A stretch of DNA of 64,000 bases, taken from positions 62,001 through 126,000 of the forward strand of contig NZ_ML703268.1 in the NCBI RefSeq assembly GCF_008520305.1, given 5' to 3'. Below, piece by piece: positions 1-64,000 of this stretch. This stretch comes from Mesorhizobium sp. SARCC-RB16n (GTDB taxonomy: Bacteria; Pseudomonadota; Alphaproteobacteria; Rhizobiales; Rhizobiaceae). A program made the position numbers and the translations under genes. Positions within the stretch are counted from its first letter, which is position 1; the number at the start of each line of letters is the position of its first letter. Below the pieces are notes generated by a model, which had not been told where the DNA came from, ran no database searches, and worked only from the letters and a program-made list of their open reading frames with translations.

Positions 1-747
1 GGCCTGGCCGATGAAGCGGATCGAGTTCATGTTCTTGATCTCGCAGCGGGTGCCGAATTCGCCACCTGGCCGGCGTACCGAGACGTTGACGTCGGCGCGC
101 AGCGAGCCTTCATCCATGTTGCCGTCGCAAGTGCCGAGATAGCGCATGATGGTACGCAGCTTGGTCACATAGGCCTTGGCCTCATCGCCGGAGCGCAGGT
201 CGGGTTTCGATACGATCTCCATCAGCGCCACGCCGGAGCGGTTGAGGTCGACATAGGACATGGTCGGGTGCTGGTCGTGGATCGACTTGCCGGCATCCTG
301 CTCCAGGTGCAGGCGCTCGATGCCGACCTCGATGTCCTCGAACTCGCCCTGACGGTCGGGACCGACCGAGACGATCACCGTGCCCTCGCCGACGATCGGC
401 TGTTTGAACTGCGAGATCTGGTAGCCCTGCGGCAGGTCCGGATAGAAGTAATTCTTCCGGTCGAAGACCGACTTGTGGTTGATCGCCGCCTTCAGCCCCA
501 GACCGGTGCGGATCGCCTGCTTGACGCATTCCTCGTTGATGACAGGCAGCATGCCAGGCATTGCAGCATCGACCAGGCTGACATTGGCATTGGGCGCGGC
601 ACCGAATGCGGTCGAGGCGCCGGAGAAGAGCTTTGCCTCCGATATCACTTGCGCATGCACTTCAAGCCCGACGATGATTTCCCAATCGCCGGTGGCGCCC
701 GATATCAGGCGTTTGGCGTCGGGCGTGCGGGTGTCGATGATGCTCAT
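1..747 (-). CDS. gatB: Aspartyl/glutamyl-tRNA(Asn/Gln) amidotransferase subunit B (N-terminal part, cut by window edge)
   Basis: GatB is the tRNA-binding subunit of the GatCAB complex, which converts mischarged Glu-tRNA(Gln) or Asp-tRNA(Asn) to the correct amide in the cytoplasm. The 249 codons present start at ATG 747 ([14 protein letters not shown]) and show GatB hallmarks: [13 protein letters not shown] near residue 22, [19 protein letters not shown] near 95, and the segment with [12 protein letters not shown] and CEIKNMNS near the end. The reading frame is open to the left edge, so about half of the usual length of close to 500 residues is missing. Two adjacent inverted repeats lie just upstream of the start and may regulate it. 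Confidence 0.95.
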
Positions 748-783
748 GGTGGCCTGCGAACTACGGTGACTCTGACGGGAGTT

Positions 784-821
784 TCACGTTTGGGACGTGA
801 CTTTCACGTCTGGCGTGAAAG
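784..821. promoter_or_regulatory. Two adjacent inverted repeats upstream of gatB, possible tandem operator
   Basis: The sequence shows TCACGT (784-789), 5 nt, ACGTGA (795-800), then immediately CTTTCACG (801-808), 5 nt, CGTGAAAG (814-821). Both palindromes have 5-nt spacers and share the TTTCACGT half-site with a 20-bp period, about two helical turns. They lie 37 to 74 bases upstream of the gatB start. A dimeric regulator binding twice is inferred; the regulator is unknown. The rest of 748-1013 holds no gene that I can support. Confidence 0.4.
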
Positions 822-975
822 TCATTGGCTAGTGCAAACCGCCAAAAGAGACAAGCGCAAAGCCGCGGCCTGGCGTTTTCTGGACGTCTAGACGGTCGTC
901 GGGGGCGGGCCTACCGCATCACAAGGTGCGAGCTCGCGCTCGTTCGTGCCGAACTGGACAACAGGTAGCCTGGCG

Positions 976-1000
976 CCGCCGGCCGGCATTCGGCCGGCGG
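976..1000 (-). terminator. GC-rich hairpin after the CBS gene
   Basis: A perfect 10-bp inverted repeat, CCGCCGGCCG and CGGCCGGCGG, with a 5-nt loop lies 13 bases past the stop codon of the CBS-domain gene. It lacks a T-run on the minus strand, so termination is only a likely role. Confidence 0.45.
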
Positions 1001-1013
1001 TTCCCGTCACCGC

Positions 1014-1445
1014 TCAGGCGGTGGCGATGTAGGCCCGGATTTCCTCGGCCTCGCGCTCGACGTCCTCGATGCGGCGCTTGACCACGTCGCCGATGGACAC
1101 GATGCCATCCAGCAGGCCGTCCTTTTCCACCGGCAGATGGCGGAAACGGCCCCTGGTCATGATCTCCATCACTTCGTTGACGGTGTGGTTCTCATTGCAG
1201 ATCTTCACCTTCGGCGTCATGGCCGAACGCACGGGGATATCGAGCGCGGCGCCGCCTTCCCTGGCGACCACGCGCACGATGTCGCGCTCCGACAGGATGC
1301 CGACGATCTTGCGATCGCCATTGGTGATGACCAGCGCGCCGATCCTGTGCTCGGCGAGGATTCGGATGGCTTCACTCAGTTTTTCGTTCGGCCCGAGCGT
1401 CAACACGTCATGGCCTTTTTGCTCGAGAATGGCCTTAACCGTCAT
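1014..1445 (-). CDS. CBS domain pair protein
   Basis: This 143-residue protein is essentially two CBS domains (about residues 8-65 and 75-130), which as a pair form a Bateman module binding adenine nucleotides. Typical signatures are GALVITNGDRKIVGILSERD in the first and FRHLPVEKDGLLDGIVSIGD in the second. There is no enzymatic domain, so it is a stand-alone energy-sensing or regulatory protein of unknown partner. The start ATG 1445 has a good upstream GGAGGA. The gene appears monocistronic. Confidence 0.9.
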   Translation of the reverse strand: MTVKAILEQKGHDVLTLGPNEKLSEAIRILAEHRIGALVITNGDRKIVGILSERDIVRVVAREGGAALDIPVRSAMTPKVKICNENHTVNEVMEIMTRGRFRHLPVEKDGLLDGIVSIGDVVKRRIEDVEREAEEIRAYIATA

Positions 1446-1532
1446 GGCGTCCTCCTCTATTTTGCCAACCGGTTCCTGCCCTGACCGGCTTTCACATAAG
1501 AGTGAACATCGTGCGCCGTGATCGGTTGCATT

Positions 1533-2288
1533 TCAAGCCCGCTCGGAGGTCTCCCATTCGGGCGGTTGCCATCCCCTGTCGAACCAGCGCAGGCCGAAGA
1601 AGCCCGCGAGAAAGCCGCCAATATGGGCCTCCCAGGCGATCTGGCCGTCGATGCCCGGCGCGAAGCCGAGAAGGCCGGTGGCGAGATTGATGATCATCCA
1701 CATGGCCAGGAAGATGACGACACCGCGCGAGCGCAGCACGATCGCGACCGGCAGCACCGGGCCGGCGAAAGCCGCCTTGCCGGCAGAGCGGTCGGTGTGG
1801 AAACCAAAACGCGCCGCCGCTCCCATCATGCCCGATATGGCGCCCGATGCGCCGACCAGCGGCGCTTCTCCATAGGGATGCATCGCCCAGAAGAGCGCAA
1901 CCGAAGCCAGTCCGGTGACGGCAAAGAACAACCCGAACCGGAGCGCGCCGAGACGATTGGCCAACGGCGAGCCAAAAGCGGCGAGCCAGACCATATTGAC
2001 GGCGATATGGGCAAAGCCGCCATGCATGAAGGCGTAAGTGAAAGGCCGGGTGAAAAGGAACCAGTCGAAGCCGTATTGGCCAGTATAAAGGACGGGAATG
2101 AAAGCCCCGTCATACAGCAGCGTCATCTGCTGGGCGTAGTTCAGCACATATTGCTGCAGCAGATAGACGATCGCGCAGATGCCGATCACCGCCAGCACGA
2201 TCGGCGGCAGGTTGAACACCGGCTCGCGCGCCGGTGGCGGCATGGTCTCGGTCGTTTCGGGCTCGGACGGATATTGCGGTTCGCTCAT
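1533..2288 (-). CDS. Rhomboid family intramembrane serine protease
   Basis: Rhomboids cleave transmembrane substrates within the inner membrane. The 251-residue protein has about six hydrophobic segments. The catalytic serine is S148 in GASGAISG, and the catalytic histidine is H222 in AHIGGFLAG; the HGGFAHIAVNM segment near residue 89 carries the conserved His and Asn of the oxyanion region. The start is taken at ATG 2288; a GTG four codons upstream (2300) is possible. The N-terminal 25 residues are a proline- and glutamate-rich cytoplasmic tail. Substrate unknown. Confidence 0.92.
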   Translation of the reverse strand: MSEPQYPSEPETTETMPPPAREPVFNLPPIVLAVIGICAIVYLLQQYVLNYAQQMTLLYDGAFIPVLYTGQYGFDWFLFTRPFTYAFMHGGFAHIAVNMVWLAAFGSPLANRLGALRFGLFFAVTGLASVALFWAMHPYGEAPLVGASGAISGMMGAAARFGFHTDRSAGKAAFAGPVLPVAIVLRSRGVVIFLAMWMIINLATGLLGFAPGIDGQIAWEAHIGGFLAGFFGLRWFDRGWQPPEWETSERA

Positions 2289-2308
2289 CTGCAATCGCAC
2301 TCGATGCT

Positions 2309-2368
2309 AGTTCGGTTTGGCCTAGTTCGGTCTGAACTGGTTCGGCTTGGGCTCATTCGGTCTGGCCA
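2309..2368. repeat. Four degenerate 15-bp tandem repeats upstream of the rhomboid gene
   Basis: Four units (2309-2323, 2324-2338, 2339-2353, 2354-2368) each carry a TTCGG core at the same phase, with flanks that vary. The second unit is itself an interrupted palindrome, AGTTC-N5-GAACT. The array starts about 20 bases upstream of the rhomboid start codon and may be part of its promoter or simply a slippage product. Confidence 0.6.
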
Positions 2369-2737
2369 GCATCTAGATCACCGCCGATGGAACCGCAAAC
2401 GGCGAATCGTCCCGCTCCGAATCAAGGACGCGAATCAAAAAAGAAGCCGTCCAAGGTTTCCCTTGAACGGCCGGTCGAGCCCCCTTGCTCCCCTAAAACT
2501 CTTGACTGAAGTGCTGCCGATCGTCGCGAAACAACCGCTTCTGGAGTGGTTTTGGTGTGCCACACGGCTCACCGGCACGCAACGTAAACCAGTTGTTAAC
2601 CTTAACGGCCCCGACCCGTGAACAAGTGTTAACGACGCTGGCACGCTTCCTGCTCCCCAACGCATGTAGGTCATCGGAGGGCGCCCTTCTGTTCACCGAT
2701 GGGACATCAGACGACAGAATGCGCGGAGCTTTTTAAT
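2369..2737. other. Intergenic region between the rhomboid and PAS genes
   Basis: This stretch has no convincing gene. It holds two GTTAAC motifs (near 2597 and 2629), one of them followed directly by a second TTAAC (GTTAACCTTAAC), which resemble CtrA half-sites but are not spaced as a full CtrA box. It presumably carries the promoters of the two divergent genes. Confidence 0.4.
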
Positions 2738-3373
2738 ATGAACCAAAACGGATCGATCACGCTGTTCCACTATTGGAACCGCCTGCGTGACGGACGCTCC
2801 GCTCCGAAGCGATCGGAAGTCGAGCCGGCCGATATCAAGTCGCTTCTGGCCGATACCTTCATCCTGGAAAGGGACACGCGTGGGCTGCCCGTATTTCGTC
2901 TGGCCGGCACCAGGCTCTGCGCCTGCTACGGCCGTGAACTCAAGGGGTTCTCTTTCCCCTCGCTTTGGCGCGAGAAGGATCAGCGGCTGGTTTCGCGGCT
3001 GATCCACGGGGTTTTCGACCAGAAATCCGTCGTGCTGATCATTTTCGAAGGCTTCAGCCGTAACGGCCGCTCCAACAAGTTCGAATTGCTCGCCTTGCCG
3101 CTCGACGGCGGCATTGAAAATCCGCGCTGCCTCGGCGTGATCAGCGCCGCTGAGAAGCCGTTCTGGCTCGGCGCGGATCCGATCACGGACGCCTTGATCG
3201 ATTCCATCCGCGTCATCGACCCGGAGAAAGAGCTGCTGAATAACCGCCCGGCGATCGACGTTCCCTCGCTCGTTCCCGACGAGATCGGGGCGCCTGACAC
3301 GATCTCGGCGCTCGGCCGGGCGCGCCGCATCCGCCATCTCGTCGTCTTCGACGGCGGGCGCGAAGATAGTTGA
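2738..3373 (+). CDS. PAS domain protein (PAS_5/DUF1457-type)
   Basis: The 211-residue product resembles the alphaproteobacterial PAS_5 family: an opening ITLFHYWNRLRDGRSAP, then PADIKSLLADTFILERD and FRLAGTRLCACYGRELKG, which is the typical haem-less PAS fold of this family. It has no output domain, so it is a soluble signalling protein of unknown ligand. ATG 2738 was chosen because GGAG lies 9 bases upstream and the family begins close to this point; an in-frame ATG at 2699 adds 13 residues. The following gene encodes a PilZ protein, a common pairing in this group. Confidence 0.85.
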   Translation: MNQNGSITLFHYWNRLRDGRSAPKRSEVEPADIKSLLADTFILERDTRGLPVFRLAGTRLCACYGRELKGFSFPSLWREKDQRLVSRLIHGVFDQKSVVLIIFEGFSRNGRSNKFELLALPLDGGIENPRCLGVISAAEKPFWLGADPITDALIDSIRVIDPEKELLNNRPAIDVPSLVPDEIGAPDTISALGRARRIRHLVVFDGGREDS

Positions 3374-3487
3374 TGATCACACAGTCCCGTGGACTCGTTT
3401 TTCCCCTTTGTTAACCCGCTTTGTTGTACTTCTTTGATGAAGTCCCTCGCATTGACGCGCGGGATGCCAAACAGGGTGTAGGCAGTC

Positions 3488-4105
3488 ATGAGGTCAGCGG
3501 CGGTCGATTACGCGCCGTCCCAAGCTGAAAGGCGTAACTTTCAGCGCGTCCGGGTCAAGATATACGGACGTTTCATGCTGGAGGACCGCACCGAGCACCC
3601 GTGCCAGGTCATGGACATGTCGCCCGGCAACGTTGCGCTTCGCACCGACCGCGTCGGCATGCCCGGCGAGAAGGTCATCGCCTATATAGACCATATCGGC
3701 CGCATCGAAGGAGTCTTGACACGGACGCTGCCGGACGGCTTCGCAATGACGGTGATTGCGTCCGACCGCAAGAAAGACAAGCTCGCGGCGCAGTTGACAT
3801 GGCTCGCCAACAAGCACGAGCTCGACCTGCCGGAAGACCGCCGCCACGAGCGCGTCTCGCCACGCAACCCGACCAGCGTGCTGCAGCTCACCGACGGCCG
3901 TCAGTATCAGTGCCGGATCATCGATCTGTCACTGTCCGGCGCCGCGATCGAGATCGACGTCAAACCGGCGATCGGCGTCCAAGTCATGCTCGGCACGATG
4001 CGCGGCCAGATCGTCCGGCATTTCGAAGATGGCGTCGCCATCGAATTCGCCGTCATCCAGCGTCCCGAAACGCTCGATTCCGAATTCAACACGCCGCGCG
4101 CCTGA
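3488..4105 (+). CDS. Tandem PilZ domain protein
   Basis: PilZ domains bind cyclic di-GMP. This 205-residue protein has two: the first opens with AERRNFQRVRV (RxxxR) near residue 14 and has DMSPGN near 43; the second opens with DRRHERVSPR near 117 and has DLSLSGAAIEI near 143. Only the second matches the (D/N)xSxxG motif exactly; in the first the glycine is shifted by one position, so its ligand binding is less sure. It has no membrane segment or enzymatic domain. A strong terminator follows. Confidence 0.88.
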   Translation: MRSAAVDYAPSQAERRNFQRVRVKIYGRFMLEDRTEHPCQVMDMSPGNVALRTDRVGMPGEKVIAYIDHIGRIEGVLTRTLPDGFAMTVIASDRKKDKLAAQLTWLANKHELDLPEDRRHERVSPRNPTSVLQLTDGRQYQCRIIDLSLSGAAIEIDVKPAIGVQVMLGTMRGQIVRHFEDGVAIEFAVIQRPETLDSEFNTPRA

Positions 4106-4131
4106 TCGGGCCGAAAAGCACGCCCGTCAAG

Positions 4132-4154
4132 CCGGCCCTCGCGGCCGGTTTTTT
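4132..4154 (+). terminator. Rho-independent terminator after the tandem PilZ gene
   Basis: CCGGCC (4132-4137), a 5-nt loop and GGCCGG (4143-4148) are followed by six T residues. Position and form fit termination of the upstream gene. Confidence 0.85.
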
Positions 4155-4369
4155 GATTCCGGGAGGGCAGCGGTCGATATGGTCTCGCACAGAAATGGTC
4201 CGCGAGGCCGAATTTGCCGAAACCAACCCAGCAATCCAAACAATTCAATACTCAAATGATTCAAATTTTATGTTTATTCTACCGGCGTTTTACTTAATAT
4301 CTACTTCGCACTTTTGCGTCGAATAAATCCACATGTGGCAATGTCTCCCTCGAACGGGGAGACTGAATA

Positions 4370-4978
4370 ATGAAAAGAACGAGGGGCAAGCTGTTGCTGA
4401 TGGCAATGGCGATGCAGCTTTCCGCCTGGGGATCAGCATATGCCGCGGGACCGGCCTATATGCATACCGGCGGACGCACCACGCAGCCTGTTGGGCACTA
4501 TGAATTCTGCCAACGTATCCCGGGCGAATGCAACGAAAAGACCCCCAAGGGAGAGCCGGTCGACCTGACCCGCAAGCTCTGGGCGACGCTCGTCAGCATC
4601 AACAATTCGGTCAACACCCGCGTCAGGCCGCGCACCGACATGGAAAACTACGGTGTCGAGGAATACTGGGCCTATCCGGACAACGGCTTTGGCGATTGCG
4701 AGGACTACGCGCTGGAAAAGCGCCGCGAGCTGATGGATGTGGGCGTGCCTGCCGGCGATCTGTTGATGACGGTTGCGCGCCAGCCGAACGGCGACGGCCA
4801 TGCGGTGCTGACCGTGCGCACCAGCCTCGGCGAGTTCATTCTCGACAATCTGGAAACCAAGGTGCTGTCCTGGACGGACACCGACTACACCTATCTCAAG
4901 CGTCAATCGACGGAGAACTCCGGCGTTTGGGTGACGATCAACGACGGCCGTTCCGACGCGGTCGCCAGCGTCCGCTGA
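4370..4978 (+). CDS. Secreted transglutaminase-like cysteine peptidase (BTLCP family)
   Basis: This is a 202-residue member of the bacterial transglutaminase-like cysteine proteinase family (PF06035), predicted to be periplasmic. A signal peptide ends near residue 26 (GSAYAAG). The catalytic triad is visible as C110 in GFGDCEDYALEKRRE, H144 in GDGHAVLTVRT and D159 in FILDN. LapG, which releases adhesins under c-di-GMP control, belongs to the wider family, but no lapA or lapD is seen here, so the substrate is open. A second copy sits at 49278-49907. The upstream region is AT-rich. Confidence 0.9.
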   Translation: MKRTRGKLLLMAMAMQLSAWGSAYAAGPAYMHTGGRTTQPVGHYEFCQRIPGECNEKTPKGEPVDLTRKLWATLVSINNSVNTRVRPRTDMENYGVEEYWAYPDNGFGDCEDYALEKRRELMDVGVPAGDLLMTVARQPNGDGHAVLTVRTSLGEFILDNLETKVLSWTDTDYTYLKRQSTENSGVWVTINDGRSDAVASVR

Positions 4979-5076
4979 GGACGCCAGCAAGGTCAGGCGC
5001 GTTGCACGGTTGCGACGCGTTCAACGAGAAACCCGGTCGAGTCCCCACCCTCCCCGTCCCCAACGACCGGGTCAAA

Positions 5077-5105
5077 GGAGCCGGCCCCGTCCCCGGGCCG
5101 GCTCC
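5077..5105 (+). terminator. GC-rich hairpin between convergent genes
   Basis: A perfect 11-bp stem (GGAGCCGGCCC and its complement) with a 7-nt loop lies between the cysteine peptidase gene and the convergent DUF2726 gene. No T-run follows, so a terminator role is likely but not certain. Confidence 0.5.
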
Positions 5106-5154
5106 GCCATTTCCGGCGGAAGGTGCTAAGATCACTACAAAAGCCGTGAAGACG

Positions 5155-5814
5155 CTATTGGGTCGATGCAGGCCTCTCCACGAGTTTCTCGACGAGCCGT
5201 CTAAGTTCGGAAGGCGTCGTTTGACCGCCGACGATCTCGTGATAGCTGACGCCTGCCCGACGCAAGGCTTCCTTTTTCACCGCGTCACGCGCGGCGGCCG
5301 AACCCTGATGATGGGCATGGCCTTGGTATTCCAGTGCGTGTCGAGGTAGGCAGTTCTCATCCACGAGCAGCAGATCGACGCGTTTTGAGTTGATGCAACT
5401 ATAGGCGTCTGCATCTGTACTGCGTAGGATTTCGCCCAACGAAACTTGGGCCATCACCTGCCATCCCGGATTGCAGCCGATCACCATGCGATCGAGTTCC
5501 TTGAAGACGCGGACTTCGCTCCTGTTGAGGAGAGGTTGAATTGTGAAATTTGCCCCCATGACGATCCGCAACTGGTCTGCCGGATCAGTTGCTTTCGGTG
5601 GCGGGGAAACAGGCTTGGGGGCGACCCACAGGCCGCTAAGTATGTCGCCTTCACTGCGCTCTCTCGCCCAGCGCGAGCGATTCCTTTCCCTCCATGCCTG
5701 CCTCCGCCTCCTCGATAGGAGACGCTCCAAGGCCATACCAGCAAGAACGCCGGCGAGGAGAGCAGCGAATAGCAGAACAGGCTTCTCGATTAGCTCGACA
5801 AACTCGGATGGCAT
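5155..5814 (-). CDS. DUF2726 domain protein with N-terminal membrane anchor
   Basis: The 219-residue protein has one N-terminal hydrophobic segment (about residues 11-32) followed by an arginine-rich stretch, then a DUF2726 domain from about residue 95 to 210. The motif SKRVDLLLVDENCLPRHALE followed by YQGHAHH and AAARDAVKKEALRRAG is characteristic; DUF2726 is distantly related to restriction-endonuclease-like folds, with the D and E-Y-Q residues in the place of the metal-binding core. Biological role unknown. It is a single gene facing the cysteine peptidase gene. Confidence 0.82.
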   Translation of the reverse strand: MPSEFVELIEKPVLLFAALLAGVLAGMALERLLSRRRRQAWRERNRSRWARERSEGDILSGLWVAPKPVSPPPKATDPADQLRIVMGANFTIQPLLNRSEVRVFKELDRMVIGCNPGWQVMAQVSLGEILRSTDADAYSCINSKRVDLLLVDENCLPRHALEYQGHAHHQGSAAARDAVKKEALRRAGVSYHEIVGGQTTPSELRRLVEKLVERPASTQ

Positions 5815-6038
5815 GAAAGCAAGCTACCTCCGGGACTTAGCGCGCATGACTGCCATGTTCACGTCGCGAAAATAATCAGCGATCTCTAACGTCGATTTGC
5901 AACACTGCTACCTGCTGAGCAACGCGCTCCGGAGTAATGGCCCATTTTGTTGCCAGGAAAACATTAGTGCATTCTGATATATATTTCCACAGGCGGGAGA
6001 TCGAGGCACTATCAGTCGTCAACTCCGCCTCTTGGATC

Positions 6039-6611
6039 ATGGCAATGCTGGAAATTCCCGAAGATCGATGCGGGCGCCACAGGCTGTTCAAGGCAATTGA
6101 CGATGCCTTCAAGGCCGGCGAGTTCGAGGCCCTCGGCACCGTCCTGGGCGGCTCCGCGAATTGGTTCGACGAACGCATGCCGTTTGAGTTCGGTCTTGGG
6201 CATCCACTCGAATACGCGATCTACTGGAGCCCGCTTGCCTTCGTCGCGGCGCTGCTCGATGCCGGATCGAGCCCGAACTACGAGGATCATGCCGGATTTC
6301 CATCGATCATCGCGGCGCTGTCCACCGAGCGCGCCGACAAGCTCGACATCATCCGCATCCTCGTCGATCACGGTGCCGATCCGGACATGCGTGGCGTGAA
6401 CGACTGGACGCCGCTCCACTACGGCGTGGCCATGCGTGACGCCGAGGCGATCCGCCTGCTTCTCGCCGCAGGCGCGGACCCTTCTTTGAGGACTCGTGTC
6501 GATCATTACACGACAGCCCTTGAAGAAGCTGACATCGCCGGATTCGAGATGGGCGCATCGCTGTTGCGAGAAGCCACTGCCGAGCGCGCGCCCGGCGACC
6601 GGGATCGATAG
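6039..6611 (+). CDS. Ankyrin-repeat protein
   Basis: The product (190 residues from ATG 6039) has ankyrin-type repeats in its second half: ADKLDIIRILVDHGADPDMR, then DWTPLHYGVAMRDAEAIRLL and LAAGADPSLR, with TALEEA at the end. Ankyrin repeats mediate protein-protein contacts; no other domain or signal peptide is seen. The start is uncertain: ATG 5937 is in frame and adds 34 residues of low family likeness, and neither start has an ideal ribosome site. The partner is unknown. Confidence 0.8.
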   Translation: MAMLEIPEDRCGRHRLFKAIDDAFKAGEFEALGTVLGGSANWFDERMPFEFGLGHPLEYAIYWSPLAFVAALLDAGSSPNYEDHAGFPSIIAALSTERADKLDIIRILVDHGADPDMRGVNDWTPLHYGVAMRDAEAIRLLLAAGADPSLRTRVDHYTTALEEADIAGFEMGASLLREATAERAPGDRDR

Positions 6612-6649
6612 ACGCAACCGGTGGCCGAAGCCACGTCCTGGCCGAGACC

Positions 6650-7177
6650 TCAGATCTTCTTCAAACCGTCCTTGAAGCGCCTGGCGTTGGCGACATAGTG
6701 CGCGGCCGAGGCCCGCAGCCGCTCGACCGCAGCGTCGTCCAGCACCCTGATCGCCTTGGCCGGCGCACCGACGATCAGCGAATTGTCCGGAAACTCCTTG
6801 CCTTCGGTGACCAGAGCGCCGGCGCCGACGAGTGAATTCTTGCCGATGCTGGCGCCGTTCAGCACGATGGCGCCCATGCCGATCAGGCTGTTGTCACCAA
6901 TCGTGCAGCCATGAAGCATGGCGCGATGGCCGATCGTACAGCCCTGCCCGATGGTCAGCGGAAAGCCGGGATCGGTGTGCATGATAGTATGTTCCTGCAC
7001 ATTGGTATCGGCGCCGATGGCGACGGGCTCGTTGTCGCCCCTGATGACGACGCCGAACCAGAAGCCGGCATTGCGGCCGATCCTGATGTCGCCAATCAGC
7101 ATGGCATCGGGCGCGATCCAGTTCGAGTCCGCGTCGGCGAAGCTGGGCTCCGTTCCATCGATCGCATAAAGCGGCAT
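6650..7177 (-). CDS. Gamma-class carbonic anhydrase-like protein
   Basis: This 175-residue left-handed beta-helix protein has the repeated hexapeptide pattern of the gamma carbonic anhydrase / PaaY / YrdA group. The zinc-binding histidines are H67 in IMHTDP and H84 and H89 in GHRAMLHGC. The N-terminal loop with ADSNWIAPDAMLIGD and RNAGFWFGVVIRGD is typical. Bacterial members often have weak or no CO2 hydration activity, so the true substrate is unproven. GGAGACC precedes ATG 7177 on the minus strand. Confidence 0.92.
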   Translation of the reverse strand: MPLYAIDGTEPSFADADSNWIAPDAMLIGDIRIGRNAGFWFGVVIRGDNEPVAIGADTNVQEHTIMHTDPGFPLTIGQGCTIGHRAMLHGCTIGDNSLIGMGAIVLNGASIGKNSLVGAGALVTEGKEFPDNSLIVGAPAKAIRVLDDAAVERLRASAAHYVANARRFKDGLKKI

Positions 7178-7196
7178 TGTCGGTCTCCGAATCGTC

Positions 7197-7532
7197 TCAG
7201 GCTGGAAACCCTAGGAGACGGACCGCCCAAGAAGCAATGGCGAGCACGACGATACCCAGCGCCAGGGACCAGGCAATAGCGGTGCAGCCGCATGACAAGA
7301 GCGCCACTGTCGAAATGCGGTTTTGGCGCCGCGCATCGAGGGCATCGTTGACCAGCATGAACGGCCCGGCGCCGGCAGTGACAGCCAGCGAGCGCAGTAC
7401 ATGCGAGGGCGACACATAGGGCTCGGTGAAGGCGACCTTGCGACCCGATACCAGCTCCATTGTCGAGCCCGTCAGCCCGCAAACCGTCAGCCCGACGACA
7501 AAGGCGAACACCAAGAGTTCCATCTGGGCCAT
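7197..7532 (-). CDS. Small multi-pass membrane protein of unknown function
   Basis: The 111-residue protein begins MAQMELLVFAFVVGLTVCG and has three hydrophobic segments (about 4-22, 48-65, 82-105) with a charged loop DALDARRQNR between. The start ATG 7532 is supported by a strong GGAGGG five bases upstream. It is 19 bases upstream of the gamma carbonic anhydrase gene and likely co-transcribed with it. I recognise it only as an uncharacterised rhizobial membrane protein. Confidence 0.75.
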   Translation of the reverse strand: MAQMELLVFAFVVGLTVCGLTGSTMELVSGRKVAFTEPYVSPSHVLRSLAVTAGAGPFMLVNDALDARRQNRISTVALLSCGCTAIAWSLALGIVVLAIASWAVRLLGFPA

Positions 7533-7649
7533 ATTAACCCTCCATTTACCATGAAATCGCACAGTCGTTTCAGGACGGCAGCAAGAGCCGTGCCGTGCGA
7601 TGTGTGCCGTCGAGGGACACCCGAGGCAGGCGGTGGGACGAGGACCGAG

Positions 7650-8381
7650 ATGAAGGAGGCAACGATCGACGACGGCCCGGAACTCACCGTGGTCGATTCC
7701 ATGCTGATGAAGCGGGTGTTCTACGCGTTCGCGGCTCTGGCTTTGCTGTCGATAGCCATCAGCCTTGGCGGCAAATGGTTCGGCCGTTCCATTGCCATGG
7801 CCGGATACACCGACGACGCGACCGTGCGCGAGGTGGCGATCGGCAACAACATCATCACCGTGCCGGCCAATTTCATTCGCTTCGAGCCGGCCCGGCGCGA
7901 CGGCATCGCCCCGCGCCTCGACCTTTACCTGCGCTATCCCCAGATGGACGGCTACAGCGAGGCATCGCGTGATGATTTCAATCACGCCGGGGCCAACAGG
8001 AACATCATCTTCCTGTCCTTCGAGCAGCAGATGATGTCGCGCGATATGAGTGGCCGGTTCGGGCCGATCTACAGCGCGCTGATCGTCCAGCCCGGCATTC
8101 CAGGGCCTGGCGGTACGACAGTCTACGGGTTCAATGAGAAATCAGGCTACCTGAACGAGGTGCTGGTCGTCGGCAAGCGCGGTGGCAAGGACCCTTTCGT
8201 GGCCCGCTGCCTCAGCGGTCCGAGCGCCAGCGAATCGCTTGCCCCTTGCGAGCGGGACATCCATGTCGGGAATGATCTCAGCCTTACCTATCGCTTCCCT
8301 AGGGAATTCCTTGGCGACTGGCAGACGCTCGATGCGGCGATCGCGGCCGAGGCAGGGCGAATCCTCAAGACGGGACATTGA
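7650..8381 (+). CDS. Membrane-anchored protein of unknown function
   Basis: The 243-residue product has one transmembrane helix (about residues 24-44), then a soluble domain with no motif I recognise. Two cysteines (CLSGPSASESLAPC) could form a disulfide if the domain is periplasmic. Its start ATG 7650 has GAGGA about 8 bases upstream; an upstream in-frame ATG at 7551 would add an unlikely arginine-rich stretch. It is divergent from the small membrane protein gene. High-GC third codon positions support coding. Confidence 0.75.
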   Translation: MKEATIDDGPELTVVDSMLMKRVFYAFAALALLSIAISLGGKWFGRSIAMAGYTDDATVREVAIGNNIITVPANFIRFEPARRDGIAPRLDLYLRYPQMDGYSEASRDDFNHAGANRNIIFLSFEQQMMSRDMSGRFGPIYSALIVQPGIPGPGGTTVYGFNEKSGYLNEVLVVGKRGGKDPFVARCLSGPSASESLAPCERDIHVGNDLSLTYRFPREFLGDWQTLDAAIAAEAGRILKTGH

Positions 8382-8436
8382 CAGGGTGAAAAGCAGGCCG
8401 GCCGTGCTCGACGCGGCCTGCCGTGGCATTGCTGGC

Positions 8437-8640
8437 TCAAGCCAGATCGATGTCCAGGATCGCCATCGAGAAATTATAGTCGCCGTCGTCCTCGTCCTTG
8501 AAGACGATACCGAGGAATTCGTCACCGACATAGACTTCGGCCGAATCTTCCTTGCGCGGCCGTGCCTTGACTTCAAGCTTGGGGTTCTGGAAGACGCGCT
8601 TGAAATAGGCGTCCAGCTTTCTGATTTCGTCCGGCTTCAA
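8437..8640 (-). CDS. DUF3126 family protein
   Basis: This is a 67-residue protein starting at TTG 8640, with GGAG upstream. It matches the short alphaproteobacterial DUF3126 family: KPDEIRKLDAYFKRVF, then KARPRKEDSAEVYVGDEFLG and YNFSMAILDIDL. A longer in-frame extension to 8763 is rich in arginine and does not look coding. It lies downstream of cysE on the same strand, an arrangement that fits co-transcription. Function unknown. Confidence 0.88.
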   Translation of the reverse strand: MKPDEIRKLDAYFKRVFQNPKLEVKARPRKEDSAEVYVGDEFLGIVFKDEDDGDYNFSMAILDIDLA

Positions 8641-8787
8641 CAGTCTTCTCCGATCATCGGGCTTGCTCGTTTGAACGGCGCTTCTGGCACGTCGACAATG
8701 GCGATGTAAAGGCGAGCCGGTCTTATTGCACCGGAAGCGGCGGCGCCGCCGGGCAAATCGCAATCAAGCCGGGCAACTGCCGGCAAA

Positions 8788-9636
8788 TCAGATATCGAAA
8801 CTGATCACGTGGTCCATCTTCTGCGACGGCAGAAGCTGATCCATCTGGCGCGAAGGCTGGTCGCAACCGGTCTCGCCAACCACGCGGGCCGGCACGCCGG
8901 CTACCGTCTTGTTGTGCGGCACAGGCGACAGCACCACCGATCCGGCGGCAATCTTGGAGCAATGGCCGACCTCGATGTTGCCGAGAATTTTGGCGCCGGC
9001 GCCAATCAGCACGCCGTGGCGGATCTTGGGATGGCGGTCGCCGCCGGCCTTGCCGGTGCCGCCCAGCGTGACGCCGTGCAGGATCGACACATCGTCCTCG
9101 ATGACCGCCGTCTCGCCGACGACGAGGCCGGTGGCGTGATCGATGAAGATGCCCTTGCCGATGCGCGCGGCCGGATTGATATCGGTCTGGAAGACCGCGG
9201 ACGAGCGGCTCTGCAGGTAGAGCGCGAAATCCTTGCGGCCGTGGTTCCACAGCCAATGCGCCAGCCGGTGGGTCTGGATGGCGTGAAAGCCCTTGAAGTA
9301 GAGCACCGGCATGATGAACCGGTCGCAAGCAGGGTCGCGGTCATAATAGGCCTGGATGTCGACGCGCACCGTGGTCGGCCAGTCCGTGTCGTCGGCGAGC
9401 ATCGACTTGAAGGTCTGGCGAATGAGATCGGAGCCGATATCCTGATGGGCAAGCCGCTCCGCGATCCTATGGATGACCGCCTCTTCCAGGCTTTCCTGGT
9501 TGAGGATCGTCGAATAGAGGAACGCGGCCAGCAACGGGTCGCGATTGACCGCTTCCATCGCTTCGTCGCGGATCGAACGCCAGATCGGGTCGACCGGCTG
9601 CAACGCGCTGGGGCGGGATATGCTGATGCTGTTCAT
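8788..9636 (-). CDS. cysE: Serine O-acetyltransferase
   Basis: CysE makes O-acetylserine from serine and acetyl-CoA, the entry step of cysteine synthesis. The 282-residue protein has the N-terminal helical SATase domain (about 15-150, with DIQAYYDRDPACDRF) and the C-terminal left-handed beta-helix with IDHATGLVVGETAVIEDD, ILHGVTLGGTGKAGGDRHPK and IRHGVLIGAGAKILGNI. The catalytic H in the DHATG segment is present. ATG 9636 has GGACGAGA upstream; an in-frame ATG at 9684 adds 16 residues with no family likeness. Confidence 0.95.
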   Translation of the reverse strand: MNSISISRPSALQPVDPIWRSIRDEAMEAVNRDPLLAAFLYSTILNQESLEEAVIHRIAERLAHQDIGSDLIRQTFKSMLADDTDWPTTVRVDIQAYYDRDPACDRFIMPVLYFKGFHAIQTHRLAHWLWNHGRKDFALYLQSRSSAVFQTDINPAARIGKGIFIDHATGLVVGETAVIEDDVSILHGVTLGGTGKAGGDRHPKIRHGVLIGAGAKILGNIEVGHCSKIAAGSVVLSPVPHNKTVAGVPARVVGETGCDQPSRQMDQLLPSQKMDHVISFDI

Positions 9637-9769
9637 CGACGTCTCGTCCTGCGTCCTGCTAGTCTGCCTGTTATCCGGCCGCACATATAAGCCAGATCAT
9701 AGCACGATTGAACTCAATTTTCCTTAGTGCTGTGTCAAATGGATTTGGTTCGCAGGAATTCAAGCAGCC

Positions 9770-10366
9770 ATGGAAAACGAACCCTTGATCGACGACGCGC
9801 TGAAAACCGAGCTCAAGGCGCTCTATGCCGCTGAGGATCGCCACTACCACAACCTCGCCCATATCGAAGCGATGCTGGCGCTGGCCGGCGACTATCGAGC
9901 GCTTCTAGACGACCCCGAAGCCGTCGAAGCGGCGATCTGGTTCCACGACGTCATCTACGACAGCAGGGCCAAGGACAACGAGGCGCAAAGTGCTGCCCTT
10001 GCCGAGCAAAAGCTCGCCGGCCGCATCGATGCCGGCCGCCTGAGCCGCATCGGCGCGATGATCCTCGCCACCGCCACACACCAGGTGCCGCTGCTCGACA
10101 ACGCGGCGGCGATACGCGACGCCAGCCTGTTTCTCGACATGGATCTTTCGATCCTGGGTGCCACGGCTGAGGCGTTCGATTCCTATGAACGCGCGGTTCG
10201 CCGTGAATATGGCTGGGTTGAAGAGCCGATGTGGCGTGCGGGCCGCAGCGCGATGCTGAAGACCTTCCTTGCCCGACCGCACATCTTCCACACGCAGGAG
10301 TTCCGGCAGCGCTTCGAACCGCAAGCCAGACAAAATATCGCGCGGTCCCTGCAGGCCTTGACCTAA
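9770..10366 (+). CDS. HD-superfamily metal-dependent phosphohydrolase-like protein
   Basis: The 198-residue protein carries an HD pattern: HYHNLAHIEAM near residue 24 and AIWFHDVIYD near 60, followed by a helical C-terminal half with LFLDMDLSILGA. This matches the family of predicted HD hydrolases of about 200 residues often mislabelled as NMDA receptor subunit-like. Substrate unknown. It is divergent from cysE. Confidence 0.85.
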   Translation: MENEPLIDDALKTELKALYAAEDRHYHNLAHIEAMLALAGDYRALLDDPEAVEAAIWFHDVIYDSRAKDNEAQSAALAEQKLAGRIDAGRLSRIGAMILATATHQVPLLDNAAAIRDASLFLDMDLSILGATAEAFDSYERAVRREYGWVEEPMWRAGRSAMLKTFLARPHIFHTQEFRQRFEPQARQNIARSLQALT

Positions 10367-10409
10367 TTCAGTTTCGCGATCCGAGACGCTTCGTCTAAAA
10401 ACCGGAGCC

Positions 10410-11177
10410 TCAGAGTGGATTTTCGGCGTAGAACGCCAGCACCCGTTGCTTGAAGGTCTTGTCCCCGACGGCCAGCATATGGTCGCGGCCCTCGATGTGG
10501 AAGGCCCTGGCGTTGGGCATCAGCGCCGCAAGCTCGTCCGGCGACCCGCCAATGTCGTCGGTGGTACCGACGGCGATCAGCGTCGGTTGGGCTATGCGGG
10601 CAATATCCTCTTCACCAAGCAATTCCCGTGACGTGGCGATGCAGGCGGCAAGCGCCCGGCGGTCGCTGCGGGTCTGGTCGGCGAAGGCGCGAAAAGCGCG
10701 CCCGCGCGGATTTGTGGTCGCGGCCGGATCGTCGGCAAGCAGGGCGGCGGCGATCGGATCCCAATCGCCGACCCCATCGATCATGCCGATGCCGAGGCCG
10801 CCAAAGACCAGCGTCGCCACCTTGTCCGGATCGGACAGTGCCAGGAACGCCGCAATGCGCGCGCCCATCGAATAGCCCATGACATGGGCCCGCTCGATGC
10901 CGAGATGGTCAAGCAGGGCCGCCGCGTCCGAAGCCATTTTCGCGGGCGTATAATCGGCCTCGTCGTAACTCTTGGATGACGAGCCGTGGCCGCGATTGTC
11001 GAAGGCGATGGCCCGATAGCCGGCATCGTTGAGCGTCTTGAACCAGCCGGGCGACACCCAGTTGACATAATGGCTCGATGCGAAGCCGTGGATCATGAGC
11101 ACCGGATCGCCCTCGCCCGATGCCGGCTGGCGGTCGAGGTAGGCAAGATCGAACCCGTCACGGGAGAAAAACTGCAT
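10410..11177 (-). CDS. Alpha/beta hydrolase
   Basis: The 255-residue protein is a classical alpha/beta-fold hydrolase. The oxyanion region is MIHGFASSHYVNW, the nucleophile elbow is GYSMGARIAAF (Ser near residue 102), and the catalytic histidine is in GRDHMLAVGD near the end. Substrate class cannot be told from sequence. It is the last gene of a minus-strand operon with the cold-shock and DUF192 genes, 20 bases after the latter. Confidence 0.9.
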   Translation of the reverse strand: MQFFSRDGFDLAYLDRQPASGEGDPVLMIHGFASSHYVNWVSPGWFKTLNDAGYRAIAFDNRGHGSSSKSYDEADYTPAKMASDAAALLDHLGIERAHVMGYSMGARIAAFLALSDPDKVATLVFGGLGIGMIDGVGDWDPIAAALLADDPAATTNPRGRAFRAFADQTRSDRRALAACIATSRELLGEEDIARIAQPTLIAVGTTDDIGGSPDELAALMPNARAFHIEGRDHMLAVGDKTFKQRVLAFYAENPL

Positions 11178-11197
11178 CGGAAGGCGGTCCCCGCCGC

Positions 11198-11761
11198 TCA
11201 GTCGGAATCGACGTTCGGAGAATCGCCCTTGTCCGCCGGCGGCATGCCAGGTCCGGATGCCGTGCCGATCGCCGGATGGCGCAGCAGATCGCCGTCCGCG
11301 ATGCCGTCCCTGGCGGCAGTGCCGGCCTTGAGTTCGAGCACGAAGCGGACCGGCTCGCCCGGCGAGACGATCGCCTTGGATTGCGGCTCACCCTGCTTGA
11401 TCGCGCGGATCCTGCCGTCCTGACCGACAAAGATCAGATCGAGCGGCATTGGCGTGTTTTTCATCCAGAAATTGACGTCGCGCGTCTCGTCGAAGACGAA
11501 CAGCATGCCATGATCGGCGGCCATGTCCTCGCGAAACATCAGGCCGGCCTCACGCTCGGCTTCGGTATCGGCGACCTCGATGGAGAAGGAGTGTTTACCG
11601 TTTTTGGTCACAGCGACCAGCGGCACGGGATCGACGGGAAGGATCATTGCCTGACCGTCGGCGGCGCTTGGTACCTGGAAATAGAAGAAGGCGCCCGCGG
11701 CGACCATGACGGCGGCCACAGCGCACATCACGCCCGTCGTCAGCCCGTTCCTGTGTGTCAT
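11198..11761 (-). CDS. DUF192 family protein, membrane-anchored or secreted
   Basis: The 187-residue protein has an N-terminal signal anchor (about 10-29) followed by a DUF192 domain with AEREAGLMFREDMAADHGML and FWMKNTPMPLDLIFVGQDGR, which are the conserved core motifs. The C-terminal 20 residues are a proline- and aspartate-rich tail. The function of DUF192 is unknown. It sits 24 bases after a cold-shock gene, an association common in Rhizobiales. Confidence 0.9.
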   Translation of the reverse strand: MTHRNGLTTGVMCAVAAVMVAAGAFFYFQVPSAADGQAMILPVDPVPLVAVTKNGKHSFSIEVADTEAEREAGLMFREDMAADHGMLFVFDETRDVNFWMKNTPMPLDLIFVGQDGRIRAIKQGEPQSKAIVSPGEPVRFVLELKAGTAARDGIADGDLLRHPAIGTASGPGMPPADKGDSPNVDSD

Positions 11762-11785
11762 ATGAAATCCTCGGTCGGGCTCGCC

Positions 11786-12382
11786 CTAATGCGAGACCGG
11801 CAAGGTGCCCATATCGGGGTGAATTTCGGCGGCCATAAGGCCTTTGTCACCGCGGCCGAAACGAACAAGCACGACTTGCCCCGGACGAAGCTCGGTGATG
11901 CCGTAGCGCCGCAAGGTCTCCATATGGACGAAAATATCTTCGGTGCCCTCGCCGCGCGTCAGGAAACCAAACCCCTTGGTGCGGTTGAACCATTTGACCA
12001 AAGCGCGTTCGAGCCCGCTCTCCGGCGTCACCGAGACATGGGTGCGCTGTTCCTGCATTTCCGCGGGATGGATGGCGGTGGTGAGATCCATGGAAAGCAC
12101 CCGGAAAGCCTGCAGCCCGCGCTCGCCCTGCTTCACAAGACAGACCACGCGCGCGCCTTCCAAGGCTGTCTGGAAGCCATCCCGTCGAAGACATGTCACA
12201 TGGAGGAGGATATCGCCCGAAACACCGTCATCCGGAAGGATGAAGCCATAGCCCTTGGCCACATCGAACCACTTGATGGCACCGGCAATTTCGGCAAGGT
12301 CGCCGGCATCACCGCCTTCGTCGCGCGTCAAAGCGTCGCCAAGGGTACCGGCCCGCCCCGTCAAAGAGGCCTTTTCCCCCAT
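11786..12382 (-). CDS. Two-domain cold-shock protein
   Basis: This 198-residue protein has two cold-shock domains, at about 32-98 and 126-190, each with RNA-binding motifs: [11 protein letters not shown] with ILLHVTCLR in the first, KGFGFLTRG with [11 protein letters not shown] in the second. It binds single-stranded RNA or DNA and is typically a translation or transcription anti-structure factor. ATG 12382 has AAGGGGG upstream. First gene of a three-gene operon. A plausible promoter, TTGCAC with an 18-base spacer to TTAATC, lies between 12426 and 12460 on the minus strand. Confidence 0.92.
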
Positions 12383-12598
12383 AAGAATGCCCCCTTTTTC
12401 AAGAACACCGCAACTGATTCTTGACACCAGATTAACACCGCGGCTTCCGGTGTGTGCAAGACCTGACGTGCCTTTTTTCACGGTTCATTGCGCGAATACC
12501 GGAATTGTTCTTTGCCGGCACTGCCTGGCGCCGGACGATTGCCCTTTGACCGGGCCGACCCTATGTTGCGCCGCAACCCAACAGATCGAGGAAAACAC

Positions 12599-13039
12599 AT
12601 GCGCTATCTGCACACCATGGTCCGCGTCGCCGATGTCGATGCCTCGCTCGATTTCTACTGCAACAAGCTGGGGCTGAAGGAAGTTCGCCGCTACGAAAAC
12701 GAGCAGGGCCGCTTCACGCTGATCTTCCTCGCCGCTCCGGAAGACGAGCAGAGCGGCATCAACGAGAAGGCGCCGCTGGTCGAACTCACCTACAATTGGG
12801 ATCCGGAAGACTACAAGGGCGGCCGGAATTTCGGCCACCTCGCCTACGAGGTCGACGACATCTACGCCACCTGCCAGCGGCTGATGGACAATGGCGTCAC
12901 CATCAACCGGCCGCCGCGCGACGGCAACATGGCCTTTATCAGGTCGCCGGACGGCATCTCCATCGAGCTTCTGCAGAAAGGCCCGGCCAAGGCCAAGGCG
13001 GAACCGTGGGCGTCGATGGCGAATACCGGAAGCTGGTAA
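12599..13039 (+). CDS. gloA: Lactoylglutathione lyase (glyoxalase I)
   Basis: GloA isomerises the methylglyoxal-glutathione hemithioacetal to S-lactoylglutathione. The 146-residue protein starts at ATG 12599 and opens [20 protein letters not shown] with the metal-binding H5. Other ligands are seen in the segments [22 protein letters not shown] and ISIELLQKG (E, H, E). The size matches the single-domain Ni-type enzyme. It is divergent from the cold-shock operon. Confidence 0.95.
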
Positions 13040-13053
13040 TCGATCACCTTTTC

Positions 13054-13072
13054 GAGTGGCCGGCGGCCACTC
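13054..13072 (+). terminator. Hairpin after gloA
   Basis: An 8-bp perfect stem, GAGTGGCC and GGCCACTC, with a 3-nt loop lies 14 bases past the gloA stop. No T-run follows. Confidence 0.35.
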
Positions 13073-13169
13073 CATGGTGTTTCGCGTGGTTGTGCCTATC
13101 TATCGGGCTATGGCGCCTGCCCTGAAGAGCGGCGCCACGTCATGAGATTCAGCTTCGGAGAACCCGTTC

Positions 13170-13463
13170 ATGCCGACCAGCCATGCCAATGTCACCACGG
13201 CGCACGCAAGCCGCTATCTGCAACAGCTGTGCAAACATTGGGCGCACAAGTTTCCCGTCGAGTTCGACCCCAATCACGGTGTCATCGACCTTTCACTCGG
13301 CCGCACGGTCATGGACGCCGACGGGGCAGCGCTGCACATCACGGTATCGACCGACGAGGCCGCTTCGATCGAGCGTCTCGAAAGCGTCGTTGCCGACCAC
13401 ATCAAGCGCTTTGCGTTTCGCGAGGAACTGGCCTTCGACTGGAAACGCGCCGAGGCGGCGTAG
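13170..13463 (+). CDS. DUF2218 domain protein
   Basis: The 97-residue protein matches DUF2218 (HASRYLQQLCKHWAHKF near the N-terminus, LERLESVVADHI-like helix and FREELAFDW at the end). Family members are often near iron or siderophore genes, but none is visible here. No signal peptide or membrane segment. Function unknown. Confidence 0.88.
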   Translation: MPTSHANVTTAHASRYLQQLCKHWAHKFPVEFDPNHGVIDLSLGRTVMDADGAALHITVSTDEAASIERLESVVADHIKRFAFREELAFDWKRAEAA

Positions 13464-13510
13464 ATCGTTCATGCGTGTCGCTGTCGCGCATTCCCGGCGA
13501 GACGCATGGA

Positions 13511-14065
13511 TCAATCGCTACCGGACTTGCGCGCCATCTCCAGCAGCGCCAGCACCGAGCGCCAATTGCGGGCCGTGCCCGGCACCTTCAGAACGCGTCC
13601 AATGAGATTGGCAAACACCGATTTGCCGAGCCCGTCCGGCGCGCTGAGGTAGAGCACATCGCCCTTGACCTCGAAACGCTCGGGCCCAGTGCACTTTTCT
13701 GCAAGCCGCGCCACCTCATCGGCGGTCGGCTCACGTTCCAGCACATAGGCGTGGAGCTTCGTGTGGTCGGCAGCCGCTTCCGGGTAGGGATTTTCGCGCA
13801 CCAGCCGTTCGAACCATTGTAAATCGCGCACCATGATGCGCGAATGGAAACTCCATTTTGTCTCGAAAGCCGCCTCGATGCGTTTGGTCAGCGCGATGGC
13901 GTCGCCCTTGTCGGCCCGGAATACGACATTACCGCTCTGCACATAGGTGGAGACATCGGAAAAGCCGAGATTCTCGAAGAAGGCGCGCAACTCCGCCATC
14001 TTGACGATGCGGTTGCCGCCGACATTGATGCCGGAAAACAGGGCAATGAAGGTCTTTCCGCTCAT
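13511..14065 (-). CDS. DUF1697 domain protein
   Basis: The 184-residue protein has the DUF1697 features FIALFSGINVGGNRIVKMAE at the start and VSTYVQSGNVVF near residue 40, and ends with a conserved arginine and tryptophan segment GTARNWRSVLAL. Function unknown. Its start codon overlaps the ilvA stop by four bases (ATGA), which implies translational coupling with ilvA. Confidence 0.9.
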   Translation of the reverse strand: MSGKTFIALFSGINVGGNRIVKMAELRAFFENLGFSDVSTYVQSGNVVFRADKGDAIALTKRIEAAFETKWSFHSRIMVRDLQWFERLVRENPYPEAAADHTKLHAYVLEREPTADEVARLAEKCTGPERFEVKGDVLYLSAPDGLGKSVFANLIGRVLKVPGTARNWRSVLALLEMARKSGSD

Positions 14066-15318
14066 ATGATGAAACCCGCCAGTGTCTCATTGTCGGTGAT
14101 GTCCTGATATTGGACGCCTTCGGCCTCGAAATTCGCCTTGAGCAGATCGAAATTGCGGCGATCCTTGGTTTCGATGCCGATCAGCACCGAGCCGAAATTG
14201 CGCGCCGATTTCTTCAGATATTCGAAGCGCGCGATATCGTCGTCCGGACCCAGCATTTCGAGGAAGTCGCGCAACGCACCCGGCCGCTGCGGGAAGCGGA
14301 TGATGAAGTATTTCTTCAGGCCTTCGAAGCGCAGCGCCCGTTCCTTGACATCCGGCAGCCGCTCGAAGTCGAAATTACCCCCGGAGACGACGGCGACGAT
14401 GGTCTTGCCCCGAATTTCCTTCCTGGAAAAATCCTTCAGCGCATCGATCGCCAGCGCGCCCGCGGGTTCCAGGACCACGCCTTCGACGTTGAGCATCTCG
14501 ATCATGGTCGCGCAGAGCCGGTTTTCCGGGACCAGCCGCACGCTGTCGGCCGCGAACTCCTTGAGATAGCGCAAAGGTTCGCGGCCGATCTCGGCGACCG
14601 CCGCGCCGTCGACGAAGTTGTCGACCTTGGCGAGCTTCAGCCGCTTTCCCGCCGCGAGGCTCTCGCGCAGGCTCGGCGCGCCGGCCGGCTCGCAGAAGAC
14701 GAACCGCGCATCACGGCCCTGATCGGCGAAATAGTGCGTCACCCCGGCAGCCAGACCGCCGCCACCCACGGGCAGCATGACGATGTCGGGCATGCGCGCG
14801 CCCTGCATCTGGTCCGCGATCTCATAGGCCACCGTCGCCTGGCCCTCGATAATGTCCTTATGGTCGAAGGGCGGCACCATATGGGCACCGGAGCTTTCGG
14901 TGAATTCGAAGGCGGCGCGGTAGCAGTCGTCGAAAAAATCGCCGACCAGCCTGATCTCGACGAAGTCGCCACCGAACAGCCTGGTCTTGTCGATCTTCTG
15001 CTGCGGGGTCGTCACCGGCATGTACACGACGCCCTTCTTGCCGAAATGGCGGCAGACGAAGGCAAAGCCCTGCGCATGGTTGCCGGCGGACGCGCAGACA
15101 AACAGCTCGGCCTGGTTGCCTTCGCCAAGCGCCTTGCGGAAGAAGTTGAAGGCGCCACGGATCTTGTAGGACCGCACGGGACTCAAATCCTCGCGCTTCA
15201 ACAGCACCCGCGCGCCTGTTTTTTTGGACAGATAGTCATTTTCCTGCAGCGGTGTCTCCGGGAAGATCTGGCGGATCGCAGAGGCGGCGATTGCGACGCG
15301 CGAGGAAAAGCTGGTCAT
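14062..15318 (-). CDS. ilvA: Threonine ammonia-lyase
   Basis: IlvA deaminates threonine to 2-oxobutyrate, the first step to isoleucine. The 418-residue protein is a PLP fold type II enzyme: the PLP lysine is K52 in RSYKIRGAFNF, and the phosphate loop is PVGGGGLAAG. A C-terminal single ACT-like regulatory domain (about 330-410, YFIIRFPQRPGALRDFLEML) suggests allosteric control. The length fits the one-ACT type rather than the longer two-ACT enterobacterial enzyme. It is followed by the coupled DUF1697 gene. Confidence 0.95.
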   Translation of the reverse strand: MTSFSSRVAIAASAIRQIFPETPLQENDYLSKKTGARVLLKREDLSPVRSYKIRGAFNFFRKALGEGNQAELFVCASAGNHAQGFAFVCRHFGKKGVVYMPVTTPQQKIDKTRLFGGDFVEIRLVGDFFDDCYRAAFEFTESSGAHMVPPFDHKDIIEGQATVAYEIADQMQGARMPDIVMLPVGGGGLAAGVTHYFADQGRDARFVFCEPAGAPSLRESLAAGKRLKLAKVDNFVDGAAVAEIGREPLRYLKEFAADSVRLVPENRLCATMIEMLNVEGVVLEPAGALAIDALKDFSRKEIRGKTIVAVVSGGNFDFERLPDVKERALRFEGLKKYFIIRFPQRPGALRDFLEMLGPDDDIARFEYLKKSARNFGSVLIGIETKDRRNFDLLKANFEAEGVQYQDITDNETLAGFII

Positions 15319-15671
15319 GACAAGATCATCCCGGGATCGCCCGCGGGCGAGTTAGACATAACCCTATTACATATCCGGCCCGGCAAGACCATTGCCCGGT
15401 CCCGCCCGTGCCTGCAACGGCGCCTTCCCGAAATGCTCGCAAGCACTTGGGAAGGTTTGTTCATGCGTCTCGCGTCGCGCCGAGCCGCGCATCCTGAATT
15501 CGACATCCGGCCAAGATGCAGGAGCCTGCCTTCTGTGACGTTGCGGCCTTCCTGCCGCTTTGGCTTTCGCGCAACACTGCGATAACCGTCACGAGGCGCC
15601 GACCGCATTTTGGCTGGACATGACTTACTTCCGCCGCACTTCGCCTGCTGGGGAGATATCGCGGAGGGTGG
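15319..15671. other. Divergent intergenic region with a large stem-loop
   Basis: This 353-base region separates ilvA from the divergent lipoprotein gene and holds no gene. It contains CCTTCCC (15423-15429) paired with GGGAAGG (15449-15455) around an inner TGCT-cgca-AGCA hairpin, followed by TTTGTT on the plus strand. It lies about 105 bases upstream of ilvA and could be a leader structure or a terminator; I cannot decide which. Confidence 0.4.
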
Positions 15672-16778
15672 ATGGCCCTTTTGGGCTCGAGTGGAATTTT
15701 TGACGTGCATTTGAAGACGATTTGCATTCTTGCGCTTGCGCTGCTGGTGGCGGGCTGCGGCGGCCGCAAAACCGAGGAACTGCTCGGCAGCGCGGTCATG
15801 TCCGCGCCGGTGACGGAAATCGCGGGCAACCACTCGATCTTCATTGCCACGACCCGCAAGCCCTCCGACGACCCCAACAAGGTTTTCGACGGCCAACGCT
15901 CGGCGACGCTCAACTACGCCCGCGTCAACGTCACCGTTCCCGGGCTCCACACAACCGGCCAGATCGAGCGGCGCTCACGCGGCAAGTCGAACGATCCGGC
16001 AAAGTACTTCATGGCTTCCGAAGTCGTCGGATACGACACGCAGCCGAAATTCGCCAGCGCCCTCAGCGCCGACATAGCGGCACGCGGCGGCCGCGTGATG
16101 GTCTTCGTCCACGGCTACAACACCGGCTTCGACGACGCCGTCTACCGCTTGACCCAGATCGTGCATGATTCCGGCTATCCGGGAACGCCGGTGCTGTTCT
16201 CGTGGGCCTCGGGCGCCAAGACAACCGACTATGTCTATGACAAGGAAAGCGCCAGTGCCGCCCGTGACCAGCTCGAAGTGACCTTGCGAATGCTGCAGCA
16301 ATCGGGTGCGCGGCGCATCGACATTGTCGCCCATTCGATGGGAACCTGGGTGACAATGGAAACGCTGCGCCAGATGGCCATCAGCGGCGATCGCGACCTC
16401 GGCGGCAAGCTGGGCGATGTGGTGCTGGCCTCCCCCGACATCGATGTCGATGTGTTCAAGAGCCAGATGCGCCGCTATGGCAAGCCCGACAAGCCGTTCA
16501 TCCTGCTGTTGTCGGATGATGATCGGGCCCTCAGACTCTCCGGCCTGATCGCCGGTTCGCGGCCACGCGTCGGCGATTACAAGGACGCCGCCGATCTTGC
16601 CTCGTACGGCGTGACGGTCGTCGATCTCTCCAAGATCAAAGGCAGCGACAGCTTCAACCACACGAAATTCGCAGACAATCCGGCACTGGTGAAGATGATC
16701 GGCCAGCGGCTGCGCGAGGACGATGGTTTCGCCAGCGACCGGGATGTGACCGACCGCATCAGCCTGCTTGGACAGTAG
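15672..16778 (+). CDS. Lipoprotein with alpha/beta hydrolase domain (DUF900 type), copy 1
   Basis: The 368-residue product has a lipobox LLVAGC (Cys near residue 29), so it is probably a lipid-anchored envelope protein. The hydrolase domain (about 130-330) has VMVFVHGYNTGFDDAVYR, the nucleophile in IVAHSMGTW and a late histidine in FNHTKFADN. It is a DUF900-type esterase-like protein with unknown substrate. ATG 15672 has GGAG five bases upstream; a GTG at 15705 is an alternative. The next gene is a tandem paralogue, sharing most residues in the hydrolase domain. Confidence 0.88.
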   Translation: MALLGSSGIFDVHLKTICILALALLVAGCGGRKTEELLGSAVMSAPVTEIAGNHSIFIATTRKPSDDPNKVFDGQRSATLNYARVNVTVPGLHTTGQIERRSRGKSNDPAKYFMASEVVGYDTQPKFASALSADIAARGGRVMVFVHGYNTGFDDAVYRLTQIVHDSGYPGTPVLFSWASGAKTTDYVYDKESASAARDQLEVTLRMLQQSGARRIDIVAHSMGTWVTMETLRQMAISGDRDLGGKLGDVVLASPDIDVDVFKSQMRRYGKPDKPFILLLSDDDRALRLSGLIAGSRPRVGDYKDAADLASYGVTVVDLSKIKGSDSFNHTKFADNPALVKMIGQRLREDDGFASDRDVTDRISLLGQ

Positions 16779-16920
16779 ATGCGGCGCCGCGGTTTTCGCC
16801 GTACCTGTTCACCATCGCCGAACTACTGGCCGAATTGAACTGGACCGCGCCCGCCTCTGGCTTTATCGGAGTATCGTGCGACGTCATGCGTTTGACGTCC
16901 CCTTATGCGGGAGCCGACGC

Positions 16921-18081
16921 GTGGTCTTGCGCTTGAAGAGTTTCGGTGTCGTCGCGTTCGCGCTGCTGGTCGCTGGCTGCGCCGGCAATACGCATGATCT
17001 GCTCAACAAGACGACGATCACCGTACCGGCTTCCGATATTGCGGCCACCCACGAAATATTCGTCGCCACCACCCGCCAGAGGGCGGTGAAGGACCCACGG
17101 CAGGTCTTCGACGGCGACCGCTCCCCGACCACCAGTTTCGCGCGGGTCGATGTCACGGTTCCCAAGAGTCATCAGATCGGCAACATCGAGCGCGCCAAGG
17201 GTTCCGCCAACAGCAACCCGGCCAAGGATTTCACGGCCAGGGATGTCACCCTTTACGAAGGCGCACCGCAATTCGCCAAGGCGGTCGGCGCCGACATCGC
17301 CATGCGCGGCGACCGTGCGCTGGTTTTCGTGCATGGCTTCAACAATGGTTTCGACGACGGCATCTACCGGCTGACGCAGATCGCCCACGACACGAAATAT
17401 CCGGGCACGCCGGTGCTGTTCTCGTGGGCGTCGAGCGCTAAGACGACGGGCTATATCTACGACAAGGACAGTGCCACCGCCGCCCGTGACGATCTCGAGG
17501 CAACGCTCAGGATGCTCGCCAAGACGCGGGTCAAGAGTATCGACATCATTGCCCATTCGATGGGAACCTGGCTGACGATGGAGGCGTTGCGCCAACTCGC
17601 CATCACCGGCGACCGCGATCTCGGCGGCAAGCTGGGTTATGTCATCCTTGCCTCACCGGACATCGACGTCGACGTGTTCAAGAAGCAGATGATCCGCTAC
17701 GGCAAGCCCGACAAGCCGTTCGCCGTGCTGCTTTCAGGCGACGACCGGGCTCTCAAATTGTCTTCGTTTATCTCCGGCGACAAACCGCGTGTCGGCGACT
17801 ATGGCAATGCCGCCGACCTCGTCAGCTACGGCGTGGCCGTCGTCGACCTGACCAAGACAAAAGGCGGCGACGGCGGCCTCAACCACGCCAAATTCGCCGA
17901 CAACCCGTTCCTGGTGCAATTGCTCGGCGACAGGCTGCGCACGCCGGCGGGCCTGGCCGCGGACGAAGACCCGGCACAGCTCAACAATATCGGCCAGGGC
18001 CTGGGAAAGGCCGTCGGCTCCGCCGCCGAAGTCATCATCACGACGCCGTTCAAGGTGCTGACCATCGCCACCGGCGGGTAA
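16921..18081 (+). CDS. Lipoprotein with alpha/beta hydrolase domain (DUF900 type), copy 2
   Basis: This 386-residue paralogue of the preceding gene starts at GTG 16921 (GGGAG 7 bases upstream) and has a lipobox LLVAGC with Cys at residue 20. The hydrolase domain repeats the motifs LVFVHGFNNGFDDGIYR and IIAHSMGTWLTMEAL, with a late histidine in LNHAKFADN. It has an extra C-terminal tail of about 40 residues absent from copy 1. Longer upstream starts would place a non-hydrophobic extension before the lipobox. The pair arose by tandem duplication. Confidence 0.88.
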   Translation: MVLRLKSFGVVAFALLVAGCAGNTHDLLNKTTITVPASDIAATHEIFVATTRQRAVKDPRQVFDGDRSPTTSFARVDVTVPKSHQIGNIERAKGSANSNPAKDFTARDVTLYEGAPQFAKAVGADIAMRGDRALVFVHGFNNGFDDGIYRLTQIAHDTKYPGTPVLFSWASSAKTTGYIYDKDSATAARDDLEATLRMLAKTRVKSIDIIAHSMGTWLTMEALRQLAITGDRDLGGKLGYVILASPDIDVDVFKKQMIRYGKPDKPFAVLLSGDDRALKLSSFISGDKPRVGDYGNAADLVSYGVAVVDLTKTKGGDGGLNHAKFADNPFLVQLLGDRLRTPAGLAADEDPAQLNNIGQGLGKAVGSAAEVIITTPFKVLTIATGG

Positions 18082-18105
18082 GCAAACAAGAGCGGACGGC
18101 TGGTT

Positions 18106-19923
18106 TCAGACGAACAGATCGACTTTCTGGAACGTCGTCACGTCGATCAGCCCGACATCGGAAATTCTCAACTCCGGAATGACCACCAGCGCCAGCAGCG
18201 AGTGCTGCATGTAGGCGTTGTTCAGGGAACAGCCCATCTTGCGCATCGCCTCGGTCAGTTTCTCAGCCTTGGCCGCGACGATCTCGGCGCGCTCGTCCGA
18301 CATCAGCCCGGCGATCGGCATTTCGACCAGTGCCAGTTCCTTGCCCCTGGAGAACAGCACGACCCCGCCACCGACTTCCCCCAACCGGTTCACGGCCAGC
18401 GCCATGTCCTGCTTGTTGGTGCCAACGCAGATGATGTGATGGGCGTCATGGGCCACGCTGGAGGCCATGGCGCAGTCGGCCATGTAACCGAAACCGGAGA
18501 CGAAGGCATTGGTGACGCCGCCCGTGCCCCTGTGCCGCTCGACCAGTGCGATCTGAGATATATCGTTGCGGCGATCCATGGCGACCAGTCCATCCTCGAC
18601 CGGCAGATCGGCCTCCAGCGGACGCGTGGGGGCCTGGTTCTCGATGACACCGATCACCCGAACCCGCACCTCGTTGGCGCCTTTGGGGGCAGCGATGTCG
18701 AAATCGCCGGCCTTCAGCTTCTTGCCGAGCTTGACGGTGTTCTTCGCCGTCCTCGGGTAGTCATAGGCCGGAATATCGATGTCGAGCTTGCCACCCTTGG
18801 CCAGCCTGACACCGCGCGCATAGACCTCGTCGATGCTCATCTGGGTGAGATTGGAGACGATCAGCAGGTCGCCCAACCGCCCCGGCGCGATCGAACCGAT
18901 CTCGCGTTCGAGCTTGAAATGAAGGGCGGTATTGAGCGTTGCCATCTGGATCGCGGTCACCGGCTTCAGACCTTGGCTGATAGCGTGGCGCACCACCCGG
19001 TCCATGTGTCCCTCGTGCACCAGCGTACCGGAATGGCTGTCATCGGTGCACAGGATGAAATTGCGCGGATCGATGCCACTCTCCGTCACCGCCTTGATCT
19101 GGGAGGCAACGTCATACCAGGCCGAGCCCAACCTGAGCATCGCCTTCATGCCTTGGCGCACGCGGGCGATGGCGTCCTCGGCGCGCGTGCCCTCGTGATC
19201 ATCCTCGGGTCCGCCGGCGACATAGCCGTGGAACGGCAGACCAAGATCGCGCGAGGCATAATGGCCGCCAACCGTCTTGCCTGCACGAACCGTCGCGGCG
19301 ATCTCGCCCGACATCACCGGATCGTTGGCGGCGACGCCGGGGAAATTCATCACCTCGCCAAGTCCGATGATGTTTTCCCAGGTCATCGCCTCGGCGACAT
19401 CGGCGACCGTCAACTCGGCGCCGGCGTGCTCCAGCCCCGGTGCCGAAGGCACACAGGACGGCATCTGCACATGCACGTTGATGGGCATGGCCACGGCCTC
19501 GTCATGCATCAGCCGCACGCCCGGCAGGCCCAGCACATTGGCGATCTCGTGCGGATCGATGAACATCGAGGTGGTGCCGTGCGGGATGACGGCGCGACAG
19601 AATTCGGTGACCGTCACCATGCCGCTCTCGACATGCATGTGCGCGTCGCAAAGGCCGGGCACGAGGTAGCGTCCGCCCGCGTCGACCACCTTGGTGCCCT
19701 GCCCGATCGTATGGCTGGCATTCGGCCCGCAATAGGCGAAGCGGCCGCCTGATATGGCAATGTCGGTGCCGGCGATGATCTCGCCCGAATGGACGTTCAC
19801 CCAGCGCCCGTTGCGGATGACGAGATCGGCGGGTTTGCGGCCCATCGCGACATCGACCAGATCGGTCGCCATTTCGGTCCACGGTTTGGGTTTCGTCGCG
19901 CGGGCGGGCGGCTTCCTGGCCAT
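18106..19923 (-). CDS. ade: Adenine deaminase
   Basis: Adenine deaminase converts adenine to hypoxanthine in purine salvage. The 605-residue amidohydrolase has the metal-binding CDAHMHVESGMVTVTEF near residue 88, the PHGTTSMFIDPHEIANVLG segment and CTDDSHSGTLVHEGHMD for later ligands; the C-terminal half carries VAHDAHHIICVGTN typical of Ade. ATG 19923 has AGGAG six bases upstream and is preferred to a start 10 codons earlier. A xanthine/purine phosphoribosyltransferase gene at 29939 could use related products. Confidence 0.94.
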   Translation of the reverse strand: MARKPPARATKPKPWTEMATDLVDVAMGRKPADLVIRNGRWVNVHSGEIIAGTDIAISGGRFAYCGPNASHTIGQGTKVVDAGGRYLVPGLCDAHMHVESGMVTVTEFCRAVIPHGTTSMFIDPHEIANVLGLPGVRLMHDEAVAMPINVHVQMPSCVPSAPGLEHAGAELTVADVAEAMTWENIIGLGEVMNFPGVAANDPVMSGEIAATVRAGKTVGGHYASRDLGLPFHGYVAGGPEDDHEGTRAEDAIARVRQGMKAMLRLGSAWYDVASQIKAVTESGIDPRNFILCTDDSHSGTLVHEGHMDRVVRHAISQGLKPVTAIQMATLNTALHFKLEREIGSIAPGRLGDLLIVSNLTQMSIDEVYARGVRLAKGGKLDIDIPAYDYPRTAKNTVKLGKKLKAGDFDIAAPKGANEVRVRVIGVIENQAPTRPLEADLPVEDGLVAMDRRNDISQIALVERHRGTGGVTNAFVSGFGYMADCAMASSVAHDAHHIICVGTNKQDMALAVNRLGEVGGGVVLFSRGKELALVEMPIAGLMSDERAEIVAAKAEKLTEAMRKMGCSLNNAYMQHSLLALVVIPELRISDVGLIDVTTFQKVDLFV

Positions 19924-20006
19924 CAAAGACTCCTGTTTGCCCGACTGTGCCAAGCCGACGGCGTTTTGGCCAGCGAGGAAGAGTGGATTTGCCAGGGATC
20001 GCCGGA

Positions 20007-20240
20007 TTACTCCGGTTTCACGTCGACTTCCACCTTGGCGTTGCCGGCTGAAATCCGTTCGGCGATGCGCTCGACCTCGCCGGCTTGAACGTTCCGCTGA
20101 CCATGATTTCGCCGCCGCGGATCGGTTCCCTGATGCGCGGCGACGTCACCCCGATGCCGTCGATGCTGACGTCGACGACCTTGCCGACATTCTGCCCGGT
20201 GAAGGTGGCGGGCCAGCGCAAAGCGCCTGCAGCTATGGTT
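20007..20240 (-). pseudogene. SecD-like (SecDF P1 head) fragment with a frameshift
   Basis: On the minus strand, FTGQNVGKVVDVSIDGIGV, SPRIREPIRGGEIMVSGTF and then, after a one-base shift near 20092, AGEVERIAERISAGNAKVEV match the end of the SecD periplasmic head region. One missing base at the F-Q junction would restore a single frame ending at TAA 20007. Upstream of about 20240 no coding likeness remains. It is either a decayed gene for a small SecD-like protein or a sequencing error in a real one. It lies beside tRNA-Leu. Confidence 0.5.
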
Positions 20241-20432
20241 GCTGGAGAGGGGCGGCCGGCGCCCCAAGTGGGCGGGGGGATGGGTTTGGGCCTGAGAGGC
20301 GCCGGCCTTAGGCGGATCAGATCCGCCACCCAGATATTTATCGATGCTCGCGGCGCGGAAAATTCCGCGATCGCACCAGTATCGCTACGCCACCTCCTTT
20401 GGGTTGCGCGTGCGGCCACCGCAGAACACGAC

Positions 20433-20461
20433 TTGACGGGCTTTGTCTGGCGTCTGAAAAG
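20433..20461 (+). promoter_or_regulatory. Possible tRNA-Leu promoter
   Basis: TTGACG (20433-20438), preceded by C as in rhizobial -35 elements, is followed after 17 bases by an A-rich hexamer ending about 10 bases before the tRNA. The -35 is good, the -10 is poor. Confidence 0.35.
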
Positions 20462-20470
20462 GGCTGGCCT

Positions 20471-20556
20471 GCGGACGTGGCGGAATTGGTAGACGCAAGG
20501 GACTTAAAATCCCTCGATCTCTGATCGTACGGGTTCGATTCCCGTCGTCCGCACCA
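20471..20556 (+). tRNA. tRNA-Leu (anticodon TAA)
   Basis: The acceptor stem is GCGGACG with CGTCCGC, discriminator A at 20553 and an encoded CCA at 20554-20556. The anticodon arm is AGGGA-CTTAAAA-TCCCT, anticodon TAA, and there is a variable arm of the class II kind between it and GGGTTCGATTCCC. It decodes UUA leucine. The tRNA appears to mark one end of a possible island, since part of it is repeated at 25001-25019. Confidence 0.97.
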
Positions 20557-20937
20557 GTCAGTTAGCCGAGCTGCTTTACCGAGGTGGACAATGCTGGGAT
20601 TTGATGGGTTGGCGCGCGCGGCGAAGGTTTGTTAGCGGAGGCAATACAGGTCCAGATGCAGCAGAAGCTGAGTCTAGATTTCAGGGCACCCGCCATCGAG
20701 AAGACTCGGCAGGCAAAGGATTGTCCCAAGTTATGGCCCAATGCCAGCCCATGATCTCTGATCGAAGCATGGCAGAAATTCCTATGCTTCCGCCGAGCAT
20801 ATAGGCGTTTGCGCAGCCAGACACTACCCGAAAGGGAGCCGGCTTGCTTGGGCACAACGGTTGCGCGAGTATTCAGCCGGGCGATGACTAGGGAGGTTGG
20901 GGATGCTGAAGATCATTTTGGCAATGGGCGCGCGGCA
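20557..20937. other. Gene-free stretch after tRNA-Leu
   Basis: I find no credible gene, repeat or RNA in these 381 bases. Open frames exist on both strands but show no codon bias or family likeness. Confidence 0.4.
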
Positions 20938-21648
20938 ATGATCGGCGCGACCGAACCAATCGAGCCTAGGACCATCAGAGGATCGCGAGGCAAGAGCCTT
21001 TTCTATCTTCTCGGAGGCATAGCCCTCGTTTGGGTGGGAACTCATGCGATCCAGGACTCCGCATCTCGCTCAGGACTAATCGCGGTCAAGCTCTTATTTG
21101 CGGGATGGGGTTGCATAGTCGTTTTCGGACTGTCAGCGCTGGGCGGCGCATTAACGTTCATCCGCCCGCGTGCTTTGATCCTGGACGGCGATGGCTTTGT
21201 GCTCGGCGGCGGCTTCATCCGACCGTTGAAAATTGCATGGCGGGATATTCAGGGCTTTCACGTCCGGAAGCAGAACCGCTACAAGTCGATCGGCTTTCGC
21301 TTTGAACTTAGCGCCAAGACGCCGTTGAACAGAAGGCCCGGGATTGAGTTTAGTATATCCGGTGCGGGATGGCCGCTATCGACCGAGAAGATGGTCGAGA
21401 CCCTGAATGCTTATCGGTTGCAGGCTCTGAATAGCGAAGCCGAGCCGGTGAACACGGTGACAGGGGTTAACGCCGCCAAACTTCCAACGACCGGGCATTT
21501 GCCGCCTAATCGGCCGCCGGAAATCGCTATAGAGTTTGATGACAGCAGGGCACGACGGCGATGGCCGGTTTCCATTTCGGCCATGGTACTGTTCGCGACG
21601 GTAGCTTCGCTCGCCGGTTTCATTGCGAGCCGGTTTCTCGTCTGGTAG
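20938..21648 (+). CDS. STM3941-like membrane protein
   Basis: The 236-residue protein has two N-terminal membrane helices (about 20-38 and 48-72), then a PH-like soluble domain with ALILDGDGFVLGGGFIRPLK and IAWRDIQGFHVRKQNRYKSI, and a C-terminal helix (about 210-232). This is the layout of the STM3941 family of unknown function, although a third helix at the C-terminus is less usual. The start at ATG 20938 is uncertain; ATG 20884 is in frame but adds a weak stretch. Confidence 0.65.
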   Translation: MIGATEPIEPRTIRGSRGKSLFYLLGGIALVWVGTHAIQDSASRSGLIAVKLLFAGWGCIVVFGLSALGGALTFIRPRALILDGDGFVLGGGFIRPLKIAWRDIQGFHVRKQNRYKSIGFRFELSAKTPLNRRPGIEFSISGAGWPLSTEKMVETLNAYRLQALNSEAEPVNTVTGVNAAKLPTTGHLPPNRPPEIAIEFDDSRARRRWPVSISAMVLFATVASLAGFIASRFLVW

Positions 21649-21689
21649 GCCGCTCTGGCGCTTCTCGCTGAGGCGAATAAGCCGCTTCC

Positions 21690-21834
21690 TGGATGCTGGC
21701 AGCATCGCCCGAGAGAATTGAATCCTGATGTTCGGCGGGATCAAGTCGGCCAGGATGTCGCGCCGGTTCTCCAGCGCCATGTCGCGAAGATTGTGACCAT
21801 CGAGGTGCAGCAGATCAAAGGCACGAAATAGAGG
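21690..21834 (-). pseudogene. Remnant of an ATP-dependent DNA ligase (LigD/LigC type)
   Basis: Minus-strand translation gives RAFDLLHLDGHNLRDMALEN then RRDILADLIPP and IRIQFS, which matches the middle of the nucleotidyltransferase domain of ATP-dependent DNA ligases (FDLLHLDG, R-x-x-L, IxFS). A stop codon lies just upstream at 21835-21837 and the likeness ends near 21690, so fewer than 60 residues survive. It indicates that a larger gene once stood here and was deleted. Confidence 0.6.
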
Positions 21835-21903
21835 TCATGTTGTTGGATTTGCTCTGTTGAATCGCCGCAACGTCATTTAGCCGGCGCGGTCACCGGCTGC
21901 GGA

Positions 21904-22668
21904 TCACTCCTGTAACTCGGACAATGCCCTCTCCAGCGGAGCCATCGAGATCTGGATTGGGCCGGAAAAAGCCAGGTCCATATCGAAGATCAGATAGATC
22001 GCTCCGGCAACCAAAGCCGCCGACACTAGGTAGGTCGAAATGGTGATCGTGTTACGTGGCGCCCTGAAGCCGAAGCTGGCGAAGATCAGTACCAGCCAGG
22101 TAACCAGCAGCGTGATCAGGGGCACCGGAATCGTGCCCTCCGACTGCTCGATCAGCACCCAGCGCAATTCCAGCACTTTCTGCAAATGCTGGCGGGCGTC
22201 CTGCACAATGAAGCCATGCGCGTCGTCGGTCGGCGCCAGCGCACTCAGCCGGGTGCCGATTTCCGCCAGGAACTGCTCAGAGAGCTGGTTAGCGCCGACC
22301 AGCGTCTCGCTGGTCGGCGAGGCATCGCCCGCCACCCGCTGCACATAGACGACCAGCGGCTGGCGTACCGTTTCGGTTTGCGGACCATATTGGCGTAAGG
22401 TCCTGTCGAGCAGGATCAACTCGGTCGCGTAGGCGTGGACATTGTGATCGATCGATTCAAAGGTGTTCTTGGCCGAATTGATCATCAGCCCCAGCATCAG
22501 CGAGGTCATGACCCCGAACAGATTCGCGGCGTGCCGAACCACGGTGTTCGTGTCGTCGTCACGATGTTTGGCCGGCAGTTTTGGCCACACAGCCGTGCTG
22601 GCGAGCGCGGCCGCCGTCAAGCACAGGAAGATGACCATTGCGATGAAAGCTTCGCGCATGCCGCTCAT
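21904..22668 (-). CDS. DUF4239 membrane protein
   Basis: The 254-residue protein has two N-terminal helices (about 8-26 and 46-66) and two C-terminal ones (about 182-202 and 212-230) around a helical soluble middle part, the layout of the bestrophin-like DUF4239 family. The conserved segment LFGVMTSLMLGLMINSAKNT followed by FESIDHNVHAYATELILLDR fits well. ATG 22668 is chosen; ATG 22659 is also possible. Function unknown, with an ion-channel-like relationship only suggested. Confidence 0.8.
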   Translation of the reverse strand: MSGMREAFIAMVIFLCLTAAALASTAVWPKLPAKHRDDDTNTVVRHAANLFGVMTSLMLGLMINSAKNTFESIDHNVHAYATELILLDRTLRQYGPQTETVRQPLVVYVQRVAGDASPTSETLVGANQLSEQFLAEIGTRLSALAPTDDAHGFIVQDARQHLQKVLELRWVLIEQSEGTIPVPLITLLVTWLVLIFASFGFRAPRNTITISTYLVSAALVAGAIYLIFDMDLAFSGPIQISMAPLERALSELQE

Positions 22669-22708
22669 TCCGATTGGCAATGGCAAGGTCGTCAGTTGAT
22701 GACCGCCA

Positions 22709-23005
22709 TCACGATTCCGGCGCGTTCTTGCGCCCTGCCGAACGCCTGACGCAGGCGCGGGTGACGCGCACCGCCTCGCGGCCCGCCGCGATAGTTCCGT
22801 CGACCTGTTCGGGAGTCGGCCTAAGCCGGGTCGAAATAGCGTTGAGCGCCGCCAGATCGGCCGGAGGCAGATCGCCAAACGAGACCAATTCCACCGCCAT
22901 CCTCACCTGGCGACAGTCCCAGCCGGCAAGGCTGCCGCGATAGCGCTCCACCGTCGATGTCGGCAGGCCGTTGCGCAACCGCTCAAAATAATCCCGCCAA
23001 AGCAA
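22709..23005 (-). CDS. Hypothetical protein, possibly a gene fragment
   Basis: An open frame of 98 codons starting at TTG 23005 has reasonable codon use and a mixed helical composition (FGDLPPADLAALNAI), but no recognised domain and no good start. It ends 41 bases before the DUF4239 start. It may be the tail of a gene whose 5' part has been lost. Confidence 0.35.
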   Translation of the reverse strand: MLWRDYFERLRNGLPTSTVERYRGSLAGWDCRQVRMAVELVSFGDLPPADLAALNAISTRLRPTPEQVDGTIAAGREAVRVTRACVRRSAGRKNAPES

Positions 23006-23065
23006 GCCAAGTCAGACGCCAACGCATCGAGGCCGCCCGAGCCTTCGATCCCGATGACGGATGTG

Positions 23066-23785
23066 TCATTCGATGTAAGTTACCGAACCCGTTTGGAGAT
23101 CATAGATCGCTGCGACTATCTTCAGCTTCCCCGCCTTGATGAGACCGGTTAGCACCTTGCTCGAGGCAGCCAGCCGCTTCGCGGTCCTCCGAGCGCTTTC
23201 CTTGGCGGTATTGTCGACGAAGTCGCCCGTTTCGCTCCGCACTGCTATCGCCGCGGGCAGGATCGGTTCGATCATCGGGCCGATCGCGCCAGGATAGGTC
23301 GCGTTCTTGGTGACCACATCGCACGCCGCCTTGACGGCGCCGCAGTTTGTGTGCGCCAGAACGACGATCAAGGGTGAGCCGAGCACCGCTGCCCCGTATT
23401 CGACCGTACCGAGCGTCGCAGTGTCGACGAGGTTGCCGGCATTGCGGGCAACGAACAGTTCTCCAACGCCGTGACCGCCGAAAATCAGCTCCGGAGGAAC
23501 GCGACTGTCGGCGCAACTGATGATCGTGGCCCAGGGCGCCTGATGTGCGGCGACGGCGTTTCGCTGCGCGGCAAGGTCCATCGAGCAGAGTTCCGGGTGA
23601 CTGACGTAGCTTTCGTTGCCGGATTTCAGCGCAGCGAGCGCTTCATCGGCGCTTAACGGGGTCGCCGCGCCTTGGGCCGCGCGCGCCGACCACGTGGCCC
23701 CACCAAGGCCGAACGCAACGAGCACCGCGCCGACCTTGAGGAACTCCCTCCGGCCGACCCCTGTACCATCACAGGTGCTGCACAT
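23066..23785 (-). CDS. Beta-class carbonic anhydrase with Tat signal
   Basis: Beta carbonic anhydrases interconvert CO2 and bicarbonate. The 239-residue protein has zinc ligands C91, H145 and C148 (SCADSRVPPE and HTNCGAVKA) and the catalytic D93-R95 pair. A twin-arginine signal GRREFLKVGA with a hydrophobic stretch ending near ARAAQ (residue 38) predicts export of the folded enzyme by Tat to the periplasm. Two extra cysteines precede the signal. It is unrelated to the gamma enzyme at 6650. Confidence 0.92.
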   Translation of the reverse strand: MCSTCDGTGVGRREFLKVGAVLVAFGLGGATWSARAAQGAATPLSADEALAALKSGNESYVSHPELCSMDLAAQRNAVAAHQAPWATIISCADSRVPPELIFGGHGVGELFVARNAGNLVDTATLGTVEYGAAVLGSPLIVVLAHTNCGAVKAACDVVTKNATYPGAIGPMIEPILPAAIAVRSETGDFVDNTAKESARRTAKRLAASSKVLTGLIKAGKLKIVAAIYDLQTGSVTYIE

Positions 23786-23954
23786 TCTAACTCCCCCGCC
23801 ATTGCTTCCGAATAATATGCGCTCACGCTAATATATAGGCAAGCGATTGGCGACAAGGTCGAGATTGAAGAGAGGAGGCCGGGATGCTGGGACCACGAAA
23901 CCCACTCCAACGCGGTGCCTGGGCGTGCCCCCGAATACTCAGGCTGGCCCCTTA

Positions 23955-24242
23955 TCATCTAATCTTCAGCGAGAAATTGCCGTGGATCTGGATGCCTAGT
24001 CGCTCGCCTTTTCTCCACCGCACTTCCGCTCGATAAGTCGCGCCGTCCAACGGAACGCGCAGCCGGAAGGTATCTGGCACTTCAACCCCCGCAGCGACAC
24101 GCAACTCGGCGCCGTGCTCATGTTGATTTCTGACGGCGCAGCCGATTTCGCCATCCTGCGTGATTATGAACGCATCCTTCAGAACCACCTCTCTCAAGTG
24201 ACTTCGACGCTCGATTGGCGGTTCAGAAGGTTTGTCGATCAT
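23955..24242 (-). CDS. Small single-domain PilZ protein
   Basis: The 95-residue protein is one PilZ domain. It has ERRSHLRE (RxxxR type) near residue 11 and CAVRNQHEHGAEL, where the usual (D/N)xSxxG motif has N-Q-H-E-H-G, histidine in place of serine. VRWRKGERLGIQI closes the domain. It is a likely c-di-GMP or other ligand receptor. A closely similar protein is at 31251-31565 with the same altered motif. Confidence 0.82.
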   Translation of the reverse strand: MIDKPSEPPIERRSHLREVVLKDAFIITQDGEIGCAVRNQHEHGAELRVAAGVEVPDTFRLRVPLDGATYRAEVRWRKGERLGIQIHGNFSLKIR

Positions 24243-24455
24243 GGTAAGCTGCCTCTAACGAGCAAAGTGCTATCAGACCAAAGTCTGCGGTGCGGAGCGC
24301 AAAGGTCTTACGTTTTCGCTCAGGTTCCGTTCTTGTCCTTTGTACGTTCTTTACATTAGCAAATCATGAAATATTCAGCTCTATGATCATCGCCGGGTTT
24401 GGCCCCCGAGAGTGCGGCGGTGACAGCCCAAAATACATAGCATGGGAAGACCAGT

Positions 24456-24995
24456 ATGTTCATTGACTTCTACGAAATGCTGGAAATCAGTCCGAATGCA
24501 AATTCGGAAACGATAGAACGCATTTTTCGTCATTTTGCCATGCGCTACCATCCCGACAACCAGGTCACCGGCGATGAGTCGCGCTTCAGTGATATCCTGG
24601 AGGCCCACAACACGCTCAAGGATCCGGTCAAGCGCGCACAGTACGACATTCAGTACAAGGCCCATTTGGACCTCCGGGCCGGGCTGACCGATGAGGCGAG
24701 CAACACCAAGAGCCTCGATCGAGATTCCGTCTTTCAGGCCAAAGTGCTCTCACTGCTTTATGTAAAACGCCGACAAGACGTCAACCATCCTGGCATCGGT
24801 GACGAAGAACTCGAACGAATGTCAGGCTGTCCGCGTGAGCACCTCGAGTTTCACCTCTGGTATCTGAAAGCGAAGGGTTGGATAGCCAGAACAGAAAACG
24901 GCACGTTCGCCATCACCGTCGAAGGCATCGATCGGGTTAATTCCGAACATCATCGTGACGCAGCCACCCCCCGACTGTTGGATCATGCAGGCTGA
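24456..24995 (+). CDS. J-domain protein with C-terminal winged-helix-like domain
   Basis: The 179-residue protein has an N-terminal J domain (about 3-70) with the HPD motif in MRYHPDNQV, which stimulates DnaK-type ATPases, and a C-terminal part (about 100-170) with ELERMSGCPREHLEFHLWYL and KAKGWIARTENGTFAITVEG, which fits a winged helix. It lacks the Gly/Phe and zinc regions of DnaJ, so it is a specialised co-chaperone. ATG 24456 is assigned. It lies at the far end of the candidate island. Confidence 0.82.
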   Translation: MFIDFYEMLEISPNANSETIERIFRHFAMRYHPDNQVTGDESRFSDILEAHNTLKDPVKRAQYDIQYKAHLDLRAGLTDEASNTKSLDRDSVFQAKVLSLLYVKRRQDVNHPGIGDEELERMSGCPREHLEFHLWYLKAKGWIARTENGTFAITVEGIDRVNSEHHRDAATPRLLDHAG

Positions 24996-25000
24996 ATTGG

Positions 25001-25019
25001 AATCCCTCGGTCTCTGATC
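25001..25019 (+). repeat. Imperfect copy of tRNA-Leu sequence (possible attachment-site remnant)
   Basis: AATCCCTCGGTCTCTGATC here matches the tRNA segment 20508-20526 except for one base (A in the tRNA, G here). It lies between the stop codon of the J-domain gene and the end of nudK. It could mark the outer end of an inserted segment; chance similarity is unlikely for 18 of 19 bases so placed, but it covers only part of the tRNA. Confidence 0.5.
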
Positions 25020-25596
25020 AAGTCGAGATCGGGTTCAGCTTCAGATGCTGGATCAGGATGATGGTCTTGGCATCGACAATGCGGCCGTCGGCAATGCCGG
25101 CCAGCGCTTCGTCGAGCGGCATTTCCAGGACCTCGATGTCCTCGCCCTCCTCCGGAGCGCCACCACCGGCCGAGATGCGGTCGGCGGGCGAATAGCGGGC
25201 GACGAAGAACCAGAGCCGCTCCGTGACACTGCCCGGGCTCATGTAAGGCGAAAACAGCCGCTCGATCTTGTTCAACCGGTAACCCAGTTCTTCCTCGGCT
25301 TCCTTGCGGATGGCGGTCTCCGGATCGTTTTCATCCAGCAGCCCGGCGCAGGCCTCGATCAGTGGCTCGCGGTGGCCGGTGACATAGGCGGGATAGCGGA
25401 ACTGGCGCACCAGCAGCACCGTCGAACGCTCGGGGTCGTAGGGCAGGATCACCGCGCCGTCGCCGCGATCATAGGTCTGGCGGATCTGCGTCTCCCATTG
25501 ACCGTCACGCCGGCGATAGTCGAGCACGGTCTTCTTCAGGACCGCCCAGTCGTCGGAGAGAACCTCTTCCGAGCGGATACGAATGCGGTCTTCCAT
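25018..25596 (-). CDS. nudK: NudK-like NUDIX pyrophosphatase
   Basis: The 192-residue NUDIX protein resembles GDP-mannose/ADP-ribose pyrophosphatases. The NUDIX box is GLLDENDPETAIRKEAEEEL, with D and K in the places where the general consensus has E and R, as in NudK. Upstream motifs are LLVRQFRYPAYVTGHREPLI. The start ATG 25596 has GAGGTG upstream and removes an unrelated extension. The 3' end touches the tRNA-like repeat. Confidence 0.88.
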   Translation of the reverse strand: MEDRIRIRSEEVLSDDWAVLKKTVLDYRRRDGQWETQIRQTYDRGDGAVILPYDPERSTVLLVRQFRYPAYVTGHREPLIEACAGLLDENDPETAIRKEAEEELGYRLNKIERLFSPYMSPGSVTERLWFFVARYSPADRISAGGGAPEEGEDIEVLEMPLDEALAGIADGRIVDAKTIILIQHLKLNPIST

Positions 25597-25752
25597 CTGA
25601 CACCTCGTTGCTTGCTGGCGGACGCAGGCGTAGCCGCGAACCGGCACAGGCGCAACCGGGCCAACGATTGGTCCAGCGCGCTTCACCGTCTCGTGTGTGG
25701 TATGGAAGGGTGCCGTCGCCTAAATAGCGCATTCCCCTCCCGGAGTTTTTTC

Positions 25753-26856
25753 ATGACGACATCGCTTTTCCAGCCGATCACGCTCGATGGGCTCACCTTT
25801 CCCAACCGCATAGCCGTGGCGCCGATGTGCCAGTATTCCGCCGAGGACGGCTCGGCCAGCGACTGGCATCTCTACCACTGGATGAACCTGGCCATGTCCG
25901 GCGCCGGCATGGTGACGGTGGAGATGACCGATGTCGAGCGGCGCGGACGCATCAGCCATGGCTGCCTCGGCCTCTATTCCGAAGACAATGAAGCAGCCGC
26001 GCGCCGCGCGCTGGACGCGGCCCGGCGTGTGGCTGCGCCCGGCACGAAGTTCGGCACGCAGCTGGCGCACGCCGGCCGCAAGGCCTCGAACCGCAAGCCC
26101 TGGGAAGGTGGCGGCCCATTGCGGCCAAACGAGGATCCCTGGCAGACCGTCTCGGCCTCGGCCATCGCCTACGACACCGGCTGGAACGTGCCGCACGCCC
26201 TGGAGAACGAGGAAATCCTGCAGCTGATCGAGCGGTTCGCGGAAGCCGCCAGGCGGGCCGAACGTGCCGGCTTCGACTTCATCGAACTGCACGCGGCGCA
26301 TGGCTACCTGATCTTCCAGTTCCTGTCGCCGCTGTCCAACCAGCGCACGGACCGCTGGGGCGGCTCGCTGGAAAACCGGATGCGTCTTGTCGTCGAAATC
26401 GCCAGGGCGGTGAAGAAAGCGGCGCCAAGGCTGATGCTCGGCGCACGGCTGTCGGTGACGGACTGGGTCGACGGCGGCTTTGACGTCGAGGACGCGATCG
26501 AGGTGGCGAAAGCGCTGAAGGCCGAAGGCATCGCCTATCTCTGCTGCTCGAGCGGGGGCAATTCGCCATTGCAGAAATTGCCTACCGGGCCGGGATACCA
26601 GGTGCATCTGGCCGAAGCCGTGCGCAAGGGCGCCGGCATTCCGACCCGTGCGGTCGGCCTGATCGACGACCCGAAACAGGCCGAGGCTGTTATAGCCGAG
26701 GGTCGCGCCGACATGGTGGCGCTGGCGCGCGCCTTCCTCGCCGATCCGCGTTGGGGATGGCGTGCGGCCGCCACGTTCAGCGAAAAGATCCATCCGGCGC
26801 CTCAGCTCGCCCGCTCGGTGACGACGATGGAACACTGGATGAAGGCGGCGAGCTGA
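25753..26856 (+). CDS. NADH:flavin oxidoreductase, Old Yellow Enzyme family (YqjM/XenA type)
   Basis: This FMN enzyme reduces activated alkenes with NAD(P)H. The 367-residue protein starts at ATG 25753 (GGAG 8 bases upstream) with FQPITLDGLTFPNRIAVAPM, the CQYSAEDG segment placing a Cys near the flavin as in YqjM. QLAHAGRK and ELHAAHGYLIFQFLSPLSNQ carry the conserved His and Asn/Gln residues, and VDMVALARAFLADP-type motif binds FMN phosphate. Physiological substrate unknown. Confidence 0.93.
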   Translation: MTTSLFQPITLDGLTFPNRIAVAPMCQYSAEDGSASDWHLYHWMNLAMSGAGMVTVEMTDVERRGRISHGCLGLYSEDNEAAARRALDAARRVAAPGTKFGTQLAHAGRKASNRKPWEGGGPLRPNEDPWQTVSASAIAYDTGWNVPHALENEEILQLIERFAEAARRAERAGFDFIELHAAHGYLIFQFLSPLSNQRTDRWGGSLENRMRLVVEIARAVKKAAPRLMLGARLSVTDWVDGGFDVEDAIEVAKALKAEGIAYLCCSSGGNSPLQKLPTGPGYQVHLAEAVRKGAGIPTRAVGLIDDPKQAEAVIAEGRADMVALARAFLADPRWGWRAAATFSEKIHPAPQLARSVTTMEHWMKAAS

Positions 26857-26955
26857 TCGCCTATCTTCCGATACCGGCGCCCATGGGTGACGCGACCTTT
26901 GGGCGCAGGCCAAGGGCCACTTTTGCAACCAAATTGGCTGCTTTGCGTTGCGGCC

Positions 26956-27237
26956 ATGATGATGGACAACAAACCGTTTGAAACGCCGGTCGTGGTCGAG
27001 CTTGGCCATGTGGGCAAATATCGCCATATCCGCTCGACCCAGGAGGCGGCGGAGTGCCTGATGACTGTGTGGCCGCTCAATCGCGGACCTCGTCATCGTG
27101 ATGCCCTCGACACTTGCCTCAAAGTGCTGGAAGGTTATCGTTCGACAGCGGACGCGCGCAGGGCACTGATCGAGGCCGCCAGGGAATCGGAAGTGCTGGT
27201 GCCCGACGACAAGCTGCCCGACGACCGGTTGCATTGA
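26956..27237 (+). CDS. DUF982 domain protein
   Basis: The 93-residue protein matches DUF982, small rhizobial proteins of unknown function: VVVELGHVGKYRHIRSTQEA, AECLMTVWPLNRGPRHRDAL and CLKVLEGYRSTADARRALIE. Three consecutive ATG codons (26956, 26959, 26962) leave the start open. It is close upstream of another small protein gene on the same strand. Confidence 0.85.
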   Translation: MMMDNKPFETPVVVELGHVGKYRHIRSTQEAAECLMTVWPLNRGPRHRDALDTCLKVLEGYRSTADARRALIEAARESEVLVPDDKLPDDRLH

Positions 27238-27265
27238 GCAGGCGGACCTTTAACTGGAGGTTTTG

Positions 27266-27505
27266 ATGGCGAAGCTGACTTACAAGATCGTCGAGCATGA
27301 CGGTGGCTGGGCCTACAAGGTCGGCGCAACCTTCTCGGAGACATTTCCCACCCATCAGGATGCGTTGCGCGCCGCAGAGATCGCTTCGGCCGAACAACAG
27401 GTGGCAGGTTCCACCGATGGCATCCAGTATGAGGACGCCGAAGGCAAATGGCATGAGGAACTGGCCGACGGCCGCGACCGGCCTCAGACCGAAATCTCGG
27501 ATTGA
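27266..27505 (+). CDS. Small DUF2188-like protein
   Basis: The 79-residue protein MAKLTYKIVEHDGGWAYKVG with a central AALRAAEIA-like helix resembles the DUF2188 family, a short fold of one beta-sheet and one helix. ATG 27266 has GGAGG five bases upstream, excluding the adjacent TTG. It lies 28 bases after the DUF982 gene and may be co-transcribed. Function unknown. Confidence 0.75.
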   Translation: MAKLTYKIVEHDGGWAYKVGATFSETFPTHQDALRAAEIASAEQQVAGSTDGIQYEDAEGKWHEELADGRDRPQTEISD

Positions 27506-27527
27506 TATCCAGCCATGCGCCAGCCGC

Positions 27528-27550
27528 GGACGCCGGGAGAGACGGCGTCC
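27528..27550 (+). terminator. Hairpin between convergent genes
   Basis: GGACGCC and GGCGTCC (7-bp stem, 9-nt loop) lie between two convergent genes. No T-run, so low confidence. Confidence 0.35.
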
Positions 27551-27570
27551 GGCGGCAGGCTTGCGACTAG

Positions 27571-27855
27571 CTATTTACCGCAATACTGATCGTTGACGTT
27601 GCCTTGAGCATTCGCATCAGGACCTGGCGTGCTTGAGGCACAAGGCCCCGCTGGGCCAGGATTGCCAAGGGTATTCAGTCCAGAACCATCGCCGTTGATG
27701 CTGCCGGTGGTGGTCTGGTCGACGGCAGAGGAATCCTCATTGCCGAACAGCCACCAATTGTGATGGTTGGAGTAGGTGCCGTCCGACGATTGGGCCATCG
27801 CCGATGTGGCGAGACCGATCGTCAGGACGGATGCTGCGAAAAGTTTCCTGTACAT
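27571..27855 (-). CDS. Small secreted protein of unknown function
   Basis: The 94-residue protein has a signal peptide (MYRKLFAASVLTIGLATSA, cleavage near MAQ at residues 20-22) and a mature part rich in Gly, Asn, Ser and Asp with two cysteines (GPCASSTPG and QYCGK) that may form a disulfide. ATG 27855 has CGGAG 7 bases upstream. It resembles small exported rhizobial proteins without known role. Confidence 0.75.
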   Translation of the reverse strand: MYRKLFAASVLTIGLATSAMAQSSDGTYSNHHNWWLFGNEDSSAVDQTTTGSINGDGSGLNTLGNPGPAGPCASSTPGPDANAQGNVNDQYCGK

Positions 27856-28164
27856 TGAATTACTCCGTGTCTTGGCCGCCTTGGGATGCGACACGGGGTA
27901 AACCCGGCAATCAGCCGAATGGTTCATTGAAATTGTTGTGAACCGGTGGTGATGCCACATCTGAAAACGCACGCGCCGCGATGCGCTCGATGAAGGCAAC
28001 GACCCGCCGGATCGACAAGTTGCGGCTTGTTCCCATCTTGGTCAAACCATGCCAAGCACTGTAATCCAGACGATATCTCGTATGCCGGATCGTTCGCCGT
28101 TTGGGCGGCATTGCCGCCGCCCGTCGGTCGCGCTATTCAGACGGCCCGTCTGCCGGAGCCTTCC
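27856..28164. other. Divergent intergenic region with an inverted repeat
   Basis: No gene is apparent in these 309 bases. GGTTCA (27921-27926) and TGAACC (27939-27944) form a 6-bp inverted repeat with a 12-base spacer, upstream of the secreted protein gene; it could be an operator. Confidence 0.35.
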
Positions 28165-28908
28165 ATGCCTGAAATCGTCACTGCCGCCATGCTTGTCATC
28201 GGCGATGAGATTCTGTCCGGCCGCACCAAGGACAAGAACATCGGTCACCTCGCCGATATCATGACGGCGATCGGCATCGACCTGAAGGAGGTGCGCATCG
28301 TTCCCGACGAGGAAGACGAGATCGTCGCGGCGGTGAATGCCGTGCGCACGCGCTATACCTATGTGTTCACAACCGGTGGCATCGGCCCGACGCATGACGA
28401 TATCACAGCCGATTCGATCGCCAAGGCGTTCGGCGTGCCTTGTGAATACGATGCCAAGGCCTATGCCTTGCTGGAGGCGAGTTATGCGGCGCGCGGGATC
28501 GAATACACGGAGGCGCGCAAGCGCATGGCGCGAATGCCGCGCGGCGCCGACCATATCGACAACCCGGTGTCCGTGGCGCCCGGTTTCCGCATCGGCAACG
28601 TCCATGTCATGGCCGGCGTGCCCTCGATCTTCCAGGCCATGCTCGACAATGTCGTCCCGACGCTGAGAGCCGGCACCAAAATGCTGTCGGCCACGGTGCA
28701 CTGCCCGTTCGGCGAGGGCCTTGTCGGCGGGCCGTTGGGCGAGGTCCAAAAAGCGCATCCGGATACGATCATCGGCTCCTACCCCAAATATGGCGACGGC
28801 AAGTTCTGGACTGAACTGGTGGTTCGTGCCCGTAGCGCGGATGCGCTTGAAGCGGCGCGCGCTGACGTCGAAGCCATGGTGGCCGGCTTCGCCGGCAAGG
28901 CGAGCTGA
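28165..28908 (+). CDS. Molybdopterin-binding domain protein (CinA-like)
   Basis: The 247-residue protein begins PEIVTAAMLVIGDEILSGRT, the MoaB/MogA-type fold found in the N-terminal part of CinA; TTGGIGPTHDDITADSIAKA is the second conserved motif. The CinA C-terminal deamidase domain is absent. Stand-alone members are often labelled competence-damage proteins without evidence; it may be a pyrophosphatase or molybdopterin-binding protein. ATG 28165 has GGAG 7 bases upstream. Confidence 0.9.
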   Translation: MPEIVTAAMLVIGDEILSGRTKDKNIGHLADIMTAIGIDLKEVRIVPDEEDEIVAAVNAVRTRYTYVFTTGGIGPTHDDITADSIAKAFGVPCEYDAKAYALLEASYAARGIEYTEARKRMARMPRGADHIDNPVSVAPGFRIGNVHVMAGVPSIFQAMLDNVVPTLRAGTKMLSATVHCPFGEGLVGGPLGEVQKAHPDTIIGSYPKYGDGKFWTELVVRARSADALEAARADVEAMVAGFAGKAS

Positions 28909-28990
28909 TCCGGCGCAAACCGGAACCAAGCACGACGCTGCAACGTTTTCCTGCCGCGAGGCCCGTCGCTCGCAAGATTGAGGGATCATC

Positions 28991-29824
28991 ATGCGTTTCA
29001 AGACCATCGTTGCCATTCTGCAGAACGAGCAGGACGCGGAGCGGGTACTCGACTGCGCCATTCCGCTTGCCAGCCGCTTCGAGAGCCATCTGATCGGCAT
29101 CCATGCCGAGGCGCTGCCCGTGCCCTACACTTCGGCGACGGGCTTTCCCGACACGGAGTTCCTGCAGGTGTCGGCCGACATGAATCGGGAGCGGGCGGAC
29201 AAACTCCAGGCTGTCTTCCTCAGGCGCATCGAGGATTCCGGCCTCTCCTTCGAATGGCGCAGCCTGGAGAGCTTCTCCGGCGACAGCGCGCTGACCGGCA
29301 TTTCAAACGTGCGCGCCGCCGATCTCATCATCGCCGCCCAACGCGAGACCGGCGGCGATCCGAGCGCGGACGTGGATACGCTGGTCTACGATGCCGGCCG
29401 GCCGGTGCTGGTGGTGCCGCATGCCGGTCCTCTCGTCACCACCTTCAAACACGTGCTGCTCGCCTGGAACGGCAGCAAGGAAGCGGCCCGCGCTGCCTTC
29501 GATGCCTTGCCCTTCATCATCGAGGCCGAGAAAACCGACATATTGGTCATCGATCCACCCGATACGCTCGACGAAAGCCCGGAGGCCGCGGGGGCCGAAA
29601 TCGCGTCGGCCCTGTCGCGCCACGGCGCCACCGTCAGTGTCTCGGTGCAGAAATCGGACGGCTCCTCGGTCGACGACATGATCCAGAACAGGATCGCGGA
29701 GACCGGTGCCGATCTCCTGGTGCTTGGCGCCTACAGCCACTCCTGGCTGCGCCAGCTTCTGTTCGGCGGGGTGACACGCACGGTGCTGCGCACGGCGCAG
29801 GTGGCGGCCTTCCTGTCGCGATAA
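28991..29824 (+). CDS. Universal stress protein (UspA family)
   Basis: The 277-residue protein has an ATP-binding-type C-terminal Usp half: VLLAWNGSKEAARAAFDAL near residue 155 and LLVLGAYSHSWLRQLLFGGV near the end, the latter matching the G-x2-G-x9-G(S/T) pattern. The N-terminal half (about 1-140) is a more diverged Usp domain. Such two-domain proteins respond to stress; partner unknown. GAGGG precedes ATG 28991. Confidence 0.9.
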   Translation: MRFKTIVAILQNEQDAERVLDCAIPLASRFESHLIGIHAEALPVPYTSATGFPDTEFLQVSADMNRERADKLQAVFLRRIEDSGLSFEWRSLESFSGDSALTGISNVRAADLIIAAQRETGGDPSADVDTLVYDAGRPVLVVPHAGPLVTTFKHVLLAWNGSKEAARAAFDALPFIIEAEKTDILVIDPPDTLDESPEAAGAEIASALSRHGATVSVSVQKSDGSSVDDMIQNRIAETGADLLVLGAYSHSWLRQLLFGGVTRTVLRTAQVAAFLSR

Positions 29825-29938
29825 GTCACAGCGATCGCAACCAGCCACCTTGCCAAGCCCGGGGGTTTCCAGTTAATTCCGCGCGCATTCCCCTGTTTTC
29901 TTGCACGCGGCCGTCGCGTGCCGCGGAGTGCGCAAGAA

Positions 29939-30439
29939 ATGTCCCTTCCCGAAAAAGCCTTCCCGGTCTCCTGGGACCAGTTCCATCGCGATGCCCGCGC
30001 GCTTGCCTGGCGGCTTGCCGGCACCAGCAAAGGCCAGTGGAAGGCTATCGTCTGCATCACGCGCGGTGGCCTTGTCCCGGCGGCGATCATCTCGCGCGAA
30101 CTCGGCATCCGCATCATCGAGACGGTCTGTGTCGCCTCCTATCACGACTATACCAGCCAGGGACAATTGCAGGTCCTGAAGGAAATCACGCCGACCTTGC
30201 TGGCCGACGACGGCGCCGGCGTGCTGATCATCGACGACCTGACCGACACCGGCAAGACTGCCGGCATCGTGCGGGCAATGATGCCCAAGGCCCATTTCGC
30301 GACCGTCTACGCCAAGCCCAAGGGCCGGCCGCTGGTCGATACTTTCGTCACCGAGGTCAGCCAGGACACCTGGATCTATTTCCCCTGGGACATGGGTTTC
30401 ACCTATCAGAAGCCGATCGCCGACGATCACGCCGGCTGA
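29939..30439 (+). CDS. gpt: Xanthine phosphoribosyltransferase
   Basis: Gpt salvages xanthine and guanine with PRPP. The 166-residue type I phosphoribosyltransferase has the PRPP loop [17 protein letters not shown] and a [20 protein letters not shown] segment typical of XPRT. The start ATG 29939 ([20 protein letters not shown]) matches the known N-terminus. It may act with adenine deaminase (18106-19923) in purine salvage. A short T-tailed hairpin follows. Confidence 0.92.
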
Positions 30440-30442
30440 TTC

Positions 30443-30460
30443 GCGGCAAGCCGCATTTTT
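30443..30460 (+). terminator. Short rho-independent terminator after gpt
   Basis: GCGG-CAAG-CCGC is followed by ATTTTT just past the gpt stop. The stem is short (4-5 bp). Confidence 0.5.
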
Positions 30461-30649
30461 CCAATCAAGCCAGCGCCGACGACAATATTTGCTTGCGCGG
30501 AGTGCCCCGCCGACAGGATTTCCTGTGAAATCGACCCTTATTGACGGGAATCAGCCAGCGTGACCGAAGTTTTTACTTTTATTGGTCACAATTAGCCGTA
30601 AAATTCATGAGGCGGCAAACGATTCTGGAGGCTGGGGCTAGCTTCTCCG

Positions 30650-31138
30650 ATGTTGACACGGGCGATGACGCACAACCACCTTGCTGACAGGGTCAAGCGA
30701 CTCTTCGGCACTGCGCCGTGCCGTCTGCAGGTTGCCGCCCTGCCCTGGCGCGATGCCGGGAATGGCGTCGAAGTCATGCTGATCACCAGCCGCGATACTG
30801 GCCGCTGGGTGCTGCCGAAGGGCTGGCCGGAAGCCCGGGAGCCGCTCTGTGAAGCAGCAGCGCGCGAGGCCGCCGAGGAAGCCGGGTTGCGCGGAAACAT
30901 CTCTCATCTCGAAGCTGGCCGCTATTTCTATGCCAAGGTGCTGGCTTCGGGCGAAGAAGTGCCTTGCGAGGTGCTGGTGTTTCCACTGCACGTCGACAAG
31001 ATCGCCGACCGCTGGAAGGAAAAGCATTCCCGCACCCGCAGATGGGTCAGTTCGAGCGAGGCCGTGCGCATGGTCAATGAGCCCGACCTTGGCCAGATCA
31101 TCGCCTATTTCTGCGCCGACCCGCGCAGGTTCTCCTAG
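30650..31138 (+). CDS. NUDIX hydrolase (DIPP type)
   Basis: The 162-residue protein has a perfect NUDIX box, GWPEAREPLCEAAAREAAEE then AGL, after GRWVLPKGWPE. The short form and the PKG lead fit diphosphoinositol polyphosphate or diadenosine polyphosphate hydrolases. ATG 30650 or 30665 may be the start. It is preceded by a 5' region with an ACAGGA-TT-TCCTGT palindrome and a TGACC/GGTCA inverted repeat. Confidence 0.88.
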   Translation: MLTRAMTHNHLADRVKRLFGTAPCRLQVAALPWRDAGNGVEVMLITSRDTGRWVLPKGWPEAREPLCEAAAREAAEEAGLRGNISHLEAGRYFYAKVLASGEEVPCEVLVFPLHVDKIADRWKEKHSRTRRWVSSSEAVRMVNEPDLGQIIAYFCADPRRFS

Positions 31139-31250
31139 GGCGCAGGCCATCCGCCCGCGCGCGCATCGGTGGATTCACAACCATGTGATGCATCGCGTGA
31201 ATGGTTTGCTAATTTTTCTTCGCTAGAAATTGGCCAGTCTGGCGCGTTTC

Positions 31251-31565
31251 ATGATGGCGAACCCTGTAAACCCACTGCAGCAAGAGTCCACTGAGCCCCA
31301 GCGCGAGCATCGTCCGCGCGTGCTCAAAGGTGGAACGATCATCACCGGGATCCAGAATTCCGAAGTGAGTTGCACGGTGCGCAACCAGCATGCGGGCGGC
31401 GCCGAACTGAAAATACCGCTCGAGGCACGGGTTCCCGATCATTTCCTTCTCTATGTGCCGCTCGACAGCGTCGCCTATCGCTGCGAGGTCCGCTGGCGCC
31501 GCAACGACCGGATCGGCGTACGGTTCACCGGTACCGAACCCAAGCCGAAGCTGCACTACGGCTGA
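31251..31565 (+). CDS. Small single-domain PilZ protein
   Basis: The 104-residue protein resembles that at 23955-24242. It has REHRPRVLKGGTII and then CTVRNQHAGGAELKIPL, again with N-Q-H-x-x-G in place of the usual N-x-S-x-x-G motif, and EVRWRRNDRIGVRFTG. ATG 31251 or 31254 is the start. Function as a ligand receptor is inferred from the fold only. A T-tailed terminator follows. Confidence 0.8.
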   Translation: MMANPVNPLQQESTEPQREHRPRVLKGGTIITGIQNSEVSCTVRNQHAGGAELKIPLEARVPDHFLLYVPLDSVAYRCEVRWRRNDRIGVRFTGTEPKPKLHYG

Positions 31566-31575
31566 CTGCTGTTGC

Positions 31576-31594
31576 ACCGGCTTGCCGGTTTTTT
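31576..31594 (+). terminator. Rho-independent terminator after the PilZ gene
   Basis: ACCGG-cttg-CCGGT with a run of six T residues starts about ten bases after the stop codon. Confidence 0.75.
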
Positions 31595-31962
31595 CCGAGC
31601 CCGCGGGACAGTATTTCCGCACCTCGCGTATCGCGGCCCGGTGATCGCGCATGCCTGCCGCCGGAAAATGGCCGCCATAGCGGTCAATTCTATCCCCGTT
31701 ATCCACATGTGTGACACACAAGATGTTGGGGTCACAAAAGCTACGCAAACGAATCCTTGACGGCTCGAAACGAGTCGCCTTTTATAGGCCATGCGCTCCT
31801 GTTGAGAGCGCGACCGGAAAGTTCTGAGCCCGGTCTTTTTCCCGAATTATGTGCGTTTTGCCCGCATTTCCGCCTGTTTACGAGGCCGGCGGAAGCGTTG
31901 GGATCGTGGGGTGGTGGGGCGACGAAAGGGAGAATTGTCGGACTGGAATAAATTGTCTGTTA
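31595..31962. other. Long non-coding region upstream of nrdJ
   Basis: These 368 bases hold no gene that I support. There is one DnaA-box-like TTATCCACA (31699-31707), not repeated, so not an origin. Confidence 0.4.
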
Positions 31963-32009
31963 ACACTATATTTAGTGTTTGCAGGTAGGTTCGACGCTAG
32001 ATAGTGTGA
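31963..32009. promoter_or_regulatory. Two NrdR boxes upstream of nrdJ
   Basis: ACACTATATTTAGTGT (31963-31978) matches the NrdR consensus except one A/T choice, and ACGCTAGATAGTGTGA (31994-32009) matches 12 of 16 positions. They are separated by 15 bases, the standard spacing that puts both on one face of the helix. NrdR represses ribonucleotide reductase genes according to the ATP/dATP state. The boxes end about 230 bases before the nrdJ start. Confidence 0.82.
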
Positions 32010-32133
32010 ATTTCCCTCAGGTGAGGAAATCGAAAATTTCAGTTTTGAGGGACCCGTGGGGTCGGTTGGCAGCCTCGGCAAACGCCCGGCAAGGCGTTTT
32101 GTCGCGTGCGTGGCAGCGCCTGCGAAGAGGAGA

Positions 32134-32159
32134 TGCCGGCATTGTTCGCAATGCCGGCA
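32134..32159 (+). other. Stem-loop with TTCG tetraloop in the nrdJ leader
   Basis: TGCCGGCATTG, TTCG and CAATGCCGGCA form a perfect 11-bp stem with a stable UUCG loop, between the NrdR boxes and the nrdJ start. No T-run follows directly. A smaller GGGG/CCCC hairpin (around 32188-32203) lies nearer the start codon. This might affect mRNA stability or attenuate transcription. Confidence 0.6.
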
Positions 32160-32241
32160 AACGGCGGACTGCGCGTTTCGTCTTTTGGGGGCAGAAATCC
32201 CCTGATGAAAGCGCTATATATAGACAAAAGGGACCGGACCA

Positions 32242-35200
32242 ATGCGCATCGAGCGTCGTTTCACCAAGCCAGGACATGCAGGTCAAGAAGGGGCCGCTTA
32301 TGCGGAGATCGAATTCCGCAAGGCACTTTCCGAGATCAAGAATCCGGATGGCTCGGTGGTGTTCCGCTTGGACAACATCGATGTGCCGGCGCAGTTCTCC
32401 CAGGTCGCCGCCGACATCCTGGCCCAAAAATACTTCCGCAAGGCCGGTGTCCCCGCGCGCCTGAAGAAGGTCGAGGAGAACGACGTCCCCTCCTTCCTGT
32501 GGCGCTCCGTCGCCGATGAGGCCGAGCTCGCCAAGCTTCCCGAGGCCGAGCGCTATGGTTCCGAGATCGACGCCCGCCAGGTCTTCGACCGGCTGGCCGG
32601 CACCTGGACCTATTGGGGCTGGAAGGGCGGCTACTTCAAGGCATCGGAGGAAGACGCGCGCGCCTTTCGCGACGAGCTCGCCTATATGCTGGCGACCCAG
32701 CGCGTCGCGCCGAACTCGCCGCAATGGTTCAACACCGGCCTGCACTGGGCCTATGGCATCGACGGCCCGAGCCAGGGTCACTTCTACGTCGACCCCTTCA
32801 CCGGCAAGCTGACCAAGTCGAAATCCTCCTACGAGCATCCGCAGCCGCATGCCTGCTTCATCCAGGGCGTGCAGGACGACCTCGTCAACGAGGGCGGCAT
32901 CATGGATCTGTGGGTGCGCGAGGCGCGCCTGTTCAAGTATGGCTCCGGCACCGGCTCGAACTTCTCGCTGCTGCGCGGCGAAGGCGAAAAGCTGTCCGGC
33001 GGCGGCCGCTCCTCCGGCCTGATGAGCTTCCTCAAGATCGGCGACCGTGCGGCGGGCGCCATCAAGTCGGGCGGCACGACGCGCCGCGCGGCAAAAATGG
33101 TCATCGTCGACGCCGACCACCCCGACATCGAGGAATTCATCGACTGGAAGGTCAATGAGGAGCAGAAGGTCGCCTCGCTGGTGACCGGTTCCAAGATCGT
33201 CAAGAAGCATCTCGAAGCGATCATGAAGGCTTGCGTCAATTGCGAAGGCCATGACGACGACTGCTTCGATCCGGCCGTCAACACAGCTCTGAAGCGCGAA
33301 ATCAAGGCGGCCAAGAAATCGGCGGTGCCGGAAAACTACATCTACCGCGTCATCCAGTTCGCCAAGCAGGGCTACAAGTCGATGTCGTTCAAGACCTACG
33401 ACACCGACTGGGATTCTGACGCCTACCTCACCGTTTCGGGCCAGAACTCCAACAATTCGGTGTCGCTGAAGGACAATTTCCTGCGCGCCGTCGAGACCGA
33501 CGCCGACTGGCACCTGACCGCCCGCAAGGACGGCAAGGTCTTGAAGACGCTGAAGGCGCGGGACCTCTGGGAAAAGATCGGCTACGCCGCCTGGGCGTCG
33601 GCCGATCCCGGCCTGCATTTCAACACGACGATGAACGACTGGCACACCTGCGCCTCCGCCGGTGCGATCCGGGCCTCCAATCCGTGCTCGGAATACATGT
33701 TCCTCGACGACACGGCCTGCAACCTCGCCTCGATCAATCTGCTCCCCTACCGCAACGCCGACGGCACGATCGATATCGCTGCCTACGAGCACACCGTGCG
33801 GCTGTGGACCATGGTTCTCGAAATCTCGGTGATGATGGCGCAGTTCCCGTCGAAGGAGATCGCCAAGCTCTCCTACGACTACCGCACGCTGGGCCTCGGC
33901 TATGCCAATATCGGCGGCCTGCTGATGACTTCGGGCATTCCCTACGACTCCGACGAAGGCCGTGCCATCTGCGCCGCGCTGACCGCGATCATGACCGGCG
34001 TCGCCTACTCCACCTCGGCGGAAATGGCTTCCGAACTCGGCGCCTTCCCCGACTATGACCGCAACGCCCAGAACATGCTGCGCGTCATGCGCAACCATCG
34101 TCGCGCCGCCTATGGCGACAAGGACGGTTACGAGAAACTCGCCGTCAATCCGGTGCCTCTCGTCGCGTCGGACCTGAAGCAGCAGGATTTGGCGACCCAC
34201 GCCAAAGCCGCCTGGGACCGCGCCATCGAGCTCGGCGAGGAGCATGGCTACCGCAACGCCCAGGCGACCGTGATCGCGCCGACCGGCACGATCGGCCTGG
34301 TCATGGATTGCGACACCACCGGCATCGAGCCCGACTTCGCCCTGGTGAAGTTCAAGAAGCTCGCCGGCGGCGGCTACTTCAAGATCATCAACCGCGCCGT
34401 GCCGGAAGCGCTGCGCACGCTCGGCTATTCCGAGAGTCAGATCGCCGAGATCGAGGCCTATGCCGTCGGTCACGGCAATCTCAACCAGGCGCCGGCGGTC
34501 AACCCCGGCTCGCTCAAGGCCAAGGGCTTTACCGACGACAAGATCGCGGCGCTCAATGCCGCGCTGAAGTCGGCCTTCGACATCAAATTCGTCTTCAACC
34601 AGTGGACGCTCGGCGCCGACTGGGTGAAGGAGACCTTTGGCTTCACCGACGAGCAGCTCAACGACTTCTCGTTCGAAATGCTGCCGGCGCTGGGTTTCTC
34701 CCGGAAGGACATCGAGGCCGCCAACATCCATGTCTGCGGTGCGATGACGCTGGAAGGCGCGCCGTTCCTCAAGGCCGAACACCTCGCCGTGTTCGACTGC
34801 GCCAGCCCCTGCGGCAAGATCGGCAAGCGCTCGCTTTCGATCAACAGCCACATCCAGATGATGGCGGCGGCACAGCCCTTCATCTCCGGCGCCATTTCCA
34901 AGACCATCAACATGCCGAATGACGCGACGGTGGAGGATGCCAAGAGCGCTTACATGCTGTCGTGGAAGCTGGCGCTGAAGGCCAACGCGCTCTACCGCGA
35001 CGGCTCGAAGCTGTCGCAGCCGCTCAATGCCTCGCTGCTCGCCGATGGCGAGGAGGATGAGGACGATGCGGTCGAGCAGCTGATCCAGGCACCGGCGGCG
35101 GCGCGCGCGGCGCAGATCACCGAGCGCATCGTCGAGCGCATCATCGAACGCGTGTCGCGCGAGCAGGAAAAGCTGCCCGGCCGCCGCAAGGGTTATACGC

Positions 35201-36039
35201 AGAAGGCCAAGATCGGCGGCAACACCATCTTCCTGCGTACCGGCGAATATGACGATGGCCGTCTGGGCGAGATCTTCATCGACATGAACAAGGAGGGTGC
35301 CACGCTGCGTGGCCTTCTCAACAACTTCGCCATCGCGATCTCGCTCGGCCTGCAATATGGCGTGCCGCTCGACGAATATGTGCACGCCTTCACCTTCACC
35401 AAGTTCGAGCCGGCCGGCATGGTGATCGGCAACGATGCCATCAAGAGCGCGACGTCGATCCTCGACTACGTGTTCCGGGAACTCGCCATCTCCTATCTCG
35501 GCCGCAACGACCTCGCCCATGTCGACCAGTCGGACTTCTCCAACACCGCACTTGGCCGCGGCATCAGCGAAGGCAAGACCGACGCCGTCTCCAAGGGCCT
35601 GACCCGCGGCTCACCGGTGAAGCTGGTGTCGAGGGCGGGCGGCAGCGAGCCGAAGGGCTTTGCCGGTTCCTCCGGCACCCCTGCCCGCTCGGCGCCGACA
35701 GCCTTCTCCGGCTCCAACGTGCTGGCGTTGAAGCCGGCAAGCGACGAGGCGATCGCCTACAAGCGCGACTATGAGGAGCGGGCCAAGGAGTTGGCGGAAG
35801 ACATCGCCTTCGAGGAGGCGGCCTCCGAAGCCTCGACCGATACCACCGCGGCGCTGTTTACCGATACGGCGGCCCATGAAGCTGCCGAGGCGAAGAAACT
35901 CGCCGCCGACCGCCGCGCCAAGTCGCTGCTGCAAGGCTACACCGGCAATTCCTGCTCCGAGTGCCAGAACTTTACCATGGTGAGGAATGGAACTTGCGAG
36001 AAGTGCGACACGTGCGGCGCCACGAGCGGGTGCAGCTGA
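32242..36039 (+). CDS. nrdJ: Vitamin B12-dependent ribonucleotide reductase
   Basis: NrdJ is the class II enzyme that makes deoxyribonucleotides using adenosylcobalamin, with or without oxygen. At 1265 residues it has the long form seen in alphaproteobacteria. Motifs include [30 protein letters not shown], the active-site region with [20 protein letters not shown] and [20 protein letters not shown], and a C-terminal cysteine cluster ([20 protein letters not shown] and CGATSGC). It is expressed from its own promoter with NrdR boxes; a strong terminator follows. Confidence 0.97.
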
Positions 36040-36068
36040 GAACCAGCCGCTAAAACGCAATATCATCA

Positions 36069-36101
36069 TCGGCCCGGTCGTAAGATCGGGCCGAATTTTT
36101 T
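36069..36101 (+). terminator. Rho-independent terminator after nrdJ
   Basis: A stem TCGGCCCG with CGGGCCGA, extended inward by GTC/GAT around a GTAA loop, is followed by A and six T residues. It could serve in both directions between nrdJ and the convergent gene. Confidence 0.88.
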
Positions 36102-36107
36102 AAACCG

Positions 36108-36893
36108 TCAAAACAGCAATTGTTGTATTTCGTTTTCAACACCGTGATCGAGCCGGATAACACCATTGATCAGCCATTGCGGATAGGCTTTGTGCGTGCC
36201 CATTGCGAGAACGAAACCCTTCTTCGGATACTCAACCCCAAATCTTTCGGTCATTTTTCGAAGCGTTTCTGACTCACCATAAAGGCGTTTCCACTTGAGA
36301 AACGTCGCTTCTATCTCCCAATCCTGGCATGTTCCTTCGCGTGGTCCATCAATGGTTTCATATCTATATTTGAAAAGAAACGGAGATGGCTCGTAAGGAA
36401 CCAAGTCCTTGCCCATGAAGCCAAATAGACTGTTGGCTTCTTGGTCGTGCCAAGAACGAAATCGCGTTTTCTCCTCGTCAAGCACAGCACGATCTTTTCT
36501 TTCAGCCACAAATTCAGCATTCCGAGGTCGAATGAGCGCCAAGCTTCGGCCCTGCTCCAGTTCGTCATTGAGACTGGAAACAACATGCCGGGCTAAGAAT
36601 TGAGCTCGTGATTTTTCGACCAAACTGCCTGTTATTACCAGAGATCTGTGCTCTAGCCTTCGACTCTCATGTCTGTGATCGCCCTTAGGAAGGCTCCAGC
36701 CATACTCTATGGTGTCCCATCTACCAAACTTCTGAGAATCTTCTAGGGTTCTAAACGCGACGGGATACAGCCGAACCCAATTGCCGTTAAAATCCAATCC
36801 CGCACAACAGACCAGCTCCCCGTGAGTTTCACCAACTCTTGGCGCTGCCTTTACCAGGATTACTGCAGAGTCGCGCTGAGAAATAGATGCCAA
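36108..36893 (-). CDS. Unrecognised protein encoded with a DUF488 gene
   Basis: The 261-residue protein has no membrane segment or signal. Readable blocks are AVILVKAAPRVGETHGELVC, FNGNWVRLYPVAF, WDTIEYGWSLPKGDHRHESR and FVLAMGTHKAYPQWLING; the N-terminal half looks like a compact beta-rich fold and the rest is mixed. I do not recognise a family with certainty. It starts at TTG 36893, immediately after the stop of the DUF488 gene, so the two are probably translationally coupled. The base composition is clearly more AT-rich than the neighbours, which suggests transfer. Confidence 0.75.
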   Translation of the reverse strand: MASISQRDSAVILVKAAPRVGETHGELVCCAGLDFNGNWVRLYPVAFRTLEDSQKFGRWDTIEYGWSLPKGDHRHESRRLEHRSLVITGSLVEKSRAQFLARHVVSSLNDELEQGRSLALIRPRNAEFVAERKDRAVLDEEKTRFRSWHDQEANSLFGFMGKDLVPYEPSPFLFKYRYETIDGPREGTCQDWEIEATFLKWKRLYGESETLRKMTERFGVEYPKKGFVLAMGTHKAYPQWLINGVIRLDHGVENEIQQLLF

Positions 36894-37358
36894 TCAAGCA
36901 GCCTTTAAACAAAATCCTTTCGGCACTCCAAGATTCTTAACTGAAATATTTTTTATTTTCAACATCTCTTCACAAACAATAGATCGATGGCAGTCCTTAT
37001 GGTCTCTTTCAAAACACATCAAACAGATGTTTTTTGTTTCGGCTTGCAGGGCTAGCTCACGGATCGTTTTTTTTGCCGCCTCATTTGCGACGTGGCTTCT
37101 GAAAATTCGCTCGAACCGCTGACGATCCCCGCTTCTGGCAGCCAGCCGACCCTCCTTCGGATCACCAAGAACTTTCGTGTGCAGATAGTCGATCGCAGAG
37201 CTTTCGAGGTGGCTCCTAAGTGAGTTTTTGGAGAAGCCAGGCTTCCTAGACAGAGGTAAATCTCTGACATCAACCAGCAATTCGACCTTTGCTGCCTTTA
37301 GTACGGATACGAAATCCTCAACGTCAGAGCCTTCGTAGCCAATCGTAAATAGCGCCAT
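36894..37358 (-). CDS. DUF488 family protein
   Basis: The protein (154 residues from ATG 37358; ATG 37370 adds four) opens MALFTIGYEGSDVEDFV and carries LLVDVRDLPLSRKPGFSKNS and the cysteine motif ICLMCFERDHKDCHRSIVCE, all typical of DUF488. The conserved Cys-x-x-x-Glu ... Cys-His-Arg arrangement suggests a catalytic or nucleic-acid-related role, but the family is not characterised. It forms a two-gene operon with the next gene and shares its low GC content and A/T-ending codons. Confidence 0.85.
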   Translation of the reverse strand: MALFTIGYEGSDVEDFVSVLKAAKVELLVDVRDLPLSRKPGFSKNSLRSHLESSAIDYLHTKVLGDPKEGRLAARSGDRQRFERIFRSHVANEAAKKTIRELALQAETKNICLMCFERDHKDCHRSIVCEEMLKIKNISVKNLGVPKGFCLKAA

Positions 37359-37456
37359 GGGACATCTCATTATCTGTTGTAATTGTCATAGCCGATCAAA
37401 CTTGTCCGAAGCGTGACGCACGCCAAACGAGGCGGTCTCCGTCGGCTCGTCAGCCC

Positions 37457-38080
37457 CTACTCCGCAGCCAACACCCGCAGCGTCTGCTCATCGAACAACG
37501 ACTCGTCCTGGCCGATATGCACGAACAGCACTTTCCGCCCCTCGTCCGCTGGCACCTCGAAATACTGGATGCCGTCGGGCATTTCGCCCCATTCGCCGCA
37601 GGGCGGCTCGGGAACCTCGTCATCAGCGTGCGCCTTCAACTTCTTGGCGTAGGCAGCGTCGGGGCTGAATGTGTAGCGCTTGACTCCGGCGGGCACGGTT
37701 CCCTCTGTGTAACGCGTCAACGCGCAGCGTGCGCTGACAGCCTTGTCGGTCTTCTCCTGCAACAGACGCTGCACAGCAGCTTCGGAGGTTTCGCCTGATC
37801 TGATGTCGAAGACTTCGACAAGCGGATCGGCCGCACCACCATCACTGTATTTGATGGCGAGCCCGTTGCCGACGAATTCGAAATGAATCTGGCGGAAGCC
37901 GAAGTCGCAACGCTGCACCCAGGCGGCAAGCCCGACAGTGCTCTCTGTCAGTTTTTCCCAGATGCATTTGTCGATTGGCGGGCGCGATGGCGCGGGTTCG
38001 TCCGCGCGAGCTTTCGTAGGTATCGTCACCGATACAAGCAAGGCGCAGGCCCAGACGCTGGACCTCATCGCGCTATTCAT
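37457..38080 (-). CDS. Secreted protein of unknown function
   Basis: The 207-residue protein has a signal peptide (about 1-26, ALLVSVTIPTKARADE) and a mature part with about five cysteines, with CALTRYTEGTVPAGVKRYTF and PCGEWGEMPDGIQYFEV. No known domain. Its 5' end overlaps the upstream ORF by 8 bases. GC-rich third positions show it is native, unlike the pair beside it. Confidence 0.78.
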   Translation of the reverse strand: MNSAMRSSVWACALLVSVTIPTKARADEPAPSRPPIDKCIWEKLTESTVGLAAWVQRCDFGFRQIHFEFVGNGLAIKYSDGGAADPLVEVFDIRSGETSEAAVQRLLQEKTDKAVSARCALTRYTEGTVPAGVKRYTFSPDAAYAKKLKAHADDEVPEPPCGEWGEMPDGIQYFEVPADEGRKVLFVHIGQDESLFDEQTLRVLAAE

Positions 38081-38306
38081 CGCTGCATCCCGTCAGCGTA
38101 AAGGCATCCCAGGCCGAGCCGTGGGGGTTGGCATTGGCGAAGTCGGGCCATTCGCTGAACGTCGCACCGAACGCCGGCAGCAACAGCCCTTTCGGCGCCG
38201 GTGTCGCTTCGCGCGAATTCAGCTGCTCGGCGCCGCCACCCGTCAGGGCGTAGATCTGCCCGTCCCATATCCTGCACAGCCCGCTGCCGTCCTGCAGACC
38301 CGGCAA
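38073..38306 (-). CDS. Small open frame, possible gene fragment
   Basis: This 77-codon frame has strong GC-rich codon bias and a plausible protein (GSGLCRIWDGQIYALTGGGA and FGATFSEWPDFANANP), yet it begins at a TTG directly after the TGA of the preceding binding-protein gene, in the same frame, and has no signal peptide or ribosome site. It may be a translationally coupled small gene or a fragment of a lost one. No function is assigned. Confidence 0.4.
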   Translation of the reverse strand: MPGLQDGSGLCRIWDGQIYALTGGGAEQLNSREATPAPKGLLLPAFGATFSEWPDFANANPHGSAWDAFTLTGCSDE

Positions 38307-39392
38307 TCAATTCAACGGCTTGGCAATCAAGCTCGCCCAGTCGGCGATGAAGCGCTCACGCAGAATCCTGTCCTGAGCGGCAAGCAAAGCGGGGCCGATG
38401 CGGATGGGCCGTCCTATGCCCGATTCCATAAGTGCCGCCGGCCCGTCGACACCGTCGGGCAAGGGCGATTTCTCCGAGAAGAAAAACGCCTGCTCGCGGG
38501 CGACGCGCTGACCCCGCTCGGACAGCAGATAGTCGAGAAACCGTGCCGCGAGATCGCGGTTGCCGGTGGTCGTTGGGATCATCACGCCCCTGGACAGGAT
38601 CAGCGCGTAGTCGCGCGGCACGACGATCTTCAGGTTGGGATTCTTGCGGTAGGCGGCATAGGCGTAGGACCCGAGAATGTTGTAGGCGATGCGAATGTTG
38701 CCGTTGGCGACTTCGCCGAGAACCTCGGCGTTGCAGCAGCGTTTGACCGCTTCCGCTCGGCTGAAGCTTTCCAGCAGCCGCCCGTAGATCGTCGGCGCCT
38801 GGCGTGCATCGTTGAAGGCCAGCAGATAGCCGATGCCGGAGGCGGCGACATCGTAGGTGCCGATGCGACCGCGGTAGACCTCGGGCTCGCGGCGCAGAAG
38901 ATTGGCGAGCTCGTCATGTGTATGCGGGACGTCCCCGGGCGGTACTTTCGTGGAATCGTAGACGAAGACGGCCGGCTCGAAGGTGAAGCCGTATACCTCC
39001 TCGCGCCAGTCGGCCCAAGCCGGCGCTGATCGCGCTTCGGGCGAGACATGCTGCAGGGCGCAGCCGTCATTAGCCAGTTTCACCAGCTGATCCACCGATG
39101 ACGACAAAAGGATGTCGCCCGGCCCGCTGCCTTGGCGGCACGCCTGCTCCGCCTCGCGGAACAGGTCGTTGGTGACATAGTCGGCGAACTCCACCGACAC
39201 GCCGGGCGCAATTTGCTGAAAGTCGAGGACGAGCGGCCGCATGGCGTCGAGATCGGTCGCCGCATGGATGGTCAGCACGGCCGACTGCGCCTGTTTCGAC
39301 TTGAAGAACACCCGGTCGCCTTCGACGGCGCTGGCGACGCCGGCAAACAGCAGCAGGGCCAGGGCGCACAGCGTGGCGAGGGTCGCTCTCAT
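38307..39392 (-). CDS. Periplasmic iron/thiamine-type binding protein linked to a two-component system
   Basis: The 361-residue protein has a signal peptide (about 1-22, LLLFAGVASAVEG) and the periplasmic-binding fold of the Fe3+/thiamine/polyamine type: VLTIHAATDLDAMRPLVLDF, YGFTFEPAVFVYDSTKVP and IAYNILGSYAYAAY. It overlaps the sensor kinase gene by 4 bases (ATGA) and has no associated permease, so it is more likely a sensory partner of the kinase than a transporter component. TctE-type kinases elsewhere are known to be paired with such proteins. Confidence 0.85.
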   Translation of the reverse strand: MRATLATLCALALLLFAGVASAVEGDRVFFKSKQAQSAVLTIHAATDLDAMRPLVLDFQQIAPGVSVEFADYVTNDLFREAEQACRQGSGPGDILLSSSVDQLVKLANDGCALQHVSPEARSAPAWADWREEVYGFTFEPAVFVYDSTKVPPGDVPHTHDELANLLRREPEVYRGRIGTYDVAASGIGYLLAFNDARQAPTIYGRLLESFSRAEAVKRCCNAEVLGEVANGNIRIAYNILGSYAYAAYRKNPNLKIVVPRDYALILSRGVMIPTTTGNRDLAARFLDYLLSERGQRVAREQAFFFSEKSPLPDGVDGPAALMESGIGRPIRIGPALLAAQDRILRERFIADWASLIAKPLN

Positions 39393-40789
39393 GACCTCTC
39401 CTGCGCATGAAGCGGCAATTCCAGCACCACGGTGAAACCGTGAGCACCGGTCTTCTCGCGAAACCGAAGCGCGCCGCCGAGAGCGGCCGCGACCTCGGAA
39501 GCGATGGCGAAGCCAAGTCCCGCGCTGCCCTCGCCGCTTTTGGTGGAGGTAAACCGCCTGGTCAGATGGTCGAAGTCCGCCGCCGAAAGGCCTGGACCGT
39601 CGTCCTCCACGTCGACCATCGCCAGCCCATCGCCAGTCGCGACGCGCACTTCGAGCCGGGAAATGGTCCCATGGCGCAAGGCATTGTCGATGACGTTGAC
39701 GATTGCCTCGCGCAGGCTGAGCGCGTCGCCGAGAACGGTCACCTCGTCGTCCGGAGCCTCGAAGGAAACGACGATGTCCGGATCTATGGTGATCGGAACG
39801 GCGGCGCGAAAGGCCTTGCGCGCCGCCTCGGTGAGATTGACCGGCACCAGTTGCGCCGAATCAAACCGATGGATGACCATGGCATGGCTGAGCAGCTGAT
39901 TGGTGAAACGCGACAGTTCCGCCGCGCGGTCGCGTACCCGTGTCAGATGGCGGCGGTCGCCGTCGGACAGGCTGTCGTCATTGATCAGGCTCACCTGCGC
40001 CGAAAGGGCGGTAAGCGGTGTGCGCAGCTGATGGGCACTGTCGGCGACGAAGCGCTGCAGCAGCTTCATCCGGCCGTCGAGCCGGTTCATGAAATGGTTG
40101 ATGGAGGCGACGAAGGGCGATAGCTCGCGCGGCACCGCCACGGCAAGCGGCGTCAGGTCTTGCGGATCGCGCGAGCGCAGCGCCTCGCCAAGATCGGCCA
40201 CCGGACGCAGGGAATAGCGCACCGCCAAGGCCGAGCCGGCCAGTGCCAGAACGCTCATGATGGCGACCAGCACGCTGGCCCGCAGCGTCAGTTGGGATGC
40301 CAGTTCCGCCCGCGCCTCGGTTGTCTGGGCGATGATGATGTGAGCCCATCCGGAAACCGCTGGATCGGACAGTGCGCGGCCCGTGACCGCCACGCGCACC
40401 GGCACGCCGCGATAGACGGCCGAATGAAACACCGGGTTTGACCGCACCGCGCCGAGATCGATCCCGGGCGGAAGATCGTCATAGCCGGTCAGCGTCCGGC
40501 CCGACGGCGCCATCACCCGGTAGAAGATGCGGTCCCGCCCGGCCAGGCCGAGCAGTTCGAATGCGGACGGCGGCAGATCGAAGGTAAGCGTTCCCTCCTC
40601 GACCGTCAGGCTCTCGGTCATCTGAAACGCCGCGCCTTGCAGCAGGCGATCATAGGCATCGTCGGCGGCGGCACGCGCATAGTACCAGGCGGCGGTGACC
40701 AAAATGGCCGCACCCACCGCCAACACCAGCGCGACGCGCAGCACCAGCCGCGAGAAGAGGGAGCGCTCAATGCTCTGCATCGGAGACAA
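39389..40789 (-). CDS. Sensor histidine kinase (TctE type)
   Basis: The 466-residue kinase has two membrane helices (about 13-34 and 170-192) bracketing a periplasmic domain, a HAMP segment, a HisKA domain with the phosphorylated histidine in DSAHQLRTPLTALSAQ, and an ATPase domain with IVNVIDNALRHG and VEDDGPGLS plus GLGFAIASEVAAALGG. It belongs to the TctE/QseC group and is coded just after its response regulator. The input signal is probably a carboxylate, judged from the neighbouring tctCBA genes. Confidence 0.92.
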   Translation of the reverse strand: MSPMQSIERSLFSRLVLRVALVLAVGAAILVTAAWYYARAAADDAYDRLLQGAAFQMTESLTVEEGTLTFDLPPSAFELLGLAGRDRIFYRVMAPSGRTLTGYDDLPPGIDLGAVRSNPVFHSAVYRGVPVRVAVTGRALSDPAVSGWAHIIIAQTTEARAELASQLTLRASVLVAIMSVLALAGSALAVRYSLRPVADLGEALRSRDPQDLTPLAVAVPRELSPFVASINHFMNRLDGRMKLLQRFVADSAHQLRTPLTALSAQVSLINDDSLSDGDRRHLTRVRDRAAELSRFTNQLLSHAMVIHRFDSAQLVPVNLTEAARKAFRAAVPITIDPDIVVSFEAPDDEVTVLGDALSLREAIVNVIDNALRHGTISRLEVRVATGDGLAMVDVEDDGPGLSAADFDHLTRRFTSTKSGEGSAGLGFAIASEVAAALGGALRFREKTGAHGFTVVLELPLHAQERS

Positions 40790-41441
40790 GCTTGTAGCCG
40801 ATGTGCCGCACCGTGACGATGTGCGCCTTGGCGCCTTCCAGCTTTTTTCGCAGGCGGCCGATGTAGAGCTCGATCGCGTTGGCGCCTGCGGCTTCGTCGA
40901 ACCCGAACAGTTGGTCCAGCAATTCGTCCTTGCCGAAAACCCGGCCGGGTTTGCTCGCCAGAATCTCGAGAAGGCTGATCTCGCGCCGCTTCAACTGCAC
41001 CTCGCGCTTGCCGACGCGCACAGTGCGATTGGCGCGGTCGAGCACGATGTCACCGCAGACGACCAGGTTCGTCGCCTCACCGCTGCGTCGGCGCATCAGC
41101 ACCCTTGCGCGCGCTTCGAGCTCGCGAAAATCGAACGGTTTGATCAGGTAGTCGTCGGCGCCGAGATCCAGTGCGCTGACGCGGTCATCGACTTCCGAGC
41201 GCGCGGTCAGCATCAGCACAGGCACGGCGTTGCTCCGCTGGCGAAGCCGCCGCAGGATCTCGAAGCCGTCGAGACCCGGCAGCATGACGTCGAGGATGAC
41301 CAGGTCGAATTCGGTGAAGTCGAGAATCTCCGACGCCGCATCGCCATGCGGTTCCCAGTCGACGGTGTGTCCGACCGCCTCGAAGCGGCGGACGATCGCC
41401 TCGCCGACATCGTGGGTGTCTTCGACCAGCAGGATACGCAT
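40767..41441 (-). CDS. OmpR/TctD-type response regulator
   Basis: The 224-residue protein has a receiver domain (phospho-acceptor D51 in DLVILDVMLPG; K101 in DYLIKPFDF) and a C-terminal winged helix DNA-binding domain (NAIELYIGRLRKKLEG, VTVRHIGYKLV). ATG 41441 is the start. It overlaps the kinase gene by 23 bases. By position it should control the divergent tctCBA genes, with candidate sites at 41499-41515. Confidence 0.93.
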   Translation of the reverse strand: MRILLVEDTHDVGEAIVRRFEAVGHTVDWEPHGDAASEILDFTEFDLVILDVMLPGLDGFEILRRLRQRSNAVPVLMLTARSEVDDRVSALDLGADDYLIKPFDFRELEARARVLMRRRSGEATNLVVCGDIVLDRANRTVRVGKREVQLKRREISLLEILASKPGRVFGKDELLDQLFGFDEAAGANAIELYIGRLRKKLEGAKAHIVTVRHIGYKLVSDAEH

Positions 41442-41461
41442 TCGCAACGTCTTGCACTGAA

Positions 41462-41515
41462 CCCGGCGGCTTTCAAGCGCCAAAGCCGCCACCGGGCATG
41501 ACAGCATGGTGACAG
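41462..41515. promoter_or_regulatory. Stem-loop and direct repeat between tctD-like and tctC genes
   Basis: A 9-bp perfect stem GGCGGCTTT/AAAGCCGCC (41465-41473 and 41482-41490) is followed by TGACAG-N5-TGACAG (41499-41515), an 11-base direct repeat of the type bound by OmpR-family regulators. A palindrome TGTCCGGACA lies at 41559-41568. These are candidates for TctD binding; the proof would need footprinting. Confidence 0.45.
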
Positions 41516-41711
41516 TTTTGAGGTGTATCAGAGCTGCGCCTGTCCGCGTCACGAGGAGTGTCCGGACATGCGCGGGGGAGGAGAGCCCCGAAACAGACGA
41601 GACGTTTGATCGAACGCGGCAAGCGCCGTGGCGATCGAAGGCTTCGTGCGCTCGCCCGCGCTGGCGGTTCGGTTTTCCGCCACGGCATTCCACGTCCATG
41701 AGGAGAAAACG

Positions 41712-42686
41712 ATGATCCGATTTCTAACGAAAATGGTGGCCGGTGCCGCCCTTGTGGCGATGGCCGCGGGCGGCGCGGCGCTGGCCCAGCCGGCAAAGCC
41801 GGAATGCCTCGCCGGTGCCAAGCCCGGCGGCGGCTTCGATCTCACCTGCCGCCTCGCCGCCAACGCATTGCTTGTCACCAAGCAGATTTCACAGCCGATG
41901 GCCGTGACCTACATGGAAGGCGGGGTCGGCGCGGTCGCCTACAACCATGTCATTGCCAAGCGCCCCAAGGACGGCAATCTCATCACCGCCGCTTCGTCGG
42001 GCTCGGCGCTGCTGATCGCCCAGGGCAAATTCGGCCAGTATGACGAGAATGCCGTACGGTGGCTCGGCGCGCTTGGCGCGGATTACGGGGTTCTCGTCGT
42101 GAATGCCGACTCGCCCTACAAGACGCTCAAGGATCTCGTCGACGCCTACAAGGCCGATCCGTCTTCCTTTGCCATCGCCGGCGGTGGCGCCGTCGGTTCG
42201 CAGGACTGGATGAAGGCCTCGCTTCTCGCCAAGGCCGCCGGCCAGGAGCCCAAGCAGATGCACTACGCTGCCCTCGAAGGCGGTGGCGCCGTTCTGACGG
42301 CACTCGAAGGCGGGCACGTCCAGGTCGGATCGGGCGATGCCGCCGAAATGGTCAAGCACCATGTCGCCGGCAAGATCCGCATCCTTGCCGTCATGGCACC
42401 GCAGCGGCTGACGGGCGCATTGGCCGATGTTCCAACCGCGCACGAACAGGGCTTTGACATCGATTGGCCGATCTGGCGCGGTTACTACGTCGGCAAGGAT
42501 GTCTCCGACGCCGATTTCGACTGGTGGGTGAAAGCCTTCGAGGCTGCCAGCAAGACCCCCGAATTCGCGAAGGAACGCGAGGAGCGCGGGCTGTTCGAAT
42601 TCACCATGGTCGGCAAGCCCTTCGAGGAGCGCGTCAAGGCCGACGTCGTGCGCTTCAAGCAACTCGCCAAGGAAGCCGGAATGTAG
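41712..42686 (+). CDS. tctC: Tripartite tricarboxylate transporter substrate-binding protein
   Basis: The 324-residue protein has a signal peptide (about 1-26, ending ALAQP) and the Bug/TctC fold: CLAGAKPGGGFDLTCRLAAN, MEGGVGAVAYNHV, and WPIWRGYYVGKDVSD. It binds a carboxylic substrate in the periplasm for TctBA. ATG 41712 has AGGAG upstream. The gene is divergent from a TctD/TctE-like two-component system. Confidence 0.92.
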   Translation: MIRFLTKMVAGAALVAMAAGGAALAQPAKPECLAGAKPGGGFDLTCRLAANALLVTKQISQPMAVTYMEGGVGAVAYNHVIAKRPKDGNLITAASSGSALLIAQGKFGQYDENAVRWLGALGADYGVLVVNADSPYKTLKDLVDAYKADPSSFAIAGGGAVGSQDWMKASLLAKAAGQEPKQMHYAALEGGGAVLTALEGGHVQVGSGDAAEMVKHHVAGKIRILAVMAPQRLTGALADVPTAHEQGFDIDWPIWRGYYVGKDVSDADFDWWVKAFEAASKTPEFAKEREERGLFEFTMVGKPFEERVKADVVRFKQLAKEAGM

Positions 42687-42780
42687 TCCCCAAAAAGGCA
42701 GCGGACCCTCCCCGACGATTGGAAGGTCCGCCTGCCGACTTCCGGACGAATGACTTCAAACGGACTGACGGAGGACCGCA

Positions 42781-43239
42781 ATGTCTGACAACGCCAGAAC
42801 CACCTTACTGATTGGCCGCATCTCGGCATTGTGTCTGATCGGCCTGGCCGTTGCCTATGGTGTCGGCGGCGCCAGCATCGAGTACGCCTTCTCGTCCGAC
42901 CCGCTCGGGCCTCGCGTGGTGCCGGTGGCCCTGGCCACCGTTCTGGGACTTCTGTGCCTGTTCTATCTGCGCTCGCCCGGCACTGCCGAGGCGTTTCCAT
43001 CCGGACGGCTTTTGTGGCGCGTGCTCGCCATCCCTCTGTTGCTGGTCGTCTGCGTCGCGATCTTCGAGACGGTTGGTTTCGCTATGTGCATCTTCCTGCT
43101 GACCTTCGGCACGGGCCTGATCTTCGGCGCGCCGCTCGGTTACGCGGCAGCCGGCGCGGCCGGTCATGCGGCGTTGTGGTGGTTCATCTTCTCCTACCTG
43201 CTGCAAGTCTATCTGCCCACGGGCACACTGTTCGGCTGA
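42781..43239 (+). CDS. tctB: Tripartite tricarboxylate transporter small membrane subunit
   Basis: The 152-residue protein has four hydrophobic segments and the TctB layout with SSDPLGPRVVPVALATVLGL near residue 38. It forms the small membrane part of the tctCBA transporter, between the binding protein and TctA. GGAGG-like spacing upstream of ATG 42781 supports the start. Confidence 0.9.
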   Translation: MSDNARTTLLIGRISALCLIGLAVAYGVGGASIEYAFSSDPLGPRVVPVALATVLGLLCLFYLRSPGTAEAFPSGRLLWRVLAIPLLLVVCVAIFETVGFAMCIFLLTFGTGLIFGAPLGYAAAGAAGHAALWWFIFSYLLQVYLPTGTLFG

Positions 43240-43277
43240 CCGCGGGTCGGCCGCTCCTTGCGGGAAAGGCAAACATT

Positions 43278-44804
43278 ATGAATCTCGATTATCTCTGGCA
43301 TGGGTTCGCCGTTGCCCTGACCGGCCAGAACCTTCTCGTCGGCCTGATCGGCTGCTTCATCGGCACACTGGTCGGCGCGCTTCCCGCCATCGGCCCCATC
43401 AACGGCATCGCCCTGTTGCTGCCGATCGCCTACACGATGGGCCTTCCCGCCGAAAGCACGATGATCCTGTTGTCGGCCATCTATTGCGGCGCCGAATATG
43501 GCGGTCGCATTTCGTCGATCCTGCTCAATGTGCCGGGCGATGCCGGCGCCGTGATGACGGCACTCGACGGCTATCCGATGGCGCGGCAGGGGCGGGCCGG
43601 CGAAGCCTTGACGCTGTCCGGCATCTCGTCCTTCGTCGGCGGCATTCTCGGCTCCATCGGCCTGGCGCTGTTCGCGCCGGTGCTTGCCCGGCTGGCCATC
43701 GGCTTCGGCCCGGCCGAATATTTCGTGCTGATGGTCTTCGCTTTCGCCACTCTGGGCTCGATGGTCGGTAGCCAGCCCGTCAAGACGCTGATCGGCTGCA
43801 CACTCGGCCTGATGCTCGCCACCGTCGGCCTCGACGCCACGTCGGGCGCCTACCGCTTCACTTTCAATCAGCCCGAACTCGGCGACGGCATCGAATTCGT
43901 GGTGCTGGTGATCGGCCTGTTTTCGATTTCGGAAGCGCTGGTCATCCTAGAGCACCAGGGCCGCGGCTTCACCGTGATCCGCGAACTCGGTCGCATGACC
44001 GTGCGCGCGGCCGATGTCGCAAGATGCACGGGCACCATGCTGCGCAGCTCGGTTATCGGCTTCGTCGTCGGCGTGCTGCCTGGCACCGGCGCTTCCGTTT
44101 CCAGCGCTATCGCCTACACCACCGAAAAACGCTTGTCGGACACCGAGGACACCTTCGGCAAGGGCGACGTGCGCGGGTTGGCGGCGCCGGAAGCGGCCAA
44201 CAACGCCACCGCCTGCGGCGCTTTCGTGCCGATGCTTACCCTCGGGATTCCAGGCTCCGGCACCACCGCCGTCATGCTTGGCGCCTTGATGCTCTATAAC
44301 ATCCAGCCGGGACCGATGCTGTTGACCGAGCGGCCGGAGATCGTCGGCGGCCTGGTCGCTTCGCTGTTCATCGGCAACTTTCTGCTGCTGCTGCTCAATC
44401 TTCCGCTGGTCAACATCTTCGCCCGCGTGCTGACCGTTCCGAACTGGCTTCTGGTTCCCGGCATTCTGGTCCTGTCGATCGTTGGCGTCTATTCGACCCA
44501 CGCCTCCGTCTTCGCAATTTTCCTGATGCTCGGCATCGGCATGGCCGGCTGGCTGCTGCGTAAGGCGGGCTTCGACATGGCGCCGATCATCCTCGGCTTC
44601 GTGCTCGGCCATGTCATGGAAATCAACCTGCGCAACGCGCTCGCGATCAGCGGCGGCGAATTGTCTATCCTCTTCTCCAGTGCCATCTGCATCGTGTTGT
44701 GGTTCATGGCGGCGGCGGTGGCGGTCCTGCCGACGATGCTGTCCTGGCGCTCGCGGCGATTGAAGGTGGCTCGCACCGCTGGGATGCCGGCGATCGACGG
44801 CTAG
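43278..44804 (+). CDS. tctA: Tripartite tricarboxylate transporter large membrane subunit
   Basis: TctA is the proton-driven permease. This 508-residue protein has about eleven membrane helices and motifs typical of the family: GTLVGALPAIGPINGIALLL, YCGAEYGGRISSILLNVPGD, LPGTGASVSSAIAYTTEKR and ALGALML-like PGSGTTAVMLGALMLYN. ATG 43278 is used. It ends just before the reversed lysozyme-inhibitor remnant. Confidence 0.95.
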   Translation: MNLDYLWHGFAVALTGQNLLVGLIGCFIGTLVGALPAIGPINGIALLLPIAYTMGLPAESTMILLSAIYCGAEYGGRISSILLNVPGDAGAVMTALDGYPMARQGRAGEALTLSGISSFVGGILGSIGLALFAPVLARLAIGFGPAEYFVLMVFAFATLGSMVGSQPVKTLIGCTLGLMLATVGLDATSGAYRFTFNQPELGDGIEFVVLVIGLFSISEALVILEHQGRGFTVIRELGRMTVRAADVARCTGTMLRSSVIGFVVGVLPGTGASVSSAIAYTTEKRLSDTEDTFGKGDVRGLAAPEAANNATACGAFVPMLTLGIPGSGTTAVMLGALMLYNIQPGPMLLTERPEIVGGLVASLFIGNFLLLLLNLPLVNIFARVLTVPNWLLVPGILVLSIVGVYSTHASVFAIFLMLGIGMAGWLLRKAGFDMAPIILGFVLGHVMEINLRNALAISGGELSILFSSAICIVLWFMAAAVAVLPTMLSWRSRRLKVARTAGMPAIDG

Positions 44805-45038
44805 ACGCAGCAATGTCGCATAAGCGGCATTCATCCGGCGATCGTAGTCGCTTGATGCCGCCGTCTCGCAGTCGGTTTGACCAGCGGTAGAACCATTGGC
44901 CGCATCGTTCAGGCAGCGCTCGAGCGTATCGGCGGTGGCGTCTTTCAGACCTGCGGCCATCAGGCTCGCAGGCAATAGCAATGTCGGCAAGCAGACCAGT
45001 GCCCCACTGCGCCAAAGCCTCATGCCAATGTTCTGCAT
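44805..45038 (-). pseudogene. Truncated LprI/DUF1311-like lysozyme-inhibitor gene
   Basis: The frame starts at ATG 45038 with GGAGG upstream and a signal peptide (LVCLPTLLLPASLMAAG), then DTLERCLNDAANGSTAGQTD and YDRRMNAAYATLLR, which match the LprI-type domain (DUF1311; lysozyme inhibitor). The likeness stops where the gene runs into the 3' end of tctA on the other strand; the frame stays open a further 285 codons only as antisense. The second half of the domain is missing, so it is probably broken. Confidence 0.6.
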
Positions 45039-45404
45039 CCTGCCTCCGAGGATGTTTCCAAGCGCGGTGAAACCGCGCCTGGACCTGGTGGCCAATGCGG
45101 CAGGTCATCCGCACGATGACGTGATAAAAGGACCATTCAACGATCGATCCAATCGGATAAAATCCAGGAAGACAACAGCCGGGACGATGCGCATGAGCGA
45201 CGAAGCCGATAACGACACCCATATCGTGAACCGGCTCGCCTATGTCAGGGCCGATCCGACCAGCACGACACGCTGACGCTTCTCACCATGATCGATGCCG
45301 CGCATGGACCTGAGGACGCGGCTGCGGCTGAGCGAGGAAAAGAACGGCGGGAGCAATCAGTTCCAATAGGCTGGCAACGATCGTCCGTGGGCGGGCGGTA
45401 TTTC
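45039..45404. other. Gene-poor region before the lysozyme gene
   Basis: I see no credible gene in these 366 bases. One hairpin, GCGCGGT-gaa-ACCGCGC (45062-45078), lies upstream of the truncated inhibitor gene. Confidence 0.4.
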
Positions 45405-46478
45405 CTAGTCCGAGTCAGCCATCATCTGCCGGCCGCCACCGCCTGCCCAGGCACGCCATTGCCGCTCATCGCCATGGAAGACGTTGAGGTCGATGCGGCC
45501 GGTCACGCCATGCGACAGGCCGGAGCCGGAATATTGCCAGAACAGCCACTTGCGATCGGGATAGACCTTTGACGGATGCCGGGCCACGGCGCGCAGCCAG
45601 AAGGGGTAGTCTGGGAAGGCGCCCTGGAGGTTGTCACGATAGAAGTCGGGCGCCGTGTAGATGATCGGCCGCTGGCCATAGTGACGCTCCAGCTTGTCCA
45701 TGAACACCTGCATCTTCTCAAGCACCTTTTCGCGCGACGGCCGGCGCTGGCAGCTGGAGTCGCCGTTCCACTCGACGTCGATCACCGGCGGCAGCGCGCC
45801 CTCCACCTTCGGCACGTTGCGGATGAACCAGTCGGCTTGCTCGCCGGCGGTGCGGCACCAGTAGAAGAAGTGATAGGCGCCGCGCTTCAGGCCCGCGGCG
45901 CCGGCGCCGCGCCAGTTCCTGGTGAACATCGGGTCGAGATGGTCGCCGCCGTCGGTCGCCTTGATGTAGGCGAAGTTGGCGCCCTGGGCGCGCAGCTTTT
46001 CCCAATTCACGTCACCCTGCCAGCGCGACACGTCGACACCGTGCACGGCAAGGTGACGGGGCGATGAGCGGCCGAAATTGATCGGCTTGGCATCGCGAAA
46101 ACCGTATCGCGTGACCGGGCCTGCCAGCATGGGTGGTGCCGCCCGCGACAACAGCTTCGGCGGCGACACCAGGGCGGCCTCCTCGATCGGCGGCTCGACG
46201 CTGTCGGGCAGTTCGGGCGCCGGAAAAGCCACCGTCTCTTCCTCTGCTAGGCCAAAGGGCCGAGCGGTGTCGTCCTCGGACGCAACCTCAATCCGCTTGC
46301 GCGGCGCGTTTGCCCTGGCCACCGGAACGGACGCGATCGGCGCGCTTGGCCTCACAACCGAACTGGTCGTTTCATTGGATGGCTTCTGCATGTCGAGCGC
46401 ATCCATGCCCGATGTCGACGAACAGCCGGCAAGGCATAGCGATGCGATCACGAAACTGATGACGCCTGGTAACCGCAT
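45405..46478 (-). CDS. GH25-family lysozyme lipoprotein
   Basis: The 357-residue protein has a lipobox (LCLAGCSS, Cys at residue 19), a proline- and alanine-rich linker (about 25-140), and a GH25 muramidase domain (about 145-345) with VHGVDVSRWQGDVNWEKL, YHFFYWCRTAGEQADWF and the catalytic PPVIDVEWNGDSSC. It is likely anchored in the envelope and cleaves peptidoglycan. The inhibitor remnant next to it may once have been a partner. Confidence 0.9.
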   Translation of the reverse strand: MRLPGVISFVIASLCLAGCSSTSGMDALDMQKPSNETTSSVVRPSAPIASVPVARANAPRKRIEVASEDDTARPFGLAEEETVAFPAPELPDSVEPPIEEAALVSPPKLLSRAAPPMLAGPVTRYGFRDAKPINFGRSSPRHLAVHGVDVSRWQGDVNWEKLRAQGANFAYIKATDGGDHLDPMFTRNWRGAGAAGLKRGAYHFFYWCRTAGEQADWFIRNVPKVEGALPPVIDVEWNGDSSCQRRPSREKVLEKMQVFMDKLERHYGQRPIIYTAPDFYRDNLQGAFPDYPFWLRAVARHPSKVYPDRKWLFWQYSGSGLSHGVTGRIDLNVFHGDERQWRAWAGGGGRQMMADSD

Positions 46479-46714
46479 CTGGACCTGTACTCAAACACAA
46501 CAGACCGAAGGCGACGGCCGACGGACAACCAGACGAGTTATGAACGAGAAATTACCAATAAAGTTTGAATCAAGTTTTTTACCATAGCTGTGGCCGCTAT
46601 CAGACAGTCGCGGGCAGCGGCCCGGCCAAGCCTTGACAGCGCCATGATGTGGCTGTTGAGAACGATATGCGGCGTTTGTGCTGGCGTTCCAAAGAATCCT
46701 GAAAAGGCCCCCCG

Positions 46715-47683
46715 ATGACCGCGTTGCAGCGACTTCTCCTGGTCTTCCTGCTCGCCGTTCCCGGCGGAGGAGCTTTTTCGTTGCAGGCGGCGCATGCGAG
46801 CGGGCTGGTCGTCGTTCCCAAGGGGAACCGCTCCGTGACACAGCCGGCCATTCCGGAGGCATCGGCCACGCGAACCCGCGCCTTCAAGACCACCTACGAT
46901 GAGAAGTACGAAAAGATCGTCGCACTGTTGAAGCGCGAGAAGAAGCTCGTGGCGCACATCAAGCAGGCGGCGGCGGCCTACGACATCGACCCCATCCACA
47001 TCGTCGGCGCGCTGGTCGGTGAGCATACTTACAACGTTACCGCCGTCGGCTCGGTGCAGACCTATTATGTGAAAGCGTTGTCCTATTCCGGCCTCGACTT
47101 TGCCTTCCGCTACAAGGGCGTGCCGGTGCAGACCTTTGTCCAGCGGCCGGAATTCGCCAGTTGCGCGGAGATCAAGGACAGCGCCTCCCTATGGAGCTGC
47201 CGCGACAGGGTCTGGGTCGAGCATTTCCGCGGCAAGACCGTCGACGGCGTCACTTATGACGCCATGACCTTCCAGCAGGCGTTCTTCCAGCCCTTCTTCG
47301 CCGGCCAGACTTTCGGCCTCGGCCAGATCAGCCCGCTGACGGCGCTCGAAGTGACGGATCTGGTCAACAAGGTGAGCGGCTACGACAGGCTCACGCCGGA
47401 TCATCCGCAGGCGATCTATCGCGATGTCATGGATCCGGACCGCAGCATCGTCTACATCGCCGCGATCGTGCGCGACGCCATCGATGCCTACAAGGAACAG
47501 GGTTTCGACATCTCCGGCAATCCCGGCATCACGGCGACGCTCTACAATGTCGGCCAGCCACGGCATCGGGCAGCCGCCCTCGCCAGCGGCAAGGGCGGCA
47601 AGCTGCCGGTCGAGAATTATTACGGCTGGCTCGTCAACGACAAGCTCGACGAACTCAGGAGCCTGCTCGACAGCGGCAGCTGA
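46715..47683 (+). CDS. DUF1402 family secreted protein
   Basis: The 322-residue protein has a signal peptide (about 1-29, AHASGL) and the DUF1402 domain, found mostly in Rhizobiales: VGALVGEHTYNVTAVGSVQT, FFAGQTFGLGQISPLTALEV and ITATLYNVGQPRHRA, all resembling a lysozyme-like or transglycosylase-like fold. Enzyme activity is not established. It is the first of two same-strand genes, with the DedA gene 26 bases after. Confidence 0.85.
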   Translation: MTALQRLLLVFLLAVPGGGAFSLQAAHASGLVVVPKGNRSVTQPAIPEASATRTRAFKTTYDEKYEKIVALLKREKKLVAHIKQAAAAYDIDPIHIVGALVGEHTYNVTAVGSVQTYYVKALSYSGLDFAFRYKGVPVQTFVQRPEFASCAEIKDSASLWSCRDRVWVEHFRGKTVDGVTYDAMTFQQAFFQPFFAGQTFGLGQISPLTALEVTDLVNKVSGYDRLTPDHPQAIYRDVMDPDRSIVYIAAIVRDAIDAYKEQGFDISGNPGITATLYNVGQPRHRAAALASGKGGKLPVENYYGWLVNDKLDELRSLLDSGS

Positions 47684-47709
47684 GGAACACTTTCAAAAAG
47701 GGAGCTTGC

Positions 47710-48342
47710 GTGCAGTCGTTCATCGACCAGAGCGTTTGTTTCATCGAGAACCATCAGGCCTGGGCGGGCCTCGTGGTCGGATTGCTGGCCTTCGGCGAAT
47801 CGCTGGTGCTGGTCGGCATCCTGTTGCCCGGCACGACCGTGCTGATCATCGTCGGCGGCCTGGTGGGCGCCGGTATCGTCCAGCCCCTGCCCGTTCTCCT
47901 TGCCGCGGTGATCGGCGCGGCACTCGGCGACACCATCTCCTATTTTCTCGGCAAATGGCTTGGGCGCGGCGTCGTCCACAAATGGCCGCTCAACCGCTAT
48001 CGCCGCGATATCGCCAGGGCGCGCCTGTTCTTCCATCGCTACGGTTTCGCCGCGGTTTTCGTCGGCCGCTTCTTCGGCCCGGTGCGTGCCACCGTGCCGC
48101 TGGTCGCGGGCATGATGGGCATGAACAGACGCCGCTTCCAGATCGCCAATATCCTGTCGGCGATCATCTGGGCGCCGGTCGTGCTGTCGCCGGGATGGCT
48201 GGTGGCGAAAGGGGCCGACAGTCTGCCCGAACCCGACGCGACCAGCCTGTTCGGCCTGGCGGTGATTGCAGCCATTGTAGCGGCGATCATCGTCGCCGTG
48301 GTCGTCATCAGACTGCGCGGCAGGCGCGACGCCCGGACTTAG
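47710..48342 (+). CDS. DedA family membrane protein
   Basis: The 210-residue protein starts at GTG 47710 (GGGAGC upstream). It has about five membrane helices and the DedA (SNARE-associated) motifs GESLVLVGILLPGTTVLIIV and FHRYGFAAVFVGRFFGPVRA followed by TVPLVAGMMGM. Family members act in envelope homeostasis, for example undecaprenyl phosphate recycling; the nearby uppP gene fits that theme. Confidence 0.9.
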   Translation: MQSFIDQSVCFIENHQAWAGLVVGLLAFGESLVLVGILLPGTTVLIIVGGLVGAGIVQPLPVLLAAVIGAALGDTISYFLGKWLGRGVVHKWPLNRYRRDIARARLFFHRYGFAAVFVGRFFGPVRATVPLVAGMMGMNRRRFQIANILSAIIWAPVVLSPGWLVAKGADSLPEPDATSLFGLAVIAAIVAAIIVAVVVIRLRGRRDART

Positions 48343-48371
48343 GCGCGCGCCGCGATTGATGGCGCCAAGCA

Positions 48372-49163
48372 TCAACCGCGTTTCCTGAAGACGCCGATCA
48401 TCGGCCCCAGGTTCCAGTAGTCGTCGTTGCGGCCGATGGCCGGAGCGAGCAGGCTCGATATCGTGCCGTCGAGAAAGAGTGCGTTGTCGCAGCCGAGCGC
48501 ATCGCGAAACAGGCGGGCGAAGGCATGGAAGGTCACCGTGCCGTTCGAGATGGCGAAGACGGCAACCCCGTCCTTTCGCACCCCGACACCGTCGCGGCTC
48601 TTGCGCGAGGTGCCGTCGGCCTGGAATTTCGGGTGAAGCTGGCCGTCGATCACCAGCATTGGCCCTGATTGCGTCGCATAGTCGGTGGCTGGCCGCCGCT
48701 TGACGAAGTCCCTGGTCGCACGGACCGCGGCCTGGCCGCCGCCAATGTAGAAGATGCCGTTCGGCTGCAGCGAAAAATTGCCGCTGCCCGATCCCGTCTT
48801 CACGCCGGCCATTTCCCGGCCGCGCTCGACATAGAGACCGACCGGCCTGAGGTCGGGATGATACATGCCGGCGTTGATGGCAAACAGCATGGTGCGGCCG
48901 GCCGTGCGCTGGGCGTTGTCGAGATTGTGCAGCGATTGAAAAGGCTTGCCTGTCGGGTCTTTCCAGAATAGTTCGATCGAATACAGCTTCGGATCGACCT
49001 CGCAGACGAGAAAGCTGGCCGTCTCGAAGGCGACGTCACGGCACGGCGGCACCGCAGCGAACCACTGGCCGAATGCCACCGTCGTGGCGACTGCATGCGG
49101 CAGCGTGGCCTTGAGCAAGGTCAGCAGCAAGGGCGCCGAATGCAGGAGTGTCAAGAAATCCAT
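48372..49163 (-). CDS. Phosphodiester glycosidase-like (NAGPA/DUF2233) secreted protein
   Basis: The 263-residue protein has an N-terminal hydrophobic segment and a NAGPA-type domain (about 60-260) with FAINAGMYHPDLRPVGLYVE, GVKTGSGSGNFSLQPNGIFY and CDNALFLDGTISSLLAP. Such domains hydrolyse phosphodiester-linked sugars or act on exopolysaccharides. ATG 49163 is preferred, as the upstream extension to 49208 has no signal-like character. Substrate unknown. Confidence 0.82.
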   Translation of the reverse strand: MDFLTLLHSAPLLLTLLKATLPHAVATTVAFGQWFAAVPPCRDVAFETASFLVCEVDPKLYSIELFWKDPTGKPFQSLHNLDNAQRTAGRTMLFAINAGMYHPDLRPVGLYVERGREMAGVKTGSGSGNFSLQPNGIFYIGGGQAAVRATRDFVKRRPATDYATQSGPMLVIDGQLHPKFQADGTSRKSRDGVGVRKDGVAVFAISNGTVTFHAFARLFRDALGCDNALFLDGTISSLLAPAIGRNDDYWNLGPMIGVFRKRG

Positions 49164-49277
49164 GCGCGTTCCGGATTGTCGGTTCCAACGAACTGTCGTG
49201 GATAGCACCGCTTGCCGGCAGGATGAAGGATTTGCTCAGGGAGAAGCTTGGATGACGACCGGGATGCCCGGCCGTGG

Positions 49278-49907
49278 CTATTTGACGGCGCTGACCAGCT
49301 TCTCTTCTTCGCCGCCAAGAATGGAGACCCAGTGCCCGGTGTTGTCGCTCGCCTGTCTTTTCAGATAGCGATACGGCGTTTGGTTCCAGAGGCGAACCTT
49401 GTCGACGAGATTATCGAGGATGAAGTCGCCCTTGTCGGTACGCACCGTCAGCACGGCATGGCCTTCGCCGTCCGGCTTGCGAACCACCGTCATCAGGAGA
49501 TTCGCTATGGCGATGCCCAGACTGTTGAGCTCACGCCGCTTTTCCAGCGCGTAATCCTCGCAATCGCCGAAGCCATTGTCCGGATAGGCCCACCATTCCT
49601 CCTTGCCGTAATTGTCCAGATCGCTCATCGGCTTGACGCGCGCGTTGACCGAAAGGTTTACGGCGCTGATCTCCCGCGACAGCTTGGCGGTCATGCGTTC
49701 CGGCTCGCTGTCGGGTGAACGGATCGAGCATTCGGCGGAATGGATCTTGCAGAAATCATAATGGCCGATCGGCTGGGAGGTCGAGCCGCCGATAATCATG
49801 GAAACGGGAGCCGTGTAGGCGGAATTCGCCGCCGAACAGAAAGCAATCAGGGCAATCGTAAGCCCCAGCCCCTTCGCCTTCCGGCGCCAACCCATCGAGG
49901 ATGCCAT
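49278..49907 (-). CDS. Secreted transglutaminase-like cysteine peptidase (BTLCP family), copy 2
   Basis: This 209-residue paralogue of the gene at 4370 has a signal peptide (about 1-32, ANSAYTAP) and the triad C116 in GFGDCEDYALEKRREL, H150 in GEGHAVLTVRTDKG and D165 in FILDN. The start region bears a strong CtrA-type site 20-40 bases upstream, which would tie its expression to the cell cycle. As with copy 1, the target is unknown. Confidence 0.9.
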   Translation of the reverse strand: MASSMGWRRKAKGLGLTIALIAFCSAANSAYTAPVSMIIGGSTSQPIGHYDFCKIHSAECSIRSPDSEPERMTAKLSREISAVNLSVNARVKPMSDLDNYGKEEWWAYPDNGFGDCEDYALEKRRELNSLGIAIANLLMTVVRKPDGEGHAVLTVRTDKGDFILDNLVDKVRLWNQTPYRYLKRQASDNTGHWVSILGGEEEKLVSAVK

Positions 49908-49928
49908 CCGGCCCCGCCCACCTGTTTT

Positions 49929-49944
49929 GTTAACAGAACGTTAA
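49929..49944 (-). promoter_or_regulatory. CtrA binding site upstream of the second cysteine peptidase gene
   Basis: On the minus strand the sequence is TTAA-N7-TTAAC, the exact CtrA consensus, 22-37 bases upstream of the start codon. CtrA is the cell-cycle master regulator of alphaproteobacteria. On position alone it could activate or repress. Confidence 0.6.
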
Positions 49945-50053
49945 GGGCTGTTATATCCCGAAGTCAATCAAACCGGCCGATCACATCTTTGAGGGGCGCC
50001 GCATGTCCGTTCGGGGGTTGCAGCAGCGCAACACCCAAGTTCAGGTTACGGAG

Positions 50054-50926
50054 CTAGACAAGCCACCCCATCGCCACGCCCAGCAGCAGGACGACGCCGA
50101 GAAGGCCACGGTAGATGACGAAGGGCCAAGCGGAGAAGCGTTCCAGCACACGCATCAGGCCCCAGATGGCGAAAAAGGCGGAGATCGAGGCGACGACCAG
50201 TCCCACGCCGAGAACCGACCAGCCATGGGCATCGAGGTGAACCTTATGCAGTTCCCAGAGCTCCTTGAGGCCGGCGAGCGCGATCGCCGGCAACCCAAGC
50301 AGGAACGAGAAGCGTGCCGCCTCCGCCCGCTTGAAGCCGAGCCCAAGTGCCGCCGTCAGGGTCGAGCCCGAGCGTGAGACGCCGGGGATCAGCGCGCCGA
50401 CCTGGGCGACACCGACAAGAAGCGCGTCGGCCAGCGACGCTTCGCCGATCGTACGCTTGTGACGGGCGAAAATCTCGGCAAGCGCAAGCAGAATCGCCAT
50501 GGCGATGCAGGCCCAGCCGATCACGCTCAAGCTGCGCAGCGGCGAATTGCAGGCGTTCAGAACGCCCGAGAGCGCCACGCCGGCGATCACAATTGGAATT
50601 GTCGCCAGCACGATCCAGGAGGCCAGCTGGAAATGCCGGTCAGCGAAATCGCGCCGTGTGAGAGCGTCGATCGAGCCGAACAGGAGATCCCGGACATCGC
50701 CCCAGAAATAGCTGACCACGGCGGCAAGAGCTGCAAGCTGCATGGCGGCGGAGAAGGCGGAACCCGGATCTTGCCAGCCAAGCACCGCCGGCACGATGCG
50801 CATATGGGCGGTCGAGGAAATCGGCAGCAATTCAGTGATGCCCTGCACCAGGCCGAGAAAGGCGACCTTGGCAAATCCAAGGCCAACAAAGCCCGTATCC
50901 ACGCCCTGAGTGCAGATGTCAGCCAT
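50054..50926 (-). CDS. uppP: Undecaprenyl-diphosphatase
   Basis: UppP recycles the lipid carrier of peptidoglycan synthesis by dephosphorylating undecaprenyl diphosphate at the membrane. The 290-residue protein has about eight helices with the conserved VQGITELLPISSTAH and PGVSRSGSTLTAALGLGFKR motifs that form the active site. ATG 50926 (MADICTQG) is used. It lies near other envelope genes (DedA, GH25, peptidases). Confidence 0.94.
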   Translation of the reverse strand: MADICTQGVDTGFVGLGFAKVAFLGLVQGITELLPISSTAHMRIVPAVLGWQDPGSAFSAAMQLAALAAVVSYFWGDVRDLLFGSIDALTRRDFADRHFQLASWIVLATIPIVIAGVALSGVLNACNSPLRSLSVIGWACIAMAILLALAEIFARHKRTIGEASLADALLVGVAQVGALIPGVSRSGSTLTAALGLGFKRAEAARFSFLLGLPAIALAGLKELWELHKVHLDAHGWSVLGVGLVVASISAFFAIWGLMRVLERFSAWPFVIYRGLLGVVLLLGVAMGWLV

Positions 50927-51124
50927 TTCGGGTTCCGTATGTGAGAGATCGAAGTTGCGCTGAACTGACTGGTGGCGGTCAGTCCGGAGCAAGCCTTACC
51001 GTCACGGATCGTATAATCAATTTACGGATTTGTAAGCTGGCGCCGCCGCGCCGAATGCGCACAGCTCGAAACCGCCCCAAAAGGGGCCGGGCCGTGTTCC
51101 CATAGGGGTAAATCATCAAAGCAG

Positions 51125-51322
51125 TTACGGACACAGCCACAGTTTCTGGCAGGTCCTGGCGATCACATGCGCCGGGGGAACAACCGGTTCCTCCGGGGAA
51201 GGCCGGCGAGCCCGCTCAAGCAGCATGCGCACCTGTTCGGGGCGCACACGGTCGCGCTCCATCACAAGCAGGACCATCGGATCGCTCAAAAGCTCGTCCA
51301 GGGTTCTGATGCTGTCGTTCAT
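51125..51322 (-). CDS. Small protein of unknown function
   Basis: The 65-residue protein (MNDSIRTLDELLSDPMVLLV then MERDRVRPEQVRMLLERARR) has no domain known to me, but GAGGAG lies 9 bases upstream of ATG 51322 and codon use is normal. It resembles short rhizobial hypothetical proteins with an N-terminal acidic and a C-terminal proline-rich part. Confidence 0.7.
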   Translation of the reverse strand: MNDSIRTLDELLSDPMVLLVMERDRVRPEQVRMLLERARRPSPEEPVVPPAHVIARTCQKLWLCP

Positions 51323-51474
51323 CCGTCGTCTCCTCGAATGCCGGGCCCGCGACGCTTAGATTGGGTGACAAAGATGGCCCGCCAATGACGCTTTGCCGGC
51401 TATCGCGTGTCTCTTTGGATCAATTTTTGGTCATCCTGTGGCACGTCCTCTCCTGTCGATGGGAATGAGGAAAG

Positions 51475-51870
51475 CTAGGCCGGCGGAGCGCCTTCATATT
51501 GTGGCAGGCCGTCATCCAGCATTACCCAGCGTTGTTTCGAGACGGTCCAGATATGCATCTGGGGCCTGAAGAGCGACGGGTCGTCGAGCGAACCGGTCGT
51601 CACGCCGATGATGCCGGCGGATTCGCGCCGCGAAAACATCGTCGTGCCGCAGCTCGGGCAAAAACCACGCTCGAGGTCCGGTGAGGTGTTGACCGTGGCC
51701 AAAGGCCCCTCGACCGTCACATCGTCGATGCGGAACAGAACGCGCGCATTGAAGGCCGCGCCGATCGCCTTCTGGCAGAGCCGGCAATGACAGATGCGCT
51801 CGTTGATGGGCGCGGCCTCGGTGCGATAGCGCACCGCCCTGCACAGGCATCCGCCCTCATATTTTGCCAT
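51475..51870 (-). CDS. GFA family (glutathione-dependent formaldehyde-activating-like) protein
   Basis: The 131-residue protein is a zinc-binding GFA/Mss4-type fold: GGCLCRAVRYRT and CHCRLCQKAIGAAF for one cluster and FCPSCGTTMFSRR for the other. Family members may bind glutathione and formaldehyde, but the majority are unproven enzymes. ATG 51870 begins MAKYEGGC. Confidence 0.9.
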   Translation of the reverse strand: MAKYEGGCLCRAVRYRTEAAPINERICHCRLCQKAIGAAFNARVLFRIDDVTVEGPLATVNTSPDLERGFCPSCGTTMFSRRESAGIIGVTTGSLDDPSLFRPQMHIWTVSKQRWVMLDDGLPQYEGAPPA

Positions 51871-51982
51871 CGCCTGGGTCCATTGGTGGATTGAACAGGC
51901 GGCAAGTTACCGGCGAGGCCGGTTGGGTCAATTGAAAAGCTTTGATACAAGGTCATCGATTATCGTGATGTGGCAGGACCTC

Positions 51983-53056
51983 ATGACACCGGACATCGAA
52001 ACAATCGGCATTGCAGACCTGTTCGGACCGCCCTCGCCCGCCCGCGACCGCGCCGACGCCAGGATCATGGCCGCCGCATCCGGCATCGGCTTCATGGCGG
52101 TCCGGGATTTTCCCGGCGATGACTGGCTGACGCCGGACAAGCGCGCGCAATTGCTGCGCATCTTCGCGCTTCCCGATGCCGGCAAGCAGGAACTGCTGCG
52201 CTGGAATTTCGATCATACGAAGAAGAATTTCTACCGCGGCTGGTTTCCGTTGCAGCCGCAAGCCGTTTCTTACAAGGAAGGCATCGACATGGGGCCAGAC
52301 CTTGCCGATGCGGCGCGAGTTTCAGATTCCGACGATCCCTTGTGCGAGCCGACACCATTGCCGGGCGAAAATGCGCTGCCCGGCTGGCGTACCGCCGCAG
52401 CTGACTACTATCGCGCGATGGAGACGGTCGGCACCATGCTGATGCGGTCCATCGCCCGCGGGCTTGGCCTGCCTGAACTGATCTTCGATTCCTATTTCGA
52501 CGGTGGCATCTCGACGTTGCGCCTGATCCGCTATCCCTTGCGCGACGCCAATGCCGGCGTCGACACCAGCGGGCCGGAGTTTTCGGTGATCCACAAGGGC
52601 GAGACACGCACCATCATCGGCCGCGAACATGCCGATTCAGGCTTCGTCACTTTACTGGCGCAGGATGGCGTAGAGGGGTTGCAGGCAAAGAACCTCGTCG
52701 GCGAATGGGTCGACGTGCCTCCAGCCAATGGCACACTGGCGGTCAATTTCGGCCAGTTGCTGGAACGTTGGACCGGCGGCCGCGTGCGGGCGACACGGCA
52801 CCGGGTCATTGCGCCAAAAACGGTGCGGTTCTCGATCCCGTTCTTCTACGAGCCGCGCGTCGACGCGGAAATCTCGCCCCTGCCATTGGAGGGCGCCGAA
52901 CCGTTCGAGCCGTTTCTCTACGGCGACTATCTCTGGGAGTCGGCGACGAATTTCGTCGAGATGAGCGGCATCAAGCATCTGAGGCAGCCGCGCCGCGCCA
53001 AGGCTCCTAAGCAGCACGACGGCCGTCTCGCTGGAGATGGCCGGCGGAGACTATGA
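51983..53056 (+). CDS. 2-Oxoglutarate/Fe(II)-dependent oxygenase (isopenicillin-N-synthase type)
   Basis: The 357-residue protein has the iron ligands H-x-D in REHADSGFVTLL and H in RATRHRVI, and the 2-oxoglutarate-binding RFSIPFFYEP. The N-terminal half carries DRADARIMAAASGIGFMAVR, as in DIOX_N domains. The substrate is not evident. ATG 51983 with AGGAC is preferred over ATG 51923. It converges on the ParB-like gene. Confidence 0.9.
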   Translation: MTPDIETIGIADLFGPPSPARDRADARIMAAASGIGFMAVRDFPGDDWLTPDKRAQLLRIFALPDAGKQELLRWNFDHTKKNFYRGWFPLQPQAVSYKEGIDMGPDLADAARVSDSDDPLCEPTPLPGENALPGWRTAAADYYRAMETVGTMLMRSIARGLGLPELIFDSYFDGGISTLRLIRYPLRDANAGVDTSGPEFSVIHKGETRTIIGREHADSGFVTLLAQDGVEGLQAKNLVGEWVDVPPANGTLAVNFGQLLERWTGGRVRATRHRVIAPKTVRFSIPFFYEPRVDAEISPLPLEGAEPFEPFLYGDYLWESATNFVEMSGIKHLRQPRRAKAPKQHDGRLAGDGRRRL

Positions 53057-53081
53057 GTGCTGCAGGCGAAGGAGGCGTGTG

Positions 53082-53330
53082 TCAATGGCGCTTGGCTTGC
53101 ACCAGATAGGCGTCGATCTCTGATTCGCCAAGCCATCTTGCGGCTTCGAGCCGATGCAGGCCTTCAACGAGGATATGGCGCTTGCCGTCGTGGCGGACCT
53201 GGATCGGCGTCTTCATGCCGTTCTCCAATATATCCTCGGCCAGATGCCGGACGGTCTCGGGGTGCAGCGTCTTCTTGCGCGCGGTGGGCACGTAGATGTC
53301 GTCGACCTTGACCTTTTGCACCCTGAGCAT
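53082..53330 (-). CDS. Small ParB-like nuclease-domain protein
   Basis: The 82-residue protein resembles the ParB N-terminal/sulfiredoxin-like fold: VKVDDIYVPTARKKTLHPET, ILENGMKTPIQVRH and ILVEGLHRLEAARWLGESEI, with the conserved G-x-H-R-x-x-A segment. No DNA-binding helix-turn-helix follows, so it is a stand-alone domain. GGGGACAG precedes ATG 53330. Confidence 0.85.
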   Translation of the reverse strand: MLRVQKVKVDDIYVPTARKKTLHPETVRHLAEDILENGMKTPIQVRHDGKRHILVEGLHRLEAARWLGESEIDAYLVQAKRH

Positions 53331-53516
53331 GGCTGTCCCCGTGGCGGAACTGCCGCCGTCTTCCTGAGATAGTCGGTTTGTTCGGGAGGGCCAAGGGCTC
53401 GGCTAACGAATGTCGGCTCAATCGGAAACCACCGGCCAAATCGTCAGCTGTTTGCCTGTCGCAGCGCGTTTCGATATGGGGTCTGGCAGTCTTCAATGAA
53501 GGTCGGAACGGATCCC

Positions 53517-53933
53517 ATGAGCAAATCCCTCGTCACCTTCGTGGGCGTCGCGCATCCCTGGATGTGCGATGTGATGGGGCACATGAATGTGCGCCATTAC
53601 GCGGCGATGTTCGACGATGCCAGTTTCCAGCTGCTCGGCCATATCGCGGGACAGGACGGCAGCCAGGCATCACAAACCGGATGGGCCGACGTGCGCACCG
53701 AAATCGACTATCGCCACGAGACGAAGGCCGGCTCGCTGATCACAATCCGCTCGCATGTAGTGAAAATCGGCCGTACCTCCGTCAGCTTCGAACAGGTGAT
53801 GTCCGGATCGATCGATGGCATCGTCCATGCATCGAGTCGGACCACAACCGTGTGCTTCGATCTTGGCGCGCGCGCCGCGGTGGCGCTGGACGAGCCGATG
53901 CGCAACCGAGCTTCGGCCTTACTCATCGAATAG
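53517..53933 (+). CDS. Acyl-CoA thioesterase (hotdog fold, 4HBT type)
   Basis: The 138-residue protein has CDVMGHMNVRHYAAMFDDAS, the variant D-x-x-GHxN-x-x-Y active-site helix of 4HBT thioesterases. It is related in size to betainyl-CoA and similar thioesterases that sit with BKACE enzymes in carnitine-type degradation. It converges on the lysR gene, and the BKACE operon lies on the other side of the regulator. ATG 53517 is preferred to ATG 53496. Role in CoA-ester hydrolysis of that pathway is inferred. Confidence 0.85.
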   Translation: MSKSLVTFVGVAHPWMCDVMGHMNVRHYAAMFDDASFQLLGHIAGQDGSQASQTGWADVRTEIDYRHETKAGSLITIRSHVVKIGRTSVSFEQVMSGSIDGIVHASSRTTTVCFDLGARAAVALDEPMRNRASALLIE

Positions 53934-53946
53934 ACCCGCGTCGGCC

Positions 53947-54906
53947 TCAATCGCCGTAGATGCGATCCTGCAACGGCGTTTTGGCGATCAGGGCCTGAAT
54001 TCCGGACAGTAGCGCCTGCTCGGCGCGATTCATCGCCTTGTCGGGATTGGTCAGCAGGAAGATGTCGATCGCCGGCGGCGCATCGTAAGGCGGCAGCCGC
54101 CACAGCACGCCATCGGCCACGTCGCGCCGCGCGACATGCAGCGGCAGCGGACCGATGCCGAGCCCGGCGACGATCATGCGTCGCACCTCCTCCAAGCTCG
54201 AAGACACGCCGACGACGTCGGCATTCAGCTTGGCCTCGCTGCGCAGCAACGCCACGGGCCGCAAGGCGTCCGAAATGTGGTCAGTCTGGAAGGATACGGA
54301 TGGCTCGCCCCGCAGATCGGCAAGCGTCAGCCCAGTTTTTCCGTAGAGCCTGTGTTGCGGGCCGCAGAAAAAACCGAAGAACTCGCGATAAACCATCGCG
54401 TAGTCCAGTGCCTGATCGCGCTGGCTGACGAGGCAGATGCCGAAAGAGGCGCGACGCTCCCGCACCTGCTTGGCGACTTCCGTGCTTGCCGCGACCGAGA
54501 TAGTGATGGAGGCGCGCGGGTAGTTGCGGTGAAACTCCGCCAGCGCCCGGTCGAAGAGTGGCGAGACCACATGGCTGGCGGTCGCGACCATGACGTGGCC
54601 GGTGACGTCGTCGCTGATCCCACGCATCAGCAGCGGCAGTTGCGATATGGTGCCGAACACCTCCACGCTCTGCTCATAGATCAGGCGCCCGACCTCGGTG
54701 AGTTCGAAGCGTGTCGCATCGCGCTCGACCAAGCGTCGGCCAACGCGGTCTTCCAGGCGCCTCAGCGCATTGCTGACGCTGGGTTGCTTGAGGTTGAGGC
54801 GCTCGGCGGCGCGCGTGATGCTCTTCACTTCGGCGATGACGACGAATGTGCGCAACAGGTTCCAGTCGAGGTCCCAGACCAGACGTTCGGGGCGCGGCAA
54901 TGCCAT
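53947..54906 (-). CDS. LysR-family transcriptional regulator
   Basis: The 319-residue protein has a helix-turn-helix domain (about 12-70) with ITRAAERLNLKQPSVSNALR and RLEDRVGRRLVERDATRFEL, and a C-terminal effector-binding domain (about 95-300, SRVLP-like ISVAASTEVAKQVRERRASF). It lies divergent from an ABC importer operon and presumably controls it in response to its substrate or a metabolite. ATG 54906 is used. Confidence 0.92.
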   Translation of the reverse strand: MALPRPERLVWDLDWNLLRTFVVIAEVKSITRAAERLNLKQPSVSNALRRLEDRVGRRLVERDATRFELTEVGRLIYEQSVEVFGTISQLPLLMRGISDDVTGHVMVATASHVVSPLFDRALAEFHRNYPRASITISVAASTEVAKQVRERRASFGICLVSQRDQALDYAMVYREFFGFFCGPQHRLYGKTGLTLADLRGEPSVSFQTDHISDALRPVALLRSEAKLNADVVGVSSSLEEVRRMIVAGLGIGPLPLHVARRDVADGVLWRLPPYDAPPAIDIFLLTNPDKAMNRAEQALLSGIQALIAKTPLQDRIYGD

Positions 54907-54941
54907 TCCTGATATCTATGCTCCCTATTCCCATTATCTAT

Positions 54942-54960
54942 TTGCGCAATGCTTGGGCAA
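54942..54960. promoter_or_regulatory. Possible LysR operator in the divergent promoter region
   Basis: TTGC-N11-GCAA lies between the lysR start and the importer operon. LysR proteins often bind interrupted palindromes of this size, though T-N11-A itself is not exact. Low confidence. Confidence 0.3.
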
Positions 54961-55042
54961 AGGCAATCATTGACATCAGGAGAGCGCCCCAACGCCTCCC
55001 AAGAACAGGCCATCGCGCTCCATCCAGAGGACAGAAATTCAG

Positions 55043-55825
55043 ATGAACAAGGTATTTTCCGGCATCGCGGTTGCCGCGCTGCTGCTTGCGTCGACCTTCA
55101 CGGCCGTTTCGTCCAGAGCCGACGATCTCGAAAAGATCAAGGCGGCGGGCGAACTGAAGATTTCCATGAGCGGGCAGTATCCGCCCTTCAACTTCGTCAA
55201 CGACCAGAACGAGGTCGTCGGCTTCGACGCCGACATCGGCAAGGCCATCGCCGAACGCATCGGCGTCAAGGGCATCATCATCACCGCCGCCTGGGATGGC
55301 ATCATCGCCGGCCTGCTCGCCAACAAATACGACACCGTCGTCGGCTCGATGACGGTCACGCCGGAGCGTGAGAAGGTGGTCGATTTCGTCGGCCCCTACT
55401 ATCACGCCGGCCGCGCGGTCTTCGTGAACCGGGATTCCAAGGTGCAGAGCCTGGACGACCTCAAGGGCAAGACGCTTGGCGTGACGCTGGGCGAGACGCA
55501 CGAGAAATGGGCGCGCGCGCAAGGTGGCTGGGACGTCCGCACCTATAAGGGCTTGCCGGAATTGTTGCTGGAATTGAAGGCGGGCCGTGTCGATGCCATC
55601 GTCGTCGACAACATTCCGGTCATGGTCGCCGTCAAGGAAACCGGCGAGAAGGTGCGCAAGCTCGACACGCCTGACATCGAAGGCGGCAGCGTCGCCATCG
55701 GCATCGCCATCCGCAAGGACAATCCGGAGCTCAAGGCCGCCATGCAGAAGGCATTGGACGGGATGATGGCCGACGGCACTTACGAGAAGATCTCCAAGCG
55801 GTGGGTCGGCAGCGACATTCGCTGA
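55043..55825 (+). CDS. Amino-acid-type ABC transporter substrate-binding protein
   Basis: The 260-residue protein has a signal peptide (about 1-27) and the family 3 solute-binding fold: ELKISMSGQYPPFNFVNDQN, GFDADIGKAIAERIGVKG and GSMTVTPEREKVVDFVGPYY. It binds a polar amino acid or related amine. First gene of an operon with two permeases and an ATPase, followed by catabolic enzymes, so the substrate is probably the one degraded by those enzymes. Confidence 0.92.
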   Translation: MNKVFSGIAVAALLLASTFTAVSSRADDLEKIKAAGELKISMSGQYPPFNFVNDQNEVVGFDADIGKAIAERIGVKGIIITAAWDGIIAGLLANKYDTVVGSMTVTPEREKVVDFVGPYYHAGRAVFVNRDSKVQSLDDLKGKTLGVTLGETHEKWARAQGGWDVRTYKGLPELLLELKAGRVDAIVVDNIPVMVAVKETGEKVRKLDTPDIEGGSVAIGIAIRKDNPELKAAMQKALDGMMADGTYEKISKRWVGSDIR

Positions 55826-55889
55826 TCCCTTCCGGTTTCAGGCGGCCGGGTCGCCTGAAAACCAAACGACATTCCTTCTGGGCCAACCC

Positions 55890-56537
55890 ATGGATTTCTC
55901 CTTGATGAGCCGTGTCTTCCCGTTCTTCGTGGAAGCGGCGTTCGTGACGCTGGAACTTACGGTGCTGGCCCTGGTTCTGGGGCTAGTTGCCGCCGCGCCG
56001 GCCGCAACCGCTCGGATGTCGAGATCGGCAATCCTGCGGACCATCGGCACCGTCTATGTCAGCCTGTTTCGCGGTACACCCTGCCTGATCCAGCTGTTCG
56101 TGCTCTATTTCGGCGGGCCGCAGATCGGCATCAACCTGGACCCGTTCGGGGCTGGCGTGATCGGCCTTGGCCTCAACATCGGTGCCTATATGGCGGAATC
56201 GATCCGAGGTGCGGTGATGGCGGTCGATCGCGGCCAGACTGAGGCTGCCCGCACGATCGGATTCAGCCGTTTCCAGACCTTGCGCAAAGTCGTACTGCCG
56301 CAGGCCGCTAGGCTGATGATCCGGCCGCTCGGCGTCAACACGGTCGCCTTACTGAAGGGTTCCGCGCTGGTGTCCACCATTTCGGTGGTGGAGCTGACCT
56401 ATACGGCGCAGCGTTTCATCGGCTCGACCTACAAGCCATTCGAGATTTTCGGCGTCGCGGCCCTGCTTTACATGATCATGGTCTACGCCGTCGCCCGCAT
56501 CGTCGACTTGCTCGACAAGCGCTTTGCCATCATCTGA
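55890..56537 (+). CDS. Amino-acid-type ABC transporter permease 1
   Basis: The 215-residue protein has about five membrane helices and the ABC permease EAA motif around GRGQTEAARTIGFSRFQTLR-type residues (ESIRGAVMAVDRGQTEAART). FRGTPCLIQLFVLYFGGPQI is the typical family entry. It pairs with the following permease to form a heterodimer. Confidence 0.92.
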   Translation: MDFSLMSRVFPFFVEAAFVTLELTVLALVLGLVAAAPAATARMSRSAILRTIGTVYVSLFRGTPCLIQLFVLYFGGPQIGINLDPFGAGVIGLGLNIGAYMAESIRGAVMAVDRGQTEAARTIGFSRFQTLRKVVLPQAARLMIRPLGVNTVALLKGSALVSTISVVELTYTAQRFIGSTYKPFEIFGVAALLYMIMVYAVARIVDLLDKRFAII

Positions 56538-56549
56538 CCGGGGAGCGTG

Positions 56550-57209
56550 ATGCAAGGTCTCGATTTCAGCGTTGTCGTGCCCTACTGGGACCTTCTTCTG
56601 ACCGGCGCCTGGTGGACAGCCGTGCTGACGGTCTCGGCTGGAGCCCTCAGTTTCGTCTTCGGCATCCTGTTTGCCGTCATCGTGCTCTATGCGCCGGCGA
56701 TCATTGCCTATCCCGTACGCGCCTTCATGTGGGTATTCATGGGTACGCCGCTGCTGCTGCAGCTTTTCCTGATCTATTTCGGACTGGTGCAGATCGGCAT
56801 CGATATCCCTGCCCTTGTCGCAGGCATTGTCGGACTTGGCTTCCACTTTGCCGTCTATAACGCTGACGTCATCCGCGCGGGCATCGTCGCGGTCGATGTC
56901 GGCCAGACGGAGGGCGCGCGCAGCATCGGCTTCGGCAAATGGCAGGCGCTGCACTATGTCGTGATACCGCAAGCCGTCCGTAACACGGCGCCGCCGATCG
57001 GCAGCAACCTGATCGCGTTGTTGAAGGAGTCTTCCATCGTCTCGGTCATCGGCATCGCGGAACTCGTTCACTCGGCGCAACTGGCGATCAGCGAAACGTT
57101 CCGCCCGTTCGAATTCTACATCACGGCCGCCGCGCTCTATTACATCTTGAACCTTGTGCTGGAAGCGGCCTTGCATCGGTTTGAACGGCACGTGGAGGTT
57201 TCTCGATGA
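56550..57209 (+). CDS. Amino-acid-type ABC transporter permease 2
   Basis: The 219-residue protein has [20 protein letters not shown] and the EAA loop [23 protein letters not shown] 56550 has GGGAG four bases upstream; a GTG one codon before is an alternative. Its end overlaps the ATPase gene by four bases (ATGA). Confidence 0.92.
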
Positions 57210-57970
57210 GCACGCAGTGGCCAATGGTGGAGGTTCGCGGCGCACGCAAAGCTTTCGGCGCGGTCGAGGTTCTCAGAGGCATCGACCTGTCGGTCCAGCG
57301 CGGGCAGATCGTGGCGATCATCGGGCCGAGCGGTTCCGGCAAGAGCACGCTGCTGCGCTCTATCAACCATCTCGAGACGTTGAACGGCGGTGAAGTCTGG
57401 CTGGATGGCGTGCAGGTCAACCAGAAGCTGCACGGCCAGGCCTTCGAGCGGCACATCAACAAGGTGCGCCAGCAGATGGGCATGGTGTTCCAGCACTTCA
57501 ATCTGTTCCCGCACCTGACGGTGATCCAGAACATCACCATGGGGCCGGTGATCCTGAAAGGCATGCCCAAAGCCGATGCCAAGGCGTTCGCGCAGAGCCT
57601 GCTGTCCAAGGTTGGGCTTGCCGACAAGATCGACGCCTACCCCTCGCGGCTTTCGGGCGGCCAGAAGCAGCGTGTGGCGATAGCGCGGGCTCTGGCCATG
57701 CAGCCCAAGGTGATGCTGTTCGACGAGGCCACCTCGGCGCTCGACCCGGAGTTGGTCGACGAGGTCAACGCGGTGATGAAACAGCTTGCCGCCGAACACA
57801 TGACCATGCTCATCGTAACACATGAGATGCGCTTTGCCGGCGAAGTCGCCGACCGTGTGCTGTTCATGGATGGCGGCGTGGTGGTGGAAGAAGGCCCGCC
57901 GGCCGACATCTTTCGCGCGCCGCGGAAGGAACGCACGCGCACCTTCCTCAAGAAATATCTTTCCGCCTGA
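57206..57970 (+). CDS. Amino-acid-type ABC transporter ATP-binding protein
   Basis: The 254-residue protein has a Walker [19 protein letters not shown], the Q-loop in [15 protein letters not shown], signature [19 protein letters not shown] and Walker [17 protein letters not shown]. It energises the importer encoded by the three upstream genes and is translated from an overlapping start. Confidence 0.95.
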
Positions 57971-57975
57971 GCAAG

Positions 57976-59619
57976 ATGATGACCAGATTGATCACTGAAT
58001 TTCCCGATTTCGGACTGACGCCCGAGCAGCGCCGTCATGCCGTGCGCGGCCACTATTACGAATGGCCAGGCATGGATGGCGAGCGCGGCGAGATCTGGTG
58101 CTATAGCGACCGGTTTTCGTACCGTACCGGTGAGACAGTTACACTGCACATCAGCTCGACCGCTCCGTCCTTCGGCATGACGATCGTTCGGGACGGCGGC
58201 ACCGAGACGAAAGTGTTCGAGAAGTCGGGCATCGCATCGCTCTGGCAGGACAGTCCGGACCAATGCTCGGCCGAAGGCTGCGGCTGGGAAGCCTCCTTCG
58301 AGTTTCGCGTGGGAAGTGACTGGCCGTCCGGCGCCTACCGCGTGACGCTGACCGCGGACGGACGCGACGGCAAGCCGATCCAATCCCACCATCTGTTCAT
58401 CGTCAGCCCGCAGTCTGGCAAGAAACCCGGCCGTGTGCTGCAGGTGGCGGCGACGGGCACCTGGCTTGCCTACAACACCTGGGGCGGTTCCAACCATTAT
58501 CAGGGCATCACCGGACCCGACCGGGACCAGTATTCGCCCATCGTGTCGACGCAGCGCCCCTGGTGCCGCGGCTTCGTCGTGCTGCCCGGGGATGCGCCGC
58601 GCGTGCCGCTGGAGGTCGCGGTGCTGCCGAAGACCGTGCCGCGCTACCCGCACATGGAATGGGCGCTCGCCACCGGCCATTCGAAGAAATACGCCTCGTC
58701 GGGCTGGGCCAGCTACGACAGCCATTTTTTTCGCTTTGCCGAGCGGGCTGGTTATGATGTCGACCTGACAAGCCAGCATGATCTGCATTTCTCGCCTGAG
58801 ATTCTCGACGGCTACGATTGCGCGGTCTTTGTCGGCCATGACGAATACTGGACCTGGGAAATGCGCGATGCAGTCGACAACTATGTCGAGCGCGGCGGCC
58901 ATGCGGCGCGCTTTGCCGGCAATTTCATGTGGCAGACGCGGCTCGAGGACGAGGGCCGTCGGCAGGTCTGCTACAAATACCGCGCCCGGGCCGAGGATCC
59001 CGCCTATCACGGCGGCGACGTGACACGCGCCACCAATTCCTGGGAAGCGCCCGAAATCGGCCGGCCGGGTTCAGCCACCTTCGGGCTCAATGCCACCCGT
59101 GGCCTTTACGCGGGCTGGGGCGGCTGTGCGCCGCGCGGCATCCGCGGTTTTCCAGTCTACCGGCCCGAGCATTGGGCCTTCGCCGGCACCGGCATCTATT
59201 ACGGTGACCTGCTCGGCGCCGACAGCCATGTCTATGGTTATGAGGTCGACGGGCTCGAATTCGAGCTACGCGGTGGCCTGCCCTACCCGACCGCGTCCAG
59301 CGGTGCGCCCGATGGCTTGCAGGTGCTGGCCGTCGGCATGGCAAGCCAAGTCGAAGAGAGCGCCGACATTCCGGTCGAGGACCAGTTCCTCACCGACGAG
59401 GATGGCCGCTTCAGCGCCGAGACGCTGTTTGGCGACAGAAGCAACGCCAATCTCGAAAAGGTCAAACGCAGCAATGGCATGATCGTCAATTTTCCACGCG
59501 GCAAGGGCGAAGTGTTTCACGCCGGAAGCTGCGAATGGGTTGCCGGCCTGCTAAGACAAGACCCGATGGTCGAACGGGTTACCCAGAATGTCCTCGATCG
59601 CTATCTTGGAAAGTCCTGA
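57976..59619 (+). CDS. N,N-dimethylformamidase large-subunit-like protein
   Basis: The 547-residue protein resembles the large (beta) subunit of N,N-dimethylformamidase, which hydrolyses the C-N bond of an amide with a mononuclear iron centre. Key sequence elements are CAVFVGHDEYWTWEMRDAVD, whose HxEYW block matches the active-site segment, and AGNFMWQTRLEDEG and ATGTWLAYNTWGGSN. It is shorter than known DMFases (over 700 residues) and no small alpha subunit is visible nearby, so the amide it acts on is probably different. It lies 5 bases after the ATPase gene. Confidence 0.8.
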   Translation: MMTRLITEFPDFGLTPEQRRHAVRGHYYEWPGMDGERGEIWCYSDRFSYRTGETVTLHISSTAPSFGMTIVRDGGTETKVFEKSGIASLWQDSPDQCSAEGCGWEASFEFRVGSDWPSGAYRVTLTADGRDGKPIQSHHLFIVSPQSGKKPGRVLQVAATGTWLAYNTWGGSNHYQGITGPDRDQYSPIVSTQRPWCRGFVVLPGDAPRVPLEVAVLPKTVPRYPHMEWALATGHSKKYASSGWASYDSHFFRFAERAGYDVDLTSQHDLHFSPEILDGYDCAVFVGHDEYWTWEMRDAVDNYVERGGHAARFAGNFMWQTRLEDEGRRQVCYKYRARAEDPAYHGGDVTRATNSWEAPEIGRPGSATFGLNATRGLYAGWGGCAPRGIRGFPVYRPEHWAFAGTGIYYGDLLGADSHVYGYEVDGLEFELRGGLPYPTASSGAPDGLQVLAVGMASQVEESADIPVEDQFLTDEDGRFSAETLFGDRSNANLEKVKRSNGMIVNFPRGKGEVFHAGSCEWVAGLLRQDPMVERVTQNVLDRYLGKS

Positions 59620-59620
59620 C

Positions 59621-61006
59621 ATGTCGAAAGTCCAGCCTGCCATTCAAGACACCGACGCCCGCCGCCAATCGCATTTGTTCTACCTATCCAGCCTGCGCCG
59701 GCCGCTGATCGACCGCGCCGAAGGCATCTATATGTGGACGCAGGATGGCCGCCGTTTCATCGACGGATCGAGCGGTCCGATGGTCGCCAATATCGGCCAT
59801 TCCAACCGTAATGTGCTCGATGCGATGAAGCGGCAGATGGACCGCGCCACCTTCGCCTACCGACTGCATTTCGAAAACGAGCCGGCCGAGGAGCTGGCGC
59901 GTGAACTTGCCGGTAAGCTGCCGGAAGGCATGGACCGCATCTTCTTCGTCTCCGGCGGGTCGGAGGCTACGGAATCCTGCATCAAGCTGGCGCGGCAATG
60001 GGCGGTGGCCACCGGCCAGGCGAGCCGCTGGAAGGTCATCACGCGCTTCCCTTCCTATCATGGCGGCACGCTGGGTTCGCTTTCGATCACCGGCGACGAC
60101 GCACTGGCCGAAAGTTTTACACCGATGATGCGGGTGATGCCGACCGTGCCGGCACCGACCGCCTGGCGCGACCGCGACAATCTCTCGATGGAGCAGCGCG
60201 GCATCCGTTACGCCGACATGCTGGAGGAAAAGATCCTCGCCGAAGGTGCCGAAAGCGTCGTCGCCTTCATCATGGAGCCGATCGGCGGCGCAGCGACCGC
60301 AGCGCTTGTCGCGCCAGACAGCTACTACGCGCGCATCCGCGAGATCTGCGATCGCTACGGCATCCTGCTGATCCATGACGAAGTGATGAGCGGGGCCGGC
60401 CGCACCGGCAAATTCCTCGGCGGCGACCACTGGAACTGCAAGCCTGATATCGTCGCGCTGTCGAAGGGGCTGGGATCGGGCTATGCGCCGCTCGGGGCAT
60501 TGGCGGCGCCGATGCGGCTGGTCGAGCCACTGCTCGCCTCCGGCGGCTTCCAGCACGGCCACACCTATGCCGGCAACCCGCTCGCCTGCGCCGCCGGGCT
60601 TGCCGTGCTTGGCGAAATGGACCGGCTCGACCTGATCGCCAATGCAGCTGCCATGGGCGACGTGCTGATGGACGGATTGAAGGGTCTGGCGAAGCGCTTC
60701 CCGTTCATTGCCGATGTGCGCGGCAAGGGCCTGCTGACAGGCGCCGAAATGGTCGCCGATCCCGATACGCTAAAGCCGATCGACCAGAGCAAGAAAGCGA
60801 CGCAACGGCTGCTCGACCTCGCCTATGAGCGCGGGCTGATCATCTATGGACGGAGGGTCAAGGGCGGCGTCGACGGCGACAATTTCATGGTCGCGCCGCC
60901 GATGATCGTCACCAGCGAACAGGTCGGCGAGATCATCTCGATCATCGGCGATTCGCTTGAGGTCCTGGCCTCCGAGCTCGACCTGCCAGTTGAAGGCCGG
61001 GGGTAG
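59621..61006 (+). CDS. Class III (omega-amino acid) aminotransferase
   Basis: The 461-residue PLP fold type I enzyme has GAEATES-type motif FVSGGSEATESCIKLARQWA, DEVMSGAGRTGKF and the PLP lysine in ALSKGLGSGYAPLGA. It moves amino groups from omega- or beta-amino acids, or amines, to an acceptor, giving an aldehyde or keto acid. Here it would feed the following BKACE enzyme if its product is a beta-keto acid. ATG 59621 follows one base after the preceding stop. Confidence 0.93.
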   Translation: MSKVQPAIQDTDARRQSHLFYLSSLRRPLIDRAEGIYMWTQDGRRFIDGSSGPMVANIGHSNRNVLDAMKRQMDRATFAYRLHFENEPAEELARELAGKLPEGMDRIFFVSGGSEATESCIKLARQWAVATGQASRWKVITRFPSYHGGTLGSLSITGDDALAESFTPMMRVMPTVPAPTAWRDRDNLSMEQRGIRYADMLEEKILAEGAESVVAFIMEPIGGAATAALVAPDSYYARIREICDRYGILLIHDEVMSGAGRTGKFLGGDHWNCKPDIVALSKGLGSGYAPLGALAAPMRLVEPLLASGGFQHGHTYAGNPLACAAGLAVLGEMDRLDLIANAAAMGDVLMDGLKGLAKRFPFIADVRGKGLLTGAEMVADPDTLKPIDQSKKATQRLLDLAYERGLIIYGRRVKGGVDGDNFMVAPPMIVTSEQVGEIISIIGDSLEVLASELDLPVEGRG

Positions 61007-61011
61007 AGGAA

Positions 61012-61941
61012 ATGGCGCCGCGAAAAGTCATCATCACTTGCGCCGTCACAGGCTCGGTGCACACGCCGTCGATGTCGCCCTATCTGCCGGTGACGCCGGA
61101 CCAGATTGCCGCGAACGCCATCGCGGCGGCCGAGGCCGGCGCCTCGATCCTGCATCTGCATGCCCGCGACCCCAAAGACGGACGGCCAACGGCCGATCCG
61201 GATGTCTACATGCAATTCCTGCCGCGCATCAAGCAGGCGACGTCTGCGGTCATCAACATCACCACCGGCGGCTCCTCGCTGATGACACTGGACCAGCGGC
61301 TTGCTGCACCGCTGCGCGCCGAGCCCGAAATGTGCTCGCTCAACATGGGCTCGATGAATTTCGCGCTGTTCCCGATGCTGGACAAGCCGCGGGAATGGCA
61401 GCACGAATGGGAACCGAAGCTGCTGGAAGCCACCCGCGACACCATTTTCAAGAACACCTTCGCCGACATGGAGGGTGTGCTTGAGAGGCTGGGCAAGGGT
61501 TGCGGCACCCGCTTCGAATTCGAGTGCTACGACGTCGGCCACCTCTATTCGCTGGCGCATTTCCGAGACCGTGGCCTGGTGTCGGGGCCGCTGTTCATCC
61601 AATTCGTGCTTGGCATTCTGGGCGGCATCGGCGCCGATCCCGACAATCTCATCCACATGAAGCGCATCGCCGACAAATTGTTCGGCGACAGCTATCAGTT
61701 CTCGGTGCTGGCCGCGGGCCGCAACCAGATGCCGTTGATCTCCATCGCTGCGGCCATGGGCGGCAACGTGCGTGTCGGTCTGGAAGACAGCCTCTACGAT
61801 GGCCGCCAGTTGGCGAAGTCCAACGCTGACCAAGTGCGCCGCATCCGTGGCATTCTCGATGGGCTGTCGCTGGAGGTTGCCACGCCGGCCGAAGCGCGCG
61901 ACATGCTGGCGCTCAAGGGCGGCGACCGGGTGGCTTTTTGA
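61012..61941 (+). CDS. Beta-keto acid cleavage enzyme (BKACE, former DUF849)
   Basis: BKACE enzymes condense a beta-keto acid with acetyl-CoA and release acetoacetate and a new acyl-CoA. The 309-residue TIM-barrel protein has the family motifs VIITCAVTGSVHTPSMSPYL, ILHLHARDPKDGRPT (zinc HxH) and NVRVGLEDSLYDGRQLAKSN (E ligand). Substrates vary from 3-keto-5-aminohexanoate to dehydrocarnitine, so the exact substrate is open. ATG 61012 has GAGGAA five bases away, coupled to the aminotransferase gene. Confidence 0.93.
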   Translation: MAPRKVIITCAVTGSVHTPSMSPYLPVTPDQIAANAIAAAEAGASILHLHARDPKDGRPTADPDVYMQFLPRIKQATSAVINITTGGSSLMTLDQRLAAPLRAEPEMCSLNMGSMNFALFPMLDKPREWQHEWEPKLLEATRDTIFKNTFADMEGVLERLGKGCGTRFEFECYDVGHLYSLAHFRDRGLVSGPLFIQFVLGILGGIGADPDNLIHMKRIADKLFGDSYQFSVLAAGRNQMPLISIAAAMGGNVRVGLEDSLYDGRQLAKSNADQVRRIRGILDGLSLEVATPAEARDMLALKGGDRVAF

Positions 61942-61950
61942 GACAAGACC

Positions 61951-62469
61951 GTGACTAATCCAGCCTCCAATGATGTCATCCTCCGCCCCGGCACCATCGA
62001 TGACGTCGAAACCATCCACGGGGCGATCCTGAAGCTCGGCACCCATATCGGCGCGCCCGAGGAAATCATCTCGACGGCCGACGATCTCAGGACCTGGGGC
62101 TTTGGCGCAAAGCCCGCCTTCTCGACCCTGATTGCCGAAGTCGATGGCGAATTCGCCGGGCTTTGCCTGCATTTTCCGATCTTCTCGACCTGGATGGGGC
62201 GGCCTGGCGTCTATGTGCAGGACCTTTACGTCGAGGACCGGTTTCGTGGCCGCAAGGTCGGCGAACGCCTGCTGCGGCGCGTGGCGGCCGAGTGCCGTAG
62301 GGATGGCGGCGTGTATCTGAGACTGTCCGTCGACACCGACAATGAGGGCGCCAAGGCCTTTTACGAGAGGCTGGGCATTGCCTGGTCGAGCTACGAGCAG
62401 ACGCAGAAAATCATTGGCGAGGCTTTTTTCGCCTTCGGCGACGCGCCGGAAAATGGAGAGCAGGAATGA
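61951..62469 (+). CDS. GNAT-family N-acetyltransferase
   Basis: The 172-residue protein has the acetyl-CoA-binding motif VYVQDLYVEDRFRGRKVGER followed by LLRRVA and a late GNAT segment NEGAKAFYERLGIAWSSYEQ. It may acetylate the amine substrate or an intermediate. The start is GTG 61951. Its stop overlaps the next gene by four bases, so production is coupled to the deacetylase-like protein. Confidence 0.9.
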   Translation: MTNPASNDVILRPGTIDDVETIHGAILKLGTHIGAPEEIISTADDLRTWGFGAKPAFSTLIAEVDGEFAGLCLHFPIFSTWMGRPGVYVQDLYVEDRFRGRKVGERLLRRVAAECRRDGGVYLRLSVDTDNEGAKAFYERLGIAWSSYEQTQKIIGEAFFAFGDAPENGEQE

Positions 62470-63494
62470 AAGCCTTCTATGCGCCGGAGCAGAAGCGGCA
62501 CGATCCCAGGGCCTTTCTTTCCAGCGGTGCGGCGCAGCCCAACCCTGAAAAACCGGAACGCGTCGAAAGATTATTAGCCGGCGCAAGATCGGCCGGCTAC
62601 ACGATCGAGCGACCGCGCAGTCATGGGCTTGGCCCGGTCTCCGCCGTGCATACGCCCGAATATCTCGACTTCCTCGAACATATTTTCGAACGCTGGCAGC
62701 GCATCGATGGGGCTTCGGCCGAGGTCATTCCCAATATCCACCCGATCGCCCGCAACGGCTCCTATCCGGCCTCCGCCGTCGGTCAGGCCGGATACCACAT
62801 GGCCGACACCGCTTGCCCGATCTCGGGCGAGACATGGCAGAGCGCGCTGTGGAGCGCCTGGAGCGCGGTTGAGGCGGCGGAAACGGTGATGGCCGGCGCT
62901 TCCGGCGCCTATGCGCTGTGCCGACCGCCTGGCCATCACGCCTTTGCCGATGTCGCCGGCGGCTTCTGCTTTATCAACAATTCGGCCGTCGCGGCACAAA
63001 TGCTGCGCAGACAGGCGGCCCGCGTAGCGATTCTCGATGTCGACCTGCATCACGGCAACGGGACGCAAGGCATCTTCTACGCGCGGCCTGATGTGCTGAC
63101 TGTCTCGCTGCATGCCGATCCGGTGCGCTTCTACCCGTTCTTCTGGGGCCATGCCGACGAGCGCGGTGAAGGTCCGGGACTTGGCTACAATTTTAACCTG
63201 CCGCTGCCGCGCAAATCCGCGAATGCTGCGTTTCTCGAAGCGCTCGGCGTGGCGTTCCAGCGTATCCGCGCCTTCTCGCCTGACGCGCTGGTGGTGGCAC
63301 TCGGCCTCGACGCCTTCGAGGGCGATCCGTTCGGCGGGCTTTCGGTGACGACGCCAGGCTTCTCACGTATCGGGGAGGCCATCGCCAGTCTCGGCCTGCC
63401 GACGGTCATCGTCCAGGAAGGCGGCTATCTCTGCGACGAACTCGGCGACAATCTCACCGCCTTCCTCACCGGTTTTGGCGGCAAGGCGCGGTGA
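62466..63494 (+). CDS. Histone deacetylase-like amidohydrolase (acetylpolyamine type)
   Basis: The 342-residue zinc hydrolase has the HDAC superfamily motifs LCRPPGHHAFADVAGGFCFI, ILDVDLHHGNGTQGIFY (Asp-His ligand set) and LGLDAFEGDPFGG. The YPFFWGHADERGEGPG insertion is typical of bacterial acetylpolyamine amidohydrolases. It would remove acyl groups from an amine, the reverse of the coupled GNAT enzyme, or open an amide in the pathway. ATG 62466 overlaps the GNAT stop. Confidence 0.92.
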   Translation: MKAFYAPEQKRHDPRAFLSSGAAQPNPEKPERVERLLAGARSAGYTIERPRSHGLGPVSAVHTPEYLDFLEHIFERWQRIDGASAEVIPNIHPIARNGSYPASAVGQAGYHMADTACPISGETWQSALWSAWSAVEAAETVMAGASGAYALCRPPGHHAFADVAGGFCFINNSAVAAQMLRRQAARVAILDVDLHHGNGTQGIFYARPDVLTVSLHADPVRFYPFFWGHADERGEGPGLGYNFNLPLPRKSANAAFLEALGVAFQRIRAFSPDALVVALGLDAFEGDPFGGLSVTTPGFSRIGEAIASLGLPTVIVQEGGYLCDELGDNLTAFLTGFGGKAR

Positions 63495-63509
63495 CAATTC
63501 AAACTCGCG

Positions 63510-64000
63510 TCAGGAGCGTTGCTGCCTGAGCATGGCAATCACCCGGTGCACGCTCTCCAGCGTTTCGTCGATTTCGGACGCCGTATTGTAGTGCGCGATG
63601 CCGATGCGCACGACACCTTGCTCGGCCGGAATGCCGAGTTGGTGGACGATCTCCCAGGCATAGTTGTGGCCCGACCACAGGAAGATGTTTTCGGCGTTCA
63701 TTTGCCGCACAATGGTCTCGGGAACGATGCCATCGACGGTGAAGGAGACTGTCGGAACACGATCGACGAGGCGTTTCGGATCGGTGATGCCATGGATGGT
63801 CAACCCCGAAATATCGGACAGGCCATCGATCAACCTTTGCGCCAGCGGATTTTCGTAGGCGATGGAAATTTCGAACGCCTTGGCAATCCTGCGCCTTCTT
63901 GACCCACCCTCGCCGGCCGAGGCGCCGAGATCGGCAAAATAGTCGACAGCGGCGGTGAGCCCGGCCATCAGTTCGATCTGCGGCGTGCCGAGTTCGAAGC
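63510..64000 (-). CDS. Cysteine-desulfurase-like class V aminotransferase, C-terminal part (cut by window edge)
   Basis: The visible 163 codons run to the right edge on the minus strand. They match the C-terminal domain of the cysteine desulfurase-like family (AYENPLAQRLIDGLSDISGL, TVSFTVDGIVPETIVRQM and VRIGIAHYNTASEIDETLES). The PLP lysine and active-site cysteine lie outside the window. It converges on the HDAC-like gene, so it is probably not in that operon. Confidence 0.88.
   Translation of the reverse strand, partial: FELGTPQIELMAGLTAAVDYFADLGASAGEGGSRRRRIAKAFEISIAYENPLAQRLIDGLSDISGLTIHGITDPKRLVDRVPTVSFTVDGIVPETIVRQMNAENIFLWSGHNYAWEIVHQLGIPAEQGVVRIGIAHYNTASEIDETLESVHRVIAMLRQQRS

Follow-up and report, generated by a model that had tools for sequence, protein, structure and literature searches.

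A putative operon for catabolism of a β,ω-diamino acid amide, possibly of β-lysine, in a Mesorhizobium genome

Here, we describe a group of co-directional genes in Mesorhizobium sp. SARCC-RB16n that, judged from sequence, may form a catabolic operon whose substrate would be a β,ω-diamino acid in amide linkage, β-lysine being the likeliest, a reading to which we give close to an even chance. An ABC importer would bring the compound into the cell, and a dimethylformamidase (DMFase)-like amidohydrolase would remove its N-acyl group and free the β-amino acid, as its nearest solved relative suggests. Acetylation of the distal amine by a GNAT acetyltransferase would leave the chain uncharged and unable to cyclise, and a class III aminotransferase (AT) would convert the β-amine to a ketone and so produce 6-acetamido-3-oxohexanoate. 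From this product and acetyl-CoA, a BKACE enzyme would make acetoacetate and 4-acetamidobutyryl-CoA, from which a thioesterase would yield 4-acetamidobutyrate, with deacetylation to GABA by an HDAC-fold enzyme as the predicted last step.

Gene layout and recurrence in related loci

The locus lies in the window, by which we mean the whole stretch of 64,000 nucleotides that was analyzed, and comprises the following genes in order:

53517..53933, + strand, 4HBT_2 acyl-CoA thioesterase (Pfam PF13279, 60.8 bits)
53947..54906, - strand, LysR regulator, divergent to the importer (Pfam LysR)
55043..55825, + strand, periplasmic binding protein (SBP), family 3, amino-acid type (Pfam SBP_bac_3)
55890..56537, + strand, ABC permease 1 (Pfam BPD_transp_1)
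56547..57209, + strand, ABC permease 2 (NCBIfam scan)
57206..57970, + strand, ABC ATPase (Pfam ABC_tran)
57976..59619, + strand, DMFase-like amidohydrolase, 547 aa (PF20254 DMFA2_C, 237.8 bits)
59621..61006, + strand, class III AT (PF00202 Aminotran_3, 307 bits)
61012..61941, + strand, BKACE (PF05853, 355 bits)
61951..62469, + strand, GNAT acetyltransferase (PF00583 Acetyltransf_1, 57 bits)
62466..63494, + strand, HDAC-fold deacetylase (PF00850 Hist_deacetyl, 251 bits)

All reading frames are open, and the Pfam matches of the scanned locus proteins exceed their cut-offs; permease 2 was scanned against NCBIfam alone and the ATPase against Pfam alone. The genes named in an earlier note on this DNA, with their order and strand, were borne out by these frames and families, except that its count of eight same-strand genes was wrong, as four importer genes and five others make nine. 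Spacing is tight, with gaps of 64 bp (SBP/permease 1), 9 bp (permease 1/permease 2 and BKACE/GNAT) and 5 bp (ATPase/DMFase-like and AT/BKACE), and 4-bp overlaps between permease 2 and the ATPase and between the GNAT and HDAC genes. The thioesterase frame opens at 53496 and has ATG codons at 53496 and 53517, the latter being used here as in the earlier note. Read from 59588, the AT frame would overlap the DMFase-like gene, and the ATG at 59621, right after the DMFase-like stop, fits better as its start.

To describe recurrence we took the best 80 of 415 relatives as close loci, of which 76 were judged (75 for the importer). AT and GNAT occurred in all 76 and HDAC in 75, whereas BKACE was present in 47 and missing in 29, and the importer was present in 17 of 75 and missing in 58. 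The DMFase-like, AT, GNAT and HDAC genes occurred together in 75 of the 76, a recurrence which argues that their grouping is not due to chance, while the frequent absence of BKACE and importer makes the full gene set one assembly of a modular system. All 12 BKACE-less genomes examined carry a 58-60% BKACE paralogue, compared to 10 of 16 with BKACE (p 0.02); compensation by the paralogue is only suggested.

A wider set comprised 26 loci with an AT at least 57% identical, of which 18 came from the AT search; the other eight (L085, L086, L091 and L135-L139) entered by way of BKACE, DMFase-like or GNAT matches and are thus biased towards bearing these genes. Two further loci with AT identities of 45-47% were left out: in L179 a CoA-transferase adjoins the AT and an HDAC-like gene lies 7 kb off, and L178 is without any partner gene. 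BKACE was found in 20 of the 26 loci, a CoA-transferase in four (three with a thiolase within 9 kb), both in none and neither in two, so that exactly one cleavage route was present in 24; zero overlap has a chance of 0.001, a figure that ignores kinship and locus choice. HDAC was present in 17 loci and an ArgE-type deacylase without HDAC in seven, and GNAT lay near the AT in 20, one of the remaining six being at a contig end. BKACE and CoA-transferase are thus interchangeable between loci, and so are HDAC and the ArgE-type deacylase. Alisedimentitalea scapharcae illustrates such an assembly, with a LysR gene beside the order SBP, two permeases, ATPase, AT, CoA-transferase A and B, ArgE, thiolase and amidohydrolase, in which the importer is 56-67% and the AT 61% identical to those of the window. 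A PotD-like importer occurs in six related loci (one profile-scanned, the rest assigned by similarity), and a LysR homologue lies on the opposite strand in 12 of 12 importer-bearing relatives (six with window-type and six with PotD-type importers), although in L085 it sits at the opposite end.

These comparisons refine what the earlier note had proposed. Its chain of import, amide hydrolysis, transamination, BKACE cleavage and CoA-ester hydrolysis fits, and gains support from the exchange of BKACE for CoA-transferase and from the solved structure nearest to the DMFase-like protein, an acylase whose name refers to an N-acetyl-β-amino acid; it lacked modularity and a role for GNAT and HDAC, which it had listed as present and which are near-universal in close loci. 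Conservation of the neighborhood, which it had put forward as a check, holds for the DMFase-like/AT/GNAT/HDAC core and fails for BKACE and the importer. The formamide and carnitine-like substrates it considered are unsupported: formamide use was rejected as DMFase is the second-best solved relative, behind a β-amino-acid acylase, and carnitine-like breakdown as no (carnitine 3-)dehydrogenase is found among the operon genes.

Predicted roles of the proteins

A profile of 11 homologues of the DMFase-like protein matched the N-acetyl-(R)-β-phenylalanine acylase 8I5A/8HUY best among PDB entries (E 7.8e-18; main alignment ~220 residues), an enzyme whose name gives an N-acyl β-amino acid as its substrate, with DMFase 6LVB second (E 9.6e-16); a single-sequence PDB search returned no match. 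We propose that the protein may be an N-acyl-β-amino-acid acylase. The best PDB match of the AT was 3I4J, and it scored 421.7 bits against PRK06917, which we take to represent the YodT-type transaminase (cut-off 535), and 422 bits against PRK07483 (cut-off 485); its proposed role is that of a putative N6-acetyl-β-lysine transaminase.

BKACE carries the motifs HLH at 48 and GLE at 256, presumably its metal site, and has V16 where Kce chain 2Y7D has the acidic E20, which we take to be the residue binding the substrate amine. It exceeds the cut-off of NF053538, the 3,5-dioxohexanoate BKACE model (520 bits versus 430), which also matches the BKACE of L173, and scores 221 bits against a cut-off of 382 for NF052387, the model for the amine-substrate Kce. 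Its relative from P. denitrificans, BKACE15 (8RIO), is described as accepting uncharged β-keto acids, and at least four β-keto acids overall, with malonate semialdehyde as a substrate in vitro (PMC11961710). Such a relative, together with the missing Kce acidic residue, fits an acetamido chain and not a free amine, and the window enzyme, apparently of the uncharged-substrate type, is proposed to cleave 6-acetamido-3-oxohexanoate.

GNAT exceeded the cut-off of no NCBIfam model, and as a marker of the operon it is poor on its own: 60 of 289 genomes matched, and only six of the 30 loci fetched, including the already known Mesorhizobium locus, had partner genes within 1.5 kb. HDAC was closest to 3MEN (351 bits), with the acetylpolyamine amidohydrolases as nearest branch, and has the GHH, DLHHG and EGGY motifs, which we assume to be catalytic. 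The near-constant presence of GNAT and HDAC in close loci suggests that a second amine is protected by acetylation, and we propose them as putative β-lysine N6-acetyltransferase and 4-acetamidobutyrate deacetylase, respectively. The thioesterase, a candidate for hydrolysing the acyl-CoA made by BKACE, had as its top NCBIfam match the C-terminal part of carnitine 3-dehydrogenase at 27 bits, far under the cut-off. SBP fell under the cut-off in all 14 NCBIfam models matched, and permease 1 came close to EhuC (191.4 bits versus a cut-off of 196.95).

Sister modules and alternative substrates

The link to lysine comes from sister modules on rhizobial plasmids. In Rhizobium sp. C104, a lysine-2,3-aminomutase-like gene directly precedes a plasmid module of CoA-transferase A/B, ArgE, thiolase and GNAT, and its product retains D293 and D330 of lysine aminomutase 2A5H, presumably the lysine-type Asp residues. 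Among 40 of 750 records listed, all nine rhizobial records with an ArgE at least 64.9% identical to that of C104 also carry an aminomutase of at least 79%, and the sister modules have the aminomutase either next to them or elsewhere on their plasmid; it directly adjoins the module on one plasmid only (C104). Among solved structures, the β-transaminases 2YKU (436 bits) and 4AO9 (411 bits) are the nearest relatives of the S. medicae sister-module transaminase; in the plasmid sister modules the transaminase belongs to a class III branch other than that of the window AT. No aminomutase was found within 9 kb of the AT in the 26 loci (at least 45% identity to three queries), nor a C104-type aminomutase in 27 Mesorhizobium-type genomes (best 49%), and none of 30 aminomutase loci (55-74% identity, 1.5 kb flanks; drawn from 92 matching genomes of 385) was paired with a sister module. 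Some of these relatives adjoin genX/epmA, and most are probably EpmB; a search of eight Mesorhizobium-type genomes found KamA-family members in all of them, and E. coli has them as well, making mere presence uninformative. PRK06917 and PRK06915 gave no match above cut-off in three plasmids, each exceeding it in one of 14 control genomes. A Paenibacillus aminomutase locus had no yod-like operon, and a D. radiodurans plasmid has an aminomutase gene near a class III AT merely 31% identical to that of the window.

With lysine tied to the operon through sister modules alone, and with the solved acylase and one β-transaminase relative both named for β-phenylalanine, the substrate could be another N-acylated β-amino acid (β-ornithine, another diamino acid or an aromatic one). 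We consider this unlikely though worth keeping in view, as the conserved GNAT and deacetylase would have no obvious role absent a second amine, and the sister-module aminomutase retains both lysine-type Asp residues. Streptothricins are β-lysyl amides, and the DMFase-like hydrolase and GNAT might detoxify β-lysine-bearing antibiotics of this kind; the faint GNAT match to the streptothricin acetyltransferase model (24 bits, cut-off 420) is generic, other acetyltransferases scoring higher, and the catabolic genes, two kinds of importer and carbon-cleavage enzymes point to nutrition, such that we hold this reading very improbable.

A polyamine route, in which HDAC would deacetylate acetylpolyamines, AT would transaminate polyamines or β-alanine, GNAT would acetylate polyamines and BKACE would act on malonate semialdehyde, would suit the nearest HDAC branch, the PotD-like importers and the in vitro activity of BKACE15 on malonate semialdehyde (PMC11961710). 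We nevertheless hold it improbable, since the deacylase and CoA-transferase that replace HDAC and BKACE (7 and 4 of 26 loci) are unsuited to polyamines and the alternative transaminase is by similarity a β-amino-acid transaminase. The NF053538 match, taken with the 29 BKACE-less operons, could also mean that BKACE takes 3,5-dioxohexanoate, or β-keto acids like it, as its substrate in an operon of mixed, unrelated functions. That name is broad, given the at least four β-keto acids that BKACE15 accepts (PMC11961710), and BKACE directly follows AT in 20 of the 26 loci, some of them distant, such that we regard this explanation as very improbable.

Nodule compounds and comparison with known systems

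Beyond catabolism of a β-lysine amide, we entertain the doubtful, rather unlikely idea that the operon consumes an undescribed, opine-like β-lysine amide made by rhizobia in nodules. Clusters that encode lysine-aminomutase-like enzymes and ATP-grasp-type ligases are present on symbiosis and accessory plasmids; some of these clusters are accompanied by diaminobutyrate genes, and σ54-type sites lie ahead of some. On several of the same plasmids we find the sister module for β-lysine catabolism, and on four the same DMFase-like acylase. In Mesorhizobium, the consumer operon is chromosomal and mostly without production genes. Nine σ54 sites were counted across nine plasmid stretches totalling 342 kb, against 2.5 expected, an excess of moderate weight: four stretches (L134, L185, L186 and L228) had none, three sites have one common 15-mer in L229, and the site of L133 recurs in L083 and thus probably lies within a repeat. 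Among the matches listed in open-licence literature on β-lysine, acetyl-β-lysine, kamA/yod, rhizobial aminomutases and opine-like compounds, no title or opening of an abstract described the pathway or the compound, and no two of the yod and acetamidobutyrate terms occurred together in any open-licence paper.

If catabolism of a β-lysine amide is correct, the operon offers genes that may encode the N6-acetyl-β-lysine transaminase and the enzymes of acetamidobutyrate deacetylation, steps for which we know of no genes. The natural role of the DMFase-like family would be that of β-amino-acid acylases, and one pathway would run on two exchangeable chemistries (BKACE or CoA-transferase; HDAC or ArgE). 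It would also suggest a job for B. subtilis YodT, whose function is listed as unknown (PMC6522883). The nodule idea, if true, would add a second rhizopine-like currency. Rhizopine mos/moc genes would then offer a parallel, with production on symbiosis plasmids and uptake and catabolism in soil relatives, and differ in the traded compound, an inosamine (PMC3538637) rather than an amino-acid amide.

The Paracoccus DMFase large-subunit chain has 775 residues compared to 547 in the window protein, which is without the pentraxin region. No DMFase small-subunit gene was noticed among the neighbors of the window's gene. Both proteins share Y399, H519, E521 and N547 (DMFase numbering; PMC7686228), aligned with Y166, H288, E290 and N316, which are invariant across the 11 homologues. 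The active site of DMFase is given in the same source as two Tyr and one Glu as iron ligands, together with His519, Asn547 and Glu657 (PMC7686228); Y440 and E657 lie beyond the aligned region.

For B. subtilis YodT, a class III AT, the source lists 3I4J, the best PDB match of the window AT, as structure, KamA as a lysine 2,3-aminomutase in vitro, and nearby locus tags for yodT and kamA (BSU19740 and BSU19690) (PMC6522883). In lysine fermentation, Kce cleaves the β-keto acid derived from β-lysine, as proposed for the window, but its substrate carries a free amine and arises downstream of a 5,6-mutase and a dehydrogenase (PMC3149608). It has an acidic residue where the window enzyme has Val. Neither 5,6-mutase nor dehydrogenase genes of that route were found in the window operon.

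The yodTSRQP-kamA set, which we take to comprise a CoA-transferase and an ArgE-type deacylase with KamA adjoining, contrasts with the BKACE and HDAC of the window operon, which is without an aminomutase. An aerobic N6-acetyl-β-lysine pathway of Pseudomonas was reportedly described by the Barker laboratory around 1979-81 (EC 2.6.1.65 and EC 3.5.1.51), and to our knowledge its genes have never been assigned. As against that pathway, the window system would have BKACE as its cleavage enzyme, an HDAC-fold deacetylase and a preceding DMFase-like acylase. The window brings together genes for an acetyltransferase, a class III transaminase, a β-keto cleavage enzyme and a deacetylase, such that each step of the Pseudomonas pathway (acetyltransferase, transaminase, β-keto cleavage and deacetylase/thioesterase) has a candidate gene there.

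Operon content and conservation among close relatives

The catabolic operon is real, conserved and modular. ORF list, Pfam and NCBIfam assignments gave the order thioesterase, divergent LysR, binding protein, two permeases, ATPase, DMFase-like protein (PF20254), class III aminotransferase (AT), β-keto acid cleavage enzyme (BKACE), GNAT acetyltransferase and HDAC-like deacetylase, bearing out the genes and order named in the earlier note; its co-directional run also stands, with nine genes and not the eight counted there. The operon is followed by one convergent gene:

63510-63968, minus strand, gene labelled CSD, class V aminotransferase-like by eye, after the HDAC-like gene

This gene was found in 76/76 close loci; it lies 3' of HDAC on the opposite strand. 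The sole tRNA gene found in the window is a tRNA-Leu (taa) at 20471-20556.

With the DMFase-like protein as query we recovered 415 relatives, and the best 80 of these, 86-95% identical and nearly all from Mesorhizobium, were compared with the window proteins by tblastn. In 76 loci the sequence extends far enough to the right of the DMFase-like gene to be judged: AT and GNAT occur in all 76, HDAC in 75 and BKACE in 47. In 75 loci it extends far enough to the left, and of these 17 have the four importer genes and 18 have LysR plus thioesterase. Since AT, GNAT and HDAC are near-constant and BKACE and the importer cassette vary, the core is DMFase-like/AT/GNAT/HDAC; the single locus envisaged earlier thus holds as a conserved neighborhood for this core, whereas BKACE and importer come and go. 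LysR and thioesterase occurred in 17 of 46 loci with BKACE versus 0 of 26 without it (72 loci with both sides; p 0.0001, kinship ignored). The distance from a small conserved gene to the DMFase-like gene is 152-166 bp in the 11 cassette-less loci compared over this stretch, and the window's cassette occupies that gap. No close BKACE orthologue was found elsewhere in the genome of 12 BKACE-less strains; a paralogue 58-60% identical is present in all 12, and also in 10 of 16 genomes with an operon BKACE.

Some close loci carry a 167-aa gene inserted 5' of GNAT (L005:13985-14488 and relatives, a cluster of 14 members), which presumably resembles DUF523. At two further loci, L081 and L084, a long CoA transferase takes the place of the AT core beside DMFase-like proteins that share 50% identity with that of the window.

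Exchangeable routes at distant loci

When 398 Pseudomonadota genomes were searched with the AT, 23 matched at E 1e-110, and 21 of these matches were at least 58% identical. Eighteen of the 21, three plasmids and five loci recovered with the GNAT from 289 Alphaproteobacteria (one of the five also being among the 21) formed a wider set of 26 AT loci. The cleavage gene was BKACE in 20, CoA-transferase in 4, both in none and neither in 2, the last two having the Mesorhizobium-type core. The deacylase was HDAC in 17 (two also with an ArgE-type gene), ArgE without HDAC in 7 and neither in 2, one of which stands at a contig end. GNAT was present in 20 and the DMFase-like gene in 9; the latter was absent within 9 kb from the other 17, including all CoA-transferase and PotD-type loci, so the DMFase-like step is not obligatory.

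All four CoA-transferase loci carry ArgE, and three have a thiolase within 9 kb. A named and annotated example, Alisedimentitalea scapharcae, combines LysR, a window-type importer (56-67% identity), AT (61%), CoA-transferase A/B, ArgE, thiolase and an 'amidohydrolase'. The window-type importer stands beside BKACE in four loci (L163, L180, L181, L085) and beside CoA-transferase in three (L168, L171, L252), which argues that both chemistries act on the same substrate. A PotD-like importer was found in six AT loci, four of them also with an FAD oxidase (DAO) homologue, which recurs in two CoA-transferase loci. The oxidase adjoins the AT core in L138, L139, L170, L172, L173 and L177, with a PotD-like importer in 4/6.

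Sister modules and plasmid aminomutase clusters

The related CoA-transferase/ArgE/thiolase/GNAT modules of rhizobial plasmids bear on the substrate. The transaminase of the S. medicae module is nearest to solved β-transaminases, and a DMFase-like gene lies ~2.6 kb from that module. On a Rhizobium sp. C104 plasmid, a lysine-2,3-aminomutase-like gene directly precedes CoA-transferase A/B-ArgE-thiolase-GNAT; in R. bangladeshense ~7 kb and two ATP-grasp-type genes separate the two. Among the matches listed, sister-module ArgE of at least 64.9% identity occurs in nine rhizobial records, representing five species as S. meliloti accounts for five of them, and all nine fall within the 13 records with the module-linked aminomutase at 78% identity or above; the other four, all S. 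meliloti, had no such ArgE among the matches listed. Of the 12 ArgE records in the 60-80% band, 11 were listed, and the two besides these nine are marine Rhodobacterales. Pointing the other way, aminomutase homologues of 55-74% identity at 30 loci in other Alphaproteobacteria, probably EpmB in part, had no sister module within 1.5 kb. In alignment, the plasmid aminomutase retains D293 and D330 of lysine 2,3-aminomutase, which we take to be functional residues; in a second paralogue from the plasmids, position 293 is occupied by Arg and the alignment stops before 330.

A diverged aminomutase (at least 75% identity) was found in 28 plasmid records. All of these are rhizobial, and the best match after them is at 37%; four of the 28 (S. 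medicae SU277, CB3090, CCGE532 and R. etli IE4771) also carry a DMFase-like gene (68-74%). NodA was found on 5/7 tested plasmids with this aminomutase and 6/12 of all plasmids tested. Every aminomutase cluster read contains presumed ATP-grasp ligases. Their annotation is 'acetyl-CoA carboxylase biotin carboxylase subunit family protein', and a homologue is labelled 'ATP-grasp domain-containing'. Some clusters also contain aspartate-semialdehyde dehydrogenase and some EctB. Three ATP-grasp/aminomutase genes or operons of R. leguminosarum have σ54-type sites in front of them, but a scan of nine plasmid stretches found no such site in four. We regard these clusters as a putative biosynthetic system, and hypothesize a producer-consumer pair between strains carrying them and strains carrying the operon. 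Among 27 Mesorhizobium-type genomes that carry the operon, only 2 have the diverged aminomutase, so the consumers, if such a pair exists, would mostly be other strains. Lysine-aminomutase-like radical SAM and ATP-grasp-type clusters were seen on the symbiosis/accessory plasmid stretches L133, L183, L184, L185, L186, L187, L228 and L229.

Predicted chemistry and substrate

The window's DMFase-like sequence by itself found no match in the PDB; a profile built from 11 homologues retrieved five entries, of which two belong to N-acetyl-(R)-β-phenylalanine acylase and three to Paracoccus DMFase. DMFase residues Y399, H519, E521 and N547, whose roles are described in PMC7686228, correspond to Y166, H288, E290 and N316 of the window protein and are invariant in all 11; the alignment spans neither Y440 nor E657. 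From this likeness we propose that the DMFase-like protein may free a β-amino acid from an N-acyl amide. Elsewhere, in L184:35209-49901 and L089, a DMFase-like gene with its own importer adjoins genes resembling those of ectoine catabolism: Xaa-Pro peptidase, Lrp and M20 in both, with cyclodeaminase, aminotransferase and aldehyde dehydrogenase in the former and EutB in the latter.

The window BKACE is nearest to 3E49/3E02/8RIO in the PDB. BKACE15 (8RIO) acts on uncharged β-keto acids (PMC11961710). In a seven-group scheme, hydrophobic and uncharged polar substrates are given a group of their own (PMC4922564), in which we would place the window enzyme. In alignment it is without the acidic residue of Kce, which would suit an acetylated chain as substrate.

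Judging each enzymatic step from family and context, we infer that, after import, a β,ω-diamino acid would be released, N-acetylated at its distal amino group and transaminated at the β-position. The resulting β-keto acid would be cleaved together with acetyl-CoA, giving acetoacetate and an acetamidoacyl-CoA; the thioester of the latter would then be hydrolyzed, and deacetylation would yield an ω-amino acid, which would be GABA if the substrate is β-lysine. We likewise infer that the operon acts on an N-acylated β-diamino acid, probably β-lysine. The same scheme reportedly emerged from work on β-lysine in Pseudomonas.
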